Assembly (NCBI RefSeq): GCF_900109925.1
Contig: NZ_FOBW01000001.1
Location: 372,001 to 436,000, forward strand
Length of the DNA stretch: 64,000 bases
Source: Mesobacillus persicus
Lineage (GTDB): Bacteria; Bacillota; Bacilli; Bacillales; Cytobacillaceae
Direction: 5' to 3'
In this document: positions 1-64,000 of the stretch, one piece after another
Layout: each line of letters starts with the position of its first letter
Position numbering within the stretch: the first letter of the stretch is position 1
The notes under the pieces: model-generated
What the model was told of the DNA's origin: nothing
What the model saw: the letters and a program-made list of their open reading frames with translations, nothing else
Database searches by the model: none
Position numbers and translations under genes: made by a program

Positions 1-152
1 CTTTTTACTAGAAATTCCAACTCGATAGAAGTATACTAAAAAACGGTGACTATTTCGAAAAATACTTTTTTAACAAAATAAAGTGCCTAACTTCCGACGT
101 CATTAAGTATAGGAGGCAGTAAGCACTTTAGGAAGAAGAAAGGAATTTATTT

Positions 153-1583
153 ATGAACAAGTCTATGGAAAAGAAAAATACTTCAATTGTCGTGTTGTTG
201 TTGGCTGGGACTTTTATTGCTATTTTAAATCAAACCTTGATGATTACGGCTATCCCACCGATTATGGATGAAATGGGAATCACGGCCAATAGCGCGCAAT
301 GGTTAACGACCGTTTTTATGCTTGTGAATGGGATCATGATCCCTGTTAGCGCGTTTTTATTAGAACGGTTTACGACAAGGCAATTGTTTATTACCGCAAT
401 GAGTGTTTTCGCCTTTGGAACGTTAGTTGCTGGGATTGCACCAAATTTCGAAGTTTTACTACTTGGACGTATCATTCAATCAAGTGGAGCAGGCGTAATG
501 CTTCCTCTTATGCAAACGGTCTTTTTTATGATTTTCCCTGTCCATAGACGCGGAGCAGCGATGGGATTGGTCGGATTGGTCATTTCCTTTGCGCCGGCGA
601 TTGGACCTGCTTTATCAGGCTGGGTAACTGAGCATTATTCATGGAGAGTACTTTTCTTTATTATTTTGCCGATTGCCTTGATTGATATTCTAATAGCTTC
701 CTTTGTTTTAAGGAATGTAACGGAAGTAACTAAGCCTAAATTAGATGTATTATCAGTTATCTTGTCTTCATTCGGCTTCGGAGGACTTCTATATGGTTTT
801 ACATCGGCCGGGAACGCAGGCTGGCTCGCGATTAGTACCATCCTTACCCTAGGAATCGGCGTAATTTCATTGATTTTGTTCATTACAAGGCAATTACGGC
901 TGGCCCATCCTATGCTCGAGTTTCGTGTGTTTAAGCACGCGCTTTTCCCTCAGGCAGTGATTATTGGAATGGTTACCTTTATGGGGTTGATTGGTTCAGA
1001 AACAATTATTCCGTTGTTTATGCAAAACATGCGTGAATTCACCGCTCTTGAAGCCGGTCTTGCTCTTTTACCAGGAGCAGTAATTACCGCAATTCTATCC
1101 CCTGTTACCGGAAGAGTATTTGACCGATTTGGAGCTAGGTGGCTCGTTATTACTGGGTTAGCAATTATTACACTTGCATCGTTCGGGTTATCACACTTGA
1201 GTCCTACGACTTCGTTTACTTATATCATGATGATGTACTCCGTTCGGATGTTTGGGTTGGCAATGGTGCTTATGCCAGTTTCAACAGCTGCTTTAAACAG
1301 ACTACCGAAAAAATTGATTGCTCATGGAGCAGCGATGGATAATACAATGAAGATGATTGCAGCTTCTGTCGGAACAGCTGTGCTTGTAACGGTCATGACT
1401 ACAACAGAATCTACCGTTCAAAAAAGCATTGATATTCCTAATCCTGATATCTATGGTGCCAATATGGCCTTTCTCGCTTTAACTATCCTCTCGTTAGCTG
1501 CCTTTATTCTTTCGTTTTCAATAAAGGATCGTAAGCCAGGGCTTTCGGATAAAGAAACGCAGGGAGAAAAAGTTGAACAATAA
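153..1583 (+). CDS. DHA2-family MFS multidrug exporter
   Basis: Drug:H+ antiporter of the 14-helix DHA2 (EmrB/QacA/LmrB) type, acting in the cytoplasmic membrane. The 476-residue protein is almost entirely hydrophobic helices. A DHA2-type motif C region with GPALSGW followed by SWRVLFF lies near residues 150-170, and the length matches LmrB-like proteins. ATG follows an AAAGGAA ribosome binding site. It stands alone and ends in a strong hairpin terminator shared with the convergent flavoprotein gene. The substrate cannot be told from sequence. Confidence 0.9.
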   Translation: MNKSMEKKNTSIVVLLLAGTFIAILNQTLMITAIPPIMDEMGITANSAQWLTTVFMLVNGIMIPVSAFLLERFTTRQLFITAMSVFAFGTLVAGIAPNFEVLLLGRIIQSSGAGVMLPLMQTVFFMIFPVHRRGAAMGLVGLVISFAPAIGPALSGWVTEHYSWRVLFFIILPIALIDILIASFVLRNVTEVTKPKLDVLSVILSSFGFGGLLYGFTSAGNAGWLAISTILTLGIGVISLILFITRQLRLAHPMLEFRVFKHALFPQAVIIGMVTFMGLIGSETIIPLFMQNMREFTALEAGLALLPGAVITAILSPVTGRVFDRFGARWLVITGLAIITLASFGLSHLSPTTSFTYIMMMYSVRMFGLAMVLMPVSTAALNRLPKKLIAHGAAMDNTMKMIAASVGTAVLVTVMTTTESTVQKSIDIPNPDIYGANMAFLALTILSLAAFILSFSIKDRKPGLSDKETQGEKVEQ

Positions 1584-1588
1584 GATAA

Positions 1589-1645
1589 AAACTCCTCCAA
1601 ACCACATTGTTGTTACTCAGTGGATTTGGAGGAGTTCTTTTAATT
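1589..1645 (+). terminator. bidirectional terminator between convergent genes
   Basis: AACTCCTCCAAA-CCAC pairs with GTGG-ATTTGGAGGAGTT, with one bulge, followed by TTTTAATT. It lies between the stop codons of the exporter and the PPOX gene. Confidence 0.8.
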
Positions 1646-1689
1646 TAGTTAGGGTCTTCATTTTTATCTCTATAGAGAAAGGGTGAAGT

Positions 1690-2325
1690 TTAATATAGAC
1701 GTTTCCTGTATCCCTCCGCCAGCCTTTCTGCAATGGAATCCGACGTGGTTCCGGGGAGCTTTGCGTGTTCAAATATGATTTCAGCAGCGTTGGGTAATGA
1801 CTCTTGAGGTGCCCACGTGGTGGGTTCCCATAACTTTGAACGTTTAAAAGCCTTTGCACAATGAATGAAACATTCCTCAACTTCTACTACAATACCTATT
1901 TGAGGCTTTTTCCCTCTCACTGCCATTTGTTCTAAAACTTCATCGTCTGTAATCAATGTTGCCTTGCCGTTGACTCTAAGAGTTTCTTCTAAACCAGGAA
2001 TAAAAAAAAGCAGCCCTACATGTGGGTTCATTAGGATATTACGCATCGAGTCCATTCTTTTGTTTCCCGGTCTTTCTGGGATTATCATCGTCCTATCGTT
2101 TAATACTTTGATAAAACCAGGAGCATCACCACGAGGCGACACATCACATTGTCCAAAAGAATTGGATGTAGAAAGGACCATGAATGGGGAATGTTCAATA
2201 AAATTTGTACAATGGTGATCTAAGATGGTAATCACCTTCTGTTTGGCCAATTCGCTTGGTCCCCCTATTAAACTATCTAACTCTTCTTCCGACTTAATTA
2301 TATTTTTAAATGACGTAGTAACCAT
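1690..2325 (-). CDS. Pyridoxamine 5'-phosphate oxidase-family FMN flavoprotein
   Basis: PPOX-fold flavoprotein of the MSMEG_1061-like type. Motifs from the family core are visible: SNSFGQCDVSPRGDAPGF, then IPERPGNKRMDSMRNIL and VGLLFFIPG. The C-terminus has CFIHCAKAFKRSKLW, typical of these proteins, in which the conserved His/Cys/Lys region binds cofactor. The open frame runs 7 codons further upstream, but AAGGGAG lies immediately before the ATG at 2325, giving 211 aa. Probably an FMN-dependent oxidoreductase; the substrate is unknown. Confidence 0.85.
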   Translation of the reverse strand: MVTTSFKNIIKSEEELDSLIGGPSELAKQKVITILDHHCTNFIEHSPFMVLSTSNSFGQCDVSPRGDAPGFIKVLNDRTMIIPERPGNKRMDSMRNILMNPHVGLLFFIPGLEETLRVNGKATLITDDEVLEQMAVRGKKPQIGIVVEVEECFIHCAKAFKRSKLWEPTTWAPQESLPNAAEIIFEHAKLPGTTSDSIAERLAEGYRKRLY

Positions 2326-2512
2326 GCCTCTTACTCCCTTCAACAAAATTTACATCCATCATATCACCATTTTTATTGAAGTGGAAAAATTATGTAAGAG
2401 CGTTTCTCGTGTGAATGGTAACAAAAAAACAATGCTATCCTCTAGGGATTGCATTGCCTGTTCCGTTTGATATTGGGTTGATTAGAAGTCAGACATTGTT
2501 GAAACAAAAAAA

Positions 2513-2592
2513 GGACTTGGTGGGAGTCGAACCCACAAGATGTCCAACAATTCATAAATTGTTGACTGCTCTGACCATTGAGCTACAAGTCC
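2513..2592 (-). tRNA. tRNA-like gene with an over-long anticodon arm
   Basis: Reading the minus strand: a perfect 7-bp acceptor stem (GGACTTG/CAAGTCC), T8 A9, a 4-bp D stem GCTC/GAGC with an AATGGTCA loop, a 5-nt variable loop, and a T arm GTGGG-TTCGACT-CCCAC. All of these are canonical. The anticodon arm is 25 nt instead of 17. It folds as GTC+AACAATT paired with AATTGTT+GAC, with one bulged G and a 4-nt TATG loop, so no anticodon can be assigned. CCA is not encoded, and a T7 run follows directly. Either a structurally aberrant tRNA or a tRNA-derived RNA. Confidence 0.6.
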
Positions 2593-2644
2593 TTACTCAT
2601 ATTATTTCCACATTTGTCATTTCCATGCAGGTAAAATGAATTAT

Positions 2645-2788
2645 TTATCTTAGCTTTCCGATTCTTTTTTTAATTGGGAGGCTGTAACAGTCATCGCATA
2701 CTCCGTTATTATCCTGATACTCGTCTTCGTCTGTGATCACGTTGTTGCATTTAGAGCAAATCCACTGCTGTTCGGTAACCTGCTCCAT
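2645..2788 (-). CDS. 47-aa zinc-ribbon miniprotein
   Basis: Small ORF with two CxxC pairs (CSKC near residue 11 and CDDC near residue 32), the pattern of a minimal zinc ribbon, and a basic C-terminus. ATG at 2788 is preceded by AAAGGAGATGAGCGT, a strong ribosome binding site. It lies just upstream of the tRNA-like gene in the same direction and might share its transcript. Function unknown; possibly a nucleic-acid or protein-binding adaptor. Confidence 0.7.
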   Translation of the reverse strand: MEQVTEQQWICSKCNNVITDEDEYQDNNGVCDDCYSLPIKKRIGKLR

Positions 2789-2887
2789 ACGCTCATCTCC
2801 TTTTTATTACATAATTCGTGAAGATGAATAAAAATCCTTCAATAATTTTTAATAAATTACGGATTTTGACGAATAAGCAGATACCGT

Positions 2888-3559
2888 CTATAGCCCTAAT
2901 GAAAAGCTAGGCAAATCAGGGTTGCTAGCAATCAGGGTATTAATATTCTTTGTTACCTTTGTAGTATAGGTAAAGTCCCCATAACAATAAGGATAACGAA
3001 AATTATTCTGATCTCCTCCGCAATTGTAGAGCTTTGGATTCTTATCAACCTGGATAGCAGAGAATTCTTTCGCTATTGTTTCGCTATGTGTGCCACCTTT
3101 TTCAGCCACAAAATCGATGTATCCTAAGCCCATATTATAAGCTTGGATAATCGTTTGAAAATCAACCTGACGCTTATTCCCATAAGCTAAGGTGTTTTGG
3201 AAGTGCTTGACCCCTTGTTTAATGCTTTGGTGCGGATCGTTTATGGAGTTAGGTGCTAACCCAGCAGATTCTGATGACTGCATCGGGTCTCCACCCTTGC
3301 CCCTACTCTCCTGCTCCATAATGGCCGCAAGTACTACCGTGTATTCTTCTAAGTCAACTTTTTCCAACTCTTGACGGAGAATAGGAGTGTATTTTTCAAC
3401 ATCACTATTAACCGTAGGTTGGACTGGAGTGCCTGTTTTATCATGGGTTTGAATCTGAGTGACTTGTTGGATTACTACTGAGATAAAAATAAACGCGAAT
3501 AAAACTAGAACAATATTAAAATTTCTTTGGATTTTTTTCTTGTTTTTTTTACTTGCCAT
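2888..3559 (-). CDS. Membrane-anchored lysozyme-like (CwlT N-terminal-type) protein
   Basis: 223 residues: a basic N-terminus, one transmembrane anchor at about residues 14-34, then an extracellular lysozyme-like domain. It contains MEQESRGKGGDPMQSSES, with a likely catalytic Glu, and IIQAYNMGLGYIDF. This is the muramidase/transglycosylase fold of Tn916 Orf14/CwlT and the B. subtilis YocA type. Expected role: cleaving glycan strands at the cell surface. ATG at 3559 follows GGGAGCC. No conjugation genes are nearby. Confidence 0.85.
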   Translation of the reverse strand: MASKKNKKKIQRNFNIVLVLFAFIFISVVIQQVTQIQTHDKTGTPVQPTVNSDVEKYTPILRQELEKVDLEEYTVVLAAIMEQESRGKGGDPMQSSESAGLAPNSINDPHQSIKQGVKHFQNTLAYGNKRQVDFQTIIQAYNMGLGYIDFVAEKGGTHSETIAKEFSAIQVDKNPKLYNCGGDQNNFRYPYCYGDFTYTTKVTKNINTLIASNPDLPSFSLGL

Positions 3560-3712
3560 TATTGGGCTCCCTAAGTTCTTGTGATTCTACAACCATTAAA
3601 ACATAAAACATTGGGAGTCTCTAGTAATAATTGTTCCTAAGCTAATAGAATAAAAGTTAATTTATCGATTTATTTAGTCTGTTTTATAGGCAATCCCTAG
3701 ATATAAGGTCTG

Positions 3713-4528
3713 TTATCTAACTTTCCATCTATATAATAGATAGCTAAAAACAAAGGTAAGAAGTGAAAACAAGAGAGCGATACTTGAGAATACTAAGACA
3801 TAAACATTGTATCGTGCAATTTTACCAATAATCTCTTGGGAGTTGAATCCTAACAGACCTGCAATCACGTTAAAAAGGATAAGCATGAAGAAAAGTGCGA
3901 TAAGCCCTTTTGACGCCCCTTGGATATCTGCCTTACTAAGCGCGATATGAGAAGAAATGCTAATTGCAAGTAAAAGAAAAATCCAGAACATCGGATTTAG
4001 TATATTTTCAAAGGTAAAGAGATTCTTCGTTAGCAGAAGCAACGTGTCTCCTAATGTGTTTATGAGATGACTAGCCTCTATTGTGCTTCCTTGAAAGATT
4101 GAAGAGCGAACGGATCTGTAGGTTTCAGGAAGAAGCCAATACATTCCTAAGATTATTGCACCAATTCCGCTAAAGATGGGACCCAGACCGATAAAAAACA
4201 AGCCTACTTGCTGATATAGACTATGTTTATTGTATTGATGCTCGACATAGCCGAGTACGCCATTGGATGAATTCAATTGTAAAAGCTTCACTCTTGTTAC
4301 CTTATGTCCCCAGATAAAGCACTGAATAAGGTGACCTATTTCGTGAATCGGAGTACCTATCCATGCTGTAAAAAGAACGCCTTTGATTCCAAACGCTCTT
4401 GTTAGGTAGAGGGTTGAATACCGTTCGAGAATCCCCAGGACAAATCCAACCAATAGGAGCACCCCGACAAGAGAACCCAGCTCTATAAAACTTGTGAAAA
4501 TGATGGATAGAAAAGTTGAAAGGTTCAA
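3713..4528 (-). CDS. Multi-pass membrane protein with HEIGH zinc-protease motif (M50-like)
   Basis: 271 residues with about six hydrophobic segments. A HEIGH motif at residues 62-66 sits at the end of a membrane segment, the HExxH signature of M50-like intramembrane metallopeptidases. A typical second M50 motif (NxxPxxxxDG) is not evident, so activity is uncertain. The start is TTG at 4528, after AAAGGACTAGAG. Transcribed alone on the minus strand. Substrate unknown. Confidence 0.65.
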   Translation of the reverse strand: MNLSTFLSIIFTSFIELGSLVGVLLLVGFVLGILERYSTLYLTRAFGIKGVLFTAWIGTPIHEIGHLIQCFIWGHKVTRVKLLQLNSSNGVLGYVEHQYNKHSLYQQVGLFFIGLGPIFSGIGAIILGMYWLLPETYRSVRSSIFQGSTIEASHLINTLGDTLLLLTKNLFTFENILNPMFWIFLLLAISISSHIALSKADIQGASKGLIALFFMLILFNVIAGLLGFNSQEIIGKIARYNVYVLVFSSIALLFSLLTFVFSYLLYRWKVR

Positions 4529-4588
4529 GGTTATCTCTAGTCCTTTCGAGTAAATTGACCATGGTCTTTAATCATCAATAAAGGGAAA

Positions 4589-5464
4589 TTAACGATCACA
4601 ATCTACGGTAGTTAAGAAGTCACCGACCACGTGTAAATATTCTGCCTCATCCTCTATATATGGCATATGAGCACTGTTTTCAAAAACATGGACTCTTGAA
4701 TTTGGAGTGAGGCTACTGTAATACGCCGTTGTTTCTGGAGTTGCTTCATCATACCGACCACAAGCATATAGAGTCGGGCAGGTAATTTCGTGTAATTGGG
4801 AGGTACAGTCAAATGTCTTTAAGTTACCTGTAACAGTAAATTCTGACGGTCCCCACATTATGTTGTATACTTCAGGATTTTTTAGATGGGCACCTTGTTT
4901 TAAATGTTCAGGATAAGGATCTAAGCGGCAAACAAAGTGTTGATTAAACACCAAGGTTGCGTCCTTATATTCCTGCGTGTCAGTTGTTCCATTTTGTTCA
5001 CTTCTGATAATGATTTCTTGAATTTCTTTTGGTAGTTTTTTGAGATTCCTGCGTTGATCTTGCTCCCATAACGGAGCACTGAGGCATGAGCTAGAAAAGA
5101 CAACGCTTTTCACACCTTTTGGCTTCGTTAGGCAATAAGCAGCCGCTAAGGTTGTTCCCCAGGAATGGCCGAGAATATGAACCTCCTCTAAGTTTAACGC
5201 TTTGCGGATATCCGCTAATTCTTGGACAAACCGGTCGATGTTCCATAACGAGGGATCAGTAGGTCGGTCGGATCGTCCACACCCTAGTTGATCATAGAGA
5301 ATAACTGGTCGGTCAACTGCTAGCTCCTTTAGTCCTTGCAAGGTATAGCAGGAAGAACCAGGACCTCCATGCAAAATAATAAGTGGGGTGCCCTCCGCCT
5401 GTTTATTATGTAATTGATACCAAACCTTCCCACCAGGAACTTCAATATATCCTTCTTCGTGCAT
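4589..5464 (-). CDS. Alpha/beta hydrolase, proline iminopeptidase-type (S33)
   Basis: Peptidase S33-like hydrolase: oxyanion-hole LHGGPG near residue 35, nucleophile elbow GHSWGT near residue 100, a late DEAT acid region, and catalytic His in NSAHMPY. These proteins release N-terminal residues or hydrolyse small amides and esters in the cytoplasm. The longest frame begins at a TTG (5476) that overlaps its own AGGAG. The ATG at 5464 is preferred, giving 291 aa. Confidence 0.85.
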   Translation of the reverse strand: MHEEGYIEVPGGKVWYQLHNKQAEGTPLIILHGGPGSSCYTLQGLKELAVDRPVILYDQLGCGRSDRPTDPSLWNIDRFVQELADIRKALNLEEVHILGHSWGTTLAAAYCLTKPKGVKSVVFSSSCLSAPLWEQDQRRNLKKLPKEIQEIIIRSEQNGTTDTQEYKDATLVFNQHFVCRLDPYPEHLKQGAHLKNPEVYNIMWGPSEFTVTGNLKTFDCTSQLHEITCPTLYACGRYDEATPETTAYYSSLTPNSRVHVFENSAHMPYIEDEAEYLHVVGDFLTTVDCDR

Positions 5465-5510
5465 ACTCTTCGCCAACTCCTATTGTCTTTTGTTTTTTTA
5501 CAGTTAAATA

Positions 5511-5531
5511 CCAGGTGCCAGGCACCATCCA
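5511..5531. repeat. GGTGCCAGGCACC palindrome, copy 1
   Basis: The core GGTGCCAGGCACC is at 5514-5526, inside CCAGGTGCCAGGCACCATCC. It lies 12 nt beyond the sirtuin stop codon. It is one of nine loci of this dispersed palindrome in the window. Confidence 0.85.
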
Positions 5532-5542
5532 GGAAATTCCAC

Positions 5543-6307
5543 TTATTCTTTGTTTATTTGCGTTAAGGTGGCCCCTATGGACTCGTGAATGACGTAGGTG
5601 TCATGAGCGTGATCGTATGGAGAATCTCCTTTATTGATGAGAATTATTGGGACACCCTCCCTTCTGTACTGTGGGAAAGTTGAAAATGGTGTAACCTGTA
5701 GGCTTGTCCCTAGGACTAAGATACAATCTGCTTGGTGTATGATATTCGTGATTGTACTAAACCCTTCTGCTGTAAACCATTCTCCGGCATCCCCAAACAG
5801 CACCACATCTGGTTTTATGTAATGGTCGTGTTCTTCACGAGTTTGACAATGAGTGCAAATAAAATAGTCTTCCATGGTCTGAATGCGGTTCATCATCTCT
5901 TCGGTTCGATATACTTTCCCGCAATTCATGCAAGAAGCCGTTCTCATCGTACCATGAAATTCGATGACATGGTTGCTTCCCGCTTTTTGGTGGAGGCCAT
6001 CGATATTTTGGGTGATAATCGTTGATACTTTCCCTTCTTCCTCCCATTTTGCTAATATCTGATGACCAACGTTTGGCAATGCTTCTGGGTGGTAAAGGTT
6101 TTCAATCGCAAATTGGTAAAACTCTTTAGGGTGCTTATAGAAAAAATCAAGCGACAGTATGTATTCTGGTGATTGGCGATAGATTCCTGTTCGTGATCTG
6201 AAGTCCTTGATTCCAGATTCTGTACTAATTCCAGCGCCTGTTAGAACAACGATTTCTTTAGCCTCTTTGATGATTTTTATGCATTTTTCAAGATTGTTTA
6301 TCTCCAC
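5543..6307 (-). CDS. NAD-dependent protein deacylase (Sir2 family)
   Basis: Cytoplasmic sirtuin that removes acyl groups from lysines using NAD+. Visible: NAD-binding GAGISTESGI with DFRS (residues about 22-38), TQNIDGLHQKAG, catalytic His in IEFHGT, and a four-Cys zinc site CMNC...CTHC. The 254-aa length matches bacterial class sirtuins such as SrtN/CobB. The start is GTG at 6307, 10 nt after AGGAG. Confidence 0.95.
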   Translation of the reverse strand: MEINNLEKCIKIIKEAKEIVVLTGAGISTESGIKDFRSRTGIYRQSPEYILSLDFFYKHPKEFYQFAIENLYHPEALPNVGHQILAKWEEEGKVSTIITQNIDGLHQKAGSNHVIEFHGTMRTASCMNCGKVYRTEEMMNRIQTMEDYFICTHCQTREEHDHYIKPDVVLFGDAGEWFTAEGFSTITNIIHQADCILVLGTSLQVTPFSTFPQYRREGVPIILINKGDSPYDHAHDTYVIHESIGATLTQINKE

Positions 6308-6641
6308 AGTTAATCTACTCCTATGATAAGCTCGTTTGTTTTAGTCGTCGGTCTGTTGACCTACAATGATGAAGTGGCCAGTACCAACTGATAGCATTAC
6401 CCCATGCACCTGTGTTGATTCTAAATAACCTAATGGATAGAGAATTGCACTTGCTTAAATGCCTAACCCAACAGAATTCACAGAATATCCGGCCAACTTG
6501 TTCAAATTCCCGCCTCATGATATGGACTATTTTAAAGCATTTTTTAGTAAACTTCTGCATATAAGGAAAAAGATTCAGCATCCACTCACGGAGTACCGAA
6601 TCTTAAAAAATGAAGGATGAATTGTTTTAGTGTGAAATTAA
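6308..6641. other. 334-bp gap without a supported gene
   Basis: No complete gene is evident. On the minus strand a short stretch ending at 6330-6345 reads as QVHGVMLSVGTGHFIIVG after a stop codon, and it changes frame relative to the longest open frame. It may be the tail of a decayed small gene, but no family is recognised. Confidence 0.4.
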
Positions 6642-7700
6642 TCATAAAGCTTGGAGCCGATGGATGATTTCCTCCGTAACTTCCTTTGTTGTGTTCCGTA
6701 CTCCTAAGTCAGGTGTTAGAATTCCATCTCCTGTCACCCCTTCAACCACATCTAGGAGTTGATGACCAAGTTCCTCTTCACCCAAATGATCGAGCATCAT
6801 TTTCGCAGTCCAAATCTGGCCGATTGGGTTAGCGATGCCCTTCCCGACAATGTCAGGCGCACTCCCATGGACCGGTTCAAACATCGATGGGTATTTGCCG
6901 TTGACATTTATGTTGGCTGCTGGTGCAATTCCAATGCTTCCCATAACGGCGGCGCCTATATCCGTTAGGATGTCGCCAAATAGATTGCTAGCGACGATTA
7001 CATCAAACCGTTCAGGTTGGGTTACGAAAAAGGCGGCTAAAGCATCAATATGTTGGGAGTCGGTTTGAATGTCGGGATAGTCTTTCGAAACATCTTTAAA
7101 TACATTGTCCCAGAATGGCATGGAGTACACGATTCCGTTGGATTTTGTGGCACTGGTCACACGGGATCTACGTTTGGAGGCTAAATCAAATGCATATCGC
7201 ATCGCACGCTCTGTCGCTTTTCTAGAGAACACCGCATTTTGAATGGCGATTTCATCTTCCCCTTGGTAGATGGTTCCTCCCACCGTGCTATATTCTCCCT
7301 CACTGTTCTCGCGGATAACGATGAGATCAAAATCCTTTGGGTTTGCTAATGGGGAACGAATGCCATTCATCATTTTAGCTGGGCGCAAGTTAATTGTTTG
7401 CTCAAACTCACGGCGAATTTTAATCAGCAATCCCCAAAGAGAAATGTGGTCTGGGACAATTTTTGGATTCCCAACAGCACCTAAAAAGATCCCATCGAAC
7501 TCTTTCAATCTCTCTAAACCATCCTCAGGCATCATCGCCCCGTGTTCAAGATAGTATTCACAGCTCCAAGGGTATTCGACAAACTCAAACTTCAAACCAC
7601 CATGAACGTCCGCTATTGCTTCTAGTACCTTTATTGCGGCTGGGACTACTTCTCTACCAATCCCGTCGCCGGGGATACTGGCTATTTTTAATATTTTCAT
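6642..7700 (-). CDS. Tartrate dehydrogenase / isopropylmalate-type dehydrogenase (YcsA-like)
   Basis: NAD-dependent beta-decarboxylating dehydrogenase that oxidises a 2-R-malate-type substrate. Family motifs: IPGDGIGREV at the N-terminus, the IRENSEGEYS substrate loop, TKSNGI, and FEPVHGSAPDI near the nucleotide site. It lacks leucine-operon neighbours and resembles the tartrate/D-malate branch (YcsA/TtuC) rather than LeuB. ATG at 7700 follows GAGGTGAAATCA. The open frame continues 24 codons upstream into the preceding terminator, so the longer start is rejected. Confidence 0.85.
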   Translation of the reverse strand: MKILKIASIPGDGIGREVVPAAIKVLEAIADVHGGLKFEFVEYPWSCEYYLEHGAMMPEDGLERLKEFDGIFLGAVGNPKIVPDHISLWGLLIKIRREFEQTINLRPAKMMNGIRSPLANPKDFDLIVIRENSEGEYSTVGGTIYQGEDEIAIQNAVFSRKATERAMRYAFDLASKRRSRVTSATKSNGIVYSMPFWDNVFKDVSKDYPDIQTDSQHIDALAAFFVTQPERFDVIVASNLFGDILTDIGAAVMGSIGIAPAANINVNGKYPSMFEPVHGSAPDIVGKGIANPIGQIWTAKMMLDHLGEEELGHQLLDVVEGVTGDGILTPDLGVRNTTKEVTEEIIHRLQAL

Positions 7701-7725
7701 TGATTTCACCTCAGGTTTTGACAGA

Positions 7726-7774
7726 CTATGTAAAAAAACTTTGAAAGCCTTGCCCACTGGCAAAGCCTTCAAAG
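7726..7774 (-). terminator. Intrinsic terminator of the SDR/quinone oxidoreductase operon
   Basis: On the minus strand a 16-bp stem CTTTGAAGGCTTTGCC / GGCAAGGCTTTCAAAG, with two G-U pairs and an AGTG loop, is followed by TTTTTTT. Confidence 0.85.
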
Positions 7775-7795
7775 GGAAACTTATAAGCTATTAAA

Positions 7796-8569
7796 CTATA
7801 AGGTACTGCCCCCATCGACACTTAACACCGTTCCCGTTACAAAATCACTAGCTTTTGTTGCAAGATAGATGGCGGCTCCTTTTAACATTTGGTCGTCGCC
7901 GATTTTATTTAGAGGAATTGTTTCTAGAACAGTGTCTTCCTTTTGCTCCAATGTGCCTGCGGTCATCTTCGTGCGGAACATGCCAGGGGCAATCGCGTTC
8001 ACATAAATATTATGTCTTGCCCATTTAATGGCTAAATCCTTTGTAAAATGAATGACCGCCGCTTTACTCGTGGTGTAACCGATCGTGTTTGTCACCTCAG
8101 GCGGCCGGACAGTTAAGCCGGCTGCAGAGGCGATGTTAATGATTTTCCCATAGTTTTGCTCAATCATATGCCGACCGACGGCTTTGCTCATTAAAAACGT
8201 ACCGGTGACATTAACATTCATGACTTTATTCCATGCCTCTAGTGGCATATCCTCAACTGGAGCTCCCCATGTTGCCCCACTATTGTTGACTAAGATATCA
8301 ATTTTACCGAAGTCTGCCAAAACCCGGCTGACAACTTCTTCTACTTGAGGTTCGCTCGTGACATCAAGGGAATAGCTATTGGCTTTGATTCCGTATTCTT
8401 TAGCAAGCCTTTCTGCTACCTCTTCGCAGTTTTCTTTTTTACGGGAGCAAAGAGCCAGATGACAACCCATTTCCGCATAAACTTCAGCAATTTGTTCGCC
8501 GAGGCCACGGCCTCCACCAGTAATGATCGCGACTCGATTCGTTAAATCAAATAATTCTGTAACTTTCAT
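7796..8569 (-). CDS. SDR-family oxidoreductase (gluconate 5-dehydrogenase-like)
   Basis: Classical short-chain dehydrogenase of 257 residues. Cofactor loop TGGGRGLGEQ at residues 18-27, the NNSG motif (usually NNAG), and a catalytic Ser plus YTTSK. The C-terminus is VTGTVLSVDGGSTL. Closest to the gluconate 5-dehydrogenase/3-oxoacyl reductase branch; the substrate is not determinable. It lies 31 bp downstream of the quinone oxidoreductase in the same direction, so the two form a likely operon ending at the 7726-7774 terminator. Confidence 0.9.
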   Translation of the reverse strand: MKVTELFDLTNRVAIITGGGRGLGEQIAEVYAEMGCHLALCSRKKENCEEVAERLAKEYGIKANSYSLDVTSEPQVEEVVSRVLADFGKIDILVNNSGATWGAPVEDMPLEAWNKVMNVNVTGTFLMSKAVGRHMIEQNYGKIINIASAAGLTVRPPEVTNTIGYTTSKAAVIHFTKDLAIKWARHNIYVNAIAPGMFRTKMTAGTLEQKEDTVLETIPLNKIGDDQMLKGAAIYLATKASDFVTGTVLSVDGGSTL

Positions 8570-8600
8570 ACATATGATTCCTTTCCTCTTTTAGCTAGAT

Positions 8601-9587
8601 CTATTTATCGATATTGATAACGACTTTTCCCCAGGTTTTACGACCACCAAGTAGTTCGAGAGCTTCAGGAACTTGTTCGAACTGAAAGTTTTTGTATAGA
8701 AGTGGTTTGATTTTCCCTTCTTCATACAGCTTCATGATTTCCTCATGTTCCTTAACAACTTTTTCTGGATAGAGTCGGTTAAAATAACCCCAATGAACAC
8801 CGACAACGGAGTAGTTCTTCACTAACACATGGTTGGCTTTTAGACTTGGAATCGTCCCACCGGCGAAACCAATGACTAGGAGTCGGCCGTCAAAGGCGAT
8901 GCATTTCTTAGAACGGTCGAATACGTCACCGCCAACCGAGTCATAAATCACATCTGCTCCTTTTCCGCCTGTTTCTTTTTTTACAACTTCCACAAAGTCT
9001 TCGGTTAAGTAATCAATAACCACATCTGCTCCAAGCTCTTTACAGATTTGAGTCTTTTCACTGCCACCAGCAGTTGCGATGACATAGGCACCTGCTGCTT
9101 TTCCTAATTGAATCGCTGCGGAACCCACTCCACCTGCACCGGCATGGACGAGTAAAACTTCGCCTTTTTGCAGGTTGGCCCGATTAAACAATGCATAATA
9201 TGATGTGTGATAAGTAATAAATAGTGCTGCGGCTTCATCCAAAGGCATGTTTTCGGAAATTGGATAGACTCTGCTTTCATCAACAGAAACATATTGAGCT
9301 AACCCACCGTGTGGTGCAGCTGGCTGAGCCATTACTTTTTGACCAACCTTGTATGCACTGTCTTCGCCACACTTCACGACTACGCCTGAAATTTCAGAAC
9401 CAAACGTAAACGGTAGTGGTGGCTTTTCCTGATATGTCCCTTGGCAGAGTAGAATATCAAAGAAGTTAAGCGCAACCGCTTTCACTTCAATCAGTACCTC
9501 ATTTTCCTTCCATTCAGGCTTTTCTACCTCTTCAATCTTTAAAACGTCTTGTGGCTCCCCAAGTTCTTTCACTTGCCAAACTTTCAT
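8601..9587 (-). CDS. Zinc-free MDR alcohol dehydrogenase / NADPH:quinone oxidoreductase
   Basis: Medium-chain dehydrogenase of the quinone oxidoreductase type: N-terminal GroES-like part with FGSEISGVV, NADPH Rossmann motif HAGAGGVGSAAIQLGKAAGA, and no structural zinc cysteines. Probable soluble NADPH-dependent reductase of quinones or enones. Three closely spaced ATGs follow AAGGAGA; the third, at 9587, has the best spacing (9-10 nt) and gives 329 aa. First gene of the operon with the SDR. Confidence 0.9.
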   Translation of the reverse strand: MKVWQVKELGEPQDVLKIEEVEKPEWKENEVLIEVKAVALNFFDILLCQGTYQEKPPLPFTFGSEISGVVVKCGEDSAYKVGQKVMAQPAAPHGGLAQYVSVDESRVYPISENMPLDEAAALFITYHTSYYALFNRANLQKGEVLLVHAGAGGVGSAAIQLGKAAGAYVIATAGGSEKTQICKELGADVVIDYLTEDFVEVVKKETGGKGADVIYDSVGGDVFDRSKKCIAFDGRLLVIGFAGGTIPSLKANHVLVKNYSVVGVHWGYFNRLYPEKVVKEHEEIMKLYEEGKIKPLLYKNFQFEQVPEALELLGGRKTWGKVVINIDK

Positions 9588-9727
9588 CCCCATCATTCTC
9601 CTTTTCTATGCTGGTTTCTTCATACAAACTCTCCTAAATGAATATGTTCTCTAATAGCCCAGCATTTCCTGCATCATTCGACTAAAAATATGTAATATTC
9701 TAACTAGTATAGTTGGAAATTCATTGG

Positions 9728-9747
9728 AAGGTGCCAGGCACCAACCT
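9728..9747. repeat. GGTGCCAGGCACC palindrome, copy 2
   Basis: Core at 9730-9742, extended to AAGGTGCCAGGCACCAACCTT. This copy lies in a divergent gap rather than beside a stop codon. Confidence 0.8.
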
Positions 9748-9841
9748 TTTTTTGGTAACTTGTAAGGATAAGCTGAGCAACAAAATGGGAAACTATTATT
9801 ACTAGGTAATTCAGTTTGAGTGGATTTAGGGGGATTAGCTC

Positions 9842-10516
9842 ATGAGTCATGAAGGAAAGAAACAGGAGATTCTCGATGCATTTCAGTTCAGGCATGCAAC
9901 GAAAGAATTCGATCCCAACCAGAAAATATCTGATGAGGATTTTGAGTTTATCTTAGAAACGGGGAGACTATCGCCAAGTTCAGTTGGTTATGAACCATGG
10001 AAATTTGTTGTTGTACAGAATATGGAGCTTCGTGAAAAACTCCGTGAAGTTGCATGGGGTGCTCAAGGTCAATTGCCTACAGCAAGCCATTTCGTTCTGA
10101 TTCTTGCAAGGACCATTAAGGATACGAAATATGATACTGAATATGTAAGGAATCAAATGTTAAATGTTAAGCAAATTCCAGCAGAAATTTATGCTCAAAT
10201 GGAAGAACGCTATAAAACCTTCCAAGAGCATGATCTACGGTTACTTGAAAGTGAACAGAGCATGTTTGACTGGGCAAGCAAACAAACGTATATCGCGTTA
10301 GCAAACATGATGACAGCCGCTGCTCAAATCGGGATTGATTCCTGTCCAATCGAAGGGTTTGATTTTGAAAAGGTCCAAAAGGTCTTAACGGAAGAAAACT
10401 TACTTGAAGACGGACATTTAGCCATCTCCGTTATGGTTGCATTTGGGTAACGTGCCCATGAGCCACGCCCAAAAACTAGGAAAGACATGGAAGATATCGT
10501 GCAGTGGATTCATTAA
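9842..10516 (+). pseudogene. Nitroreductase-family NAD(P)H oxidoreductase with in-frame TAA near the C-terminus
   Basis: FMN-dependent nitroreductase (YfkO/NfsB-like): RHATKEFDP and [14 protein letters not shown] near the N-terminus, and [10 protein letters not shown] late. The frame stops at TAA (10448-10450) after VMVAFG. The same frame then continues for 21 codons, RAHEPRPKTRKDMEDIVQW..., to TAA at 10516, which is exactly the expected family tail. A single-base TAC/TAT to TAA change therefore removes the last 22 residues. The RPKTR tail normally helps hold FMN, so the 202-aa product may be weak or inactive. ATG at 9842 follows TAGGGGGATTAGCTC. Confidence 0.85.
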
Positions 10517-10561
10517 AAGTGCCAGGCACCATCCATTTTTCTGGATGGTGCCTGGCACTTT
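10516..10561. repeat. Double GTGCCAGGCAC palindrome (copy 3), long hairpin between convergent genes
   Basis: Two inverted copies form a stem of about 20 bp: AAAGTGCCAGGCACCATCCA pairs with its complement across a short T-rich loop. The left arm touches the TAA of the extended nitroreductase frame. The right arm is 13 nt from the M20 peptidase stop. It could act as a bidirectional terminator, but no T run follows. Confidence 0.85.
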
Positions 10562-10573
10562 ACATCTTCTTCC

Positions 10574-11713
10574 TTATTCTGTTTCCGAAAGTCTTGCAAT
10601 CGTCATCGCTAGCAAGAGAGTTCGCTCTGGTAGGGTGTCGATTTCCATATATTCCTTATCACTGTGAGCGTTTCCTCCAACCGGGCCAAGGCCGTCCACA
10701 GTTGCGACACCGGTGGCAGACGTAAAGGACGCATCACCGCCACCGCCAGTGGCAGTTGCCGAGATTTCCATTCCAATTTCTTCACCGACATCTTTAATAA
10801 TATCGAGTAGAGATTTTGTTTGATCATTGTGTTCCATCGGCGGACGTCCGATTTCTCCCTCTAAAACGACATTTGTCCCCTGCACTTCGGATGTTGCACA
10901 AATTTCTTTAAACCTTTCTTCCAGGTATTCCCCTTGTTCGAGCTCAGAAATCCGGACATCGACATGCGCAATCGCGCTGTCGCAAACCGTGTTAACCGCA
11001 GAACCCCCTTCAATAATCCCAACATTGACACTCATACCTTTTTCATGATCGGTTAAATCATGTAATTGGATAATTTTATAGGCAAGCTCTTCAATCGCAC
11101 TTCGACCTTTTTCAGGTTCAATTCCTGAATGCGCAGCCTTTCCTTCGACCACTATCGTATAACGACCGCCGCCGCGCCTTGCCATTACAAGAGAGCCGTC
11201 CTTTCTTGCCGGCTCCATAACGAGAGCGAATTCTTTCCCAATGGAACGTTCCTCTATCAGCGACCGGGAGGATGGTGAACCAATCTCTTCATCACTGTTT
11301 AAAATAATTTCGACATTTTCAATGCTTTTTGATCCAGCATGGACTAATGCCTGCATCGCATATAAAAGTTCAACCAAGCTCGACTTCATATCGACGACAC
11401 CAGGACCATAAGCTCGATTTCCTTTGATTGTAAAAGGGCGCTCTGCCACCGTTCCTTCAGGAAACACCGTATCCATATGAGCAAGCAGAATAATCTTCGG
11501 AGCAATCGTATTTTTATGACGGATTACTAAATGATTGCCGTATTCCTTCTCTTCTCTCACTTCGACGACAAAACCAAGTTCCTCGTATTTTTTTGTTAAT
11601 ATCGACCCTACAAGGTCGACCCCCTCTTTCATGTAGGAACCACTATCTATATTAACGAGCTGTTCAATTAACTCCAGCATCTCCTCTTGTTTTTGTTCAA
11701 TAAATCTTTCCAT
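10574..11713 (-). CDS. M20-family metallopeptidase (carboxypeptidase G2-like)
   Basis: Zinc-dependent exopeptidase/amidohydrolase: metal site LAHMDTVFPEGT near residue 80, the bridging Asp in GVVDMKSS, the catalytic pair in DEEIGS, and a dimerisation domain with AAHSGIEPEKGRS. The 379-aa length matches glutamate carboxypeptidase-like enzymes. It likely releases acidic C-terminal residues or deacylates N-acyl amino acids in the cytoplasm. ATG at 11713 follows AAGGGATGCGAAGAA. Confidence 0.9.
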   Translation of the reverse strand: MERFIEQKQEEMLELIEQLVNIDSGSYMKEGVDLVGSILTKKYEELGFVVEVREEKEYGNHLVIRHKNTIAPKIILLAHMDTVFPEGTVAERPFTIKGNRAYGPGVVDMKSSLVELLYAMQALVHAGSKSIENVEIILNSDEEIGSPSSRSLIEERSIGKEFALVMEPARKDGSLVMARRGGGRYTIVVEGKAAHSGIEPEKGRSAIEELAYKIIQLHDLTDHEKGMSVNVGIIEGGSAVNTVCDSAIAHVDVRISELEQGEYLEERFKEICATSEVQGTNVVLEGEIGRPPMEHNDQTKSLLDIIKDVGEEIGMEISATATGGGGDASFTSATGVATVDGLGPVGGNAHSDKEYMEIDTLPERTLLLAMTIARLSETE

Positions 11714-11988
11714 TTCTTCGCATCCCTTATATTAAATTGTAAAAGTGAAATCATTTTTTATAAATAGATTCAGTTTTCTATGTAACTACTATAATATTAC
11801 ATCTTATGAAAAAAGTCGTTAGTAATAACGTCCATTAGGCTCCTGAATTGTAAAAGTATAGGAAATTAGATGCCGGTTGAAGGGAACAAGAGTGTTGCCT
11901 AACACGAGTTTAACCGAGCTTTGAATTAAAAAGAGTCCTTCGGTAAAGGGAGTGGATTCCCCCCCTTTTCGATAGGACCTCTAAAAAC

Positions 11989-12435
11989 TTATTGAGTCAT
12001 TGTCAGTAACGCAACGATGGAAAGTATCGGGATAGCAGACATAAGGGCAATCCCAATGAATAACAATGTGTGAACAATTGTTTTTAGTTCTTTTGGTGGT
12101 TCTTCATATCCTAATACCGCTCTGCGAATGTTTAACACTTGAAGTAAAGCGAAACCGAGAACAGCAAGAATTAGGATGATGGGAAACGCGATACTCTGTT
12201 CTTGTGTTGGATCAATAAGCATAAAGCCGTAGACAATCATCAAAATTGGAATCGCCTCAACTAGTGCAACCTTAAAGAAAAATTGCATTTGTTCTTTCTG
12301 TAAAGACTGCATGTTCAAGCTTTTTTCAGATTCAAATTTTTGCTGCACTTTTCCCATGAAATTTTTAAAAGCTGCTAATATACCAAGAACGGCGATGACT
12401 GCAGCCAGAACAAATAACCATGTAGGATTAATCAT
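11989..12435 (-). CDS. Four-helix membrane protein with duplicated F0 subunit c-like hairpins
   Basis: 148 residues with four predicted transmembrane helices. Two segments, KVALVEAIPILMIVYGFML (about 56-75) and LLFIGIALMSAIPILSIVALL (about 122-143), resemble the second helix of ATP-synthase proteolipids; only the first keeps the acidic residue (VEAIPI). ATG at 12435 follows GGGAGGGATTTG. It stands alone, away from any atp operon. Function unknown; a proteolipid-like pore or assembly protein is possible. Confidence 0.6.
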   Translation of the reverse strand: MINPTWLFVLAAVIAVLGILAAFKNFMGKVQQKFESEKSLNMQSLQKEQMQFFFKVALVEAIPILMIVYGFMLIDPTQEQSIAFPIILILAVLGFALLQVLNIRRAVLGYEEPPKELKTIVHTLLFIGIALMSAIPILSIVALLTMTQ

Positions 12436-12554
12436 CAAATCCCTCCCATTCGATAATTATCCAATATTTTCCCCTTTGATGTCAAAAAGTATGATTAGTA
12501 GAGAAACTCACCTTTTGTAGTTGAATATAGTGCAGCACCCTTTCCATAAAAAGT

Positions 12555-12597
12555 AAGGTGCCAGGCACCATCCAGTATTTGGATGGTTTTTTTCGCG
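12555..12597. repeat. GGTGCCAGGCACC palindrome, copy 4, with a terminator-like second arm
   Basis: Core at 12557-12569. CCATCCAgtatttGGATGG is then followed by TTTTTTT, so the truncated second arm resembles an intrinsic terminator on the plus strand, upstream of yjbQ. Confidence 0.75.
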
Positions 12598-12644
12598 TTT
12601 TTTCTTTAGAATGTGGATAGTGCATTTATTGGGAAGGAATGAAG

Positions 12645-13043
12645 ATGATGCTTAAGAAGTTCACTCTGAAGACAAATACGCGTGATCAGATGGTTGAGGT
12701 GACTCATCTAGTTCAAGATTTTGTTCGGGACCAGACCGTTCGTGATGGAGCGGTGATTGTTTATTGTCCGCATACAACCGCTGGCATCACCATTAATGAG
12801 AATGCAGACCCGGATGTGAAGCGTGATATGATTCGTCGCTTTGATGAAGTGTATCCGTGGCACCATGAGCTCGATCAGCATATGGAAGGAAATACAGCAG
12901 CCCATATGAAGGCTAGTACCGTTGGGGCCTCCCAGTATATCATCGTGACAGATGGGCGATTGCTTCTAGGTACTTGGCAAGGAATTTATTTTTGCGAATT
13001 TGACGGGCCACGAACACGTGACTTTTATATCAAGGTTTTATAA
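12645..13043 (+). CDS. YjbQ / UPF0047 family protein
   Basis: Complete 132-aa member of the YjbQ (UPF0047) family, annotated elsewhere as a secondary thiamine-phosphate synthase. The diagnostic [16 protein letters not shown] is at about residues 44-59, with HMKAS and [15 protein letters not shown] later; the His residues coordinate a metal. The ATG at 12645 is chosen because AAGGA lies 6 nt upstream; the ATG at 12639 overlaps the ribosome binding site. Monocistronic, ending near the terminator at 13171. Confidence 0.9.
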
Positions 13044-13170
13044 CCTGGGCTTTAAAGTAATCAAACCAACAATTAAAGCCACCAAAAAAAAAACAAACCT
13101 CTCACAATTTAAGAAGGCACTGAAATTCCTTCGGCTTTTTGAATAAGTAATCTGATCAATCAAAAATAAC

Positions 13171-13210
13171 GACTCTAAAATTGAAAATCTGATTTTAGAG
13201 TCGTTTTTTA
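13171..13210 (+). terminator. Intrinsic terminator downstream of yjbQ
   Basis: An 11-bp stem GACTCTAAAAT / ATTTTAGAGTC is followed by GTTTTTTAT. Confidence 0.85.
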
Positions 13211-13263
13211 TGTTTCATAAACAAATGGGAAATTCTTTTGTATTTAACCTAAGTATAGGCACT

Positions 13264-13396
13264 GTTGATTGGAGTGGAAGGCGGCGAAGACTCCTGCGGG
13301 AGTACGGGGCAGGGGAGACCCCGCAGGTGCCTAAGGCACCGAGGAGGCTCCCCGGCACGCCCGCGGAAAGCGAAGCCGCCTGGAACGGAAATCAAC
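13264..13396. repeat. 133-bp GC-rich Bacillaceae intergenic repeat
   Basis: Bounded by GTTGATT...AATCAAC inverted ends, with much higher GC than its surroundings. Characteristic blocks are GACTCCTGCGGGAGTA, GGGGAGACCCCGCAGG, GAGGAGGCTCCCCGG and CGCGGAAAGCGAAGC. I recognise near-identical blocks as a dispersed element in many Bacillaceae genomes. It folds into a multi-stem structure because the blocks are mutually complementary. An open frame crossing it (13210-13527) is not a gene. Confidence 0.8.
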
Positions 13397-13478
13397 AACT
13401 TTGTTTTAGCTCATCTCTAATTCAGGGTACTTCTTCAGTGCCCTCCAATTTAATGAGGTTTGTATTTTTACCCTTACA

Positions 13479-14372
13479 CTATCCCTGCTTTTTAACCACT
13501 ACCCCACATTCTTTTTCTAGTGGTTGAATAACAGCTGACATGTCTGAATCACTAAGCCCTTGGTCTGTTGCATTTTGAAAGGCTTGTTCGGCCATTTGCC
13601 CGGTAAAATTCTTCATTCCTGCTTCCATTAATAGCTGATTCGCCAAGCGGACATCCTTATGCACGTATTTTACAGCGCCACCAGGTTCAAATTGACGATC
13701 TAGCACATATTCTTCCATATGCCTACGTAAAATCCGGCTATCTCCATAACTAACTTTTAAAATCTTAAATAGTTGTTCAGAATCCAATCCAAATGCTGCG
13801 CCCGTTACCATCGCCTCAGATGCAGCAAGCGAATGAACCGCAACAAGGTATTGATTGATTAACTTTGCAATGCTTCCCGCCCCGGACGGACCAAGGTATT
13901 CGATATTTTCTCCAAGAGCCTTAAGGATTGGGGAAACGGTCTCAAACGCTTGCTTATCGCCACCAACCATAATCGTTAATGAGCCTTTCTCCGCCCCTTC
14001 TGGTCCACCGCTAACCGGCGCATCTAGGTAAGAAACTTGTTTTGCATTCGCTGTTTCAAACATCCTTTTGCTAGTATCGGCCCCAACGGATGTAAGATCA
14101 ATGCAGATAGTTCCGGGACGAGCATGTTGAATGATTCCAGACGGACCATCATATACTTGGATAACATCTGCTGGCATTGACAAACAGCTACATATAACGT
14201 CACACTCCCTCGAGAGCTCAGGGATGTTCTCTATATGTTGAGCACCTAGCTTTTGTAAGTCTGCCACCTTCGCCTTCGTCCGATTATAGACTTGCACGTC
14301 ATAACCGTTTTGAAGCAATCTTTTTACCATTCGTGAACCCATCACACCGGTTCCAATAAAACCTATTTTCAT
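13479..14372 (-). CDS. Tartronate-semialdehyde / 2-hydroxy-3-oxopropionate reductase
   Basis: Beta-hydroxyacid dehydrogenase of the GlxR/GarR/3-hydroxyisobutyrate dehydrogenase family. NAD(P) motif GFIGTGVMGSRM at the N-terminus, substrate motif DAPVSGGPEGAEKGSL near residue 120, and catalytic Lys in GAGSIAKLINQYL. ATG at 14372 (297 aa) follows GGGGAG and overlaps the isomerase stop in ATGA, so the two are translationally coupled. With hydroxypyruvate isomerase it would convert hydroxypyruvate via tartronate semialdehyde to glycerate. Confidence 0.9.
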   Translation of the reverse strand: MKIGFIGTGVMGSRMVKRLLQNGYDVQVYNRTKAKVADLQKLGAQHIENIPELSRECDVICSCLSMPADVIQVYDGPSGIIQHARPGTICIDLTSVGADTSKRMFETANAKQVSYLDAPVSGGPEGAEKGSLTIMVGGDKQAFETVSPILKALGENIEYLGPSGAGSIAKLINQYLVAVHSLAASEAMVTGAAFGLDSEQLFKILKVSYGDSRILRRHMEEYVLDRQFEPGGAVKYVHKDVRLANQLLMEAGMKNFTGQMAEQAFQNATDQGLSDSDMSAVIQPLEKECGVVVKKQG

Positions 14373-15157
14373 ATCCACTCGCTCCCCTTTTTCATTGTTG
14401 TTAACCATTCAAAGCTATCTTCGCTTCTTCCTTTTGGAGTATATTCCAAGCCAATATAGCCCTTATATGTATTTTTCAAATGCCCAAAGACTTGTTGATA
14501 GTCGATTTCCCCTGTACCTGGCTCATGTCGAGATGGAGTATCGGCAATTTGCACATGCCCGATGATGTCGGTATATTGATCATATAATGAAAGTGAATTC
14601 CCATGAATTCTTTCAATATGGTAAAAATCAAATTGAAGCGCTACATTTGGTAGATTCACTTCTTTAATAATTCCTGCTGCTTGGTGAAGGTTGTTTAAAA
14701 AATAATCAGGCATGTTATAAGGATTAATCGGTTCAATCAATAATGTTAAGTCATACTTTGCCAACTCAGAGCCCGCATAATAGAGGTTGCTTACGTAAAC
14801 CTCCTTCGCATGTTCCCGGTTGGCTTCTGAAACAATCCCTGCCATGCAATGAATTCTCGGAACATTTAACGCAGTAGCATACTTGATTCCCTGTCTCACT
14901 GATTTCTTAAAAGCATCTACTCGTGACGGATCTGTTGCGAGTCCGCGATCTCCCTGCTCCCAATCCCCAGGGGGCAAATTCAATAGCACCATAGATAGTT
15001 GATTTCGCTCCATTTCCTGGACAATCTCTTTTGTTGTATGGGCATAGGGAAATTGACATTCAACAGAGGAAAAACCTGATTCTCGGGCTTTTTTAAAACG
15101 TTCAATAAAAGGCACTTCAAGAAAGACCGTTGAAAGATTAACAACAAGTTTGTTCAT
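14369..15157 (-). CDS. Hydroxypyruvate isomerase (Hyi family)
   Basis: TIM-barrel sugar-isomerase fold interconverting hydroxypyruvate and tartronate semialdehyde. Signature GHVQIADTPSRHEPGTGEI is near residues 203-221, with EPINPYNMPDYFL and FDFYH supplying metal ligands. 262 aa, the usual family size. The ATG at 15157 is preferred to the upstream TTG because AGGAGG lies 9 nt before it. First gene of a two-gene operon; no glyoxylate carboligase gene is nearby. Confidence 0.9.
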   Translation of the reverse strand: MNKLVVNLSTVFLEVPFIERFKKARESGFSSVECQFPYAHTTKEIVQEMERNQLSMVLLNLPPGDWEQGDRGLATDPSRVDAFKKSVRQGIKYATALNVPRIHCMAGIVSEANREHAKEVYVSNLYYAGSELAKYDLTLLIEPINPYNMPDYFLNNLHQAAGIIKEVNLPNVALQFDFYHIERIHGNSLSLYDQYTDIIGHVQIADTPSRHEPGTGEIDYQQVFGHLKNTYKGYIGLEYTPKGRSEDSFEWLTTMKKGSEWI

Positions 15158-15433
15158 TGGAACCAACCTCCTCTTGAGTAAGAAATCCGTTCTAAAAAAA
15201 TTCGACTATAATTTCGCATTTCCTGTTAAAAAATACATTTTTGGCTATAAATTATGCATTTCTTTTATGAGGGTATTAGAATTTGAAACGGATACAACAA
15301 ATAATTATTTTTAAAATTAAAAATATTGTATAATAAATAGCTTAGTTGATTTTTAGCCGTTTGCCTAGTTGTGAGGTCTTCTAAGTGTGGGACGAATAAG
15401 AATCCTAACCATCAATCAAAGGGGGAAAATGAA

Positions 15434-15904
15434 TTGGACGCTGTTTTTAAAGTAGAAGAAGGAGTTTTTAATTACCGTGTTGCCGGTGTACTTATTGAAA
15501 ATGACCATATTCTATTACATAAGCAAGTAAATGATACACATTGGGCACTACCGGGTGGCCGAGTGCAGATTTTAGAGGATTCAGCAACTGCAGTAAAGAG
15601 AGAAATTCACGAGGAGCTGGGTCTAAGCGTGCAAGTGCAAAACCTACTTTGGGTGACGGAGAACTTTTTCACTTACAATCACAATCAATATCATGAAATC
15701 GGTTTCTATTACCAGCTTTTGTCCCAACCGGAAGCAATGAAAGACCAAGAGAGCTTCTTTGGGCTTGAAGGAGAGCGACTTCTATATCAATGGGTTCCCT
15801 TGCATGATCTTGAACAGATTGAATTGCACCCAACATTTTTAAAAACTGCATTACAGAAAATCCCTGCAAGTCCTGAACATATTGTCATCAAGAATCAGGA
15901 GTAA
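15434..15904 (+). CDS. Nudix hydrolase
   Basis: 156-aa pyrophosphohydrolase with a full Nudix box, GRVQILEDSATAVKREIHEELG, in the sequence from about residue 47. It hydrolyses a nucleoside diphosphate linked to another moiety; the substrate is not predictable. The start is TTG at 15434, 8 nt after AAAGGGGG. The longer open frame upstream lacks a ribosome binding site. Ends just before a GAGG...CCTC hairpin with a T run (about 15912-15952). Confidence 0.88.
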   Translation: MDAVFKVEEGVFNYRVAGVLIENDHILLHKQVNDTHWALPGGRVQILEDSATAVKREIHEELGLSVQVQNLLWVTENFFTYNHNQYHEIGFYYQLLSQPEAMKDQESFFGLEGERLLYQWVPLHDLEQIELHPTFLKTALQKIPASPEHIVIKNQE

Positions 15905-15994
15905 AAACGCGAAAAGAGGAGGCTCGAATCAATCGGTGCCACCTCTTTTTTTCTCGTTTATTAATGATTTCGAATTGATTTTCTTCGCTTCAAA

Positions 15995-16909
15995 CTAGGC
16001 GAAATCATATGTGACCCCTGTCATCTCCTCAGAAATATTCCAGAGTTTTCTCATCGTTTGTTCGTCATTAGCAGCAGGATCAGGTGTTTCCAGTGCCGGG
16101 TAGCCCTTCATGCGGCCCCTGCCATCTGGACCTATGTATTCGCCACCTTTAAGGGACGGTTCTGTTGCCGCATAAATCGTTGGGAGTGCACCCATTTCTG
16201 CAGGCTGAAGAAAACGGTTCATTAAACCTCTAACCAGTTTAGGGGCGTCCTTTTTGCCGAATTTAAATAGATTCGTAGAGGATATCCCTGGGTGGCACGC
16301 CAGGCTAATCGTCTGGATATCATGCTCTTTTAAGCGCTTATCCAATTCTTTGGCAAATAAAAGATTAGCAAGCTTACTTTGACCATAAAATTTCATTCCT
16401 TTATAGCCTTTTGATCCATCTAAGTTGTCAAAATAAATGCCTGCTCTACGATGCGCAAGACTGCTGAGCGTAACGACACGAGAATTGCTAGTATTTTTAA
16501 GCAATGGTAAAAGCTGACCAGTTAACGCGAAATGTCCGAGATGATTGCTTCCGAACTGGAGCTCAAAACCATCCTTTGTTTTACCATAAGGAGGAGTCAT
16601 CACACCTGCATTATTGATGAGAAGGTCGAGAGAGTCAAATTGAGTTTCGTATGTTTTAGCGAAGATACGAATACTTTCTAGGTCAGCGAGATCAAGCTTC
16701 ATTACCTCAACTTCAGCCTGTGGATGCTTAGTTATAATTGTATCTCTTGCTACTTTTCCTTTTTCTTCATTGCGAACAGCCATGATTACCCGAGACCCAT
16801 TTTGCGCAAAAAACTTAGCTGCTTCTAATCCAATTCCACTATTTGCTCCAGTGATAACTGTCGTCTTTCCTGATAAAAGATCCTTTTCCAAATCCGCACC
16901 GCCATTCAT
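15995..16909 (-). CDS. SDR-family oxidoreductase (retinol dehydrogenase-like)
   Basis: Short-chain dehydrogenase, 304 aa: cofactor motif TGANSGIGLEA, NNAGVMTPPY, catalytic Ser in LSSLAHRRAG, and YGQSK. This is the atypical SDR branch often labelled oxidoreductase/WW-domain-type. ATG at 16909 follows AGGGATGAATTG. The open frame extends 46 codons upstream, but that part is translated from palindrome copy 5 and is not coding. Confidence 0.9.
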   Translation of the reverse strand: MNGGADLEKDLLSGKTTVITGANSGIGLEAAKFFAQNGSRVIMAVRNEEKGKVARDTIITKHPQAEVEVMKLDLADLESIRIFAKTYETQFDSLDLLINNAGVMTPPYGKTKDGFELQFGSNHLGHFALTGQLLPLLKNTSNSRVVTLSSLAHRRAGIYFDNLDGSKGYKGMKFYGQSKLANLLFAKELDKRLKEHDIQTISLACHPGISSTNLFKFGKKDAPKLVRGLMNRFLQPAEMGALPTIYAATEPSLKGGEYIGPDGRGRMKGYPALETPDPAANDEQTMRKLWNISEEMTGVTYDFA

Positions 16910-16994
16910 CAATTCATCCCTGAAAATAAAGGGCTTCCTCCTAAAGATATCACGACACCGCGATGAAGGACAATCTAGAGCAATCTGTAAAAAA

Positions 16995-17021
16995 ACTGGA
17001 TGGTGCCAGGCACCATCCAGT
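16995..17021. repeat. GGTGCCAGGCACC palindrome, copy 5 (perfect)
   Basis: ACTGGATGGTGCC-A-GGCACCATCCAGT forms perfect 13-nt arms around one central base. It lies 16 nt beyond the anti-sigma stop codon. Confidence 0.9.
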
Positions 17022-17036
17022 TCTTTACCATCCCCT

Positions 17037-17783
17037 TCACTTTTCAATTACACCGATTAAATACCCTTCATATAAATTTTGGATTTCGTTTCCCCAGTCA
17101 AGATCAAGGGATGCTAAAATTTCGATCTTCTCAGCTGGAAATTTTCCTGATCTTGATCCGGATGAGATCGTCTCTCCTGCGATTCTTGGTGGTTGTGGGT
17201 CGTAACTAGCGTACTCGTTCCGCACTTTTATTATCTTATGACTTTCTTCGTCCATTTCAACAAATGCGTATAACCGCACGATTGTTTTCTCTGTTTTAAT
17301 TTCTCGGAACACGAGTCTTTCATTTCCTTCATTTAGCCCTTCTCCATATGTGTAAAGCACTTCTTCTGTTTCTTTGTCGATGATATCAATCATCACAAAT
17401 TCATCGGTTGTTCTTTTGGTCAATTCAACATCTGCTTTTTGAAAAGGCATTTCTACATAAAGGTCATGTAAAGCGACTTGATGTTCGCTTAAGTTCGGAT
17501 GGTCCTCATATTCAGTAATAACTCCTCTCTCAGCGTTCGATTCTGGTTGATCTTCACCTACTTGTTGGAACGTTAAAAACGAGAACAAGAATATTGCAGC
17601 AACCGTGGCCAATCCAACATACAATTTTGTCACCTTATTTTGCCACCTTTCTCTTTTAGCATGGTTTATTTCAGCGCTCTGGATTTCGGTCAGCATTTGT
17701 ACTTGCTTTTCAACCTTTAAAACGGGTTTGGGCAAATCTTTCAGTTGATGGAGGATTTCATTTTGTTTGTTTTCTTCCAACAT
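17037..17783 (-). CDS. Putative membrane-bound anti-sigma factor
   Basis: 248 residues: a charged cytoplasmic N-terminus (about 1-58), one transmembrane helix with VGLATVAAIFLFSFLTF, and an extracytoplasmic C-terminal domain. The start overlaps the sigma stop by one base (TAATG) and is preceded by GAGAGG, fixing the start and implying coupled translation. Position directly after an ECF sigma gene is the main evidence for function. No zinc-binding HxxxCxxC motif is seen. Confidence 0.75.
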   Translation of the reverse strand: MLEENKQNEILHQLKDLPKPVLKVEKQVQMLTEIQSAEINHAKRERWQNKVTKLYVGLATVAAIFLFSFLTFQQVGEDQPESNAERGVITEYEDHPNLSEHQVALHDLYVEMPFQKADVELTKRTTDEFVMIDIIDKETEEVLYTYGEGLNEGNERLVFREIKTEKTIVRLYAFVEMDEESHKIIKVRNEYASYDPQPPRIAGETISSGSRSGKFPAEKIEILASLDLDWGNEIQNLYEGYLIGVIEK

Positions 17784-18283
17784 TAGAGTAGCCTCTCTTT
17801 CTCGTTCTGCAAAGCCTTTAATGCTCTGTGGAAGGTGAGTCTTACTTTTTCCTCTTTCCAATTTAGAATTTCAGCCGTTTCTGAAACAGACAATTCTTTG
17901 ATTCCTCGTAAAACAACCACATCTCGGTAGGATTTTTTTAACGTTTGTATGGCCTTAAACAATTCTTTATTAGTTTCATTGAACTCAAGTACCTGTTCTG
18001 GCGTATTCGTGCTATAGGAATCTACCGATTGTTTGAAGATGAATTCTTTTACTCTACCCCTTTGTTTCCGACGAATTTCATCGATAGCGATATGTCTTGC
18101 GATGCTAAAAAGCCAGGTCTTTGGACTCGATTTTTCTTGAAAGGAATCCTGTTTTTTGATTGCTCTGATAAAAACCTCTTGGACTAAATCCTCTACATCT
18201 GTGCTTCCCAAATAATAAACAAAAAAATGATAGAGGTCATTGCTGTATTGGTGAAACCAATCACTTATCCTGCTAGTAGACAT
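17783..18283 (-). CDS. ECF-type RNA polymerase sigma factor
   Basis: 166 residues with region 2 (YLGSTDVEDLVQEVFIRAI and KTWLFSIARHIAIDEIRR) and region 4 (VVVLRGIKELSVSETAEILNW then KVRLTFHRALKAL). Directs RNA polymerase to stress or envelope promoters and is presumably held inactive by the co-encoded membrane protein. ATG at 18283 follows GGGGAATACAAAAA; an upstream in-frame ATG lacks a ribosome binding site. Which B. subtilis sigma it corresponds to cannot be decided. Confidence 0.93.
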   Translation of the reverse strand: MSTSRISDWFHQYSNDLYHFFVYYLGSTDVEDLVQEVFIRAIKKQDSFQEKSSPKTWLFSIARHIAIDEIRRKQRGRVKEFIFKQSVDSYSTNTPEQVLEFNETNKELFKAIQTLKKSYRDVVVLRGIKELSVSETAEILNWKEEKVRLTFHRALKALQNEKERLL

Positions 18284-18504
18284 TTTTTGTATTCCCCGTT
18301 TCATTGAACTACCCATTAGTCGAACAACTCGCTCGTTTGTTTCAGTTTATTTTAACAAATATCAACGAATGTTTTGGTTGAGGCAAGAATTGTGAACCCA
18401 CCCATTCGAAAGAAGGATTTTCCCTTCAGGGTACGGAATATAGTTAAGTTAGTAGTGGCTCGACTTTTAAAACAGTAATAAAATGATACCTGGGGGAACT
18501 GAAA

Positions 18505-19026
18505 ATGAAAGAATTGCAATATCCGATTGGTCCATTTCAACCGCAACAGGAACTGTCGAATACATTTATTGAAAGTTGTATAAGAGAGATTGAAGAGGCT
18601 CCTTCTCTATTTAGAAAGGCAGTAGAGGATTTAAGTGACAAACAACTCGATACTCCCTACCGCCCTGGCGGATGGACGATTCGTCAAGTTGTTCATCATC
18701 TTGCGGATAGCCATATGAATAGCTTTATTCGCTTGAAATTAGCTCTTACCGAGGATAATCCAACGATCAAACCCTACTTTGAAGAGAAATGGGCAAATTT
18801 AGCTGATTCCAAACAATCGATTGAATCATCGTTAACTCTTTTAGAAGGATTGCATTCAAGATGGGCTTATTTATTGAAATCGTTGAAGCCTGCAGATTTG
18901 GAAAAGACTTTCTATCACCCTGAAACAGGTCCAGTGACATTGGCTATGAATATCAGCTTGTACGCTTGGCACAGTCGCCATCATCTTTCGCACATCACTA
19001 GGCTTCGTGAACGGATGGAATGGTAA
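18505..19026 (+). CDS. DinB-fold thiol transferase (YfiT/BstA-like)
   Basis: 173 aa, colinear with B. subtilis YfiT, a DinB/YfiT-like metalloprotein later named bacillithiol transferase BstA. Metal ligands are visible as HHLADSH (about residues 66-72) and WHSRHHLSH near the C-terminus. Expected to conjugate bacillithiol to electrophiles in the cytoplasm. ATG at 18505 follows TGGGGGAACTGAAA. It is followed by a strong terminator. Confidence 0.85.
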
Positions 19027-19039
19027 ACGCAGGGAACGC

Positions 19040-19087
19040 AAATAAAAGAAGCAGCAGATTCGCTTGAATTTGCTGCTTCTTTTATTT
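19040..19087. terminator. Bidirectional terminator
   Basis: AAATAAAAGAAGCAGCA pairs with TGCTGCTTCTTTTATTT around a 14-nt loop. It separates the convergent yfiT-like and peroxiredoxin genes. Confidence 0.85.
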
Positions 19088-19140
19088 AACCCTGTCGATG
19101 GATCAACCTTTATTCAACAATGTGCGGAATTCCTTTAAAC

Positions 19141-19602
19141 CTATGTTAACTTTTCAAGCTCATTAAAAACGGCTTCATAATCTTCCTTTTGATCCGCTTT
19201 GAACGAAGTGTTTGTGTAGGTAATCACACCTTCTTTGTTCACTACAAAAACCGAGCGAACCGCGGTTCCACCTTTTTCATTAAACACCTGGTAGTTTTTC
19301 ATTGTTTGCTTATCCCAATCAGATAACAGTGGGTATGGCAATGTTCCCATGCTTGCTTCAAAAACTCGGTGTGAATGAATATGGTCAGCGCTGACCGCTA
19401 AAACATCGGCGTTTAATTGTTCAAACTTCTTATAGTCCTCTTTCCAAGAGGCAATTTCTTTAATTCAACCTGGGGTAAAATCCATCCCATAAAAGGCAAC
19501 AACAATATTTTTACTTCCTCGATAATCTGCTAAAGAAATCTTCTCTTGCTTCGTTGCCGTCAAGGAAAAATCCGGCGCCTGATCACCAATCTTCAAAGAC
19601 AC
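19141..19602 (-). CDS. Probable selenocysteine-containing peroxiredoxin (AhpC/TSA family, PrxU-like)
   Basis: 153 codons from GTG (19602, after AAGGAGG) to TAG, interrupted only by TGA at codon 46 (19465-19467). The context is AFYGMDFTPG-TGA-IKEIASWKEDY, so TGA sits exactly at the peroxidatic Cys of the thioredoxin-fold peroxiredoxin motif (TPGC). Upstream is IGDQAPDFSL; downstream FEQLNADVLAVSAD and LPYPLLSD are intact, with no frameshift. No other Cys exists, so the enzyme would be 1-Sec. A SECIS-like hairpin lies in the right place. It would reduce peroxides. The alternative is a nonsense mutation exactly at the catalytic codon. Confidence 0.82.
19437..19451 (-). promoter_or_regulatory. 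Candidate bacterial SECIS hairpin
   Basis: On the minus strand CCTCTT-GGA-AAGAGG forms a 6-bp stem with a GGA apical loop. It starts 13 nt after the TGA codon, so the first loop G is the 20th base after it. Known bacterial SECIS elements place a G-containing small loop about 16-37 nt after UGA. It lies inside the coding sequence, as expected for bacteria. Confidence 0.72.
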
Positions 19603-19684
19603 TCTAAACGATACCTCCTTTTATCATACCAACCCCATTATTCCCCAAAATTCAAAAAGTAAGCAGCGAGATGGAAATAAAAGT

Positions 19685-19707
19685 TAGGTGCCAGGCACCA
19701 TCCAGTT
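19685..19707. repeat. GGTGCCAGGCACC palindrome, copy 6
   Basis: Core at 19687-19699, continuing CATCCAG. It lies 10 nt beyond the histidine-phosphatase stop and upstream of the peroxiredoxin gene. Confidence 0.85.
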
Positions 19708-19716
19708 TTATGGTAA

Positions 19717-20337
19717 TTAGTTATTCGGTACAAAGATTTTTTCGAATTGGTAGTCTCCGTCGAGTTCGTTAATTTTAAGAACGGATGCATTTTCAATTGG
19801 CTTAAAGCCGGCTAATTCTTCTATTGGCCAGTTCATGAGATAGGCAAGAAGCATTTGCATAAAGGCAGCGTGAGTCACTACGACGATATTATCGTAACGA
19901 CCTTGCTTCTTCACCCTTTCCACGACTGCAGTCATAAACATTGTCGCGCGAAGATACACATCGGCCAGCGACTCCCCGTTCTGGAACCGAAAATAAAACT
20001 GTCCTGCTGCTTTAAATTCTTTTTTCGATTCAGGGGTCCGATTGGTATGGTCATATAGATTTCCCAATTCCCACTCTCGAATCAGTGGATTTTGATGAAA
20101 AGGGACTTGTCCAGGTAGCTGAGAGTGGACGGCCTCTGCTGTCTGCATCGTCCGCAAATAAGGAGAACTGTATAGCACTGACGTTCCTTCCACGATTGTT
20201 TTCATAAATTCCCCGGTTTGTTTGACCTGCTTTTGACCGAGAGCAGTCAAATTATGTTGGGAATCATGTGTATGAGCCATGACTGTACGGTCAACATTAT
20301 GCTCAGCCTCGCCATGACGAATCACATAAATATTCAA
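19717..20337 (-). CDS. Histidine phosphatase family protein (phosphoglycerate mutase-like)
   Basis: Cytoplasmic phosphohydrolase of the branch-1 histidine phosphatase superfamily. Phospho-acceptor RHGEAEHN is at residues 6-13, with LYSSPYLRTMQTAE and a second catalytic His in VVTHAAFMQ. 206 aa. TTG at 20337, 5 nt after GGAGG, gives MNIYVIRHGE, the usual family start; the GTG 12 nt upstream lacks proper spacing. Substrate unknown. Confidence 0.88.
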   Translation of the reverse strand: MNIYVIRHGEAEHNVDRTVMAHTHDSQHNLTALGQKQVKQTGEFMKTIVEGTSVLYSSPYLRTMQTAEAVHSQLPGQVPFHQNPLIREWELGNLYDHTNRTPESKKEFKAAGQFYFRFQNGESLADVYLRATMFMTAVVERVKKQGRYDNIVVVTHAAFMQMLLAYLMNWPIEELAGFKPIENASVLKINELDGDYQFEKIFVPNN

Positions 20338-20531
20338 TGTTTCCTCCACCCCTTGTTGTGATTTATGTATTTATAAAAATGGACACCCATGGTTAGGAGT
20401 GTCTATAAGTTAAAAATCGGTAAGAAAGATCTTATGTAATACTTTAACAAGTATTTTTAAGTTGGTAAAGTAAATTATATCAATATTCAGAATATGAGTT
20501 TGCAGGTTATGCTGGAGTGAATGGGTGGGTT

Positions 20532-20700
20532 TGTAGATAGAAAAACAGCTTGATGTAGTATGAGCGGTGAATTGTGTAGAAAGTGGGTGTTGTTATGTAG
20601 AATAGGCGGGCAATCGTGTAGAAAGTGCAAATGGTCATGTAGTAAAGAGTAGAATTATTGTAGAAAGATACGAAATTCTTATAGAAACTTTTAATCAGAT
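20532..20700. repeat. Eight-copy degenerate 21-bp tandem array (TGTAGAAAG units)
   Basis: TGTAG starts at 20532, then 20554, 20575, 20596, 20617, 20638, 20659, and TATAG at 20680. The spacing is exactly 21 bp after a first 22-bp step. The unit consensus is TGTAGAAAGTG plus a variable half. The array occupies most of the gap between the histidine phosphatase start and the CuA lipoprotein terminator. It has no open reading frame with a ribosome binding site. Confidence 0.85.
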
Positions 20701-20710
20701 TCTACACACA

Positions 20711-20744
20711 AAAACAGGCACTCGGATTTTGAAACCCGGTGCCT
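20711..20744 (-). terminator. Terminator of the CuA-type lipoprotein gene
   Basis: On the minus strand AGGCACCGGG...CCGAGTGCCT is followed by GTTTTTG. Confidence 0.75.
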
Positions 20745-20766
20745 AGCCAATTCTTTAGTTTTACAT

Positions 20767-21123
20767 CTATTCCACAATAACCGTGGCAATCATGTCATCG
20801 TGTCCAGTACCACATTGGATGCTACACTTTACTTTATACTCACCTGGCTCAAGCGTTGCTGTTGCAGAACCTTCCCCATCAATTTTCACGTCTGTACCTT
20901 CAACTTCAATTCCATGGTAGCCTTCTACATTTTTAAGGTTGAACGTAACTTCCCCAGCAGGAACAGTGTACGTATCTTGTTCAAATTCCCAGTTTTTCGC
21001 ACTTAAGTCGACTGTGCTCTCTGCACCACTGCTATTTTCACTTCCATTGCTTTCTTCTCCTCCGCATGCTGCTAAGGCAAGAATGGACACCATCATAAAT
21101 AAAGACACTAGTAACTTTTTCAT
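20767..21123 (-). CDS. Stand-alone CuA-type cupredoxin lipoprotein
   Basis: 118 aa: a lipoprotein signal ending LAAC (Cys20 would be lipidated), then a Ser/Glu-rich linker and a cupredoxin domain. The C-terminus carries CSIQCGTGHDDM, an exact CxxxCGxxHxxM CuA site, with a preceding ligand His in GYHGIEVEG. This is the ligand set of cytochrome oxidase subunit II without its membrane helices. Likely an extracellular copper/electron-transfer or CuA-assembly protein. ATG at 21123 follows AAAGGGG. No oxidase genes are adjacent. Confidence 0.85.
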   Translation of the reverse strand: MKKLLVSLFMMVSILALAACGGEESNGSENSSGAESTVDLSAKNWEFEQDTYTVPAGEVTFNLKNVEGYHGIEVEGTDVKIDGEGSATATLEPGEYKVKCSIQCGTGHDDMIATVIVE

Positions 21124-21362
21124 TGTTTGCAATCCCCTTTACTTTTTTATGAACTTCATTGGTTTGTACGGGCTCACCTAAATTCGGGTTCTACGCTATT
21201 CAAGATAGAATCCTATCAAGGTGATCCTTGTTTCCTTACTAAAATTTTGCCATCCTTTCTCATTGAATTCTCATTTATAAGTTCATTTTAAAAAAGATTG
21301 GCTTGGTCTGTAGTGCGGAATATCACTGTTAGACTTTTTTTCGTAACATTTAACGATTAGAT

Positions 21363-21391
21363 AAAAAAACCTCCACCGTTGTAAGTGAAGG
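21363..21391 (-). terminator. Terminator of the MFS-PAS gene
   Basis: On the minus strand CCTTCAC...GTGGAGG is followed by TTTTTTT. Confidence 0.8.
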
Positions 21392-21401
21392 CCAGACAAA
21401 C

Positions 21402-22895
21402 TTAATCGATTTTAGCTTCATTAAAAATTCCTACATAATATCTAACCTGTTCCGACTCATTTTTAATCGGACTAATCGAGAGCCTCTCCAAGTAGATTTC
21501 GCCGTTCTTTTTCTTGTTCCATATCTCCCCTTGCCAAGACCCGTTTTCGCGTATGGATTCCCACATTTCTTCGTAAAAATGTTTGTCTTGTTTGCCAGAT
21601 TTTAAAATACGTGGGCTTTGACCAATGATTTCTGCTTCGGTATAGCCGGTGATGGTTGTAAAAGCGGGATTCACCTTTTGAATATTGCCTTTCGCATCGG
21701 TAACCATAATGCCTTCCACTGTATAGTCGATGATTTTCTTCGCCTGCTCTAGTTGTTCTTGATAGTACATCCAGATAACGATAATAAAGCAGGCCAAGGC
21801 TACTTGTGATAGCGCCATAAACCCAATGGCATAATGACCTGTGAGATTGAATAAGAACGTTAGCAATAACGGTGGGAAAAAGCCGCCTAGCCCCCCCATT
21901 GCAGCAACGATACCGTTGACGATTCCCGCTTGTTTTGAAAAATACATGGGAACCAATTTAAAAACAACGCCGTTTCCGATTCCTGCAAATAACGCAATCG
22001 TTAAACATCCAAAAGAATACCATGTTAGACCTGGGTTAAAAGCGAGAATGATTCCTGACAAAGTTAAGGCGGCGAAAACAATCATTAACACCTTGAATGA
22101 GTTAAACCGATCACCAAGCCAGCCCCCAACAGGACGAATGAACGTTGCAATAGCTATAAACCCAGCGGTTCTTAATCCGGCATCTACTTTATCTAAATCA
22201 AAATGGACGACCAAAAAGTTTGGCAAATAAATGGTGAACGCGACAAATGCACCGAACGTAAGAAAATAAAACAAACTTAAAAACCATAACTTTTCGTTTT
22301 TATAGACAGTTTTAAGTTGTTCCTTTAAAGGTGTGACCACTTTTGGTTCATTTTTATCGCCAAACAAGAAATTTAGAAGGGCGATAAAAATCATCAGGAC
22401 TAAATAAAATTGGACTGTTCGCTCCCAGCCAAATTGATTAGCAAGGACGGGCGCAGCAAACGTAGTGATGGCCGTACCAATATTTCCTACTCCATAAATA
22501 CCATTAACAAATCCATGGCGCTCTTTCGGATAATATTTCGGTAAGGAAGTGACACCCACGGAGAATAGCGCGCCGCTAATACCTAAAAATAACCCACCTA
22601 TGAACAGGTCGATAAACGAATTAGCGATACTAATGTAATAAATAGGAGCCAATAATACAATCGAGTTAATAAAAAACAGTTTTCTTGCACCAAATCGATT
22701 TGTCCAATAACCGATTGGAATTCTTAAGATTGATCCTAAGACGACGGGAATCGCGGTGACAAACGCTAGCTGAGCTCCGGTCAGCGGAATATCTGCTTTA
22801 ATAAACGGCATTAACCCTGATAGTATGACCCACACCATAAATGCAGCGATTAAACTAAAGGTTTGAAGAGGTAATTGCAAGGTCTTGCTCTTCAT
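21402..22895 (-). CDS. NarK-type MFS transporter fused to a C-terminal PAS domain
   Basis: 497 residues. About 1-385 is a 12-helix nitrate/nitrite porter-like MFS domain, with RIPIGYWTNRFGARK in the loop 2-3 signature, GVGNIGTAITTF and GLGGFFPPLLL. A short coiled linker (EQLEQAKKIIDYT) then leads to a PAS domain, about 390-497, with VNPAFTTITGYTEAEIIGQSPRIL and WQGEIWNKKKNGE. PAS domains sense small ligands, redox or light. Here one is tethered to a transporter, suggesting transport gated by or coupled to sensing. ATG at 22895 follows AAAGGGG. Confidence 0.88.
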   Translation of the reverse strand: MKSKTLQLPLQTFSLIAAFMVWVILSGLMPFIKADIPLTGAQLAFVTAIPVVLGSILRIPIGYWTNRFGARKLFFINSIVLLAPIYYISIANSFIDLFIGGLFLGISGALFSVGVTSLPKYYPKERHGFVNGIYGVGNIGTAITTFAAPVLANQFGWERTVQFYLVLMIFIALLNFLFGDKNEPKVVTPLKEQLKTVYKNEKLWFLSLFYFLTFGAFVAFTIYLPNFLVVHFDLDKVDAGLRTAGFIAIATFIRPVGGWLGDRFNSFKVLMIVFAALTLSGIILAFNPGLTWYSFGCLTIALFAGIGNGVVFKLVPMYFSKQAGIVNGIVAAMGGLGGFFPPLLLTFLFNLTGHYAIGFMALSQVALACFIIVIWMYYQEQLEQAKKIIDYTVEGIMVTDAKGNIQKVNPAFTTITGYTEAEIIGQSPRILKSGKQDKHFYEEMWESIRENGSWQGEIWNKKKNGEIYLERLSISPIKNESEQVRYYVGIFNEAKID

Positions 22896-23239
22896 CTAAT
22901 CTAGCCCCTTTCGCTTTAATCTTCTCTAAATTGGCCGTGTTACATTATTGAATTTAGTTGTTTAAGCGCCCTGGAGAGGAATACTACAATCATGTTTAAC
23001 ACAAGCCTTAACGAATAATCAAATATTCTAAACAATGATAATTCAATACAATTTGTTGGGATGTAATTTAGCTCACACTTCACAAAATATTCACATTTAT
23101 ATTTGACAAGCTATTACATGTTTCGATTCCCGTTTTTTGTGGAATTATAAAACAAGCTATGTTCAAAAGTCCTATTTTTATTTAAATATTATCCATTTGA
23201 ACATTTATAAAATACATTGTTAAAAAGAGAAATGGAGGA
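22896..23239. other. Divergent intergenic region with clustered TGTGA half-sites
   Basis: AT-rich gap between the MFS-PAS and lapA starts. On the minus strand three TGTGA half-sites follow one another at 23072-23096 (TGTGAATATTTTGTGAAGTGTGAG). They resemble CRP/FNR-family half-sites but are direct rather than inverted, so assignment to Fnr is speculative. No gene seen. Confidence 0.45.
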
Positions 23240-23245
23240 GTGAAT

Positions 23246-23581
23246 TTGAGAATTCAATGGAATTTAATTTTAGCCTTAATCTTTGCACTCATTATCGCAA
23301 TCTTTGCTGTAGTAAATGTAGACTCCGTTCGAGTGGATTATGTGTTTGGGACGACATATTTTCCGCTAATCTTGGTCATACTTGGCTCCGCTTTACTAGG
23401 TGGACTCATTGTTGGTTCTATCGGGCTGTTTCGTAATTTTATGCTGCAACGTCAAGTAAAGCAGTTGACTAAGGAAAAAGCTCAGTTAGAAACGACGGTC
23501 CAAGAATTCAATAAGGAATCCGACGTAATAAAAACCGAGGATTCAGACGATGGTGAAGAAAAGCAAGTTGAAACTACTTGA
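23246..23581 (+). CDS. LapA-domain membrane protein
   Basis: 111-aa protein of the LapA (DUF1049) family: two transmembrane helices (about 6-24 and 40-62) enclosing VNVDSVRVDYVFGTTYFPL, then a charged coiled-coil tail (LQRQVKQLTKEKAQLETTV) and an acidic C-terminus. TTG at 23246 is 6 nt after GGAGG; the upstream GTG overlaps the ribosome binding site. Role in Gram-positives not established. Confidence 0.85.
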   Translation: MRIQWNLILALIFALIIAIFAVVNVDSVRVDYVFGTTYFPLILVILGSALLGGLIVGSIGLFRNFMLQRQVKQLTKEKAQLETTVQEFNKESDVIKTEDSDDGEEKQVETT

Positions 23582-23619
23582 AGAGATGGTTTCGGTCTAG
23601 CATCATTTATTACTATGCC

Positions 23620-23662
23620 CAATAAAAACAGAGCCTTCCAAGTGAAAGGCTCTGTTTTTATT
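23620..23662. terminator. Bidirectional terminator after lapA
   Basis: CAATAAAAACAGAGCCTT pairs with AAGGCTCTGTTTTTATTG across a short loop. Confidence 0.9.
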
Positions 23663-23841
23663 GGAGATTTTTTATCCAGGTAGCTGAAATCGCTTTTCTG
23701 TTATAACTCCTTCATTTTCCGCTAAACTATATGATAAGTGTAACTATTTATTTTAAGTTGTATTTGATAGTATGGGTTAATAGCGAAACCATTAGTGATG
23801 TTTCATATGTATTTGCTGGAACTGAAAGGAATGAAGAAAAC

Positions 23842-24480
23842 TTGGCGAACACTCATCTATTTTCAAAAGAAGAAGAATTAACAAATTCCATCACTCATGG
23901 AATTGGGGCGTTGCTTAGTATTGCAGCCCTGGTACTTTTAATTGTCTTTTCCTCTCTATACGGGAATGCATGGCATATTGTTAGCTTCACCCTGTTTGGT
24001 GTATCCATGTTTCTTTTATACACATCTTCGACCCTTGTTCATGCCCTTCGACCAGGTCGAGCAAAAGACTTTTTTGAGATAATGGATCATTCTTCCATCT
24101 ATTTCTTTATTGCGGGAACGTACACCCCATTTTTATTTCTAGCAGTGAAAGGGTCTCTTGGATGGACCTTGTTTGGGATAGTTTGGGGAATTGCCATAGC
24201 CGGAACCATTTTTAAATCTTTTTTCGTAAAAAAATTCATGTTCACGTCAACGATTCTATACGTTGTCATGGGCTGGTTAATTGTCTTCGCTTGGAATGAT
24301 TTAGCGGCAAATCTTCATCCCAATGCGTTGTTCCTATTAGCACTTGGGGGAATCCTTTATACAGTGGGTGCTATTTTCTATATGTGGAAGCTATTCAAAC
24401 ACCACCACGCCGTCTGGCATCTTTTCGTCCTAGCCGGAACCATCTGTCACTTCTTCTCCGTATTATATTTACTTCCTTAA
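23842..24480 (+). CDS. Hemolysin III / PAQR family membrane protein (TrhA-like)
   Basis: Seven-helix PAQR protein: THGIGALLSI in helix 1, STLVHAL, DHSSIYFFIAGTYTPF and C-terminal HHAVWHLFVLAGTICHFF supply the conserved Asp/His zinc site. Family members affect membrane-lipid homeostasis. TTG at 23842 gives 212 aa, the family length, with AAAGGA 11 nt upstream. The open frame extends 37 codons further upstream without a ribosome binding site. Confidence 0.85.
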   Translation: MANTHLFSKEEELTNSITHGIGALLSIAALVLLIVFSSLYGNAWHIVSFTLFGVSMFLLYTSSTLVHALRPGRAKDFFEIMDHSSIYFFIAGTYTPFLFLAVKGSLGWTLFGIVWGIAIAGTIFKSFFVKKFMFTSTILYVVMGWLIVFAWNDLAANLHPNALFLLALGGILYTVGAIFYMWKLFKHHHAVWHLFVLAGTICHFFSVLYLLP

Positions 24481-24481
24481 T

Positions 24482-24507
24482 CTGGATGGTGCCTGGCACC
24501 TTCCAGT
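24482..24507. repeat. GGTGCCTGGCACC palindrome, copy 7, acting as terminator
   Basis: CTGGATGGTGCC-T-GGCACCTTCCAG followed by TTTTTTT. It starts 2 nt after the PAQR stop and ends 5 nt before the convergent GNAT stop, a clear intrinsic terminator arrangement on the plus strand. Confidence 0.88.
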
Positions 24508-24511
24508 TTTT

Positions 24512-24934
24512 TTACATTAACTTTTTGGTTAAATAGTATTGTTTATGTTCTTTATTCGGGTGTTCTTCAACAATCCCAACGATTGTATAGCCATATTTTT
24601 GATAAAAGTCTGGCGCTTGAAAACTGAAAGTATCTAATTGGATAAGGCGGCAGTGGTTTTCACTCGCAATCTTCTCGATCCTAGCTAATAGCTCTTTCCC
24701 ATAACCCTTCCCTCTTAATGATTCATCAACCCAAAGAAAATCGATATGTAAACAATACCAAAAAATTGTACCGGTAATACCACCCAGAATCTTTCCCTCA
24801 TCATCTTTAAGGATGAAGCTGACGTTCTTAACGGGATGTTTTACCTCATCGGGTAGTTTTGATAGATTATGTTCAATGACCTTTTTACGGATATACTCAC
24901 TTTCCTCTTTACTCCATTGGTCGGTTATTTCCAC
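24512..24934 (-). CDS. GNAT-family N-acetyltransferase
   Basis: 140-aa acetyltransferase fold with acetyl-CoA loop [11 protein letters not shown] (about residues 78-88) preceded by [12 protein letters not shown], and C-terminal [13 protein letters not shown]. The start is GTG at 24934, 8 nt after AGGAGG. Acceptor substrate unknown. Confidence 0.88.
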
Positions 24935-24963
24935 TCTGTTTTCCTCCTATACCAAGTCCGTAG

Positions 24964-25806
24964 TTAGACTTCTTTTAAGCTTTTTGCAATTCTTGTTTTA
25001 TGCAGCAATAAATCAAAATCTGAATTATTGATCTTATACTTTTCAAACTTTATTGAATCATAGATTTTAGCCTCTAACTTGGCTCTTGCCTCGAGAACAT
25101 TTATCGTTCCATCTAGTCCCTCGGCTCGCTGTCGTTTTCCATAACCCTGTTTTGTATAATACTCGGTAAACCCATCGAACCATTCTTTCGGCCTCTCTTG
25201 AACAGCCTTTGTAAAGGACGTTCTTAAGTCCTCCTGATTCACATAAATCAGAACAGGATTCAGTGGTTCAATAATACTGGCCAAAGAATTCACGTAATTC
25301 ATCACTACCTCGCTAGAAGCACCATATTTAACCATTCCAATCGTGACTGGGTTCTGGATAAAACAGCATTCAAAAATGTAGATATCGTTATTATTCATCG
25401 AATTATCACGAAATCTTGTCCAATTATCGGCGAGTAGTTCAATGTGTTTTTCTAAAGGCAATTCGTAGATATCATTTTCCGATAATTTTTTTGAAAGAGT
25501 GTTTGGTAGCTCCCTATCTCCTAATCGCTTATGGAGCTCATAACGGGATACCATCCATCCGTCAACTCTCTCAAATGCAAGTGCGTTTAAATCGTTCCTA
25601 ATTTCTTGGTATTGTTCCAAAAGGACAGCATATTCCTGATTTGTAAAAAACGAGATTGAGTCATAATCAGCAGGATGTTGAAGATTTCCCTCTAGAAAGA
25701 GCTTAGAAGAGAGGCCCTTTTCTTTTAATAGTTCAAGTATAAGTTCGGCAGTCGTAGTTTTCCCAGAGCCTGGTAGCCCCTCCACCAAGATTAACTTTGT
25801 ATCCAC
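24964..25806 (-). CDS. P-loop NTPase / small-molecule kinase-like protein
   Basis: 280 aa with Walker A GLPGSGKTT at residues 9-17 and a thymidylate/deoxynucleoside-kinase-like N-terminal region (LILVEG...AELILELLKEKG). A probable Walker B is DIYIFECCFIQNP near residue 145. Probably a nucleotide-dependent kinase, but no specific family is recognised. The start is GTG at 25806 with only weak upstream purines, so the start is uncertain. Confidence 0.7.
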   Translation of the reverse strand: MDTKLILVEGLPGSGKTTTAELILELLKEKGLSSKLFLEGNLQHPADYDSISFFTNQEYAVLLEQYQEIRNDLNALAFERVDGWMVSRYELHKRLGDRELPNTLSKKLSENDIYELPLEKHIELLADNWTRFRDNSMNNNDIYIFECCFIQNPVTIGMVKYGASSEVVMNYVNSLASIIEPLNPVLIYVNQEDLRTSFTKAVQERPKEWFDGFTEYYTKQGYGKRQRAEGLDGTINVLEARAKLEAKIYDSIKFEKYKINNSDFDLLLHKTRIAKSLKEV

Positions 25807-25880
25807 AAATATCTAATCTTCATTTCTTTGTCAGAATCATATTTTTCCATTATATACTAAAAAACAAACCCTGAAATATA

Positions 25881-25916
25881 AAAAAACGAGTATGAAACCT
25901 TTTGATTTCATACTCG
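25881..25916 (-). terminator. Terminator of LTA synthase paralog 1
   Basis: On the minus strand CGAGTATGAAA...TTTCATACTCG is followed by TTTTTTT. An almost identical terminator follows paralog 2. Confidence 0.88.
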
Positions 25917-25935
25917 GCAAGAACCCCTATTAGAC

Positions 25936-27891
25936 TCACTTTTTATTCCCCTTCTGATTACCGTCCAAATTATACTGATAGTCTTCCGGGTCCACCGGAG
26001 TGAAATCTTTCGGTGTATAAAATCGTAACAAGTCACCGTTTACAACTTTGTCAGAGAGCTCCAATCTTTGCTTTACCCGATCACGGTATTTTTTCGCTTC
26101 TTCTAGTTGATCTTCTTTTATTTGTTTACCTGTCAGTGAATCATAGAATTTCCCTTCGACAAGAGTATATTCAGGGCTGACGAAATCCCCATTTCGAAAC
26201 GGAACTAAATCATCGTGATCTTCAGAAAAGACATCGGTACCGAAATGAATATACCTTCTTGTGTCCATTCCCAACAAGTGAAGCAGTGTAGGAAGAAGAT
26301 CAATTTGTCCGGTATACTCATGAATGATTTTCCCTTCAATCCCTGGTACATGGATGAATAATGGAGTCCTTTGCAGTCCAGCGCTCTCAAACGGCGTGAT
26401 TTCTCTTCCAATTACTTGTTCCATTGCTTTATTATGATTATTCGAAATCCCGTAATGGTCTCCATACATGATGATGATGCTATTGTCATATAAACCCGAT
26501 GTTTTAAGATAATTGAAAAATTGCTCCAGGGCTTCATCGGCATACCGAGCCGTTTGGAAATAGTTATCCACCGTCTTATTCCCAGTTGTATGCGGAGCAA
26601 TGCTTGCCTCGTCTTCGCTAATTTTAAAAGGATAATGGTGTGTAACCGTAATAAAATTCGCGTAAAAGGGCTGAGGTAAGGACTCTAACAACGGAATCGA
26701 TTGTTCGAAGAATGGTTTATCCATTAAACCATAATCCGCCATATCCGCCTCTTTCAGCTGATAATAACTAGAATCAAAGAAGTGGTCGTAGCCAAAAGAT
26801 TTATAGATTTGATCTCGATTCCAAAAGCTTCCCTTATTTCCATGAAAGACGGCGGAAGTATACCCTTGCTGCCCTAAAATGGCCGGAGCACTTTGGTAGG
26901 TATTTAAGCCTTTTGTTGTGAAAGCTGACCCTTGTGGCAATCCGTAAAGAGAATTGGCCAGCATAAATTCCGCATCAGACGTTTTCCCTTGCGCGGTTTG
27001 ATGAAAAAAATTATTAAAGTACAGCATGTTTTCTTCCTGTGTTAATGAATTTAAGAATGGGGTCACTTCTTCCCCGTGCAGGTTGTAATGAATAAGAAAG
27101 TTTTGGATTGACTCCATATGGACATAAATGACGTTCATCCCTTTTCCTGCTCCAAAGTAATCTGGGTTTGGACGCGCTTGATTCGACTTAGTATAGTTAA
27201 TCACTTCTGTTATGTCATCGCCGCTAGCCAAAACTCTTTGAGCCGTTGCTTTTGTACTTTGAACGGTGTCATAAATGGTGTAATTATACATTCCCAAATA
27301 TTTAACAATGTAATTCCGGTCAAACCCTCTCGTTAATAGTTCCGGACGATCTGCTTCAGCTAAAGCTAGACTAATAGATGAAACGCCTAAAGCCACCAAC
27401 AAAATGCCAAAAACCTTTTTCCGAGCCATATCGACTATGTCGATTTTTACAATTTTAAAGACAACCAGCCCGACTAGTACCAACACGTCTACAAAGAATA
27501 GTAGGTCTAAAGGGTTTACCAGGGATGTAACACTTCCGCTTACATCGCCGAAGTTTTTGGTTTGGGTCAAAGTCGGCAGGGTGATGAAATCCGTGAAGAA
27601 GCGATAATACAGGACGTTTGCATATAAAAGAATCGACATGAACGTGTAAATGATGACCAGCCCTATATACGTGTTTCTCCCTTTTAGGAATAACGACAAA
27701 CCTAAAAAGAAAAGAGCTGTCCCCAGAGGGTTTAAAATTAAGATTAAGCTCTGAAGGATATTTTCAATCCCTAAATCGAACTGTGTAGATTGAACAAAGT
27801 ACGTTTTCAACCATAGAAAAATAACAGCAATCATATAAAATCCAAGTAAGCTTTGTGAAACCTTTGCATTCTTGAATAATTTTTTATTCAT
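25936..27891 (-). CDS. Lipoteichoic acid synthase family protein, paralog 1
   Basis: 651 aa: five N-terminal membrane helices (about 1-185) then an extracellular sulfatase-like domain. The nucleophile Thr is in QGKTSDAEF, followed by SLYGLPQGSAF; metal and substrate residues lie in VFHGNKGSFWNRD, THHYPF and YGDHYG. Polymerises glycerophosphate from phosphatidylglycerol on the outer membrane face, or acts as a primase or alternative synthase (YfnI/YqgS-like). ATG at 27891 follows AGAAGGGTAAAA. Long identical stretches with the next paralog indicate tandem duplication. Confidence 0.93.
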   Translation of the reverse strand: MNKKLFKNAKVSQSLLGFYMIAVIFLWLKTYFVQSTQFDLGIENILQSLILILNPLGTALFFLGLSLFLKGRNTYIGLVIIYTFMSILLYANVLYYRFFTDFITLPTLTQTKNFGDVSGSVTSLVNPLDLLFFVDVLVLVGLVVFKIVKIDIVDMARKKVFGILLVALGVSSISLALAEADRPELLTRGFDRNYIVKYLGMYNYTIYDTVQSTKATAQRVLASGDDITEVINYTKSNQARPNPDYFGAGKGMNVIYVHMESIQNFLIHYNLHGEEVTPFLNSLTQEENMLYFNNFFHQTAQGKTSDAEFMLANSLYGLPQGSAFTTKGLNTYQSAPAILGQQGYTSAVFHGNKGSFWNRDQIYKSFGYDHFFDSSYYQLKEADMADYGLMDKPFFEQSIPLLESLPQPFYANFITVTHHYPFKISEDEASIAPHTTGNKTVDNYFQTARYADEALEQFFNYLKTSGLYDNSIIIMYGDHYGISNNHNKAMEQVIGREITPFESAGLQRTPLFIHVPGIEGKIIHEYTGQIDLLPTLLHLLGMDTRRYIHFGTDVFSEDHDDLVPFRNGDFVSPEYTLVEGKFYDSLTGKQIKEDQLEEAKKYRDRVKQRLELSDKVVNGDLLRFYTPKDFTPVDPEDYQYNLDGNQKGNKK

Positions 27892-28034
27892 TTTTACCCT
27901 TCTCTCTAAGCATTTTTATCAAAGATATGTGTGCAGCCAAACTTCTTCTCAACACATTCCAATCCGATTAAAATGCCCCCTGAACTTAAGGGCTTAAATG
28001 GACTCCAGCATAAATATATGTATATATTAAACCA

Positions 28035-28511
28035 TTGAAGCTTGCCCTAAACACCTTACAGGAATTCCCAACGTTTTGGTCTTATGTGATTGAACTGGAA
28101 CAACAAATGAGAATAGACTTATTAACTAGCCTATATAACCGAAATTATTTATATAATCATTTTCATCAGTTAGTCCAAGAAGGTTCAATCATGCTAATTG
28201 ACTTAGATGGTTCAAACAAGTGAATGATCAGTACGGACAAGACATAGCGGACCAAGTCCTCATGAAAGTTAGACATCGGTTAAAACAAAACATCTATACA
28301 GAAGATTTAGCTATTCCATTGGTGAAGATGAATTTGTTCTCGTGGACAAACTTTGCACATCTAAAATCCGTTTCTGCGAGTATTGGAATTGTACATTTTC
28401 CCCGAGATGGAAACAACTTAAGTGAACTACTGAAAAAAAGCAGATATAGCCATGTATCCTGCCAAAAGAGCTCGCAAAAATACTTATATTATTTTTACAT
28501 CTTATACATAA
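28035..28511 (+). pseudogene. Decayed GGDEF-domain (diguanylate cyclase) gene
   Basis: Remnant of a GGDEF domain split by frameshifts. Segment 1: DLLTSLYNRNYL...GSIMLIDLDGSNK then stop. Segment 2, another frame: NDQYGQDIADQVL. The catalytic loop, read in a third frame near 28306, is SIGEDEFVLV (GEDEF). Segment 3: SASIGIVHFPRDGNNLSELLKK, shifting again at an 8-A run to KADIAMYPAKRARKN, ending at TAA 28511. At least three indels; no ribosome binding site or N-terminal input domain. Non-functional. Confidence 0.85.
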
Positions 28512-28550
28512 AGAAGCATCGGTGTTGACTGGAACCGATGCTTTTTATTA
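28512..28550 (+). terminator. Terminator after the GGDEF remnant
   Basis: AAGCATCGGT...ACCGATGCTT followed by TTTATT. It has outlived the gene it served. Confidence 0.8.
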
Positions 28551-28670
28551 TATGAATGACAGCTGGAAATCTTCCTTATTTTCTGAGAGTCCTTCAGTTG
28601 AAAATCAATCTTGTCATACATGTTCAGACTAAACTAAGCCCATATTAGTATAAGAAATAAATGTTTAGGG

Positions 28671-28859
28671 GTGAAGATTATCGGATTCTTTAAAGAACGA
28701 AGAAAAGCCAAACTGCAATCCAAAAATAAATGTCCAGACTGTCGAGGCAGAGGATTCCATGCCTTTGCAGGAAGTGATTTTTTCGCATCGCACCCTTCTT
28801 CATGTACAGGGTGCAGCGGCAGTGGTTTGTTTACCCATTGGGAAAAGAACAATGGGTAG
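28671..28859 (+). CDS. 62-aa protein with DnaJ-like CxxCxGxG zinc motifs
   Basis: Small basic protein with CPDCRGRG at about residues 21-28 and CTGCSGSG at about 45-52, the paired motif of half a DnaJ-type zinc-binding domain. It could be a minimal zinc chaperone-like or tRNA/protein-binding module. The start is a GTG at 28671; TTAGGG abuts it, so the start is not firmly fixed. Not recognised as a named family. Confidence 0.6.
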   Translation: MKIIGFFKERRKAKLQSKNKCPDCRGRGFHAFAGSDFFASHPSSCTGCSGSGLFTHWEKNNG

Positions 28860-28881
28860 TCCTTTAATGCCTATAAAAAAC

Positions 28882-28920
28882 AAACGAGTATGAAACCTCT
28901 TGCGATTTCATACTCGTTCA
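28882..28920 (-). terminator. Terminator of LTA synthase paralog 2
   Basis: On the minus strand CGAGTATGAAATCG...TTTCATACTCG followed by TTTGTTTTTT. It is the sister of the terminator at 25881-25916. Confidence 0.85.
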
Positions 28921-28947
28921 TCCCTTTATAAAGTTCTTTCCATTATT

Positions 28948-30888
28948 CTATTCCTGGTTCTCCAAACTATAGGAATAGTTTGACCGATCCACTTGCCTAA
29001 AGCCTTCAGGTGTGTAAAATCGTATCAAATCCCCATTCACGACTTTATCGGAGAAATCTAATTTCTGTTTTGCATTATCACGGTATTTTTGGGCTTCTTC
29101 TAGCTGTTCCTCTTCAATAAGCTCTCCTGTGTTTGAATCATAAAACTTCCCTTCTGCTAAAGTAAATTTCGGACTCACAAAGTCGCCATTCCTGAACGGG
29201 ATAAGATCATCATGCTCCTCTGATAATAGATCCGTTCCAAAGTGGACATATTTTCTTGTGTCCACCCCTAGTAGATGAAGAAGTGTAGGAAGAAGATCAA
29301 TTTGTCCGCTATATTCATGAATCGTTTGGCTTTCTATGCCAGGTACATGAATAAATAAAGGAGTTCGCTGCAAGCCTGCACTTTCAAAAGCAGTCACTTC
29401 TTTTCCTATCACCTGTTCCATTGCTTGCGTATGATTATTTGAAATTCCATAATGATCACCAAACAGAATAATTATGCTAGTATCATATAGCCCAGAACTT
29501 TTGAGGTAGTCAAAGAATTGTGCCAAGGCCTCATCAGCATACCGAGCCGTCTGAAAGTAATTATCTACCGTCTTATCCCCAGTGGTATGAGGAGCAATGG
29601 TTGCCTCTCCTTCATTAATTTTAAATGGATAATGGTGTGTAACCGTAATGAACTTGGCGTAAAATGGCTGTGGCAACGACTCTAATAAAGGAATCGATTG
29701 GTTAAAAAATGGCTTGTCCATTAATCCATACTCAGCCAAATCGCCCTCATTTAAATGATAATAACTTGAATCAAAAAAATGATCGTACCCGAAGGATTTA
29801 TAGATTTCATTTCGATTCCAAAAGCTTCCATCATTCCCGTGGAAAACGGCTGAGGTATAACCTTGTTGTCCCAGTATGGCGGGAGCCGCATGGTATGTAT
29901 TTAACCCCTTTGTAGTAAAAGCCGAGCCCTGTGGCAATCCGTATAAAGAGTTTGCTGCCATAAACTCCGAATCAGAAGTTTTCCCTTGGGCGGTTTGATG
30001 AAAGAAGTTATCAAAATATAACATGTTTTCTTCAGATTGTAAGGAATTTAAAAATGGTGTTACCTCTTCCCCGTGGAGTTTATAATCAATGAGAAAGTTT
30101 TGTAGGGATTCCAATTGAACATAAATCACATTCATCCCTTCACCTGCACCAAAATACTCTGGGTTTGGTTTAGCTTGATTCGACTTCGTGTAGTTGATGA
30201 CCTCAACGATATCATCGCTATTTGCCCAGACTCGTTGCGCGGATGCTCGCGTACTTTGGACAGCATCATAAATAGTATAGTTGTACATGCCTAAATACTT
30301 CACTATGTAGTTCCGGTCAAACCCTCTTGTCAATAATTCGGGACGGTCAGCCTCGGTTAAAGCTAGATTAAAGGTAGAGATTCCTATAGCAAGACAAAAA
30401 ATCGCAGCAACTTTCCTTCTCCCTAATTTATTCGTCTCTCTTCTCACAACTTTGCTAGATAGTAGAAAAACCAGCAACAAAGTATCCGAAAAAAAGAGGA
30501 GATCATAGGGCTTTAGAAGTGTTAGGACACTGCCACTGACATCACCAAAATTTTGTGTCTGTGTTAAAGTCGGCAACGTGATAAAATCATTGAAAAAGCG
30601 ATAATACAGGATATTGGCATATAAAAGAAATGACATGAGCAGCTGCAGACAAATCAGGCTTGTGTATTTCCTTTTTCCTCTAAAGAAGAAAGCAAAGGCT
30701 AAAAATAACAAAGCTGAACCCAATGGATTTAAAAATAAAATCAAATGCTGAATAAGATTTTCAATCCCAAGGTTGAACTGTGTAATTTGTACGATATAGG
30801 TCTTCCACCAAACAAGAACAGCGGCAAGGCTGTAAAAGGAAATAAAGTTGTTTGAATGTAATGAATCCTTATAGAGGCGACTTTCCAC
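28948..30888 (-). CDS. Lipoteichoic acid synthase family protein, paralog 2
   Basis: 646 aa with the same architecture as paralog 1: five N-terminal helices, then a sulfatase-like domain with the nucleophile Thr in QGKTSDSEF, and VFHGNDGSFWNRN, THHYPF and FGDHYG. The catalytic domains are nearly identical between paralogs while the membrane part has diverged more. GTG at 30888 follows AAGGAAGGG. Both copies keep the active-site residues, so both should be functional. Confidence 0.93.
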   Translation of the reverse strand: MESRLYKDSLHSNNFISFYSLAAVLVWWKTYIVQITQFNLGIENLIQHLILFLNPLGSALLFLAFAFFFRGKRKYTSLICLQLLMSFLLYANILYYRFFNDFITLPTLTQTQNFGDVSGSVLTLLKPYDLLFFSDTLLLVFLLSSKVVRRETNKLGRRKVAAIFCLAIGISTFNLALTEADRPELLTRGFDRNYIVKYLGMYNYTIYDAVQSTRASAQRVWANSDDIVEVINYTKSNQAKPNPEYFGAGEGMNVIYVQLESLQNFLIDYKLHGEEVTPFLNSLQSEENMLYFDNFFHQTAQGKTSDSEFMAANSLYGLPQGSAFTTKGLNTYHAAPAILGQQGYTSAVFHGNDGSFWNRNEIYKSFGYDHFFDSSYYHLNEGDLAEYGLMDKPFFNQSIPLLESLPQPFYAKFITVTHHYPFKINEGEATIAPHTTGDKTVDNYFQTARYADEALAQFFDYLKSSGLYDTSIIILFGDHYGISNNHTQAMEQVIGKEVTAFESAGLQRTPLFIHVPGIESQTIHEYSGQIDLLPTLLHLLGVDTRKYVHFGTDLLSEEHDDLIPFRNGDFVSPKFTLAEGKFYDSNTGELIEEEQLEEAQKYRDNAKQKLDFSDKVVNGDLIRFYTPEGFRQVDRSNYSYSLENQE

Positions 30889-31146
30889 TTGTGACCCTTC
30901 CTTCGCTTAACATTTTCTACTATTCAGTATTTAATCAAGGTAGTGATATAACAGGACCGAGCAGCCATGGATCCAACATTTATATGTATCTATTAAAATG
31001 GAATATTTTTAAAAATGAAATCCTAGCTTTTTCCTATTTATAAGACGAATAGAGTTCATAAAAAGTTTCGTTGACATGAACATATCTCTCGAACAGAATT
31101 CACCGCGAACAAACAAAGAACCTTATCTTTAAACAAACCTAAAAAA

Positions 31147-31174
31147 AAGAGCAGCCCTGATCAGCTGCTCTTTC
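31147..31174 (-). terminator. Terminator of the LLM oxidoreductase gene
   Basis: On the minus strand AAAGAGCAGCTGATCAGGGCTGCTCTTTTTTTT. Confidence 0.85.
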
Positions 31175-31195
31175 ATGGTGCCAGGCACCTACCAG
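31175..31195. repeat. GGTGCCAGGCACC palindrome, copy 8
   Basis: Core at 31177-31189. It directly abuts the LLM oxidoreductase stop codon (31196). Confidence 0.85.
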
Positions 31196-32197
31196 TTATT
31201 TTCCATCCACAATGTCTTTGAGGATTTGGTAGGAGCGTTTTTGTTTTTCTGGGTCGTATATGTAGGATACGGCCATGATTTCATCGACTTTGTATTTTTC
31301 TTGGAAAGCGGTCATCTGGTCGCGAACGGATTCTTTGCTTCCTGATAATGTGACGCTAGACATCCCTGCAGCCATTTCTTTTTCCATTGGATTCCATATC
31401 GTATCCATGCTTTCAACAGGGGGTTGTAAAAACATTTGTGAACCACGGACGACATTAAGGAAAAATTGTTGCATCGTGGTCGATAAGAATTTGGCTTCTT
31501 CATCACTTTCCGCTGCAATGACATTCAGACACACCATCATATATGGCTTATCTAAATACTCAGATGGTTTAAATCGTTTTCGATATATCGAAATGGCCTC
31601 TTCCATATATCTTGGCGCAAAATGCGAAGCAAACACATAAGGTAAGCCTAAACTTGCAGCTAAATAAGCTGAGTCGGTCGAAGACCCAAGAATATATAGC
31701 GGTACATTTGTGCCAACTCCAGGGTATGCTTTCACATAATCCTGCTTTTCTTCCGGTCCAAAATAAGTAAGCAGGGAATCGACATCCTCAGGGAATGTAT
31801 ACACAGAATCATTTTTAGATCGCCTTAAAGCACTAGCTGTCATCATATCTGTTCCTGGAGCACGACCAAGGCCAAGATCCAAGCGCCCGGGGTAAATGGT
31901 TGCCATTGTGCCAAATTGCTCAGCCACGACTAGAGGTGCATGGTTCGGAAGCATCACTCCTCCAGAACCGACCCGAATTTTTTTCGTGTGCTCTAATGTA
32001 TGTTTAATCAAAATCGAAGTAGCCGAACTAACCAGTGTTGGCGTATTATGATGTTCTGCAATCCAATATCGGTTATACCCCATCTCCTCTGTTGCTTGTG
32101 CAAGATCCACCATCGCGTCAATCGCATCTTTCGGACCTTGTCCTTCGCGAATAGGAGCTAAATTAAGTACGGAAACAGGGATATTTAAATGTGTCAA
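31196..32197 (-). CDS. LLM-class flavin-dependent oxidoreductase (luciferase-like)
   Basis: 333-aa bacterial-luciferase-like monooxygenase of the YceB/alkanal type. N-terminal [54 protein letters not shown] and [12 protein letters not shown] are characteristic of this branch. Uses reduced FMN and O2; substrate unknown. The start is TTG at 32197, 9 nt after AAAGGA. Confidence 0.92.
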
Positions 32198-32347
32198 TTT
32201 GAATGTTCCTTTCTAAAATGAATTACTACTATAGTAACAATATGTAATTAGGAAACAAACTTTTCTGCTTAAACACACCCGACTTTTACAGTCCTAATAT
32301 AAAATTTTTGATTCAAAATCCAGTACACACTTGAATGAACCCCACAC

Positions 32348-32392
32348 AAAAAAGAGTACTAACTGTTTTAGAACTAAAAGCAGTTAGCACCC
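32348..32392 (-). terminator. Terminator of the DUF4145-like gene
   Basis: On the minus strand GTGCTAACTG...CAGTTAGTAC followed by TCTTTTTT. Confidence 0.75.
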
Positions 32393-32398
32393 ATTATT

Positions 32399-33922
32399 TT
32401 ACTCCTCTAAAAGAGGGATATGCACTTCAACCCCTAAACGGTCGAAGATTTTTTTAAACGTTTCAAGACCTGATTTAGGATTGATTTTCGTTTCTAAATA
32501 ATACGTTTCACCAGTAATGGATTCGAAGGTATGCTGTTGTGTGAAAGGGCGATTATCCTTATGAACAGGCTTTAGAGCAATCGCATACCTGTCCCCTCGA
32601 TCGGTCGAGCCTAGGGTAATCCCATTTTCGACGAGCGGGTGTAATGGAAGATCCTTTGATTCAATCCATTTTAACCCCTCCTTCCAAAAAGAAGAAACGC
32701 TTTCCCCACGAATAATCGTCGTCCCATCACCTAGTTTTACATGGACATAAAGAGATTCCCATTTCTTATAGGCTCTACGGTTGTCTTGACTAGGTGCTTC
32801 TTCTTCTACGGTTACATTCACTTTATTCTTTATTTGCTCAAAAAGCTTTTCAACCGTACCAGTCCCCACATTCTCATATTTAGCCAGGATGACCAATTCT
32901 TTAGGGAGCTGACCGACGGTTTCAATTTGGTCTGAATTCAACTGCCTTAATAGACTAGGACTGCCGGTAAATTCAGCTGACACTAGCGGGATCTTAGCGA
33001 GCTCTTCAGTTACAACAATGTGGCGATCTCTATAAAAGAAAAACAACTCCCCAGGTCGTTCGACGATTAATTTTCTTCGTGCTTTTTCCTCTTCAATATA
33101 CGTTTTTAGTTCCTCAAAAAAGATTTCGTCATTTTTATCACTAAAACGTTTCACATGTTTGTGTAAACCTTCGAGATTGCTTGGTAGCTCACTCATAATC
33201 CGCGCTTGTTGTTCAGCCCCTAATCGAATCAGGTAAGTTTCAGATTTATCAAAACGCTGCGGCAAAAGAAACGCATCGCGGAGAAAATAAGGGACCTCTA
33301 GCTTTTTACCTTTATACGTGAGGGTTCTTATCGTTGTAAATCCAGGGAGCTCTTTCACCTCTGGCCTCTCCTCTGTTGTAACAGCTGCCTCTTCAAAGGC
33401 CGGTGCATCCTCAGGCTTCGGAGGTGGATTCCTAAGAAGTTCCTCCAACGTTTTCAAGCGAACCTCAAGCTCGGACATATCATAACTTTGTTCTACTTGT
33501 GGGGATGGGTCTTGGTAGTCTGGAACCACGACATCAACGGGACCATAAACTTCTACATACCATTTGACAATCTCGTACAAGGCTTCCCATGACAACAACG
33601 CTTCTGAATAGCGGAACTTTCTAGCATCATGCGCTGCCTGGTTTCCATTCTTTCTCACTTGATGAAGGGCATCCCGGATTTCAGGAATCAAATATCCATT
33701 TTCATTTAGAAGATCAAGCCGTTCTTTTAAGTTAGTCCTAGGATCTTCCACTATTTGTTCGGCATAAGTAACCTGTTGCAAAATGTTTTCAATGAAAACC
33801 CGTGAATGCGTCAACATCGTCCTTGGGCTAGTAAATATACTATTCTCTAACTCTTTAGCAAGCAACGCTAGTTCTTTAGAGATAGGTTCTAAAAATTGAT
33901 AAAAATACCCCTGATTGTTCAT
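32399..33922 (-). CDS. DUF4145-type N-terminal domain protein with alpha-CTD-like helical motif
   Basis: 507 aa. Residues 1-125 (SRVFIENILQQV..., LNENGYLIPEIRDALHQVRKNGNQAAHD) are the DUF4145 HEPN-like helical fold that also caps HsdR restriction subunits. A proline/acid linker follows, then an uncharacterised middle. LNSDQIETVGQLPKELVI with NVGTGTVEKLFEQIK (about 316-350) resembles the helix-hairpin-helix of the RNA polymerase alpha C-terminal domain. No nuclease or helicase motif is present. A nucleic-acid-associated role is inferred only. Confidence 0.6.
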   Translation of the reverse strand: MNNQGYFYQFLEPISKELALLAKELENSIFTSPRTMLTHSRVFIENILQQVTYAEQIVEDPRTNLKERLDLLNENGYLIPEIRDALHQVRKNGNQAAHDARKFRYSEALLSWEALYEIVKWYVEVYGPVDVVVPDYQDPSPQVEQSYDMSELEVRLKTLEELLRNPPPKPEDAPAFEEAAVTTEERPEVKELPGFTTIRTLTYKGKKLEVPYFLRDAFLLPQRFDKSETYLIRLGAEQQARIMSELPSNLEGLHKHVKRFSDKNDEIFFEELKTYIEEEKARRKLIVERPGELFFFYRDRHIVVTEELAKIPLVSAEFTGSPSLLRQLNSDQIETVGQLPKELVILAKYENVGTGTVEKLFEQIKNKVNVTVEEEAPSQDNRRAYKKWESLYVHVKLGDGTTIIRGESVSSFWKEGLKWIESKDLPLHPLVENGITLGSTDRGDRYAIALKPVHKDNRPFTQQHTFESITGETYYLETKINPKSGLETFKKIFDRLGVEVHIPLLEE

Positions 33923-34094
33923 TCCATTTCCTCCGTTTACTGCTGTATAGAAATAATTTTATCATACCATGTAAGGATAGATGGAAGTTTTCTTCCTATT
34001 TGTGTTCACTTACTAGAAGTTTTAGATATAAGAATAGAATCATTGGTTGTATAATAATTCTTGATCATCTTCATTTTAATAGGAGGAAAAGGAA

Positions 34095-34646
34095 ATGGTT
34101 GTGAATTCAAAAATGTTTTCTATAAATGGATTACAATACACTGTTAGGTCGGCTATCCATGACGATGCCAAAAACCTGTCAGATGTCCGAGTGAAAATTG
34201 ATGGTGAAACTGAGAATTTGGATAGAGAAAAAGGTGAAGCGTACATAGACGAGGCCGGTTTTAAGCGGATGATCAAAGAAGATACAGAAAGGAGTAGGAA
34301 CCTATTTTTAGTGGCTGTAGTGAACAAAAGGATTGTTGGTTTTTCGAGATGTGAAGGCAGCAAACTGAAAAGAACCTCCCATAAAGTCGAGTTTGGTGTA
34401 TGTGTTTTAGAAGAATTTTGGGGATATGGAATCGGAAAGAATCTTTTACTAGAGTCCATCCATTGGGCAGAGCATAATCAAGTGAATAAGATAACTTTAA
34501 GTGTTCTCGAAACAAACGAAAATGCGATCAAACTATATAAAAAATATGGTTTTGAAGTGGAAGGCGTTTTAAAGAAAGATAAGCTTCTTTCTGATGGCAA
34601 CTACTATAATACCCTTTTAATGGCTAGGTTTAATGGAGTAGAGTAA
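34095..34646 (+). CDS. GNAT-family N-acetyltransferase
   Basis: 183 aa; a RimI/RimJ-like fold with VEFGVCVLEEFWGYGIGKNLL (acetyl-CoA-binding Gx-x-GxG region, about 100-120) and the TLSVLETNENAIKLYKKYGFEVEG tail. ATG at 34095 is 8 nt after AGGAGG. The C-terminal pattern fits ribosomal-protein or small-molecule acetyltransferases; the acceptor is unknown. Confidence 0.88.
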   Translation: MVVNSKMFSINGLQYTVRSAIHDDAKNLSDVRVKIDGETENLDREKGEAYIDEAGFKRMIKEDTERSRNLFLVAVVNKRIVGFSRCEGSKLKRTSHKVEFGVCVLEEFWGYGIGKNLLLESIHWAEHNQVNKITLSVLETNENAIKLYKKYGFEVEGVLKKDKLLSDGNYYNTLLMARFNGVE

Positions 34647-34778
34647 AGGAAATCGAGCTACTCTCTCCAATCTTTACCCGTTAATGATAAGTCACTAGTT
34701 TCAATCTTTCGCATGGTTGTACCCAGTACTTCCCACTCTAGGGCCCTCCTACTACAATCGGCGGTTAGATATTTGAAA

Positions 34779-35162
34779 TTACTCTCTATCCTTCTTTATT
34801 GCAGTAAACAGCAGATCTGAAAAAGTTATTCCGAAAGCAATCCCTAGTGGAATTCCCCAATCATAAATCGTTTGTACACTATTTTTAAATATGGGACTTA
34901 ACATAAATTGTGCTGCCGAAAGTGCAATTGACCAAATAAATAGCGTAACAATTCTTTTTCTTAGTTCCCTCCATCGAAGTTTAACCAAATTTTTAAATCC
35001 TACAATTAATAGAAACGCTGAATACAATAGAAGATAAATCACATATGCAATGACGATGGTAAATGATATTGGATGATCAAAATCATTGTATACAATCGAA
35101 AAGACCGCAATCGTCCCTCCTAAAAAAATACTAAATAGCAGTATCGAAACAATCTTTTGCAT
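34779..35162 (-). CDS. Four-helix integral membrane protein, unknown
   Basis: 127 residues, four predicted membrane helices, a short basic loop (KLRWRELRKR) and a charged C-terminus (KKDRE). No family motif recognised. The ATG at 35162 is favoured because GGTGGGG lies 5 nt upstream; the GTG two codons earlier overlaps the ribosome binding site. Confidence 0.65.
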   Translation of the reverse strand: MQKIVSILLFSIFLGGTIAVFSIVYNDFDHPISFTIVIAYVIYLLLYSAFLLIVGFKNLVKLRWRELRKRIVTLFIWSIALSAAQFMLSPIFKNSVQTIYDWGIPLGIAFGITFSDLLFTAIKKDRE

Positions 35163-35209
35163 CCTCACCCCACCTGTCTATTCCTTCTCTCTTTTTAATG
35201 TACATAAAA

Positions 35210-35240
35210 AAGATCTGCAAAGATAGCAGATCTTGAAATC
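35210..35240 (-). terminator. Orphan terminator-like hairpin
   Basis: AAGATCTGC-TATCTTT-GCAGATCTT followed by TTTTATG on the minus strand. No gene is seen immediately upstream of it. Confidence 0.6.
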
Positions 35241-35369
35241 ATTTTTAACTTTTCTCTTTTAAAATAACGGGTTCGGTTTTGAAGTACAAAACAGGAATAA
35301 ACATTGCTTTTTCGTATAGTAATTCGTACCAAAATTAAAAAACTATCTTTCAAGGGAATAGGGAAAGAA

Positions 35370-35405
35370 AAATGCTTGGGGATATATGCTCCAAGCATTT
35401 TTCTC
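35370..35405. terminator. Orphan bidirectional hairpin
   Basis: AAAAATGCTTGG...CCAAGCATTTTT in a gene-free stretch. With the hairpin at 35210-35240 it brackets about 125 bp with no ORF. Confidence 0.55.
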
Positions 35406-35465
35406 CCAAGATAAGCACCAGTTAGCGATTTCCAAGTCTTCAAGAATTGCCATCAAGTATGCCAG

Positions 35466-35660
35466 TAAAATAAGGGGAGAAATTCCTCTTAATATGTAAA
35501 AGGCACGAAAAATAGAGTAAATAGGGGGAAAGATTCCCCCTATTTACTCCAAAACCATGAAAATGAACCATTTTGCTTTGCCTTAACGGGAAAAACTCCC
35601 CTTATATCCTCCGAACCTAGCCCTATTCTGAAGGTTAACGGGAAAATCTCCCCTTATTTA
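35466..35660. repeat. Four interspersed GGGGA...TCCCC palindromic units
   Basis: Units near 35468-35494, 35515-35549, 35583-35606 and 35635-35660 share the form TAA-GGGGA-n-TCCCC-TTA. The second is a near-perfect 14-bp palindrome, GAGTAAATAGGGGG / CCCCCTATTTACTC. Spacers are 30-40 bp, all different, and the unit sequences vary, so this is not a CRISPR array. They fill part of the 0.8-kb gene-free gap 35163-35965; the rest shows nothing recognisable. Confidence 0.75.
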
Positions 35661-35965
35661 AATAATCAGAGGTCTCGATTAAGGATAAGAAAGAATATCT
35701 TCTTCATAATTTCTGCCTCTCAGGACAGGGACCTCCCCCTGTTAGTTAAATATCATTTGTAGCACATCAATTAGCATGCGAATTTTCATGCCGACAAAAA
35801 CTTATGACACCTTGTTTAAGTGGGTACGAAATTCAGGGCGGATTTGCCATTTATTTTATCTTAAACCCCAAATATGTCAATAAAAAAGAAGCAGTCTAAT
35901 TCAGTTGCGAATAGGACTGCTAATTGGTGTGCTAATTTAGTTTTTGTATTTGAAATCTGAACCCG

Positions 35966-36211
35966 TTACTTTTTAAACCATGGTTTTATTTTCTTTTGAA
36001 ACAGTTTCATGCCAAGGTAGCTGACCACAGGAGCAACAATCATTGCAAGAATGATCATGCTAATACCAGTAGTATCTTTTATTATCAGGGGTTTAAGAAT
36101 CCAAAAAATTAAAGATATACTAATTGGTAAGGTTATGCCAATCCATATCGCATAAAAAATGGAAGTAATGAGGACATCTCTATAATTTAAATTAGAGAAC
36201 TTGAATCCCAT
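35966..36211 (-). CDS. Small two-helix membrane protein downstream of RNase J
   Basis: 81 aa with two membrane helices (about 13-38 and 47-68) and a basic C-terminus (QKKIKPWFKK). ATG at 36211 lies 6 nt after the RNase J stop, and GAGGTATAG within the end of that gene supplies the ribosome binding site, so the two are probably co-transcribed. No family recognised. Confidence 0.65.
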   Translation of the reverse strand: MGFKFSNLNYRDVLITSIFYAIWIGITLPISISLIFWILKPLIIKDTTGISMIILAMIVAPVVSYLGMKLFQKKIKPWFKK

Positions 36212-36217
36212 CTAAAC

Positions 36218-37888
36218 CTATACCTCAATTATGATCGGGAGAATCATTGGTTTTTTCTTCACTTGAGCAAAGATATATTGACCTAATGATTTTTTAAGTT
36301 GTTGTTTCATGCTGCCCCAGTCGTTTTTATTTCGTCCATGGAGTTCGTTAATGGTTTTCGCCGCAAGCCGGTTAATATCACCTAATAGTTCCTCATTGTT
36401 TCGGGCATATACGAATCCGCGCGTAACGGTATCTGGGTCGGAAACCAGCTTTCTGTCACGCTTGCTCATTGTTAAAATAATGACGAGCATTCCATCCTCA
36501 GATAGTTGTTTTCTGTCACGGAGGACAATCTCCCCAACATCTCCTAGACCGATTCCGTCCACATATGTGTTGCCTGCATGGACTTCGCGCGTTTGACGGG
36601 CAACTCCATCCTCAATGTCGACAACATCGCCATTGCTGATGATAAATGTATTTCCGGGTTCAACCCCGACCGATTCCGCAAGCATCCGGTGGTGGTGGAG
36701 CATTCGGTATTCCCCGTGAATCGGAATAAAGTATTTCGGTCTCATTAGAGTACACATCAGCTTTAAATCTTCCTGATACCCATGCCCTGAGACGTGCATA
36801 CCAGACGTACTACCAGACCCATAGATAACATGTGCTCCAAGAGTATATAAATTATCAACAATCGTTGTTACATTACGCTCGTTTCCAGGGATTGGACCTG
36901 CAGCGAAAATGACCGTATCCTCTGGTAAAATTTCAACGCCACGAAAGTTACCGGTAGAAAGTCGGGCAAGGGCTGCATTCGGTTCCCCTTGACTTCCGGT
37001 ACACAGAATCACAACCTGTTCTGGAGGGTATTCATGAATCTGATCTTGCTCGATTAACATCCCGTCTGGAACATCTAAATAGCCTCGTTCCATCGCAACA
37101 TCTACGACATTTAACATGCTTCTACCTAACAAAGCAAGCTTTCGATTCGTTCGCACGCAAGCTTCAACCACTTGCTGAACACGGTTTATATTCGAAGCAA
37201 ATGTTGAGATAATCACTTTCCGTTTTGCTTTTACAAATGCTTCAAAAACGTGTTCACCAACCCTTTGCTCTGACGGGGTAAACCCCGGGCGCTCGGCATT
37301 TGTACTTTCAGAAATAAGTAAGAGTACGCCGTCTTTGCCGATTTCCGCCATTTTATGTATATCTGAATGTTCGTTATTGGCTGGTGTTAAATCAAACTTG
37401 AAATCACCGGTATGGACAATCGTCCCTTCTGGTGTATGGAAAACGATTCCTAGGCAATCAGGAATGCTGTGATTGACCTTAAAAAAGTTTACCTTTATTT
37501 TATCGAAGGTTAAATTTGAGTTTGAATCAATTTCATTTAGTTCGCTTTCCCTTAGGATCTTGTGTTCTCTTAATTTTAATTCAATCAATCCTAGGGTAAA
37601 GCGTGTTGCATAGACCGGAACATTTATTTTCTTCAAAAAGAATGGAATCCCGCCGATATGATCTTCGTGTCCATGTGTGACAATTAACGCTCGAACTTTC
37701 TCTCTGTTTTCCTCTAAATAAGTAACATCAGGAACAATTAAATCAATCCCTAACAGGCTTTCATCTGGAAACTTATTTCCGCAATCAATAACGATGATAT
37801 CGTCTCCAGATTCTATAGCATACATGTTTTTCCCGATTTCATTTAATCCACCTAAGGCAAAAATCGATAATTGATAGTTTCTGCTCAC
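36218..37888 (-). CDS. Ribonuclease J family protein
   Basis: Metallo-beta-lactamase/beta-CASP ribonuclease acting in mRNA decay and processing. 556 aa: HGHEDH metal motif near residue 72, HTGDFKFD, the beta-CASP region (FASNINRVQQV, GRSMLNV, CTGSQGEP), HVSGHG, IPIHGEYRM and C-terminal KKPMILPIIIEV. Both catalytic metal sites are intact. The context differs from B. subtilis rnjA and rnjB, so it may be a third paralog. The start is GTG at 37888, 7 nt after GGGAGG. Confidence 0.9.
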   Translation of the reverse strand: MSRNYQLSIFALGGLNEIGKNMYAIESGDDIIVIDCGNKFPDESLLGIDLIVPDVTYLEENREKVRALIVTHGHEDHIGGIPFFLKKINVPVYATRFTLGLIELKLREHKILRESELNEIDSNSNLTFDKIKVNFFKVNHSIPDCLGIVFHTPEGTIVHTGDFKFDLTPANNEHSDIHKMAEIGKDGVLLLISESTNAERPGFTPSEQRVGEHVFEAFVKAKRKVIISTFASNINRVQQVVEACVRTNRKLALLGRSMLNVVDVAMERGYLDVPDGMLIEQDQIHEYPPEQVVILCTGSQGEPNAALARLSTGNFRGVEILPEDTVIFAAGPIPGNERNVTTIVDNLYTLGAHVIYGSGSTSGMHVSGHGYQEDLKLMCTLMRPKYFIPIHGEYRMLHHHRMLAESVGVEPGNTFIISNGDVVDIEDGVARQTREVHAGNTYVDGIGLGDVGEIVLRDRKQLSEDGMLVIILTMSKRDRKLVSDPDTVTRGFVYARNNEELLGDINRLAAKTINELHGRNKNDWGSMKQQLKKSLGQYIFAQVKKKPMILPIIIEV

Positions 37889-37994
37889 GTTCAGTCCTCC
37901 CACATTTCATACTGCTGTTATTATGCACGTTTGTTCTTTCCATTATGAGTGGGATTTCTTAAGTCCTTCAAAACATGCCATGCTCCCGAAGAGT

Positions 37995-38387
37995 CTATTC
38001 TTTATCCGGACGATTGACCATGATCTTCGCTACTTGTGTCAACCGTTCATAAAAGGCTTCTCCGGCAGGATGTTCGTCTAAGCCAATCTCTTGAAAGGCC
38101 TCTCTCATACAACGCAACCAGCTCTTTGCTCTTGTTGGTGTAATTTCAAAGGGAAGGTGTCTTTGTCTCATGGCAGGAGGTCCAAACTCTTCACTATATA
38201 AAGCAGGTCCTCCTAAAAATTGCGATAAAAACATTCTCTGTTTTCTTTTTATTTCCTCCATATCCCCTTGGAATAGTGGTTTTAAGTCATCATCGGCATA
38301 GACGCGTGGATAGAACGCATTGACCAGTTGATCAATCGTCTCCTGACCACCGATTTCGGAATAGAGAGATTTAAAGGAGTAGTCCAA
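37995..38387 (-). CDS. Group II truncated hemoglobin (YjbI-like)
   Basis: Heme-binding 2/2 globin of about 130 aa: SLYSEIGGQETIDQLVNAFYPRV at the N-terminus, FLGGPALY, a proximal-His region MRQRHLPFEITPTRAKSWLRCM, and a C-terminal helix. The Trp/Tyr pattern fits TrHbO. Likely binds O2 or NO or handles reactive species in the cytoplasm. A TTG at 38387 with TAGGTG upstream is preferred; a GTG three codons earlier is possible. Confidence 0.9.
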   Translation of the reverse strand: MDYSFKSLYSEIGGQETIDQLVNAFYPRVYADDDLKPLFQGDMEEIKRKQRMFLSQFLGGPALYSEEFGPPAMRQRHLPFEITPTRAKSWLRCMREAFQEIGLDEHPAGEAFYERLTQVAKIMVNRPDKE

Positions 38388-38481
38388 TGATCGCACCTAC
38401 TTTTTTCTCTTTATCATAGCACAAAAAGGTCCCCATCCGGATTTGGACAAGGGACTGCAAAGAAGGTAAACGAAGGCTAAG

Positions 38482-39033
38482 CTATTTTTCCAACAAAGCA
38501 ATAAATTCCTTCATAAATCCAGGCAAATCTGGCCATGCGTGCCCTGAAACGAGGTTCCCTTGAACATGGAGAGGTGTTTCTACATATGTAGCCCCTGCTG
38601 CTTCGACATCAGGCTTACAAGCGATATAAGCTGTCAGCTCTCGTCCTTCCATGTATGGACGAACGGTTGATAAAACTAGGGTAGCGTGACAAATCGCTCC
38701 TACAGGTTTATTTGCTTCAAAGAAATGGGCTACAATTTTAGGGACAAATTCATTTAAGCGAATATACTCAGGTGCTCTTCCGCCAGGAATAATCAACCCG
38801 TCATATTCTTCAGGATTTACATCCTCAAACGCTAGCTGGGACTCAATTAAATACCCCTTGCTTTCCGTATACGTATCCCACCCGATGAAATCATGGACAA
38901 CCGTTTGCAGCTTTTTTTTCGAAGGGGCCGCAATTTCTACATCATAGCCTGCTTCTAGGCAACGAAAATAAGGATAATAAATTTCAAGTGCCTCAACTGC
39001 ATCTCCAGCCAACAGTAGGACTTTCTTTGACAT
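38482..39033 (-). CDS. DJ-1/PfpI family protein
   Basis: 183-aa class I glutamine-amidotransferase-like fold. Core motifs are DGLIIPGGRAPEYIRL (acid region) and VGAICHATLVLS, with nucleophile Cys in AICHA at the elbow near residue 120. Possible deglycase, chaperone or peptidase-like role. ATG at 39033 follows GAGGAGGAATAGGT; the longer TTG start overlaps this site. Confidence 0.88.
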   Translation of the reverse strand: MSKKVLLLAGDAVEALEIYYPYFRCLEAGYDVEIAAPSKKKLQTVVHDFIGWDTYTESKGYLIESQLAFEDVNPEEYDGLIIPGGRAPEYIRLNEFVPKIVAHFFEANKPVGAICHATLVLSTVRPYMEGRELTAYIACKPDVEAAGATYVETPLHVQGNLVSGHAWPDLPGFMKEFIALLEK

Positions 39034-39187
39034 ACCTATTCCTCCTCTCAATATCGGGGCTTTTCCCCTTTAGTATATATTCACGGGATTTCCTTATATT
39101 TCCTTTAAAATTTAGAAGTGTTAACAAAATCTCCATAAATGTACCTTAACTAACAAAAGACGTCCGAAGTAGAAATTCATCAAACTA

Positions 39188-39216
39188 TTGTTTTCTTTCT
39201 GAAAAAACTTTATAAT
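39188..39216 (+). promoter_or_regulatory. SigA-type promoter of cysP
   Basis: -35 TTGTTT (39188-39193), a 17-bp spacer, then -10 TATAAT (39211-39216). Confidence 0.7.
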
Positions 39217-39233
39217 CAACCTAATAAATGACT

Positions 39234-39256
39234 ATTCCTATAAAATTACTAAGAAT
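39234..39256. promoter_or_regulatory. Inverted repeat downstream of the cysP promoter (possible CymR operator)
   Basis: ATTCCTA-N9-TAAGAAT lies about 18 bp past the -10 box, at or just after the expected start point. Position and sequence suit a cysteine-metabolism repressor such as CymR; that name is an inference. Confidence 0.5.
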
Positions 39257-39323
39257 TAAAACCCGATGCTTCATTAATAGTTAATAATCTAGGAGTTCAT
39301 CATAAGATTGAGAGGGTTTAAGA

Positions 39324-40406
39324 ATGATATTAGAGTATATTGCCATTATTGTTGCACTATTTTTCGCTATGAATATCGGGGCAAGTGGAACAGCTGCTTC
39401 GATGGGGGCACCGTATGGAGCAGGAGCGATTAGAAGTAAGCGACTAGCCCTGCTTTTAGTTGCGATAACGGCTTTTCTTGGTGCCGTTCTTGGTGGCGGT
39501 GAGGTCGTCAAAACCATCGGGAAAGGAATTATTCCGATGGACCTTTTAGATGCAAAAATTGTCATCATTATCCTTGTAGGAGCAACATTGACACTGTTTT
39601 TAGCTAACATTATTGGCATCCCATTGTCCACTAGTGAAGTGACCGTTGGTTCAATTGTTGGAGTTGGCGCTGCCTTCCAAGCGATTTACTCAGAGTCATT
39701 GCTTTATATTGTTTCCTTTTGGGTAATCATACCAATTGCATCTTTTATGATTACATACGTATTGGGCTATCTAATAAAGCTAGCAGAAAACCGGTGGAGT
39801 GAATTAACAGAAAATGGCCGCTGGACAAAATGGTTATCTGTTTTACTCGTCTTTGGTGGATGTTTAGAGGCATTCTCTGCAGGGATGAACAATGTTGCCA
39901 ATTCGATCGGTCCAATTGTTGGCGCAGGGATGATTTCTTCTTCAAACGGGTTGTTACTAGGTGCCCTATTCACATCCATTGGGGCCATCCTGTTAGGCGG
40001 AAAAGTACTCGAAACCAACGGAAAGAAAATTACTAAGCTTTCTTTACTGCAAGGGAGTGCCGTTTCGTTTACAGGTGGAACGTTAGTAATTATCGCCTCC
40101 GTATTTGGAGTACCCATTCCCCTTACGCAAGTGACAACTTGTGGAATTCTTGGTGTTGGAGCGGTTAAAGATGGATTTGCGATTATGCAAAAAGACGTGA
40201 TCAAGCGGATTGGGATGGTTTGGTTAGTATCCCCTTTAGCTTCATTAATGGTTTCTTATTTACTGATCCATTTGTTTATCGATCCAAACTTCTATCAAGT
40301 ATTAGTTACTATTAGCACATTAATTGTTGGAATCGGAACGATTGGCTTATCTAAAATTGTGAAAAAAGAGACCCGGGTATTTGTCGATAAGGGTGCTGGG
40401 ATATGA
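39324..40406 (+). CDS. cysP: PiT-family sulfate permease (CysP-like)
   Basis: 360-aa transporter of the inorganic phosphate transporter fold. N-terminal MNIGASGTAASMGAPYGAGAI and the internal repeat SAGMNNVANSIGP match the B. subtilis sulfate permease CysP rather than classical phosphate PitA proteins; also PLSTSEVTVG and ETNGKKIT. About ten membrane helices. Unlike B. subtilis it is not next to cysH. ATG at 39324 follows GAGAGGG. Phosphate as substrate is not excluded. Confidence 0.82.
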   Translation: MILEYIAIIVALFFAMNIGASGTAASMGAPYGAGAIRSKRLALLLVAITAFLGAVLGGGEVVKTIGKGIIPMDLLDAKIVIIILVGATLTLFLANIIGIPLSTSEVTVGSIVGVGAAFQAIYSESLLYIVSFWVIIPIASFMITYVLGYLIKLAENRWSELTENGRWTKWLSVLLVFGGCLEAFSAGMNNVANSIGPIVGAGMISSSNGLLLGALFTSIGAILLGGKVLETNGKKITKLSLLQGSAVSFTGGTLVIIASVFGVPIPLTQVTTCGILGVGAVKDGFAIMQKDVIKRIGMVWLVSPLASLMVSYLLIHLFIDPNFYQVLVTISTLIVGIGTIGLSKIVKKETRVFVDKGAGI

Positions 40407-40436
40407 TATCATTCAGCTAAATTATAAATACAAGAG

Positions 40437-40470
40437 CCCCAAACTTTTATGTTTGGGGATTTTTATTTTT
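40437..40470 (+). terminator. cysP terminator
   Basis: CCCCAAAC-TTTTAT-GTTTGGGG followed by ATTTTTATTTTT. Confidence 0.88.
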
Positions 40471-40675
40471 AATGCAGATGTAGACCATGTAGTTGAATTC
40501 GGTTTTTAATTTGCTCCGGAGAGACCTGCTCTTCATTATAAACTATCCTTACTTCCCCATCATCACTATCAACCAACGCTCTTTCAATTCCATCCATGTC
40601 CACGAGAATCGATTCTAATGTTTGGATCGGTTGTTGATGGGTTGCTTCAGTAACATAGACCGTTAAATCTCTCAA
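40469..40675 (-). CDS. Small HMA-like ferredoxin-fold protein without CxxC
   Basis: 68 residues with the alternating pattern of a heavy-metal-associated fold (LTVYVTEATHQQPIQTLESILVDMDGIERALVDSDDGEVRIVYN, then SPEQIKNRI), but the metal-binding CxxC is absent. The loop has THQQ instead, and HGLHLH ends the protein. TTG at 40675 is 7 nt after GGGAGG. Function unknown. Confidence 0.65.
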   Translation of the reverse strand: MRDLTVYVTEATHQQPIQTLESILVDMDGIERALVDSDDGEVRIVYNEEQVSPEQIKNRIQLHGLHLH

Positions 40676-40690
40676 ATGACATCCTCCCTT

Positions 40691-40834
40691 TTATTCAGTC
40701 TGATGATCAGCTGGCTTGTCTTGCTTTTTTGCGGCTACAATTGCTTTGTACGCTCGTTCCGCTTGTTTGTTCGTCCGCGTATCCCAAATACTATAAGGCA
40801 TAGATTTTGGTGATTTGGCTTCTTGATCAGGCAT
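40691..40834 (-). CDS. 47-aa hydrophilic protein, unknown
   Basis: Short basic/acidic protein with PYSIWDTRTNKQAERAYKAI. ATG at 40834 is preceded by GGAGGTGGAAATGG. The open frame continues 43 codons upstream, but that part has no ribosome binding site and overlaps the end of the GerA remnant. It precedes the HMA-like gene by 15 bp in the same direction. Confidence 0.6.
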   Translation of the reverse strand: MPDQEAKSPKSMPYSIWDTRTNKQAERAYKAIVAAKKQDKPADHQTE

Positions 40835-40963
40835 CCATTTCCACCTCCACTGGATTAGTTTTATTTTTAAAAGAAGAATTATGCCTCTTTTAAAAGATGT
40901 CTCCAATGAAAGCAAAAACGGGCTACCTAAACTTCCCATAATCCTTAACTTTGACAGTGGCAT

Positions 40964-41521
40964 CTACGGAGATTTCAATCCGACTCCAAGTTTTACTACT
41001 TTCAAGTGAGAGCTTTTTACCCTCTTTCTAATTTGTGCAAGGTTAGTAATAGCAGATTCGACAAACGAATCATGCGGACCTGTGATGAATGTTTCAGTTT
41101 CAGATTGGTTTATTGATCGACTAGGTGGATTTGCAATTCCAATTAGATATATATCCTTTTTATAGAAAATTGCCAACATCCCGTCCAATAAACCTTTGAC
41201 TACTTCCTTTGAAGAATCGCTTTTACTGAATTGACTTTGTTTAAATAATTGGGGCAGTTCTTCTTCTCTTACATTCGCAAGAGGGTCCAAAACCTCTCTC
41301 TTTAACTCCTCATTACCCACCAGGTGACTAAAGTATAGTAGGTCCACGTTTAGCTCTGGGTAAGATCGATGAGTTAAATCAGAACAGTTATCAAACTCAG
41401 ATGTAATATGGTCCAAGGTTGGACGTTGATCATTACTCTCCTTAGCAGTAACATTCACTTTGGGATCCTTCACTGCTTGTTTCTTTATTAACCGTTTATA
41501 TAGTTTACTCATCAACGCCAT
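40964..41521 (-). pseudogene. Truncated GerA-type spore germinant receptor A subunit (N-terminal remnant)
   Basis: 185 aa corresponding only to the soluble N-terminal domain of GerA/GerBA/GerKA proteins, normally about 480-550 aa. The diagnostic piece is ETFITGPHDSFVESAITNLAQIRKRVKSSHLKV near the end, preceded by VKGLLDGMLAIFYKKDIYLIG. It stops soon after, and no membrane domain, B or C subunit follows. The ATG at 41521 has GGTGAGAG upstream. Either a decaying pseudogene or, less likely, a stand-alone domain. Confidence 0.75.
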
Positions 41522-41605
41522 GTTATCTCTCACCCTTGCATATAGGCTAAATACATAAATCCCCATTATCTTTAGCAATTTTTGTTATTATATGTAGAAA
41601 AAGTA

Positions 41606-41648
41606 AGGTGCCAGGCACCATCCAGTTTCTGGATGGTGCCTGGCACCT
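41606..41648. repeat. Double GGTGCCAGGCACC palindrome (copy 9)
   Basis: Two inverted cores (41607-41619 and 41635-41647) form a 20-bp hairpin with a TTT loop. It ends 6 nt from the HIT-protein stop codon. Same layout as copy 3. Confidence 0.9.
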
Positions 41649-41653
41649 GTTAA

Positions 41654-42088
41654 TTATTTACTTTCGATGATGATCTCCCTAACGGCGTTGCTTAGTTTTA
41701 TTCTCGTGTCACTCAATTTCGTCTCTTCTTCCACATAGCGGTCATCTTCTGAATAGAAAGTAGCGAATGATTGGTCCTTGTATCTAGGGACCACATGCAT
41801 ATGATAATGAGTTAACTCATTAAAAATTCCACCGTTTTGGCAAATTGTGATTCCATCAGGTTTAAACAATCTTTTTATTGCTTTTGATAACAGCATAGAA
41901 GCTTTCATAATCGACATTGCTGTAGTTTTATCGAGCTCATCCGCGTCGTAAATATGGTTTTTAGGTAAAATTAACACATGACCTTCATTAAATGGATCAT
42001 GGTCCAAAAAACAACATACGAATTCATCCTCAAACACAACATGAACGGGCTCGAGGCTATTTGCTAATTGACAGCCTATACACTTCAT
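41654..42088 (-). CDS. HIT-family nucleotide hydrolase/transferase
   Basis: 144 aa histidine-triad protein: N-terminal CxxC (CIGC), FLDHDPFNEGHVLILPKNH, and the catalytic triad in HYHMHVVPRY (HxHxH) near residue 96. Hydrolyses nucleotide phosphoramidates or dinucleotides. ATG at 42088 follows GTAGAGG. Confidence 0.9.
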   Translation of the reverse strand: MKCIGCQLANSLEPVHVVFEDEFVCCFLDHDPFNEGHVLILPKNHIYDADELDKTTAMSIMKASMLLSKAIKRLFKPDGITICQNGGIFNELTHYHMHVVPRYKDQSFATFYSEDDRYVEEETKLSDTRIKLSNAVREIIIESK

Positions 42089-42248
42089 TTTTTCACAACC
42101 TCTACTTGTCGTTAATATGCGTTTGCACTAATCGTGACTGGTTCGGCTAGTCTAGTAGCACGTGACCAGTGGCAATTTCCGCCCCTCATTCTCTGTCTCG
42201 CTTGTAGCAGGAAAGAGGGCTTGTAATAATTTAGACACCATTTTTTCA

Positions 42249-42332
42249 ATAACTTCAGATAATCAATCCATAACTTCCAATAATCGATGCATAACTATAA
42301 ATAATCGAATGATATCTTCCAAGAATGAATGC
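42249..42332. repeat. Four-copy degenerate 21-bp tandem array (ATAACTTCCAATAATCGATGC-type)
   Basis: Units begin at 42249, 42270, 42291 and 42312 with an exact 21-bp step. The consensus begins ATAACTTCCA and ends AATCGATGC; a decayed fifth unit follows at 42333. The array sits in the gene-free gap 42089-42394. An open frame of 69 codons across it, with 7-residue periodicity, lacks a ribosome binding site and is taken as an artefact. Confidence 0.8.
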
Positions 42333-42394
42333 ATAAGCTCCTCGCCGATGTCTAAATCGCCCAAATCTTAAATAAAACCCCAACTGAATACACT

Positions 42395-42793
42395 TTAGCC
42401 TTTCCGGTGCAATACAAATTGAGATTTACTAGATTTAAAGTTATTTTTCTCATAAAAAGGAATCAACTTTTCCTCACAAAACAAACTTATTACATCAATA
42501 TGGCTAAGTTCATCTAATAACTTCGATACAAGTTTAGTTCCAATCCCTGTCTTCTGAAAATCACTATGTATGACAACATCTTCAACATACGCTCTAAATT
42601 GGCCATCTGTTACAGCTCTAGCAAAGCCAATCAGCGTCTGATGGTTCCAGGCCCCCACCGAAATCTCCTTCTTTAACATTTTATCAATGTCTGGTTCGGT
42701 TCTCTCCTCCCACCAACCAGCGTCTTTATAAAGCCTTATCACATCCGTAGCTTTTATTTCTCTTTCTGAGGAACTTAAAAATTCTAGTTTCAT
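42395..42793 (-). CDS. GNAT-family N-acetyltransferase
   Basis: 132 aa: YVEDVVIHSDFQKTGIGTKLVSKLL carries the acetyl-CoA loop (QKTGIGT, about residues 80-86), and the tail FYEKNNFKSSKSQFVLHRKG is typical. ATG at 42793 is 8 nt after GGAGG; 14 codons of open frame upstream are excluded. Acceptor unknown. Confidence 0.88.
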   Translation of the reverse strand: MKLEFLSSSEREIKATDVIRLYKDAGWWEERTEPDIDKMLKKEISVGAWNHQTLIGFARAVTDGQFRAYVEDVVIHSDFQKTGIGTKLVSKLLDELSHIDVISLFCEEKLIPFYEKNNFKSSKSQFVLHRKG

Positions 42794-43044
42794 CGGCTTA
42801 ACCTCCGTGGATTTCTCTATTTTAGTCCTATCCAAAATAACACTAATCCTATTAGGCCTGTCCCGAATGGGTAAATGAAAGGAAAGATCAAACTTGGGTA
42901 CACTTTCGCAATGTTAGAATAGTAAAATCTTCGTTTTCACTTTCTTCCCCTTTCAAAAGCCCCTTAAGCAACATTAGTCTATTATTTATCTGACTTTTCA
43001 ATTATTATAACACTAGAAATATCTTTTAAGGTGGAGACTGAATA

Positions 43045-43974
43045 ATGAGTGGACCCAATAGAAGTACAGGATTCTTTTTAGTGATAACAGGAGCAACCTT
43101 GTGGGGTGTGGGTGGCACCGTTGCCCAAAAACTCTTTCAAAATGACTCAATAGATGTAAACTGGTTAGTGTCTACTCGATTGGTACTTGCGGGGTTATTG
43201 CTTTTAGTTGTTCAATTTTTTATAAAAGATCGCTCGCAAATTCTTGGCGTTTGGAAAAACCGAAGAGCAGCCATTCAACTCATTATCTTCGGCCTGTTTG
43301 GGATGCTAGCCGTACAATACACGTATATGGCTTCAATTAAACATGGAAATGCAGCAGTTGCAACGCTCCTTCAATACTTGGCGCCAGTGATAATCATCAT
43401 TTACCTTGTTTTACGGCGACAAACGTCTTTAACACGACGAGATCTAATTACCGTTACCCTTGCTTTAATTGGCTGCTTTTTCTTATTAACAAACGGCTCT
43501 TTCTCGAAACTTTCCGTACCAACAGCTGCAATTGTTTGGGGTGTCTTATCAGGAGTGTCATTGGCTTTTTACACTTTATATGCAGTCCCGTTGCTAAAGC
43601 AATACGATTCGCTTGTCATCGTTGGTTGGGCCATGTTCATTGGAGGGATTGCCTTAAGCTTTATCCACCCACCATGGCAAGTGACCATTACAAACTTATC
43701 AATGGAGACCATTATTTATTTGATTTTTGTTATCTTTTTCGGTACCATGATTGCCTTTTGGTTTTATATCGAAAGCTTACAAAGTCTCTTACCGAAAGAA
43801 ACAAGCCTGCTCGGAAGCTTAGAGCCGTTGGCGGCTGTTTTAACGACAGTCATTTGGTTAAAAGAACCCTTTGGCGTATTTCAATGGCTGGGAACAGCTT
43901 GTATCATCGGGATGATTTTTTTACTAGCGTTCAAAGAGAAAGGTTCACCAAAACCGAATCAAGAAGTTGCTTAA
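43045..43974 (+). CDS. EamA-family (DMT) transporter
   Basis: 309 aa, ten predicted helices made of two EamA repeats: [15 protein letters not shown] at the N-terminus and [18 protein letters not shown] starting the second half. [23 protein letters not shown] is typical for the last helices. Probable metabolite/amino-acid exporter in the cytoplasmic membrane. ATG at 43045 follows GGTGGAGACTGAATA. Confidence 0.9.
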
Positions 43975-43995
43975 AACATGGTTCTTTACATATAA

Positions 43996-44034
43996 AATGG
44001 CATTCCCACTTTGCTCGTGGGAACGCCATTTTTT
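43996..44034. terminator. Bidirectional terminator between EamA and GDPD genes
   Basis: AAATGGCATTCCCAC-TTTGCTC-GTGGGAACGCCATTT followed by TTTA. Confidence 0.85.
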
Positions 44035-45010
44035 ATTCATTTATAATTGGAGCAATGGTATCAATCCTGTTCGTCCAGATTCCACCGCTGAAATCATCTG
44101 GGAGGCGCTCTAAGTCTTGTTCGGTATCAAAGCCTTCCGACCACCCGCCATCCCCGGCGACAATGATTACTCGTGTATCAACAGCATCCATCCGATTTAG
44201 AAACTTATTAGACCACCCCCACATGAACGGAGCGTAATTCTCAGGAAGATGGATTTGGGTATTCTGACAAGAGGCTGGCACATAACCCGACCAACCGATT
44301 GCAAGGTATGGAAGCAGGCAGCTTTTCAGAGTGGCCTTTGACATCACACGAATCTCTGGGAGTTGTTCTTTTAGCGTTCGAATAGGTTCGTCTCCACCGT
44401 AAACAGTTAGTTTTTTCAGTCGTTCTTCGGGCAGTTGGGAGAGATGATCAGCCAATTGTGCTCCTTCTGCAGGGTGATTACTTTTTATATGAATTAGGAA
44501 CGACTCTTCAGGGAAATAATTTAACACTTCATCTAACGTCGGCATTAAGCCAACTCCCTGTCCCCTAAAAGGAAACGTTCTCCCGTTATCTGCTGTATAG
44601 CCATAACCGACGTCTAATGTTTTCAACTCTGCCATCGTCTGTTCGCGGGTAACACCTTCCCCATCTGTTCTGCATTCTAAAGTCCAATCATGGAAAACCG
44701 CAAAATGGCCATCCACTGTTGGCTGAATATCGAACTCTACTATGTCAGCACCAGCCTTGAAGGCGGCTTCCATTGAAGGAATCGTATTTTCTATGTAGGG
44801 ATGCTCAGGTTCAAAAATTCTCTCAGCCGTACATGTATCATTTTCAATCTCTTCCATTGAAAAGGTTTGTGCCATTCCTCGATGGGCTAGCAACACAGGA
44901 CTAGTTTCTCTGTCCTTCGTGAAAAGGAAGCTATTGTTAAAATAGATGAATGCCCCAAATAGGATGAACAAAATCAACAGCCTTTTAGTCGTTTGCCTTA
45001 ATTTCTTCAT
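44033..45010 (-). CDS. Glycerophosphodiester phosphodiesterase family protein, membrane-anchored
   Basis: 325 aa: an N-terminal signal anchor (about residues 9-28), then a GDPD TIM barrel facing outside. Catalytic and metal residues are in LAHRGM, HPYIENTIPS, EFDIQPTVDGHFAVFHD and the late IHIKSN. Expected to cleave glycerophosphodiesters or teichoic acid fragments. ATG at 45010 follows GGGGGTATT; the longer start is unsupported. Confidence 0.88.
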   Translation of the reverse strand: MKKLRQTTKRLLILFILFGAFIYFNNSFLFTKDRETSPVLLAHRGMAQTFSMEEIENDTCTAERIFEPEHPYIENTIPSMEAAFKAGADIVEFDIQPTVDGHFAVFHDWTLECRTDGEGVTREQTMAELKTLDVGYGYTADNGRTFPFRGQGVGLMPTLDEVLNYFPEESFLIHIKSNHPAEGAQLADHLSQLPEERLKKLTVYGGDEPIRTLKEQLPEIRVMSKATLKSCLLPYLAIGWSGYVPASCQNTQIHLPENYAPFMWGWSNKFLNRMDAVDTRVIIVAGDGGWSEGFDTEQDLERLPDDFSGGIWTNRIDTIAPIINE

Positions 45011-45092
45011 AATACCCCCGTTGAAAGATGTTATCGTATCTTTCAATAGTTTAGCATTCTTTCATTTTTTTTGATTAGACATGTTTCAAAAA

Positions 45093-45130
45093 AAAATGAA
45101 AAAACAGCAATTCAGCTGTTTTTTCATTTT
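45093..45130. terminator. Bidirectional hairpin terminator
   Basis: AAAATGAAAAAACAGC-AATTC-AGCTGTTTTTTCATTTT. Confidence 0.85.
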
Positions 45131-45245
45131 CCTTGGGTGAATGATGGCTTTCCTTTGATAGAAGTACAATTATGGCGAAGGACAAAATGGAATGAATTGA
45201 AGATTCCTAATGGTTACCGTTTTAAAATTCTTAGTGGGCAAATAG

Positions 45246-45662
45246 TTATTCGTCATTCCTCTCCTCTAAAATATCCTGAATGACTTCAATATGGATGGCA
45301 GCCCATGCTTTTTCATGGAAATGGAGAACCACACTTACAGTGATTGTGATAATATAAAGCACACCAAAGATGATCCAAAGAATACTGCCGTTTCGGGTTA
45401 AAATGTCTTGGATTTTATTAGAGAAGAGAAATAAGAACCACGGGATGGAAGATACAAGAATCGGAATGATTCCTGAACCATTTTTTTCTTTAATGATTCG
45501 GTAAAAAATTAACTTTAATGTAGTACTATCAATGGAACGGTATAAGTTTCTTATTTCTTCAATCTCGGCCAGTTCTGCCATGTAATCCATACTTCGCTTT
45601 TCGACAGGTGTTTTTTTTAGCTTTAGGTAAACTTTATGTGCATCCCCACGGAATGTAAACAT
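45246..45662 (-). CDS. Two-helix membrane protein, unknown
   Basis: 138 aa with a charged N-terminal half (KVYLKLKKTPVEKRSMDYM, ELAEIEEIRNLYRSID), two membrane helices (about 66-83 and 92-112) and a short charged tail. ATG at 45662 follows GAGGGGATGAAAAT. No family recognised. Confidence 0.7.
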   Translation of the reverse strand: MFTFRGDAHKVYLKLKKTPVEKRSMDYMAELAEIEEIRNLYRSIDSTTLKLIFYRIIKEKNGSGIIPILVSSIPWFLFLFSNKIQDILTRNGSILWIIFGVLYIITITVSVVLHFHEKAWAAIHIEVIQDILEERNDE

Positions 45663-46039
45663 ATTTTCATCCCCTCTATAAGGAACCTGATAGCAAGGTT
45701 CAGTATGCTAATTTCGTGGTTTTCATTACGAAGTCTGAAAATCCGTTCTCACTATTGAGTAACTAAAACCCATCTTACTTAAATATACTTAACAAAGGCC
45801 CACCTATTTATGTAGCATAAAGGAAAGGATTTTTTATAAAAAAGGGGTATTTTCGTGAAACGTCTCTAAAATCCTAAAGCCGATTTTAACGTAAGGTAAG
45901 ATAAGCCAATTTTAACCGTTTTAGTTTGTGTGAAAGCTCCTTTGAGGGAAATTAACGTGCTGAAAATCAAACCACACAACATGACCAATCAATCCTCATA
46001 AGACAATCCCCAAAAATTAGAAAAATTTGCGAAAATCCC

Positions 46040-46068
46040 TTGCCATCTGTCAGAATTCCTGTTATATT
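46040..46068 (+). promoter_or_regulatory. SigA-type promoter of the lysine riboswitch-dapA unit
   Basis: -35 TTGCCA (46040-46045), 17-bp spacer, -10 TATATT (46063-46068). The aptamer begins about 35 bp downstream. The gap 45663-46039 upstream shows nothing recognisable. Confidence 0.65.
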
Positions 46069-46105
46069 ACAGAGACAAATACATATTTTCTTATTTCAAA
46101 CATTT

Positions 46106-46290
46106 GAAGTGAGGATAGAGGTGCAAAAACCATTAGTAAGCAATGTGGAGGGTAATGAGGTCCGTTGACCATTGCAGAAAGGGGGATTTGCCGAAGCTTC
46201 AAGAAGCTCATATTCTTGAAGTTGGTTCTGTCATTGAATAAATGCAGGACTGTCATATAGGAGACTATATGGAGGGCTATCTTACGCAAA
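46106..46290 (+). ncRNA. Lysine riboswitch (L-box) aptamer
   Basis: The conserved L-box blocks occur in order: GAGGATAGAGGTGC at the 5' side, AGTAAGCAATGTGGAGGGTAA, AGAAAGGGGGATTTGCCGAAGC, TTGGTTCTGTCATT, then GGACTGTCATATAGGAGACTATATGGAGGGCTATCTTAC closing P1 (listed as blocks, not contiguous). The aptamer is followed by an intrinsic terminator and then dapA, so lysine binding should favour termination. Confidence 0.93.
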
Positions 46291-46320
46291 GAAGCGGTGA
46301 TATCAAACATTGTTTCTACT

Positions 46321-46350
46321 GCAACAACGAGCCCTCGTTGTTGCTTTTTT
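46321..46350 (+). terminator. Riboswitch expression-platform terminator
   Basis: GCAACAACGAG-CCCT-CGTTGTTGC followed by TTTTTT. It sits between the lysine aptamer and dapA. Confidence 0.9.
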
Positions 46351-46415
46351 GCGGTTAACAATAATAGTTCCTTCTCCACGAAAGTAAAATTTATTTGAAA
46401 AGGATGAGGAGAAAC

Positions 46416-47315
46416 ATGATAAATTTTGGCCAAGTACTTACAGCGATGGTAACCCCATTTGATCAGAATGGTGAGATTGATTTTGATGCAACAAAAAACT
46501 TAGTGAACTATCTTATCCAGAACGGGACGGACGGACTTGTAGTTTCTGGAACAACAGGTGAATCCCCTACCCTTACGACCGAAGAGAAAGTTGATTTATT
46601 TAGATTCGTTGTTGAGGCTGTTGACGGAAGAATTCCTGTTATTGCGGGAACTGGCTCCAATAACACAAGGGCGTCAATCACCCTTACTAAAAAGGCGGAA
46701 GAGGCTGGCGTAGACGGTATTATGCTGGTTGCTCCATACTATAACAAGCCGTCTCAAGAAGGCTTATATCAGCACTTTAAAGCAATCGCTGAAGCAACAA
46801 AACTACCGGTTATGCTCTACAATATTCCTGGAAGAAGTGTTGTAAATATATCTGTGGATACGGTTGTTCAGCTATCTCAAATTGAAAACATTGCATGCAT
46901 TAAAGAAGCAAGCGGCGATCTAGATGCGATTGCTGAAATCATCAGCAGAACGAGTAGTGACTTCTTGGTATACAGCGGCGATGATAGCTTAACATTGCCT
47001 ATCTTATCGATTGGTGGCACTGGAGTCGTTTCCGTTGCTTCTCATATTATTGGCAACGAAATGCAAGAGATGATTACCAATTTTAAAAACGGAAGAATTC
47101 AATCGGCTGCTTTTACACACCGAAATCTTCTTCCGACCATTAAGGCATTGTTTATCGCACCGAGCCCATCTCCAGTAAAAGCGGCCTTGAATATGAACGG
47201 TGTACCTGTTGGCGATGTTCGCTTACCTATGATCCCATTAAACGAAGAACAACAAAGGTTCTTACAAGCCTTTGTCGCACCAGTTACAAGTCAAGAAGGA
47301 ATGTTTACTTCATAA
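46416..47315 (+). CDS. dapA: 4-hydroxy-tetrahydrodipicolinate synthase
   Basis: Class I aldolase condensing pyruvate with aspartate semialdehyde, the first committed step of the lysine/diaminopimelate (and dipicolinate) pathway. 299 aa with GTTGESPTL, catalytic Tyr in YNIPGRS and Schiff-base Lys in IKEASGDL. The lysine riboswitch upstream supports the assignment to lysine synthesis. ATG at 46416 lies after AGGAGAAAC. It is monocistronic and not next to asd/dapG, so it may be a second dapA. Confidence 0.95.
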   Translation: MINFGQVLTAMVTPFDQNGEIDFDATKNLVNYLIQNGTDGLVVSGTTGESPTLTTEEKVDLFRFVVEAVDGRIPVIAGTGSNNTRASITLTKKAEEAGVDGIMLVAPYYNKPSQEGLYQHFKAIAEATKLPVMLYNIPGRSVVNISVDTVVQLSQIENIACIKEASGDLDAIAEIISRTSSDFLVYSGDDSLTLPILSIGGTGVVSVASHIIGNEMQEMITNFKNGRIQSAAFTHRNLLPTIKALFIAPSPSPVKAALNMNGVPVGDVRLPMIPLNEEQQRFLQAFVAPVTSQEGMFTS

Positions 47316-47320
47316 TGTCA

Positions 47321-47373
47321 AAAGGCCCACTGTACAGGTTATCATCGTTAACCTGTAGAGCGGGCTTTTTTTG
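47321..47373 (+). terminator. dapA terminator
   Basis: AAAGGCCCACTGTACAGGTTA...TAACCTGTAGAGCGGGCTTT followed by TTTTG. Confidence 0.88.
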
Positions 47374-47451
47374 TAGGTATTTTGAGCCAATTCTCTAGTC
47401 CCTCCTCCAGATACTTTTATTCGGTTCGAACATTCATTTAACCTAAAAAAT

Positions 47452-47478
47452 CGCTAGGAAAAGTCCTAGCGATTTTCA
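47452..47478 (-). terminator. Terminator of the aldo/keto reductase gene
   Basis: AAAATCGCTAGGA...TCCTAGCGATTTT hairpin just beyond the stop codon. Confidence 0.8.
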
Positions 47479-47492
47479 TTTGGCTGTGCACC

Positions 47493-48329
47493 TTATATTT
47501 TGTCAAATTCGTCTGGATCCGCAAACTGACGTTGGTCCAAATTGAGGGTGTTGATTTTATCCATATCCTCTTGTGTAAGTTCAAAATCAAAGACGTCTGC
47601 ATTTTCAGCAATTCTGTGAGCTTTTGTTGATTTTGGAATTGTCACTACACCCGTTTGGATATCCCAGCGGATTATAACTTGCGCTGTTGATTTATTGTAT
47701 TTGTCTGCAATTTCAACCAAAGTGGGTTCTTCAAGCAGCCCACCTTGCATCAGTGGGGACCATGCTTCAAGCTGGATGCCGTGTTTTTTACAAAACTCAT
47801 GCAATTCCTGTTGATTGAAACGTGGATGATATTCTACCTGATTGACCATCGGGATAATTTCACAGTTGGCGATGATCTCTTCGAGGTGATGAACCTTAAA
47901 ATTACTTACCCCAATGGCACGAACACGTCCATCTTTATAAAGCTTTTCAAGCGCTTTCCATGTTTCAACATATTTCCCCTGAGAAGGAAGCGGCCAGTGG
48001 ATTAAATACAAATCTAAATAATCTAAACCAAGTTTCTCCATACTAACTTCAAAAGCTTCAAGGGTTGCTTCATAGCCCTGATCTGCGTTCCAAACTTTTG
48101 TGGTAATAAATAGGTCTTCTCTAGGGACATTTGATTCAGCAATCGCTTTACCGACGCCTTCTTCGTTTCGATAAATAGCAGCCGTATCAATGCTCCTATA
48201 CCCTACCTCAAGAGCCGTTTTCACTGAATTCACCACTTCTTCTCCGTCTTTGACGAGAAAGACACCCAAACCTAGCCACGGCATTTTTATACCGTTATGT
48301 AATGTAGTTGTGCTTTGTAACGTATTCAC
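47493..48329 (-). CDS. Aldo/keto reductase (YvgN/YtbE-like)
   Basis: 278 aa NADPH-dependent carbonyl reductase, TIM barrel. Catalytic residues: Asp and Tyr in SIDTAAIYRNE, Lys in TTKVW and His in LIHWPLP; also IGVSNFKVHHL and IPKS near the cofactor site. Similar to the B. subtilis glyoxal/methylglyoxal reductases. The start is GTG at 48329 with AGGAG 10 nt upstream; the longer frame overlaps the epimerase gene. Confidence 0.92.
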   Translation of the reverse strand: MNTLQSTTTLHNGIKMPWLGLGVFLVKDGEEVVNSVKTALEVGYRSIDTAAIYRNEEGVGKAIAESNVPREDLFITTKVWNADQGYEATLEAFEVSMEKLGLDYLDLYLIHWPLPSQGKYVETWKALEKLYKDGRVRAIGVSNFKVHHLEEIIANCEIIPMVNQVEYHPRFNQQELHEFCKKHGIQLEAWSPLMQGGLLEEPTLVEIADKYNKSTAQVIIRWDIQTGVVTIPKSTKAHRIAENADVFDFELTQEDMDKINTLNLDQRQFADPDEFDKI

Positions 48330-48370
48330 CTGTTTTCCACTCCTTTTTTTAAAATTTTGGAAGTTTAGAA

Positions 48371-49219
48371 TTATAGTTTTACATAATTTCTCCACTTATG
48401 AATAGGCTTCCAATTTAATAGTTTCTTAGCCTTTTCATTGTTAAGCAACGGCTCAAAGCCTGTTAAGTCTCTTCGAAAATCTTTTACATCAGGGAAGCAG
48501 GTTTCCATTAATTGTTTGCTTTCTATATCCATACTAGTTTCATCCGCCCCAATATTAAGAGCAACGGAACCAAGGCCATCTGTCTCAACAGCTAAACGAT
48601 AAGCAGAGGCCGCATCACGTGTATCAATATAACTCCACAAGATAGGTTTACGCTCTTCAGGATTATGGATGAAACCAGGGAAATTCTTATACATTTCTGG
48701 AGAAATGACATTTCCCAACCGGAATGAAACGACCTGCATACCTGTTCTACGGTGGATCATATCAGCTGTATTCTCATTTACAATCTTCGATAAACCATAG
48801 CTTTCTTCCGGCAATTGCGGGTGGTCCTCATCGATTGGTACATATTGCGGTTTTAAATTTTGCTTTGAAAAACAAATCCCGTAGGAGGATTCACTTGAAG
48901 AGATGACCGCTTTTTTAATTCCTAAGTTTCCTGCTGCTTCTAAAATATTATAGGTAGACATTACATTATTTTGAAAGGTAACTTCGTTAGGATGCGAGTA
49001 GGCAACTGGTATTGCTGCAAGATGGACAACTGCATCAGCACCTGCCAACACTCCATATACCTCTCCAAGATTTGTTAAGTCTGTAATGACCGTTTTGCAA
49101 AGTTCTACTTTTGGATACTTAATATCTGCATTAAGGACTTCATAACCATGTTCTAAAAATTCTTCTATGACCGCTGAACCAAGTAGGCCACTTCCGCCTG
49201 TAACAACTACCTTTTTCAT
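48371..49219 (-). CDS. NAD-dependent epimerase/dehydratase family protein
   Basis: Extended SDR of 282 aa: GGSGLLGSAV cofactor loop near the N-terminus, VVHLAAIP, catalytic SSSESSYG and YGLSK (YxxxK), and IDTRDAASAYRLA. Acts on a nucleotide sugar or related metabolite; the exact substrate is not predictable. ATG at 49219 is 6 nt after GGAGAG. It precedes the aldo/keto reductase by about 40 bp in the same direction. Confidence 0.9.
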   Translation of the reverse strand: MKKVVVTGGSGLLGSAVIEEFLEHGYEVLNADIKYPKVELCKTVITDLTNLGEVYGVLAGADAVVHLAAIPVAYSHPNEVTFQNNVMSTYNILEAAGNLGIKKAVISSSESSYGICFSKQNLKPQYVPIDEDHPQLPEESYGLSKIVNENTADMIHRRTGMQVVSFRLGNVISPEMYKNFPGFIHNPEERKPILWSYIDTRDAASAYRLAVETDGLGSVALNIGADETSMDIESKQLMETCFPDVKDFRRDLTGFEPLLNNEKAKKLLNWKPIHKWRNYVKL

Positions 49220-49430
49220 CTTCAACTCTCCATTCTCTAACGAATTTGACAAGACACTTTACGATTTCAGTAAAAACCCTTTTGCCTTATACTTTGTTTG
49301 TTCATTAGCTAAACTAAGTATATGTAAAAAATAGCGGATTATCAAGTAATCCAATTTATCTTCTAACTAGAAGAATGGGAATACGTGTTTATCCTAATCT
49401 TTAAAACCTTTTACTAACATTGTTTGATAG

Positions 49431-49451
49431 AAATATAGAAGCCACCAATGA
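49431..49451 (+). repeat. Left arm of a 21-bp hairpin split by the IS
   Basis: AAATATAGAAGCCACCAATGA. Its exact complement lies at 50937-50957 on the other side of the insertion sequence, separated from the IS ends by only 9 and 10 nt. Confidence 0.9.
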
Positions 49452-49563
49452 TTAATAAAATGTACCCTATAGAGTAGACACGTAAAAAAAGTCTACCTAT
49501 GGGGTACTTTTTTGTATAATTAAGAAACACAACAAGAGAATGACAAAAGGGACTGGGGAACTT

Positions 49564-49977
49564 ATGAGTAAGAAGACTTTTACAGAGAAAGAGATAAAAC
49601 AACTAGCAGCTAATAAATACGTTAAATCTGTTAGTTCTAAAGGTATAACTTATACTGATGAATTTAAGGAAATATTTATTGCGGAAAAAGAGAAAGGCAA
49701 ATTTGCCAGAGTAATATTTGGAGAATGTGGGCTTGATACAGATGTTTTAGGGACACAAAGAATTAAGTCAGCTAGTAAGAGATGGCAAAAAGCTTACACT
49801 GTTAATGGGATCGATGGTTTGCGTGATACTAGACTAGGAAATTCAGGGCGGCCCCGGGAAAAGGAGCTTACATTAGAGGAGAAAAATGCCCGCTTAGAGG
49901 CTCAAATCAACTTACTTAAGGCAGAAAACGAACTCCTAAAAAAGATTCGTTTCGCGGAAAGGGGGTTGAAGAAGTAG
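49564..49977 (+). CDS. IS150-type transposase OrfA (helix-turn-helix)
   Basis: 137 aa from ATG 49564 (GGGGAACTT upstream). N-terminal DNA-binding region, then SASKRWQKAYTVNGIDGLRDTRLGNSGRP and a C-terminal leucine-zipper-like EKNARLEAQINLLKAENELLKK. Ends shortly after the A_AAA_AAG slippery site, at which ribosomes would slip to make the OrfAB transposase. Confidence 0.92.
   Translation: MSKKTFTEKEIKQLAANKYVKSVSSKGITYTDEFKEIFIAEKEKGKFARVIFGECGLDTDVLGTQRIKSASKRWQKAYTVNGIDGLRDTRLGNSGRPREKELTLEEKNARLEAQINLLKAENELLKKIRFAERGLKK
49938..49944 (+). other. Programmed -1 frameshift site A_AAA_AAG
   Basis: AAAAAAG lies in the zero frame as A-AAA-AAG near the end of orfA. The -1 frame is open from here through to the orfB start (residues KGVEEVVLPPSQKF...), so slippage yields the fusion OrfAB. 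Confidence 0.85.
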
Positions 49978-50015
49978 TCCTCCCTCCTAGCCAAAAGTTT
50001 ATTCTTATTCGTTCA

Positions 50016-50894
50016 GTGATTGAGAAATATCAGTTGAAAAATATGGTGAGCTATTTATGTACAATAGCGGGTGTTTCCAGAAGTGGTTATTATAATTATT
50101 TCTCAGAGGAGTCACAGGAACAAAGAAAGCTAAATGAGGAAAAGGATCAGATAGTGAAAGAGATAATCCTAAAAGCCTTCCATTTCAAAAATCGGAAGAA
50201 AGGGGCACGTCAAATCAAAATGACTTTGGCGGGTCAATTTAATGTTGTCTACAATTTGAAGCGTATAAGTCGAATTATGAAGAAGTACGATATTATCTGT
50301 CCCATTAGAAAACCAAATCCTTATAGACGAATGATGAAAGCTACCCATGAACATAAGGTTGTACCAAACCTATTAAACCGACAATTTAAGCAAAACATTC
50401 CGGGAAAGGTGCTTCTAACGGATATCACCTACCTATTCTATGAGAATGGTCAGAAGGCTTATTTATCAGCGATTAAAGATGGTTCGACAGGTCAGATTCT
50501 GGCTTATCATGTATCAAATCGAATGACCATAGACTTAGCAACAGACACACTTAAAAAATTAAAGAAAAATAGAAACTTTAAGAAAGTTAAAGATGCATTA
50601 ATTCACTCGGATCAGGGAGTACACTATACCCATCCGGAATTCCAAAAGGCAGTAAAGAAATTAGGTTTACATCAATCTATGTCAAGAAGAGGTAACTGTT
50701 GGGATAACGCCCCTCAAGAATCTTTCTTTGGGCATCTAAAGGACGAGACCTCTATTAAAGCATGCAAAACTCTAGATGAATTAAAACGCGAAATTAAGCA
50801 ATATATGACCTATTATAATCACCATAGATATCAATGGAATTTAAATAAGATGACCCCTGTTCAGTACAGAGATCATCTTCTTAAAACTGCCTAG
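50016..50894 (+). CDS. IS150-type transposase OrfB (DDE integrase core)
   Basis: 292 aa of an rve-type DDE catalytic domain: LLTDITYLF (first Asp), IHSDQGVHYT (second Asp), and SRRGNCWDNAPQESFFGHLKDE (Glu), with the HTH_21 region KGARQIKMTL upstream. A GTG at 50016 is the internal start, but it is normally made as the OrfAB fusion. All catalytic residues are intact. Confidence 0.95.
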   Translation: MIEKYQLKNMVSYLCTIAGVSRSGYYNYFSEESQEQRKLNEEKDQIVKEIILKAFHFKNRKKGARQIKMTLAGQFNVVYNLKRISRIMKKYDIICPIRKPNPYRRMMKATHEHKVVPNLLNRQFKQNIPGKVLLTDITYLFYENGQKAYLSAIKDGSTGQILAYHVSNRMTIDLATDTLKKLKKNRNFKKVKDALIHSDQGVHYTHPEFQKAVKKLGLHQSMSRRGNCWDNAPQESFFGHLKDETSIKACKTLDELKREIKQYMTYYNHHRYQWNLNKMTPVQYRDHLLKTA

Positions 50895-50936
50895 GCTTTT
50901 TTTAAATGTCCTTGACATAGGGTACAGTTCATAAAG

Positions 50937-50957
50937 TCATTGGTGGCTTCTATATTT
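50937..50957 (-). repeat. Right arm of the IS-split 21-bp hairpin
   Basis: Perfect complement of 49431-49451. It lies about 40 nt beyond the stop codon of the MFS gene at 50997; GATTTTTTTC follows on the plus strand, so the pair was probably a terminator. Confidence 0.88.
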
Positions 50958-50996
50958 GATTTTTTTCTCTAGAATGGACTTTTTTACGAACGAAAT

Positions 50997-52217
50997 TTAT
51001 TTCGCTGATAACTCCTGCCCAAGCTGAGGTACCTGTGCTGAATTTTTCATTTTAACCGTTAACAGAAAACCAATCGCTAAACAAATGGAGCAAAAGAAGA
51101 ACGCCGTTTTAAATCCTCCTCCCCCATCAATCATCCACCCTGCAATGGTTGGACCAATCAGCTGTCCGGCTGCGAAATAAAAAGTTACATACCCAAATGC
51201 CACGGGCATATCACTTGGTTTCACATAGTCCATGCTCGACGCCTGTATTAAAGTGAATAAACCAGTGATTGTACAACTCATTAAAATAATATGGACAGAA
51301 AAACCAAGGATCGTCGGGAAAAGTACAGGAATGAGCATAGCAAGAGTAGTAATACTTGTAGTTGCCATTAGTGAAAATCTCCTGCCTAGTCTGTCGGAAA
51401 TGCCTCCCCAGATAAAGCCACTAAAAATGGATAAAATTCCGTTGACCGCCATTAATTGACCGGCAACTGTACTATTCACCCCTGATTCAATCATAAAGCT
51501 CATCACAAAAATGACTTGGACAATATAGGTAACTCCGACGATTCCATAGATCAACCCGACTCTAATCACATTCGGATTCGTATAAATTTCTTTGAGAGAA
51601 GTGTTTTGCTTGCTTTTGACCCCGTTCGACTCCATTGGTGGATTATGAATAAACAAAGATGACAAAATCACAACCAATAATCCAATGACCGCGTATATCC
51701 CCCAGACCATTCTCCACCCTATGTCTGGGAACACACTAGTTAAATAAGGGACAAACATTCCTGCAAACAGAATCCCAATTCCCGCTCCACTTGTTGCCAG
51801 GCCAATCATTAGGCCTTTTTTCAGAGGAAACCGTGCAACTAGTAATGAAATAAATGGAGTGTATGTAAAAGCTGTTCCCACTCCGAGAAGGAGCATAAAT
51901 AGAAACGTCATCCAGTAAAAAGGTGAAAACGCTAAACCTGTAAACCCTAAGGTAACAACAGAAATTCCTAATATGACGGTTCTCCTGCCACCCCACTTTG
52001 TTGCCAACACACCTGCGAACACCACCGTTGCTAAATACCCCAAAGAAGTCGTTGTCCCAAGATAGCCTGCTTCCTTATAGCTGATCTGCAAGCCATCCTT
52101 CATAAAAGGGAGAATCACCCCATAAGAAAGTCTCGCAAAGGCCAACACAACTGTGGTTGTTAACATGCCAACTAAAGCGTAAATCCATGGACTATTCTTT
52201 GTTTTCACCCATCCCAC
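50997..52217 (-). CDS. MFS transporter (YbfB/YjiJ-like)
   Basis: 406 aa, 12 helices: ARLSYGVILPFMKDGLQISYKEAGYLGT in helix 1-2, ATKWGGRRTVI in the loop 2-3 motif A, and GGISDRLGRRFSLMA in the loop 8-9. This is the YbfB-type branch of organic-acid or drug transporters. ATG at 52217 has GAGG 4 nt upstream; a GTG at 52208 has better spacing, so the start is uncertain by three codons. Its terminator hairpin appears split by the IS. Confidence 0.88.
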   Translation of the reverse strand: MGWVKTKNSPWIYALVGMLTTTVVLAFARLSYGVILPFMKDGLQISYKEAGYLGTTTSLGYLATVVFAGVLATKWGGRRTVILGISVVTLGFTGLAFSPFYWMTFLFMLLLGVGTAFTYTPFISLLVARFPLKKGLMIGLATSGAGIGILFAGMFVPYLTSVFPDIGWRMVWGIYAVIGLLVVILSSLFIHNPPMESNGVKSKQNTSLKEIYTNPNVIRVGLIYGIVGVTYIVQVIFVMSFMIESGVNSTVAGQLMAVNGILSIFSGFIWGGISDRLGRRFSLMATTSITTLAMLIPVLFPTILGFSVHIILMSCTITGLFTLIQASSMDYVKPSDMPVAFGYVTFYFAAGQLIGPTIAGWMIDGGGGFKTAFFFCSICLAIGFLLTVKMKNSAQVPQLGQELSAK

Positions 52218-52308
52218 CTCATTATATGTATTGCTTTATTAAGCGTTTACATTTTCTTCAAATGATACCACTTATTTTCTATATATTCAAATAATTCTAA
52301 CTAAAATA

Positions 52309-52344
52309 AAAGTGTCAGTTAAGTTTAATAACTAACACTTTTTT
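52309..52344 (-). terminator. Terminator-like hairpin
   Basis: On the minus strand AAGTGTTAGTTA...TAACTGACACTT followed by TTATTTT, 200 bp past the DUF421 stop. Nothing else is seen in 52218-52542. Confidence 0.6.
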
Positions 52345-52542
52345 AAATAACGATTCTTAAAAGGCTATTTCTCAAACATTGTTCCTTTTTTGTTAATGAT
52401 CGGTCCACTATCGAAAATAGCTTTCTAACCTGAAAATGCTTGCGAACCTCCTATAACGTACTAAATAACTTAACTTCCGTTAATCAGCTTAAGTTTTTAA
52501 CAACAATATCTACGAAAACACCCTTCTTATTAATAGAAACCC

Positions 52543-53136
52543 TTAATGAAGTTGATCTCGATTGGGAGGGGTGGTTGGTTGTAGAATCTCCTCAAACAAA
52601 TCGGTGTTACTATTATTCGTTTCCTCCTTAGCAGGGAAAGTATGACCTAATTGCTTCATCAGTTTTTTAAACTCCCCTACCGTTAATGGTTGGGCATCAG
52701 GCACCAACTCGAAACCAACTTGTCCATTCGGCTCGACGGTTGCCGTCTTTACGTCGGAAATCTGCTTAACCCCCTGTTGCCGTAATTGCATTTCAAGCTT
52801 ATCTACCGTTAAACGCAGTTTCTTTAAGGTATTCGTTTGTAGTTGGCCATTTTGAATGACCACTTTTGACTTACCCGTGATCAGCTTTTCCAATCCATTG
52901 AATTTCATTGTTAAAAATTCCACTACCATCAGAAAGAGAATAAAGATTGCTGTTGCTCCAATTGTGTTTATGATTCCATGATTGATGACGGGTTGAATAA
53001 TAATGGAACCAACTGAAATTAAAACGACTGTAGTTGCAATCGTCATTTGGGCTACGGATTTCCTACCGACGAATCGAAGAAATAGAAACCCAAGAGTAAC
53101 CATCAGCATTGCTTTCCAAATGATATGTAAATCCAT
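52543..53136 (-). CDS. DUF421-domain membrane protein (YetF-like)
   Basis: 197 aa: three N-terminal helices with FLRFVGRKSVAQMT, then a cytoplasmic DUF421 domain (KSKVVIQNGQLQTNTLKKLRLTVDKLEMQLRQQGV). Such proteins are common in spore formers and can sit in the spore inner membrane, where relatives affect resistance. Role here not proven. ATG at 53136 follows AAGGAGACGTTT. Confidence 0.88.
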   Translation of the reverse strand: MDLHIIWKAMLMVTLGFLFLRFVGRKSVAQMTIATTVVLISVGSIIIQPVINHGIINTIGATAIFILFLMVVEFLTMKFNGLEKLITGKSKVVIQNGQLQTNTLKKLRLTVDKLEMQLRQQGVKQISDVKTATVEPNGQVGFELVPDAQPLTVGEFKKLMKQLGHTFPAKEETNNSNTDLFEEILQPTTPPNRDQLH

Positions 53137-53230
53137 AAACGTCTCCTTTCATTAGATAAAGTTTCTACCTAAACTATCTCCTATTTTCAATTCATCTTTA
53201 AGGTTCCATTAATTTGGAGAAACATACGAT

Positions 53231-53282
53231 AAAAAGTCCCGCTCAGTGGCCATAAATCCAATGATCACTGAGCGGGACTTCT
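53231..53282. terminator. Bidirectional terminator
   Basis: AAAGTCCCGCTCAGTG...CACTGAGCGGGACTT between the mscL and DUF421 genes. Confidence 0.88.
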
Positions 53283-53313
53283 CTAATACATACTGAATCC
53301 TCACACTCTGACA

Positions 53314-53874
53314 CTAGCTAGACTTCAGATTAATTTTAACTCGACGATGTTCTGTGTTTGTAATGGGTGGTGTTTTTTCATGTTCATCTCCTACCTTTTT
53401 ATGCCCCTCTTGCTCGTCCAATTTTTCTTCATCATTTAGGATTGTTGTGCATTGTGGACATCGGACGGCTCTTGTTGGAATACTTCTGAAACAATATGGG
53501 CATTCCTTCGTGGTAAGAGATTCTGCCGGAGCTCTTCTAATACGATTAATTTGTACAATCGTAAAGTAGGTAGCAAGTGCAACGATCGCAAAATGAATGA
53601 TGGAGTCGATGAATACACCATAATTGATCGTTACCGCACCTGCTTCCTTTGCTTCAACTAACGAGCGATAATGCCCACCGGATAAATTAATGTACAAATT
53701 TGAAAAATTCACCTTACCAAGCACAAGCCCAATTGGGGGCATAATAATATCTGAAACAAGGGAATCTACTATCTTAACAAATGCTGTCCCCACTACGACC
53801 CCAATCCCCATATCGACAACACTTCCCCGGACTGCAAACTCTTTAAAGTCTTTCAAAAATTTATGAATAGTCAT
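53314..53874 (-). CDS. mscL: Large-conductance mechanosensitive channel with zinc-ribbon tail
   Basis: Residues 1-115 are a standard MscL: MTIHKFLKDFKEFAVRGSVV, GVVVGTAFVKIVDSLVSDIIMPP and a second helix with GVFIDSIIHFAIVALATYFTIV. The family normally ends near 130-150 aa; here 186 aa. The added cytoplasmic tail begins with CPYC...CPQC (about 122-139), a rubredoxin-like zinc ribbon, then a charged KLDEQEGHKK stretch. ATG at 53874 follows GAGGTGACG; 36 codons of open frame upstream are excluded. Confidence 0.93.
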   Translation of the reverse strand: MTIHKFLKDFKEFAVRGSVVDMGIGVVVGTAFVKIVDSLVSDIIMPPIGLVLGKVNFSNLYINLSGGHYRSLVEAKEAGAVTINYGVFIDSIIHFAIVALATYFTIVQINRIRRAPAESLTTKECPYCFRSIPTRAVRCPQCTTILNDEEKLDEQEGHKKVGDEHEKTPPITNTEHRRVKINLKSS

Positions 53875-54039
53875 CGTCACCTCACTAACAAATCTACCGT
53901 ATAGTCTATTACAATGCTTTAGTAAAATATGATTAGGAATGACGATTTTCACGTCGAAAATGCTTTCTTCTTCAATAGTCATTCTAGTCTAGATGACCTG
54001 TAGCGGTACTTCCTCTCCTAGTTATGACAGCCAAAACAG

Positions 54040-54074
54040 AAAAAACACTAGCGCTTTAATCGCACTAGTGTTTC
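54040..54074 (-). terminator. Terminator of the 44-aa gene
   Basis: On the minus strand AAACACTAGTGCG...CGCTAGTGTTT followed by TTTC. Confidence 0.8.
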
Positions 54075-54077
54075 ATT

Positions 54078-54212
54078 CTAATCGGACTTTTTAACGCCTT
54101 TACTCGTATAAGGCTTGGCACTCTTCGCTTTGTTTGCACTTTTTTGCCAACGTTTCCAGCCCTTCTTATCTGTTCCTCTTCCAGTTCCACCTTTTGCACT
54201 GGTTTTAGCCAT
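54078..54212 (-). CDS. 44-aa lysine/glycine-rich protein (DUF3934-like)
   Basis: Small basic protein: KGGTGRGTDKKGWKRWQKSANKAKS, then KPYTSKGVKKSD. The pattern resembles the short Bacillaceae family I remember as DUF3934. ATG at 54212 is 9 nt after GGAG. Own terminator, so an independent transcription unit. A nucleic-acid-binding role is a guess from charge. Confidence 0.72.
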   Translation of the reverse strand: MAKTSAKGGTGRGTDKKGWKRWQKSANKAKSAKPYTSKGVKKSD

Positions 54213-54315
54213 TAAATCAACTCCATTTTCTCCATAAAGAAAAGTATTTTCTATTGGTTAGTTTTATCCACTTCATTAGTAAAAATCAAAAAAGATTGAG
54301 TTACATTCTATCGTG

Positions 54316-54465
54316 TAAAAAAACAACCACAAAATGGTTGTCTGGAAACACCCTCTCTCACAGTGATTCCCAGTCCACTATTTATTTAAAGTGTCATTTA
54401 TGTATACTTTTTCATCGTCACTAAATAAGCTGAATTAGCATACCACCTTTCCATCTAACAATCAA
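54316..54465 (-). ncRNA. Candidate small RNA with its own promoter and terminator
   Basis: On the minus strand, -35 TTGATT (54460-54465), 17-bp spacer and -10 TATGCT (54437-54442) are followed about 90 nt later by ACAACCA-TTTTG-TGGTTGT and TTTTTTT (54319-54344). Transcript of about 115 nt, with no ORF above 10 codons having a ribosome binding site. Confidence 0.45.
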
Positions 54466-54573
54466 CAGAAGTTTTTTACTACATTACAGATTAATTTGTC
54501 TGTTTCCCAACCATTCTAATAGTGCAAGGTAACATTCATCGTTAAAGCAGAATAATTGGGAAGGATGATTTTT

Positions 54574-55002
54574 TTGAACAATGAGATCATTATTGAAGAG
54601 TTAAATACCTTATTGAGAGGCACTTATATGGGCATCCGCTCGATGGAGCACTATATTCAAAAGCTAGAGGATGGCCACCTCAAGCAACATTTTCAGTCAA
54701 TGCAAAGGGATACAAAGGGAAATGCGCAAAAGATAGCAGAACGGATACAGAATCTAGGGGGAGTTCCAGCCGACGATGAAGGTGTATCAGGCTCAATGCA
54801 CAGCTTTATGCACAAAGTCATGCTCCCTGATGATTCAGAAAAGATCATTGAGGACGCTTTAAAAGGAATACATAAATATGGCCTCGAATATTCAGAAGAA
54901 CTTGTAAGGGGGGACCTTGACTCAGCTAGTCGCCAAATGGTAGAAGAAGTGTTTGATACGAATCGTAGACATGTTGAACAGCTCACAAAACTACTTCATT
55001 AA
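54574..55002 (+). CDS. DUF2383-type ferritin-like four-helix protein
   Basis: 142 aa, all helical: IIEELNTLLRGTYMGIRSMEHYI, HLKQHFQSMQRDTKGNAQKIAERIQNLGG, then EKIIEDALKGIHKYGLEYSE and QMVEEVFDTNRRHVEQLTKLL. This fits DUF2383/PA2169-like ferritin-fold proteins. The His/Glu spacing could bind metal. TTG at 54574 is 9 nt after GGAAGG; earlier TTG/ATG starts overlap the ribosome binding site. Confidence 0.8.
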   Translation: MNNEIIIEELNTLLRGTYMGIRSMEHYIQKLEDGHLKQHFQSMQRDTKGNAQKIAERIQNLGGVPADDEGVSGSMHSFMHKVMLPDDSEKIIEDALKGIHKYGLEYSEELVRGDLDSASRQMVEEVFDTNRRHVEQLTKLLH

Positions 55003-55182
55003 AATGGATGAAGACGATGAGTAAAGAAGTCGATCTCTTCGTAATGGACTAAGCATGACTGGAATCGACATTTATTAGGCAAAAGGCGGTGTTACCGTAA
55101 AAGTTGTTCCACTTCCCTGTTGACTGTTTCTTTTGTTGAAACATATTTCCTCATATTAACGACAATTCCACAACAAACAAAC

Positions 55183-55229
55183 AAACCACTTCATGTCCAA
55201 AATTTTACATGAAGTGGTTTGTTTTTAGG
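55183..55229. terminator. Bidirectional terminator
   Basis: AAACCACTTCATGT...ACATGAAGTGGTTT followed by GTTTTT. Confidence 0.85.
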
Positions 55230-56220
55230 CAAATCGATAATAAATTAATACAAACGTTGCAAGGACGAAAATGAAATTAAGGAAGACAAAAATAAATTGG
55301 TCGGTCTTCGTTTTATGCATTTTTATTGGTGGATTGTAAAAGGAGACACCCTCAATAATAAAGATGATTAAAACAACATGAACCATAAAATGTCCAATCA
55401 CTTCTGTCATCCCAAAGAGCATCGTAGTCATAACAAAAATTACAGTCACAACAATCCCCAAAACTCTGTTAAGAATTCCAACAACAAGAAGGTAACCGAC
55501 GATAAATTCAATATAGGCAGCCATCACAATAAATATGGCAGGTGCAAAACCAAAGGTTGGGACTTGGTGGTTGACTACGATATCCAAGGCCATGCTTGGA
55601 TAGACCCACTTCTCCACCGCCACCCAACATAAAGATAAACCCGTGCCTAGGTATAAGAATGGAAAACCGACATTTTCCAATTTTGTTTTCTCTACTAACA
55701 GCACACCGATGATCGCAATATAGAAACCGTAATCAAGCATATAAAAGATGCCATGATCAAACGTTACGTATACAAATAGACATAGTAGTAAGACTGCACC
55801 AAACTTTGTCGCTAAATGATGCGGGATGAGCAGTAAGCCAATGGCAATCCAAGCTAAAACTATCGCTAGCGTATGAGTAATCGGTAATTCCGGAGCGAAT
55901 ATCGTTCCATTTACCACTTGAATGAAAAGCGCAATTGCCGTTCCGTATTTTAGGAGGAATTTGGAGTACTTTCTAAAACCTGATAGTTGAGTATCCCATT
56001 TTTGGATTTGCTTCCACTTAGCCATCTTTGGGATCAACAAAGTAAGAATGCCCAATACCACTGCAGCTATTAAAGCTAGGGACATAAATAAAGGAGATAA
56101 AATATTTTCAATCGACTCTTTTACAGGAGTGACTTCCGTGAACCACTTCACATGTGCATTAGTGAAAATAGGAGTCATCATCACCCCTAATAAAATACCT
56201 AACGGAAGTAATTTCTTCAA
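55225..56220 (-). CDS. Polytopic membrane protein, DoxX-like
   Basis: 331 aa with a signal-like first helix ending in NAHVKWFTE, then about nine membrane helices. The N-terminal AHVKWF and the C-terminal DoxX-like arrangement (LYLGTGLSLCWVAVEKWVYP) match putative membrane proteins annotated DoxX. Function unknown; possibly linked to respiration or redox stress. TTG at 56220 is 8 nt after GGAGGG; the upstream GTG lacks a ribosome binding site. Confidence 0.7.
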   Translation of the reverse strand: MKKLLPLGILLGVMMTPIFTNAHVKWFTEVTPVKESIENILSPLFMSLALIAAVVLGILTLLIPKMAKWKQIQKWDTQLSGFRKYSKFLLKYGTAIALFIQVVNGTIFAPELPITHTLAIVLAWIAIGLLLIPHHLATKFGAVLLLCLFVYVTFDHGIFYMLDYGFYIAIIGVLLVEKTKLENVGFPFLYLGTGLSLCWVAVEKWVYPSMALDIVVNHQVPTFGFAPAIFIVMAAYIEFIVGYLLVVGILNRVLGIVVTVIFVMTTMLFGMTEVIGHFMVHVVLIIFIIEGVSFYNPPIKMHKTKTDQFIFVFLNFIFVLATFVLIYYRFA

Positions 56221-56654
56221 TGTATTTCCCTCCACTTCAAGTTAACACCATCAACGTAGTGTTAATATACAATAAAATAATGTCAAAAAGACAGTTTGAA
56301 TGTGAACATTATGTGAAAACCTTCACTAATTGCGAGCATACTTCAAGAAAGGATGCAGACAATAGGAAGATATCACATAAAAATTAGTGTTCCCGTCGCT
56401 AGTCTGGTTACTCATTATAAAGGTTGGAATCAGACGAGAATGGGAAAATAGCGCACGAAAACGAGTAAAGAGGATACTTCTATTTGCCCGAAACGGTTTG
56501 GAATTAAAATGGGTAAATATATTTACCTTACAAGAGTCAGAAGAATAAGAAAGTGTCTTTTCTTGTTTTTACCCCTAGATAAAATGATAAAATAACGACA
56601 TCACCTTAGATGGTGTTTTTCCATTAGACTCTACATAGAAAGTTGGAATACAAA
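56221..56654. other. 434-bp gap without a gene
   Basis: Divergent promoter region of the DoxX-like and HAD genes. No ORF with a ribosome binding site, RNA element or strong hairpin is seen. Confidence 0.5.
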
Positions 56655-57434
56655 ATGACTGAGCGAAGCATTATCTTTTTTGATATCGACGGAACACTCC
56701 TTAACCACGAGAAAAAATTACCTCCTTCTACAAAAGAGGCGATTTTTAAACTAAAGGAACTTGGACATGAAGTCGCAATTGCAACAGGTCGGGCTCCTTT
56801 TATGTATCAGGAATTACGAAAAGAATTAGCGATTGACACGTTTGTTAGTTATAACGGCCAGTATGTTGTCGTGAACGGAGAAGTTTTGTATACCAACCCT
56901 TTAAAGACTTCATCCCTAGAAAAGTTAACAGAATTTGCTCTTCACAATGAGCACCCTGTTGTTTATATGGATCACGAGGATATGAAAGCAAATGTACCAG
57001 AACATCATTATATAAATGAAAGTATTGGTACATTAAAAATCAATCAAATTCCTACGCATGACCCCCATTATTACAAAGAACGCGCATTGTACCAATCTTT
57101 GCTATTTTGTCGTGTAGGAGAAGAAAAGCAATACGAGCAACAATTCGACGACTTCGATTTCATCCGCTGGCATCCCTTTTCAGTCGATATCCTCCCAAAG
57201 GGCGGGTCAAAGGCAAAAGGCATTGAAGCGATTGTTGAAAAACTAGGGTTTTCAAAGAAAAATCAGTATGCCTTTGGTGATGGATTGAATGATATTGAGA
57301 TGCTTTCGAGTGTCACAAACAGTGTTGCCATGGGAAATGGAGAAGAAGAAGTTAAGCGTGCGGCGAAATATGTAACGAAGTCCGTTGAAGACGATGGGAT
57401 TCTACATGGGCTACAAATGGTTGGACTTTTATAG
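56655..57434 (+). CDS. Cof-type HAD-IIB hydrolase (YkrA-like)
   Basis: 259 aa phosphatase: motif I DIDGTLL at about residues 9-15, motif II in VAIATGR, motif III Lys in KGGSKAKGIEAI, and motif IV GDGLNDIEML; the cap is type IIB. Hydrolyses sugar phosphates or nucleotides. The ATG at 56655 is chosen over a TTG four codons upstream. Followed by its own terminator. Confidence 0.92.
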   Translation: MTERSIIFFDIDGTLLNHEKKLPPSTKEAIFKLKELGHEVAIATGRAPFMYQELRKELAIDTFVSYNGQYVVVNGEVLYTNPLKTSSLEKLTEFALHNEHPVVYMDHEDMKANVPEHHYINESIGTLKINQIPTHDPHYYKERALYQSLLFCRVGEEKQYEQQFDDFDFIRWHPFSVDILPKGGSKAKGIEAIVEKLGFSKKNQYAFGDGLNDIEMLSSVTNSVAMGNGEEEVKRAAKYVTKSVEDDGILHGLQMVGLL

Positions 57435-57441
57435 TATAAAG

Positions 57442-57477
57442 AACAAGGACCTATTGAATGAAGGTCCTTGTTTTTGT
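57442..57477 (+). terminator. HAD gene terminator
   Basis: AACAAGGACCT-ATTGAATG-AAGGTCCTTGTT followed by TTTG. Confidence 0.88.
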
Positions 57478-57513
57478 ATCTACGTTGAACTACTGTTGCC
57501 TCATTTTATTTAA

Positions 57514-58080
57514 TTAAAAAGAGTGATTACTCTTAATTTTTAATATCAGCCTTGTGAACCAATAAGCTGTATATGCCAATGCCAAGTCTATGAGAAATAT
57601 ATATAATTTATTCATGCCTTTTCTAAACTCTAACAGACCTGCCATCTCTTCAACAGTTGTAAATCCAAATGCAAATACTACACTTAGAATCAAAGTATAT
57701 AGATAAAAGTTTTTATTGTTTTTAGTACAATATTGGTACACTAGTAAAAATCCAACAGGAAGGGCCGACGCTGTCATATTTAAGGCAAAGGGATAGACAG
57801 GTGTTAAAAAATAGGTGTGAACAAAGTACGCATACCTTTCAAGTGCAAGGTCGACATAAGTCCACAAAATATGTACGGTGTAACCGAAGAAAAACAACTC
57901 AAACATTCGACTCCGATCTACAGTAAAGAGAAGCAAAATTAATGGAGCCACTAATAAAAAAACAACTATCCAAAATTGCCATGTCCCTATATGGGAGTGC
58001 TGATTCCAGTAAGACGTGATCAATGAATTTAACTCTTCACTCTGTTGATAAATATTATTCCAATATTCTCGATAATCCAT
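57514..58080 (-). CDS. CBO0543-family membrane protein
   Basis: 188 aa with about five helices: WQFWIVVFLLVAPLILLLFTVDRSRMFELFFFGYTVHILWTYVDL, and later FTTVEEMAGLLEF. This matches the family called CBO0543 in Bacillus and Clostridium genomes; function unknown. ATG at 58080 lies 8 nt after the DUF3231 stop, with AAGGAGTGA inside that gene's end as ribosome binding site, so the two are co-transcribed. Confidence 0.85.
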   Translation of the reverse strand: MDYREYWNNIYQQSEELNSLITSYWNQHSHIGTWQFWIVVFLLVAPLILLLFTVDRSRMFELFFFGYTVHILWTYVDLALERYAYFVHTYFLTPVYPFALNMTASALPVGFLLVYQYCTKNNKNFYLYTLILSVVFAFGFTTVEEMAGLLEFRKGMNKLYIFLIDLALAYTAYWFTRLILKIKSNHSF

Positions 58081-58088
58081 CGAGCCTA

Positions 58089-59126
58089 TCACTCCTTAAA
58101 GGTTTGCGGATTCGTGTTACTACCCAGCCATTTGGTTAATTCATCGCGATCGGCTGTCTGTGGAGGTCGTTCCATCCATTTATGTTTGATGTTTATATTC
58201 GCCCCGTCCTCTGCATACAGCCCAACTTCAGCGATTAACCCGCCATACATGGTCGTCAAATCTCGTCTTGGAGATAAGGACATTGCAACACCATAGTTTC
58301 CCATTCCTGTACCACTTAATAGTCCTATATGGTACATCATCAATTTGTCTGAAAATGGGGATTCAGTCGAAGTGGTCACCCCCTGATTCGAAGACATCGG
58401 TACAGGAAGGGACTCTGATTTTAGGTATTTACTAAAGATTTCGATGTGTTTCTTCGACATTCCGACTCCTCTAAGCAAATATTCCTTCACATCTTTCTTC
58501 TTAGCAACTTGTGCAAAGCCTAAGGTTAAAGCTTCACCTAGGTTATTTGTTTGGATATTAGCATATAAATGCGTGATTTCGATTCCAGAAAGAGGTCGTT
58601 GTTCGCCGAACCACCCAGCTAAAAACTTTTGTTTCTCCACGAATTCTACAGTTGTAGGGTATGGGATTTCTGGAGATCTAACCTCTAAACCTTTAGATAA
58701 TAGCAGCTGGGTAGTTTCATTATAAAGCTCCATTGTTGAGGATAAACATGACATAAAATACTCGCGAATATCATTTCGAAATACATTCGGTAGAATAGCT
58801 CCATACGTAGCTAATCCACCCTTAGTCATATTTTTAACATAATATAGGTAAAATGGGTCCTCAAATAAACGGGATGCCTTTTCGTTCACATCCGCATCTG
58901 TAAATCCTAGAGGTTCGGCAATCCCCTCTTCTTGAAAGATGTCTTGAATTGTTTGAACATGCTGTTTAGATAAATCCATCGCATGTTCAAGAATGAGTTT
59001 GATTTCAGCATCATCTACATGAGATAAAAAATGTTTGAAGATACAAACCGACATACTATCCCCAATATAATTTGTCCAAAGGTTTGCCACCTCAGAGGAA
59101 GTCAATTTGATGTTATGCTTCTCCAT
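58089..59126 (-). CDS. DUF3231 family protein
   Basis: 345 aa built from two similar helical halves: residues 1-165 with LTSSEVANLWTNYIGDSMSVCIFKHFLSHV, and 190-330 with PLSGIEITHLYANIQTNNLGEALTLGFAQV. Each half resembles a ferritin-like bundle; the family is abundant in spore formers and unassigned. ATG at 59126 is 9 nt after GGAGG, but that ribosome binding site is buried in a 10-bp hairpin. Confidence 0.88.
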   Translation of the reverse strand: MEKHNIKLTSSEVANLWTNYIGDSMSVCIFKHFLSHVDDAEIKLILEHAMDLSKQHVQTIQDIFQEEGIAEPLGFTDADVNEKASRLFEDPFYLYYVKNMTKGGLATYGAILPNVFRNDIREYFMSCLSSTMELYNETTQLLLSKGLEVRSPEIPYPTTVEFVEKQKFLAGWFGEQRPLSGIEITHLYANIQTNNLGEALTLGFAQVAKKKDVKEYLLRGVGMSKKHIEIFSKYLKSESLPVPMSSNQGVTTSTESPFSDKLMMYHIGLLSGTGMGNYGVAMSLSPRRDLTTMYGGLIAEVGLYAEDGANINIKHKWMERPPQTADRDELTKWLGSNTNPQTFKE

Positions 59127-59130
59127 AAAG

Positions 59131-59160
59131 AAATACCTCCATTATCCATTGGAGGTATTT
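59131..59160 (-). promoter_or_regulatory. Hairpin sequestering the DUF3231 ribosome binding site
   Basis: On the minus strand AAATACCTCC-AATGGATAAT-GGAGGTATTT is a perfect 10-bp stem whose 3' arm is the GGAGG ribosome binding site itself. Translation would need the stem opened. Confidence 0.75.
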
Positions 59161-59358
59161 TTTCCACTTCCTTAAGTGTTTATCCATTTAATATCCATTA
59201 GGTTACTTAGGTTTTAAAAAAGGTTCATTCAAATAAACACAAATGGCTGATTTCTAATTCTAATAGCAATCCTTCTTCGTGGTCATACTAAATGGATTGA
59301 AACGGGAATAGTATAGTTCGGTACGGATGAACCGATGGATCGATTGGAGGAAGAGATT

Positions 59359-60780
59359 TTGGAGCATACTTGGCTATCTCTCGTGCCATTCTTGATCGTT
59401 ATTGCAATGGCGATTTGGTTGAGAAATATTTTACCAGGCCTTGTTGTGGGACTTCTTGTTGGGTCGATGATTGTGACAGCCAATATCATTGATGGCAGCT
59501 ATCAATCTGTCGCATATATTGTCACGACGTTATCCGATGAAACCAATATTAAAATTATTGCGTTTCTGTATTTATTCGGTGGCCTCGTTGGAATGATGAA
59601 TATTTCTGGGGGGATTAAAGGATTTTCCGAGTGGGTTGGAACGAAGATTAAGACGGAGCGCGGGCTGCTCGGGGTGATTTGGCTAACACTCCCTTTCACG
59701 TTCATGATGCCAATGTTTCGTATTATGATGGTGGGCCCAATCATAAAATCGCTAGTTAATAAAATGAAATTATCGAAACAGAAGGTCGGGTTAACATTAG
59801 ATATCTCGACTGAGTCCATTATTGTCCTTTTACCAGTAGCAACGGCATTTGTCGGCTTTATGGTTTCGCTCGTGGAAGGTGGACTGACCGAGTTAAATCT
59901 TGATATGTCTCCCTACAACGTCTTTCTTCTAAGTATTTTATTTAATTTTTATGCGATTGTGATGCTAGTGATTGGAATCATCCAAACCGTATGGCCCTCA
60001 TCAAAGAAGACAAATCAGCTAAGAGAGCAGGAATTAACCGATAATCAAGTCCATGAATTTCACCGAACGGGAATTAAGAAAGAGTTGTCACTAGTAAAAG
60101 CACAGCCATGGAATTTGATTGTCCCTGTGTTTTTACTGTTAGGATTATCATTATTTCTACTATGGAAAGACGGGATGGATCGAGGAGCACAAACAGTTTT
60201 TGAGGCGTTTTCAATTGCGGATGCCACGTTTGTGATGCTTTTAGCTGTGTTTATCACTCTAATCATATCGTTTGTATTTTACATCATCAGACGACAGTCA
60301 TTAGAGGAGCTCTTGTATCATTTTTATGATGGCGGAAATCAGATGATGGAGGCCATCAGTTTACTCGTCTTAATTTGGGCACTTACGTTATCAGCTGATG
60401 ACCTCGGCTTTTCTGCTTTCATTAGTTCGACGCTAGGAACCTTTTTGCCAGCGTATATGACGCCTGCGACCATCTTTGTTCTTGGTTCAATTGTTGGCTA
60501 TTTTATTGGATCATCTTGGGGCACTTGGGGATTATTTATGCCTCTAGGAATGACCTTAGCGGTCGCGACTGGAGCCTCGATTCCACTAACCGTTGGCGCG
60601 GTGTTTGCAAGTGGAGCATTCGGAGCATTAACTTCTCCACTAGGCGATACCACGATTACGACCGCATCGATTCTCGATTTGCATATTGTCGATTACGCAC
60701 GCTATAAATTGAAGATTTCCGCGATTGGTGCCGCTATCGCCGTGCTTTTCTATCTCGGTGTAGCGTTTATTCTTACATGA
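59359..60780 (+). CDS. Na+/H+ antiporter NhaC family protein
   Basis: 473 aa polytopic transporter. Characteristic segments are FLYLFGGLVGMMNISGGIKGFSEWV, FRIMMVGPIIKSLVNKMKLSKQKVG, SSWGTWGLFMPLGMTLA and ASGAFGALTSPLGDTTITTASI. Likely a Na+ (or amino-acid/lactate) antiporter in the membrane. TTG at 59359 is 8 nt after GGAGG and gives MEHTWLSLVPF; the ATG at 59335 has a weaker site. Confidence 0.88.
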   Translation: MEHTWLSLVPFLIVIAMAIWLRNILPGLVVGLLVGSMIVTANIIDGSYQSVAYIVTTLSDETNIKIIAFLYLFGGLVGMMNISGGIKGFSEWVGTKIKTERGLLGVIWLTLPFTFMMPMFRIMMVGPIIKSLVNKMKLSKQKVGLTLDISTESIIVLLPVATAFVGFMVSLVEGGLTELNLDMSPYNVFLLSILFNFYAIVMLVIGIIQTVWPSSKKTNQLREQELTDNQVHEFHRTGIKKELSLVKAQPWNLIVPVFLLLGLSLFLLWKDGMDRGAQTVFEAFSIADATFVMLLAVFITLIISFVFYIIRRQSLEELLYHFYDGGNQMMEAISLLVLIWALTLSADDLGFSAFISSTLGTFLPAYMTPATIFVLGSIVGYFIGSSWGTWGLFMPLGMTLAVATGASIPLTVGAVFASGAFGALTSPLGDTTITTASILDLHIVDYARYKLKISAIGAAIAVLFYLGVAFILT

Positions 60781-60795
60781 AACTAGACATCAAAA

Positions 60796-60826
60796 GGCGC
60801 TTTCCATCTGGGGAAAGCGCCTGATT
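60796..60826 (+). terminator. NhaC gene terminator
   Basis: AGGCGCTTTCC-ATCTG-GGGAAAGCGCCT followed by GATTTT. Confidence 0.8.
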
Positions 60827-60837
60827 TTGGAATCCTA

Positions 60838-61143
60838 TTAAACCGCTTGTTTAGCGATTTGAATGGTTTTAAATATTTCAGGATAATCGTTATAAATGAT
60901 CGTCCGTATATCCCGTGCATTTTTACATTCAGTCCGATACGTTTTTACCCTTTGCAACGTCGACTGAGTGTTCCCCTTCAAGATTGTAAGGGTTCTTTCC
61001 ACGAACCTTTTCTTTTCCACTAGAAAATCGTGCTCGTTATTCGTGAATTCCGTCATTTCTGTTTCCTCATAAATCACATGATAGCTTTCTATAAGCTCAC
61101 AGCGAAGCATTTCTTTCGAGACAAGCACTTCAAAGATTTTCAT
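60838..61143 (-). CDS. Conserved-looking 101-aa protein, unknown
   Basis: Soluble, mixed-charge helical protein: MKIFEVLVSKEMLRCELIESYHVIYE, then FLVEKKRFVERTLTILKGNTQSTLQRVKTYRTECKNARD. ATG at 61143 is 9 nt after AAAGGAGA. No family recognised. Confidence 0.65.
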   Translation of the reverse strand: MKIFEVLVSKEMLRCELIESYHVIYEETEMTEFTNNEHDFLVEKKRFVERTLTILKGNTQSTLQRVKTYRTECKNARDIRTIIYNDYPEIFKTIQIAKQAV

Positions 61144-61292
61144 ATAAATCATTCTCCTTTGTATTTAAAAATTTTAAAAAAATCCAAGTACAATGGAATG
61201 ATGAAAGAATGCTTCGTTATTTATAGGGCCATTGCATTTTCCAACACCTGGAGAAACACTTTGAAATAACCATTCGTGGTGAAAGGGGCCCT

Positions 61293-62507
61293 CTATGGCT
61301 GGACGTTTACTACCTCGCTAGGAAAAATCTCTTTACGGGCAACGCCTGTTTCCTGAGCTGCTCTCGCAACAGCTTCTCTTACGGCAGGAACAACACGGCT
61401 ATCTAGTGGACCAGGGATGACATAGTCAGCAGACAGCTCTTCCTCATCAATTAAACTAGCAATCGCTTTTACCGCGGCTGCTTTCATCTCGTCATTGATG
61501 TCTGTAGCTGATACATCTAATGCGCCTCTGAAAATTCCCGGGAACGCTAGTACATTGTTTACCTGGTTAGGTAAATCTGAGCGACCTGTACCGATGACTC
61601 TTGCACCAGCAGCCTTGGCGTCCTCTGGCATAATCTCTGGTATTGGATTGGCCATCGCAAAGATGATGGAATCACGATTCATCGTTTTGACCATATCCTT
61701 CGTCAGTGCACCTGCAGCGGAAACACCTATAAACACATCGGCACCGACAATGACATCTGCTAGCTGTCCGGTAGACTTCGAACGGTTTGTCATCTTGGAT
61801 ACGGATTCCTTAACAGGGTTCATCCCTACTGGTCTGCCCTCATAGATAGCACCCTTTGTATCGCACATGATAATATCCTTTACACCCATATTCAATAAAA
61901 GTTTAATGATGGCGATCCCCGCAGCACCCGCACCATTAATGACCACTTTAATTTCATCAAGTTGTTTATCAACCAGCTTTAAGGCATTGATTAATCCAGC
62001 AGCGGTGACAATTGCCGTCCCATGTTGATCATCATGGAAAACAGGGATGTTCATTTCTTTCTTTAAGCGCTCTTCAATATAGAAGCAATTTGGTGCGGCG
62101 ATATCCTCTAAATTTACACCACCAAAAGTCGGCTGCAGTAATTTTACCGTTTTGATAATCTCCTCAGGGTCTTTCGTATCAAGGCAGATTGGCATCGCAT
62201 CCACTCCAGCAAATGCCTTAAAAAGTGCTGCCTTTCCTTCCATAACCGGCATCGAAGCTTCAGGACCTATATCACCCAATCCCAATACAGAGGTACCGTC
62301 GGTGACAATCGCAATCAAGTTGCCTTTAATGGTATAATCATAGACTTTCTCAGGATGTTGATGGATTTGCGAACAAGGCTCTGCCACTCCTGGTGAATAC
62401 GCTAAACTTAAATCTTTCATACTATTTAATGGCATTTTTACATCAATCGATAACTTCCCTTTATACTTCTCATGTAGCAATAGGGATTCTTTTTGTAGAT
62501 CTGTCAT
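61293..62507 (-). CDS. NAD(P)-dependent malic enzyme
   Basis: 404 aa: oxidatively decarboxylates malate to pyruvate. The short bacterial form without PTA domain: SLAYSPGVAEPCSQI, GTSVLGLGDIGPEASMPVMEGKAALF, the catalytic/metal region PVFHDDQHGTAIV and NAD motif GAGAAGIAIIKLLLN. Similar to B. subtilis YtsJ/MalS-type enzymes. ATG at 62507 is 9 nt after GGAG; 22 extra codons upstream lack support. Transcribed divergently from the LysR gene. Confidence 0.94.
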   Translation of the reverse strand: MTDLQKESLLLHEKYKGKLSIDVKMPLNSMKDLSLAYSPGVAEPCSQIHQHPEKVYDYTIKGNLIAIVTDGTSVLGLGDIGPEASMPVMEGKAALFKAFAGVDAMPICLDTKDPEEIIKTVKLLQPTFGGVNLEDIAAPNCFYIEERLKKEMNIPVFHDDQHGTAIVTAAGLINALKLVDKQLDEIKVVINGAGAAGIAIIKLLLNMGVKDIIMCDTKGAIYEGRPVGMNPVKESVSKMTNRSKSTGQLADVIVGADVFIGVSAAGALTKDMVKTMNRDSIIFAMANPIPEIMPEDAKAAGARVIGTGRSDLPNQVNNVLAFPGIFRGALDVSATDINDEMKAAAVKAIASLIDEEELSADYVIPGPLDSRVVPAVREAVARAAQETGVARKEIFPSEVVNVQP

Positions 62508-62656
62508 TCTTACCATCTCCTTTATATTGGTTCTAAGAATGGAATGAGCAACCATTTCATTCATTTTTAGCAATAAAATTAATAATTTTAAAAATTTTCT
62601 GTAATTTAATTCCGCAGCAATTCATCTAAAGTGAGTTTATTATATAATATTGGACG

Positions 62657-62683
62657 ATTATAAATAAAATACATATTATCTAT
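62657..62683 (+). repeat. 27-bp exact direct repeat, copy 1
   Basis: Starts ATTATAAATAAAATACATAT and ends TATCTAT. Identical copy at 62795-62821, a 138-bp step, both inside the malic enzyme/LysR divergent region. Confidence 0.9.
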
Positions 62684-62794
62684 ATCCTTTATTCCTTTTG
62701 GTTATAAAGGTGAAGATGTGCTTTTCTTGCTACTCCCCTCCCTATTACCAATCTTCTATAGACTCGTTATTATATTTATTATAAAATATAGAAT

Positions 62795-62821
62795 ATTATA
62801 AATAAAATACATATTATCTAT
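62795..62821 (+). repeat. 27-bp exact direct repeat, copy 2
   Basis: Same sequence as 62657-62683. Candidate binding sites for the adjacent LysR regulator, or a small duplication. Confidence 0.9.
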
Positions 62822-62928
62822 TCGCAATATGCTTTTTAGTTATAGGTTGTGTTAACGTGGTTGTTGATTTCCGCTCCAGGCAACAATTTACCTTAACCAA
62901 GCTTAGTAATATAAAGGGAGGAATAAAT

Positions 62929-63822
62929 TTGGACATTCGTCATTTGGAGTATTTTTCCGAAGTTGCTCAGCATTTAAGTTTTACGAAGGCTTCGCAATCG
63001 CTACACGTAACGCAGCCTTCTATTAGTAAAGCGATTAAGAATTTAGAAGAAGAGTTAGGTGTACCATTATTTTATCGTTCCTCTAAGCAACTGGAACTAA
63101 CGGATGCTGGAAATGCAGTACTAATTAATGCCAAGCGAGTTTTAGAGGCCTTTAAGAATCTTACATTGGAGTTAACCGATGTGATGGAACTTAAAAGCGG
63201 GGAAATCCGAATTGGCATTCCCCCCATTGTTGGTGCTGCTTTCTTTTCAAAGCTGATTAGTCAATATAAAGAAAAATACCCGCTTGTAAAAATCACCTTA
63301 ACTGAAGTAGGAACGAAAAAGATTAAACAGGGGGTTGACGATGGATCCTTGGATATTGGTTTAATTTGTACATTACCCACCCAAAATAACAACTTTGAGA
63401 TCATTAATGTTATCAAGGATCCCTTAATGTTAATTGTCCATAGTGACCATGCTTTGGCTTCTCAAAAGCAAGTGAATTTCTCTGATTTGAAAAATGAACC
63501 ATTTGTTTTATATAGAAAGGACTTCACCCTCTACGACTTGATTATTGAGGAATGTTCAAAACATGAGTTCCAACCAAATATAGTATGTGAAAGCTCGCAA
63601 AAAGACTTCTTACTTGGTATGGTCGAGGGGAAACTTGGCGTCGCTCTATTACCTAGTAAAATATGCCATGAAATCAATAGTAAAGAACTTACGATTCTCC
63701 CATTCTCTGAAACAGAAATTAACTTGGAGTTAGGGATGGTTTGGAAGAAGAATAAATACTTATCATTTGCTGTAAGGGAATTTATATCAACCTCTCAACT
63801 GTTCCTTGAAGTGACAAGATAA
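62929..63822 (+). CDS. LysR-family transcriptional regulator
   Basis: 297 aa: N-terminal winged HTH, MDIRHLEYFSEVAQHLSFTK then ASQSLHVTQPSISKAIKNLEEELG (about 1-45), and a C-terminal periplasmic-binding-like effector domain. TTG at 62929 is 8 nt after GGGAGG; the longer frame has no ribosome binding site. By position, it is the likely regulator of the divergent malic enzyme gene, with a small organic acid as inducer (inference). Confidence 0.92.
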   Translation: MDIRHLEYFSEVAQHLSFTKASQSLHVTQPSISKAIKNLEEELGVPLFYRSSKQLELTDAGNAVLINAKRVLEAFKNLTLELTDVMELKSGEIRIGIPPIVGAAFFSKLISQYKEKYPLVKITLTEVGTKKIKQGVDDGSLDIGLICTLPTQNNNFEIINVIKDPLMLIVHSDHALASQKQVNFSDLKNEPFVLYRKDFTLYDLIIEECSKHEFQPNIVCESSQKDFLLGMVEGKLGVALLPSKICHEINSKELTILPFSETEINLELGMVWKKNKYLSFAVREFISTSQLFLEVTR

Positions 63823-63968
63823 TCATTGTTCCGTTTTAGTCGGTATGTGAAATATGGGTCGCAGGCATTTTCTAGCGTTGAGTGTTTTACATACCGATTT
63901 GAAAAATGTGTCGAAAATTTGAATATTTTTATAATAGTTATAACTTAAATCACATGTTATACTTGACT

Positions 63969-63984
63969 ATGGAAGCGTTTTCAT
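63969..63984 (+). promoter_or_regulatory. Catabolite-responsive element (cre) for CcpA
   Basis: ATGGAAGCGTTTTCAT matches the cre consensus WTGNAANCGNWNNCW. It lies 185 bp past the LysR stop at the window edge, so it probably controls the next, unseen gene. The stretch 63823-63968 shows nothing else. Confidence 0.65.
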
Positions 63985-64000
63985 AGTGAAAAACCTAAAA

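What the first reader, a model, noticed from the sequence alone, without database searches (positions are those of the whole stretch)
19141..19602. Peroxiredoxin with TGA at the catalytic cysteine: candidate selenoprotein
The frame from GTG 19602 to TAG 19141 is intact except for one TGA at codon 46. It falls exactly where the peroxidatic Cys belongs (DFTPG-TGA-IKEI). A CCTCTT-GGA-AAGAGG hairpin begins 13 nt later, matching bacterial SECIS spacing and loop. The protein has no other Cys, so it would be a 1-Sec peroxiredoxin. Conserved sequence and frame on both sides of the TGA argue against decay. Standard annotation would call the 210-bp 3' part a short ORF or the whole a pseudogene.
Basis: partly seen in the sequence, partly recalled or inferred. 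Interest (0 to 1): 0.93.

Follow-up and report, generated by a model that had tools for sequence, protein, structure and literature searches.

The report
Selenocysteine peroxiredoxin gene in Bacillales
This gene looks broken by a stop codon, but the stop is almost certainly read as the rare amino acid selenocysteine, giving a probable peroxide-removing enzyme of a kind already known in bacteria and shared by many relatives of Bacillus.

Summary
The finding holds. Window 19602-19141 (-) is one frame of 153 aa with a single TGA at codon 46, where homologues have the peroxidatic Cys. The genome holds selA, selB, a UCA-anticodon tRNA-Sec and a selD with its own in-frame TGA. In 193 genomes of the family all 68 matches at E<=1e-25 carry exactly one TGA. 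Across the order, 48 of 49 genomes with a TGA form have selA, against 181 of 397 overall. The hairpin after the TGA keeps its six pairs in 68 of 69 distinct clade sequences, with compensatory changes in two. pN/pS is about 0.15 on both sides of the TGA. The model resembles 1-Cys AhpE. Likely role: a 1-Sec peroxiredoxin reduced by an outside thiol; substrate and reductant are inferred. It is a new member of a known kind (TxxU Sec-peroxiredoxins), and a RefSeq record already runs one relative's CDS through its TGA. Against: the hairpin is weak energetically, the proline of PxxxTxxU is Gly here, one relative (L084) is truncated, and one genome (G563) keeps the gene without detectable selA, selB or tRNA-Sec.

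The parts
19141..19602 (-). Sec-peroxiredoxin gene (GTG to TAG), 153 aa with Sec at residue 46
   Evidence: AhpC-TSA E 7.5e-36
19465..19467 (-). In-frame TGA, codon 46, at the peroxidatic Cys position (DFTPG-U-IKEI)
   Evidence: TGA in 103 and Cys in 28 of 131 homologous loci kept
19437..19451 (-). SECIS-like hairpin CCTCTT-GGA-AAGAGG, 6 bp, 3-nt loop, 19 nt from TGA to loop
   Evidence: pair counts; synonymous freeze; energy
19614..19620 (-). Ribosome-binding site AAGGAGG, 11 nt before the GTG
   Evidence: read
18505..19026 (+). Neighbour, convergent: YfiT family bacillithiol transferase (context only)
   Evidence: NF009807 249.2 bits, cut-off 160
19717..20349 (-). Neighbour upstream, same strand: histidine phosphatase family protein (context only)
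   Evidence: PF00300 E 9.6e-35

Best explanation
The gene encodes a selenoprotein. The ribosome reads UGA at codon 46 as selenocysteine, directed by the hairpin 13 nt downstream and by SelB with tRNA-Sec (machinery shown to be present; insertion itself inferred). The product is a small thioredoxin-fold peroxiredoxin close to 1-Cys AhpE in predicted shape. Its selenolate, in a TPGU site next to the conserved Thr43 and Arg116, would attack a hydroperoxide and become a selenenic acid. As the protein has no other Cys, an outside thiol (thioredoxin, or bacillithiol with bacilliredoxin) would have to reduce it back. Peroxidase activity, substrate and reductant are inferred from the family, not shown.
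For: Complete machinery in the genome: tRNA-Sec 63.5 bits over cut-off with anticodon TCA, selB 366.9 bits, selA 576.2, selD 395.3 with its own in-frame TGA. Family: 57 of 193 genomes match at E<=1e-25, all 68 rows with exactly one TGA; those 57 all lie among the 172 selA+ genomes, none among the 21 without (p 6e-4). Order sample: 48 of 49 genomes with a TGA form have selA, 181 of 397 overall (p 2.6e-17); the genomes found by Cys-form matches show no such link (30 of 56 have selA). Hairpin: 371 of 372 cells paired in 62 distinct rows, covariation 0.053 against 0.032 (0 of 500 shuffles), 65-67.5% paired when slid. Synonymous codons at 49, 52, 54 and 55 at 0.19 bits, the only ones under 0.3, against a median of 1.27 downstream and 1.63 upstream. 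pN/pS 0.17 before and 0.15 after the TGA, 36 pairs. Tree: the TGA clade is one side of a branch, 100/99, with no Cys row inside. Model pLDDT 95.9, pTM 0.91; best PDB match AhpE, TM 0.92, 32% identity. Thr43, Pro44, residue 46 and Arg116 invariant in 33 aligned proteins.
Against: Hairpin energy is weak (-4.9 kcal/mol for the hairpin alone), while the published bacterial model asks for -7.5 or lower (PMC13188914, passages); the own genome's SelD, SecB and GrdB-like hairpins reach it. The two compensatory rows (L157, L161) belong to one genus, so probably one event, and 'further pair types' is no higher than in shuffles. The invariant GGA loop follows partly from the conserved Trp-Lys it encodes, and Trp-Lys was also my script's criterion for the clade. 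dS is saturated in 16 and 26 of 36 pairs. One clade member (L084) ends 28-30 codons early, apparently by a frameshift. One genome with the gene (G563) shows no selA, selB or tRNA-Sec over cut-off. The conserved Pro of PxxxTxxU is Gly in this protein. No expression or selenium data.
Confidence: 0.96

Rival explanations
1. Pseudogene: a once Cys-containing peroxiredoxin killed by a Cys-to-TGA mutation.
For: A single-base change turns TGT or TGC into TGA; relatives without Sec machinery have Cys here. One relative (L084) is truncated, and G563 keeps the gene without detectable Sec machinery.
Against: The same TGA in all 72 clade loci and all 68 family rows, constraint after the TGA as strong as before it, a conserved hairpin, and restriction to selA+ genomes.
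Confidence: 0.02
2. The TGA is a real stop or a leaky read-through site with another amino acid; the two halves act as separate short proteins or the gene is regulated by read-through.
For: The 3' part has an ATG start of its own giving 69 aa. Trp-type read-through of TGA is recalled from Bacilli in general, not tested here.
Against: Peroxiredoxin fold needs both halves; homologues have Cys at the site, not Trp; the TGA form tracks selA; a hairpin of bacterial SECIS geometry follows the TGA.
Confidence: 0.02
3. A selenoprotein, but not a peroxidase: for example a thiol oxidoreductase, redox sensor or selenium store with a peroxiredoxin fold.
For: No resolving Cys, Gly in place of the usual Pro, no activity data; no conserved gene neighbourhood to point to a function.
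Against: Thr43 and Arg116 of the peroxiredoxin site are invariant in the 33 aligned proteins; nearest fold is 1-Cys AhpE.
Confidence: 0.15

Closest known systems
Sec-containing peroxiredoxin, TxxU type (COG1225 / PF00578)
   Same: PF00578 domain; Sec at the peroxidatic position in a T-x-x-U motif (TPGU); listed as an established prokaryotic selenoprotein family in PMC9312934 and PMC13188914 (passages).
   Different: The listed example proteins could not be compared here. This clade is AhpE-like and in this protein has Gly for the Pro of PxxxTxxU.
PrxU of Eubacterium acidaminophilum (NF040737)
   Same: Best NCBIfam match by E-value (2.9e-22), Sec-peroxiredoxin.
   Different: 79.5 bits against a cut-off of 270: not a member. 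That PrxU is a longer, AhpC-like protein is recalled; the profile has 233 positions.
AhpE, 1-Cys peroxiredoxin (PDB 5c04, 4x0x, 1xxu)
   Same: Best fold match: TM 0.92, 32% identity, equal length, one catalytic residue, an Arg at 116 in both (4xih title names R116A).
   Different: Cys there, Sec here. Reduction of AhpE by mycothiol and mycoredoxin is recalled; these Bacillales would have bacillithiol instead (also recalled; PMC4360819 abstract in a listing).
Second Sec-peroxiredoxin of the same genome (SecB, G000:C28:485509-485979)
   Same: 37% identity, TGA at the matching codon, PF00578.
   Different: Own clade (98/96), motif WTPVUGAQMPSYE, hairpin with another sequence, neighbour of a GrdB-like selenoprotein ORF.

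Membership tests
Bacterial selenoprotein | In-frame UGA inside a conserved coding frame | tested here: met
Bacterial selenoprotein | selA, selB, selC, selD in the genome | tested here: met
Bacterial selenoprotein | Cys at the same position in homologues | tested here: met
   40 of 41 distant loci Cys, one TGA (L108); 28 of 131 loci kept
Bacterial selenoprotein | Occurrence tied to Sec machinery | tested here: met
   57 of 57 in the family, 48 of 49 in the order sample; exception G563
Bacterial selenoprotein | Selenium in the protein | not testable with these tools
   needs 75Se labelling or mass spectrometry
Bacterial SECIS model (as given in PMC13188914, passage) | Loop 3-9 nt, stem 4-16 bp, G in the first two loop positions, 16-37 nt from UGA to loop | tested here: met
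   3 nt, 6 bp, GG, 19 nt
Bacterial SECIS model (as given in PMC13188914, passage) | Minimum free energy of -7.5 kcal/mol or lower | tested here: inconclusive
   -4.9 hairpin alone, -6.2 over 41 nt, -8.2 over 59 nt; relative L157 reaches -9.5
Sec-peroxiredoxin TxxU (PF00578) | PF00578 domain with T-x-x-U | tested here: met
   PF00578 123.2 bits, cut-off 26; TPGU
Sec-peroxiredoxin TxxU (PF00578) | Full PxxxTxxU motif | tested here: not met
   GMDFTPGU in this protein, PLDFTPGU in deeper clade members; the shorter TxxU is the listed criterion
Sec-peroxiredoxin TxxU (PF00578) | Peroxidase activity | not testable with these tools
   needs enzyme assay
PrxU (NF040737) | Score over the curated cut-off | tested here: not met
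   79.5 against 270 bits
AhpE-type 1-Cys peroxiredoxin | AhpE fold, no resolving Cys | tested here: met
   fold TM 0.92, no other Cys in this protein; 17 of 69 clade proteins have another Cys
AhpE-type 1-Cys peroxiredoxin | Low-molecular-weight thiol dependent recycling | not testable with these tools
   -

The most novel reading that the evidence does not exclude
A distinct, Sec-only subfamily of AhpE-like 1-Sec peroxiredoxins spread through Bacillales, in part by mobile DNA, that has kept selenocysteine and never gone back to Cys in the genomes seen, works with bacillithiol, and uses an unusually short and nearly frozen SECIS hairpin. If so, it runs against the view that aerobic bacteria rarely keep selenoproteins.
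Probability: 0.3. Interest if true: 0.5.

Novelty: new member of a known kind. Interest (0 to 1): 0.38.

Why it matters
A gene that a plain ORF caller splits in two is a working selenoprotein gene, shared by 50 of 193 genomes of the family (rows at 72% identity or more). It gives a small catalytic Sec protein and a natural comparison (Sec clade against Cys relatives) for asking why some Bacillales keep selenium in a peroxidase. A 2026 review says that aerobic bacteria rarely retain selenoproteins (PMC13188914, passage); a 2016 survey gave 40.4% of Sec users as aerobic (PMC5029168, passage). That these Bacillales are mostly aerobic is recalled, not tested. The kind itself is known, hence a middling score.

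Tried and rejected
Gene neighbourhood: ORFs of 90 aa or more within about 3-4 kb in 40 loci (L046-L084 and the window) were clustered; none of the 14 largest clusters printed has a window member, and the largest reach 11 of 40 loci, so no conserved partner.

Upstream motif: a two-box motif (GTCTAA, 15 nt, G-A-A-TAC) was fitted to 58 non-redundant of 69 upstream regions at 12.5 bits per sequence, against 9.0-9.5 in six shuffles; the shuffles had fewer restarts and iterations (8 and 25 against 20 and 40), which favours the real set, and the window's own region scores only 8.8. The pattern searched in 7 genomes gave 4 matches, 2 of them before this gene, while the reversed control gave 10. I therefore do not assign a sigma factor or regulon; a resemblance to a forespore promoter came to mind from recall only.

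Thermodynamics as proof of the SECIS: rejected as too weak.

Pseudogene and TGA read as another amino acid: see rivals.

Literature: eight searches. In their listings I saw no paper on a Sec-peroxiredoxin of Bacillales in particular; only open-licence PMC papers are searched. Seen as passages: PMC9312934 (also its section 5), PMC1794560, PMC11076775, PMC5029168, PMC5330540, PMC13188914, PMC1088965, PMC1914089; in PMC12013277 the six terms had no occurrence. PMC1794560 counts 3 selenoproteins in Firmicutes/Bacillales in 2006, so Sec use in the order was known.

Three of 72 clade rows were duplicates. The tree used 27 of 69 clade rows, 15 of 30 SecB rows, 28 Cys rows and L108. Order-level searches scored at most 9 and 4 candidates per genome, so misses are possible; that both calls drew the same 397 genomes is assumed from their matching handles. 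The structure alignment used 32 clade proteins and SecB.

Full report
What is there. On the minus strand, 19602 to 19141, a frame opens with GTG 11 nt after AAGGAGG and closes with TAG; it is broken only by TGA at codon 46. Read through, it is 153 aa without Cys elsewhere and matches AhpC-TSA (PF00578, E 7.5e-36) and Redoxin across the TGA. A plain ORF list shows only the last 69 codons.

Machinery. The window lies in contig C28 of a 4.64-Mb genome. tRNA-Sec is at C23:176667-176759 (63.5 bits, cut-off 47; anticodon TCA). The tRNA-Sec search also rings in genomes without Sec use, so only matches over cut-off count. selB is at C15:140648-142510 (366.9 bits, cut-off 242.25), selA at C28:285913-287298 (576.2 bits), selD at C28:288762-289688 (395.3 bits). 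SelD has its own in-frame TGA (SSKAGUGCK).

Relatives. In 193 genomes of the family, 57 match at E<=1e-25, in 68 rows, every one with exactly one TGA. By identity these are 50 genomes with the window's type (72% or more; one of them, G091, has a second copy at 50%) and 17 with a paralogue at 35-41%; 10 have both. The genome-contig scan kept the best 80 of 91 loci. At codon 46, L016-L084 all have TGA (69 of 69; the unnamed loci L016-L045 largely repeat named genomes), L085-L125 have TGT or TGC in 40 of 41, and L108 (Anaerolineales) has TGA. The nearest named relative is Mesobacillus maritimus (83%).

Order-wide. Of 397 genomes sampled, 101 match at E<=1e-22. 49 of these have a TGA form, 32 of them of the window's type. 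Of the 49, 48 have selA, while 181 of 397 have it overall (Fisher p 2.6e-17). Related species are not independent, so the p-value is too small. Of 56 genomes with a Cys-form match, 30 have selA.

The exception. G563 (99% complete) has the gene with its TGA and hairpin intact, but no selA match, no tRNA-Sec over cut-off (its best loci are tRNA-Ser) and no selB over cut-off (188.2 bits, as the non-SelB match of its sister). The sister G355 has all three. Recent loss of the machinery or an assembly gap would both explain it.

Hairpin. The clade has 72 loci, 69 distinct. The stem keeps all six pairs in 68 of 69; L072 lacks the outermost. On 62 distinct 42-nt rows, 371 of 372 cells pair; two pairs have changes on both sides, in L157 and L161 (C-G to U-A and U-A to C-G), which share one genus and so are probably one event; covariation is 0.053 against 0.032 in shuffles (0 of 500), and slid structures pair at 65-67.5%. 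Two of the five measures are less decisive: pairs with both sides changed were reached by 3 of 500 shuffles (and by the slide of -1), and further pair types by 500 of 500. The GGA loop is invariant, but Trp-Lys encodes it and my script defined the clade by Trp-Lys, so that is not independent; all other TGA rows were the 30 SecB rows and L108.

Nucleotide constraint. Synonymous entropy of codons 49, 52, 54 and 55 is 0.19 bits, and the third base of codon 51 is C in nearly all rows although the amino acid varies; no other scored codon is under 0.3 bits (83 downstream, 37 upstream scored; medians 1.27 and 1.63). Codon 49 lies between TGA and stem. pN/pS is 0.17 upstream and 0.15 downstream (36 pairs; dS saturated in many). 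One member, L084, ends 28-30 codons early and matches only residues 2-111, so single copies do decay.

Energy. -4.9 kcal/mol for the hairpin, -6.2 and -8.2 for 41 and 59 nt. The published model asks for -7.5 or lower (PMC13188914, passage), so a strict search might miss this element; its geometry fits the other limits.

Phylogeny and shape. In a tree of 71 rows the clade is one side of a branch (100/99) with no Cys row in it, and SecB is another (98/96). AlphaFold2 gives pLDDT 95.9 and pTM 0.91; the nearest solved structures are AhpE (TM 0.92, 32%), then Bcp-type and 2-Cys peroxiredoxins at close scores. Gly6, Thr43, Pro44, residue 46, Arg116 and others are invariant in 33 proteins.

How it works. 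Shown: gene structure, machinery, conservation. Inferred: UGA is decoded as Sec; the selenolate reduces a hydroperoxide; an outside thiol completes the cycle. A convergent neighbour encodes a bacillithiol transferase, but the neighbourhood is not conserved, so this is only a hint.

What is known. TxxU Sec-peroxiredoxins are an established selenoprotein family (PMC9312934 and PMC13188914, passages; PMC1088965, passages), counted in 78 organisms in 2016 (PMC5029168, passage). The protein is not over the cut-off of any NCBIfam model listed. A Planococcus lenghuensis plasmid carries a 51.6% relative with TGA, and its RefSeq-derived CDS runs through the TGA with a protein accession; the table does not show translation exceptions, so that it is annotated as Sec is inferred. 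Hence: new member of a known kind, real, of moderate interest.

Noticed in passing
L126:5507-6007 and 4763-5470 (-), own genome C28, outside the window: A second Sec-peroxiredoxin (SecB) followed at once by a GrdB/PrdB-like ORF with its own TGA (GRDB over Pfam cut-off, PrdB model under its cut-off): a likely two-selenoprotein operon.
   Followed up: partly
L069, about 1.9 kb downstream of the gene: Another frame with TGA at the peroxidatic position of an AhpC-like peroxiredoxin (NFTFVUPTEL), so a third type of Sec-peroxiredoxin in Neobacillus notoginsengisoli.
   Followed up: no
L171 (genome G563): Intact TGA gene and hairpin in a genome with no selA, selB or tRNA-Sec over cut-off: a possible orphan selenoprotein gene after loss of the machinery.
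   Followed up: partly
L207:2483-2968 (Planococcus lenghuensis plasmid): Plasmid-borne TGA relative at 51.6% identity, annotated as a CDS through the TGA.
   Followed up: partly
window 5514, 9730, 12557, 17002, 19687, 24488, 31177, 41607, 41635: Nine copies of the 13-bp palindrome GGTGCC(A/T)GGCACC; one lies 85 nt upstream of the gene.
   Followed up: no
upstream of clade genes, about 35-55 nt before the start: Two-box motif with a 15-nt spacer in many relatives, weak in the window; no regulon found.
   Followed up: partly
L001:737-838 (-): Guanidine-I riboswitch with small multidrug resistance-type ORFs (type recalled) close to the tRNA-Sec gene.
   Followed up: no
window 2511-2593 (-): ARAGORN reports a tRNA of unknown type with a four-base anticodon, probably spurious.
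   Followed up: no
L108: An Anaerolineales contig with a TGA-form peroxiredoxin (LAWTPVUTSQIPS) outside both Bacillales clades.
   Followed up: no
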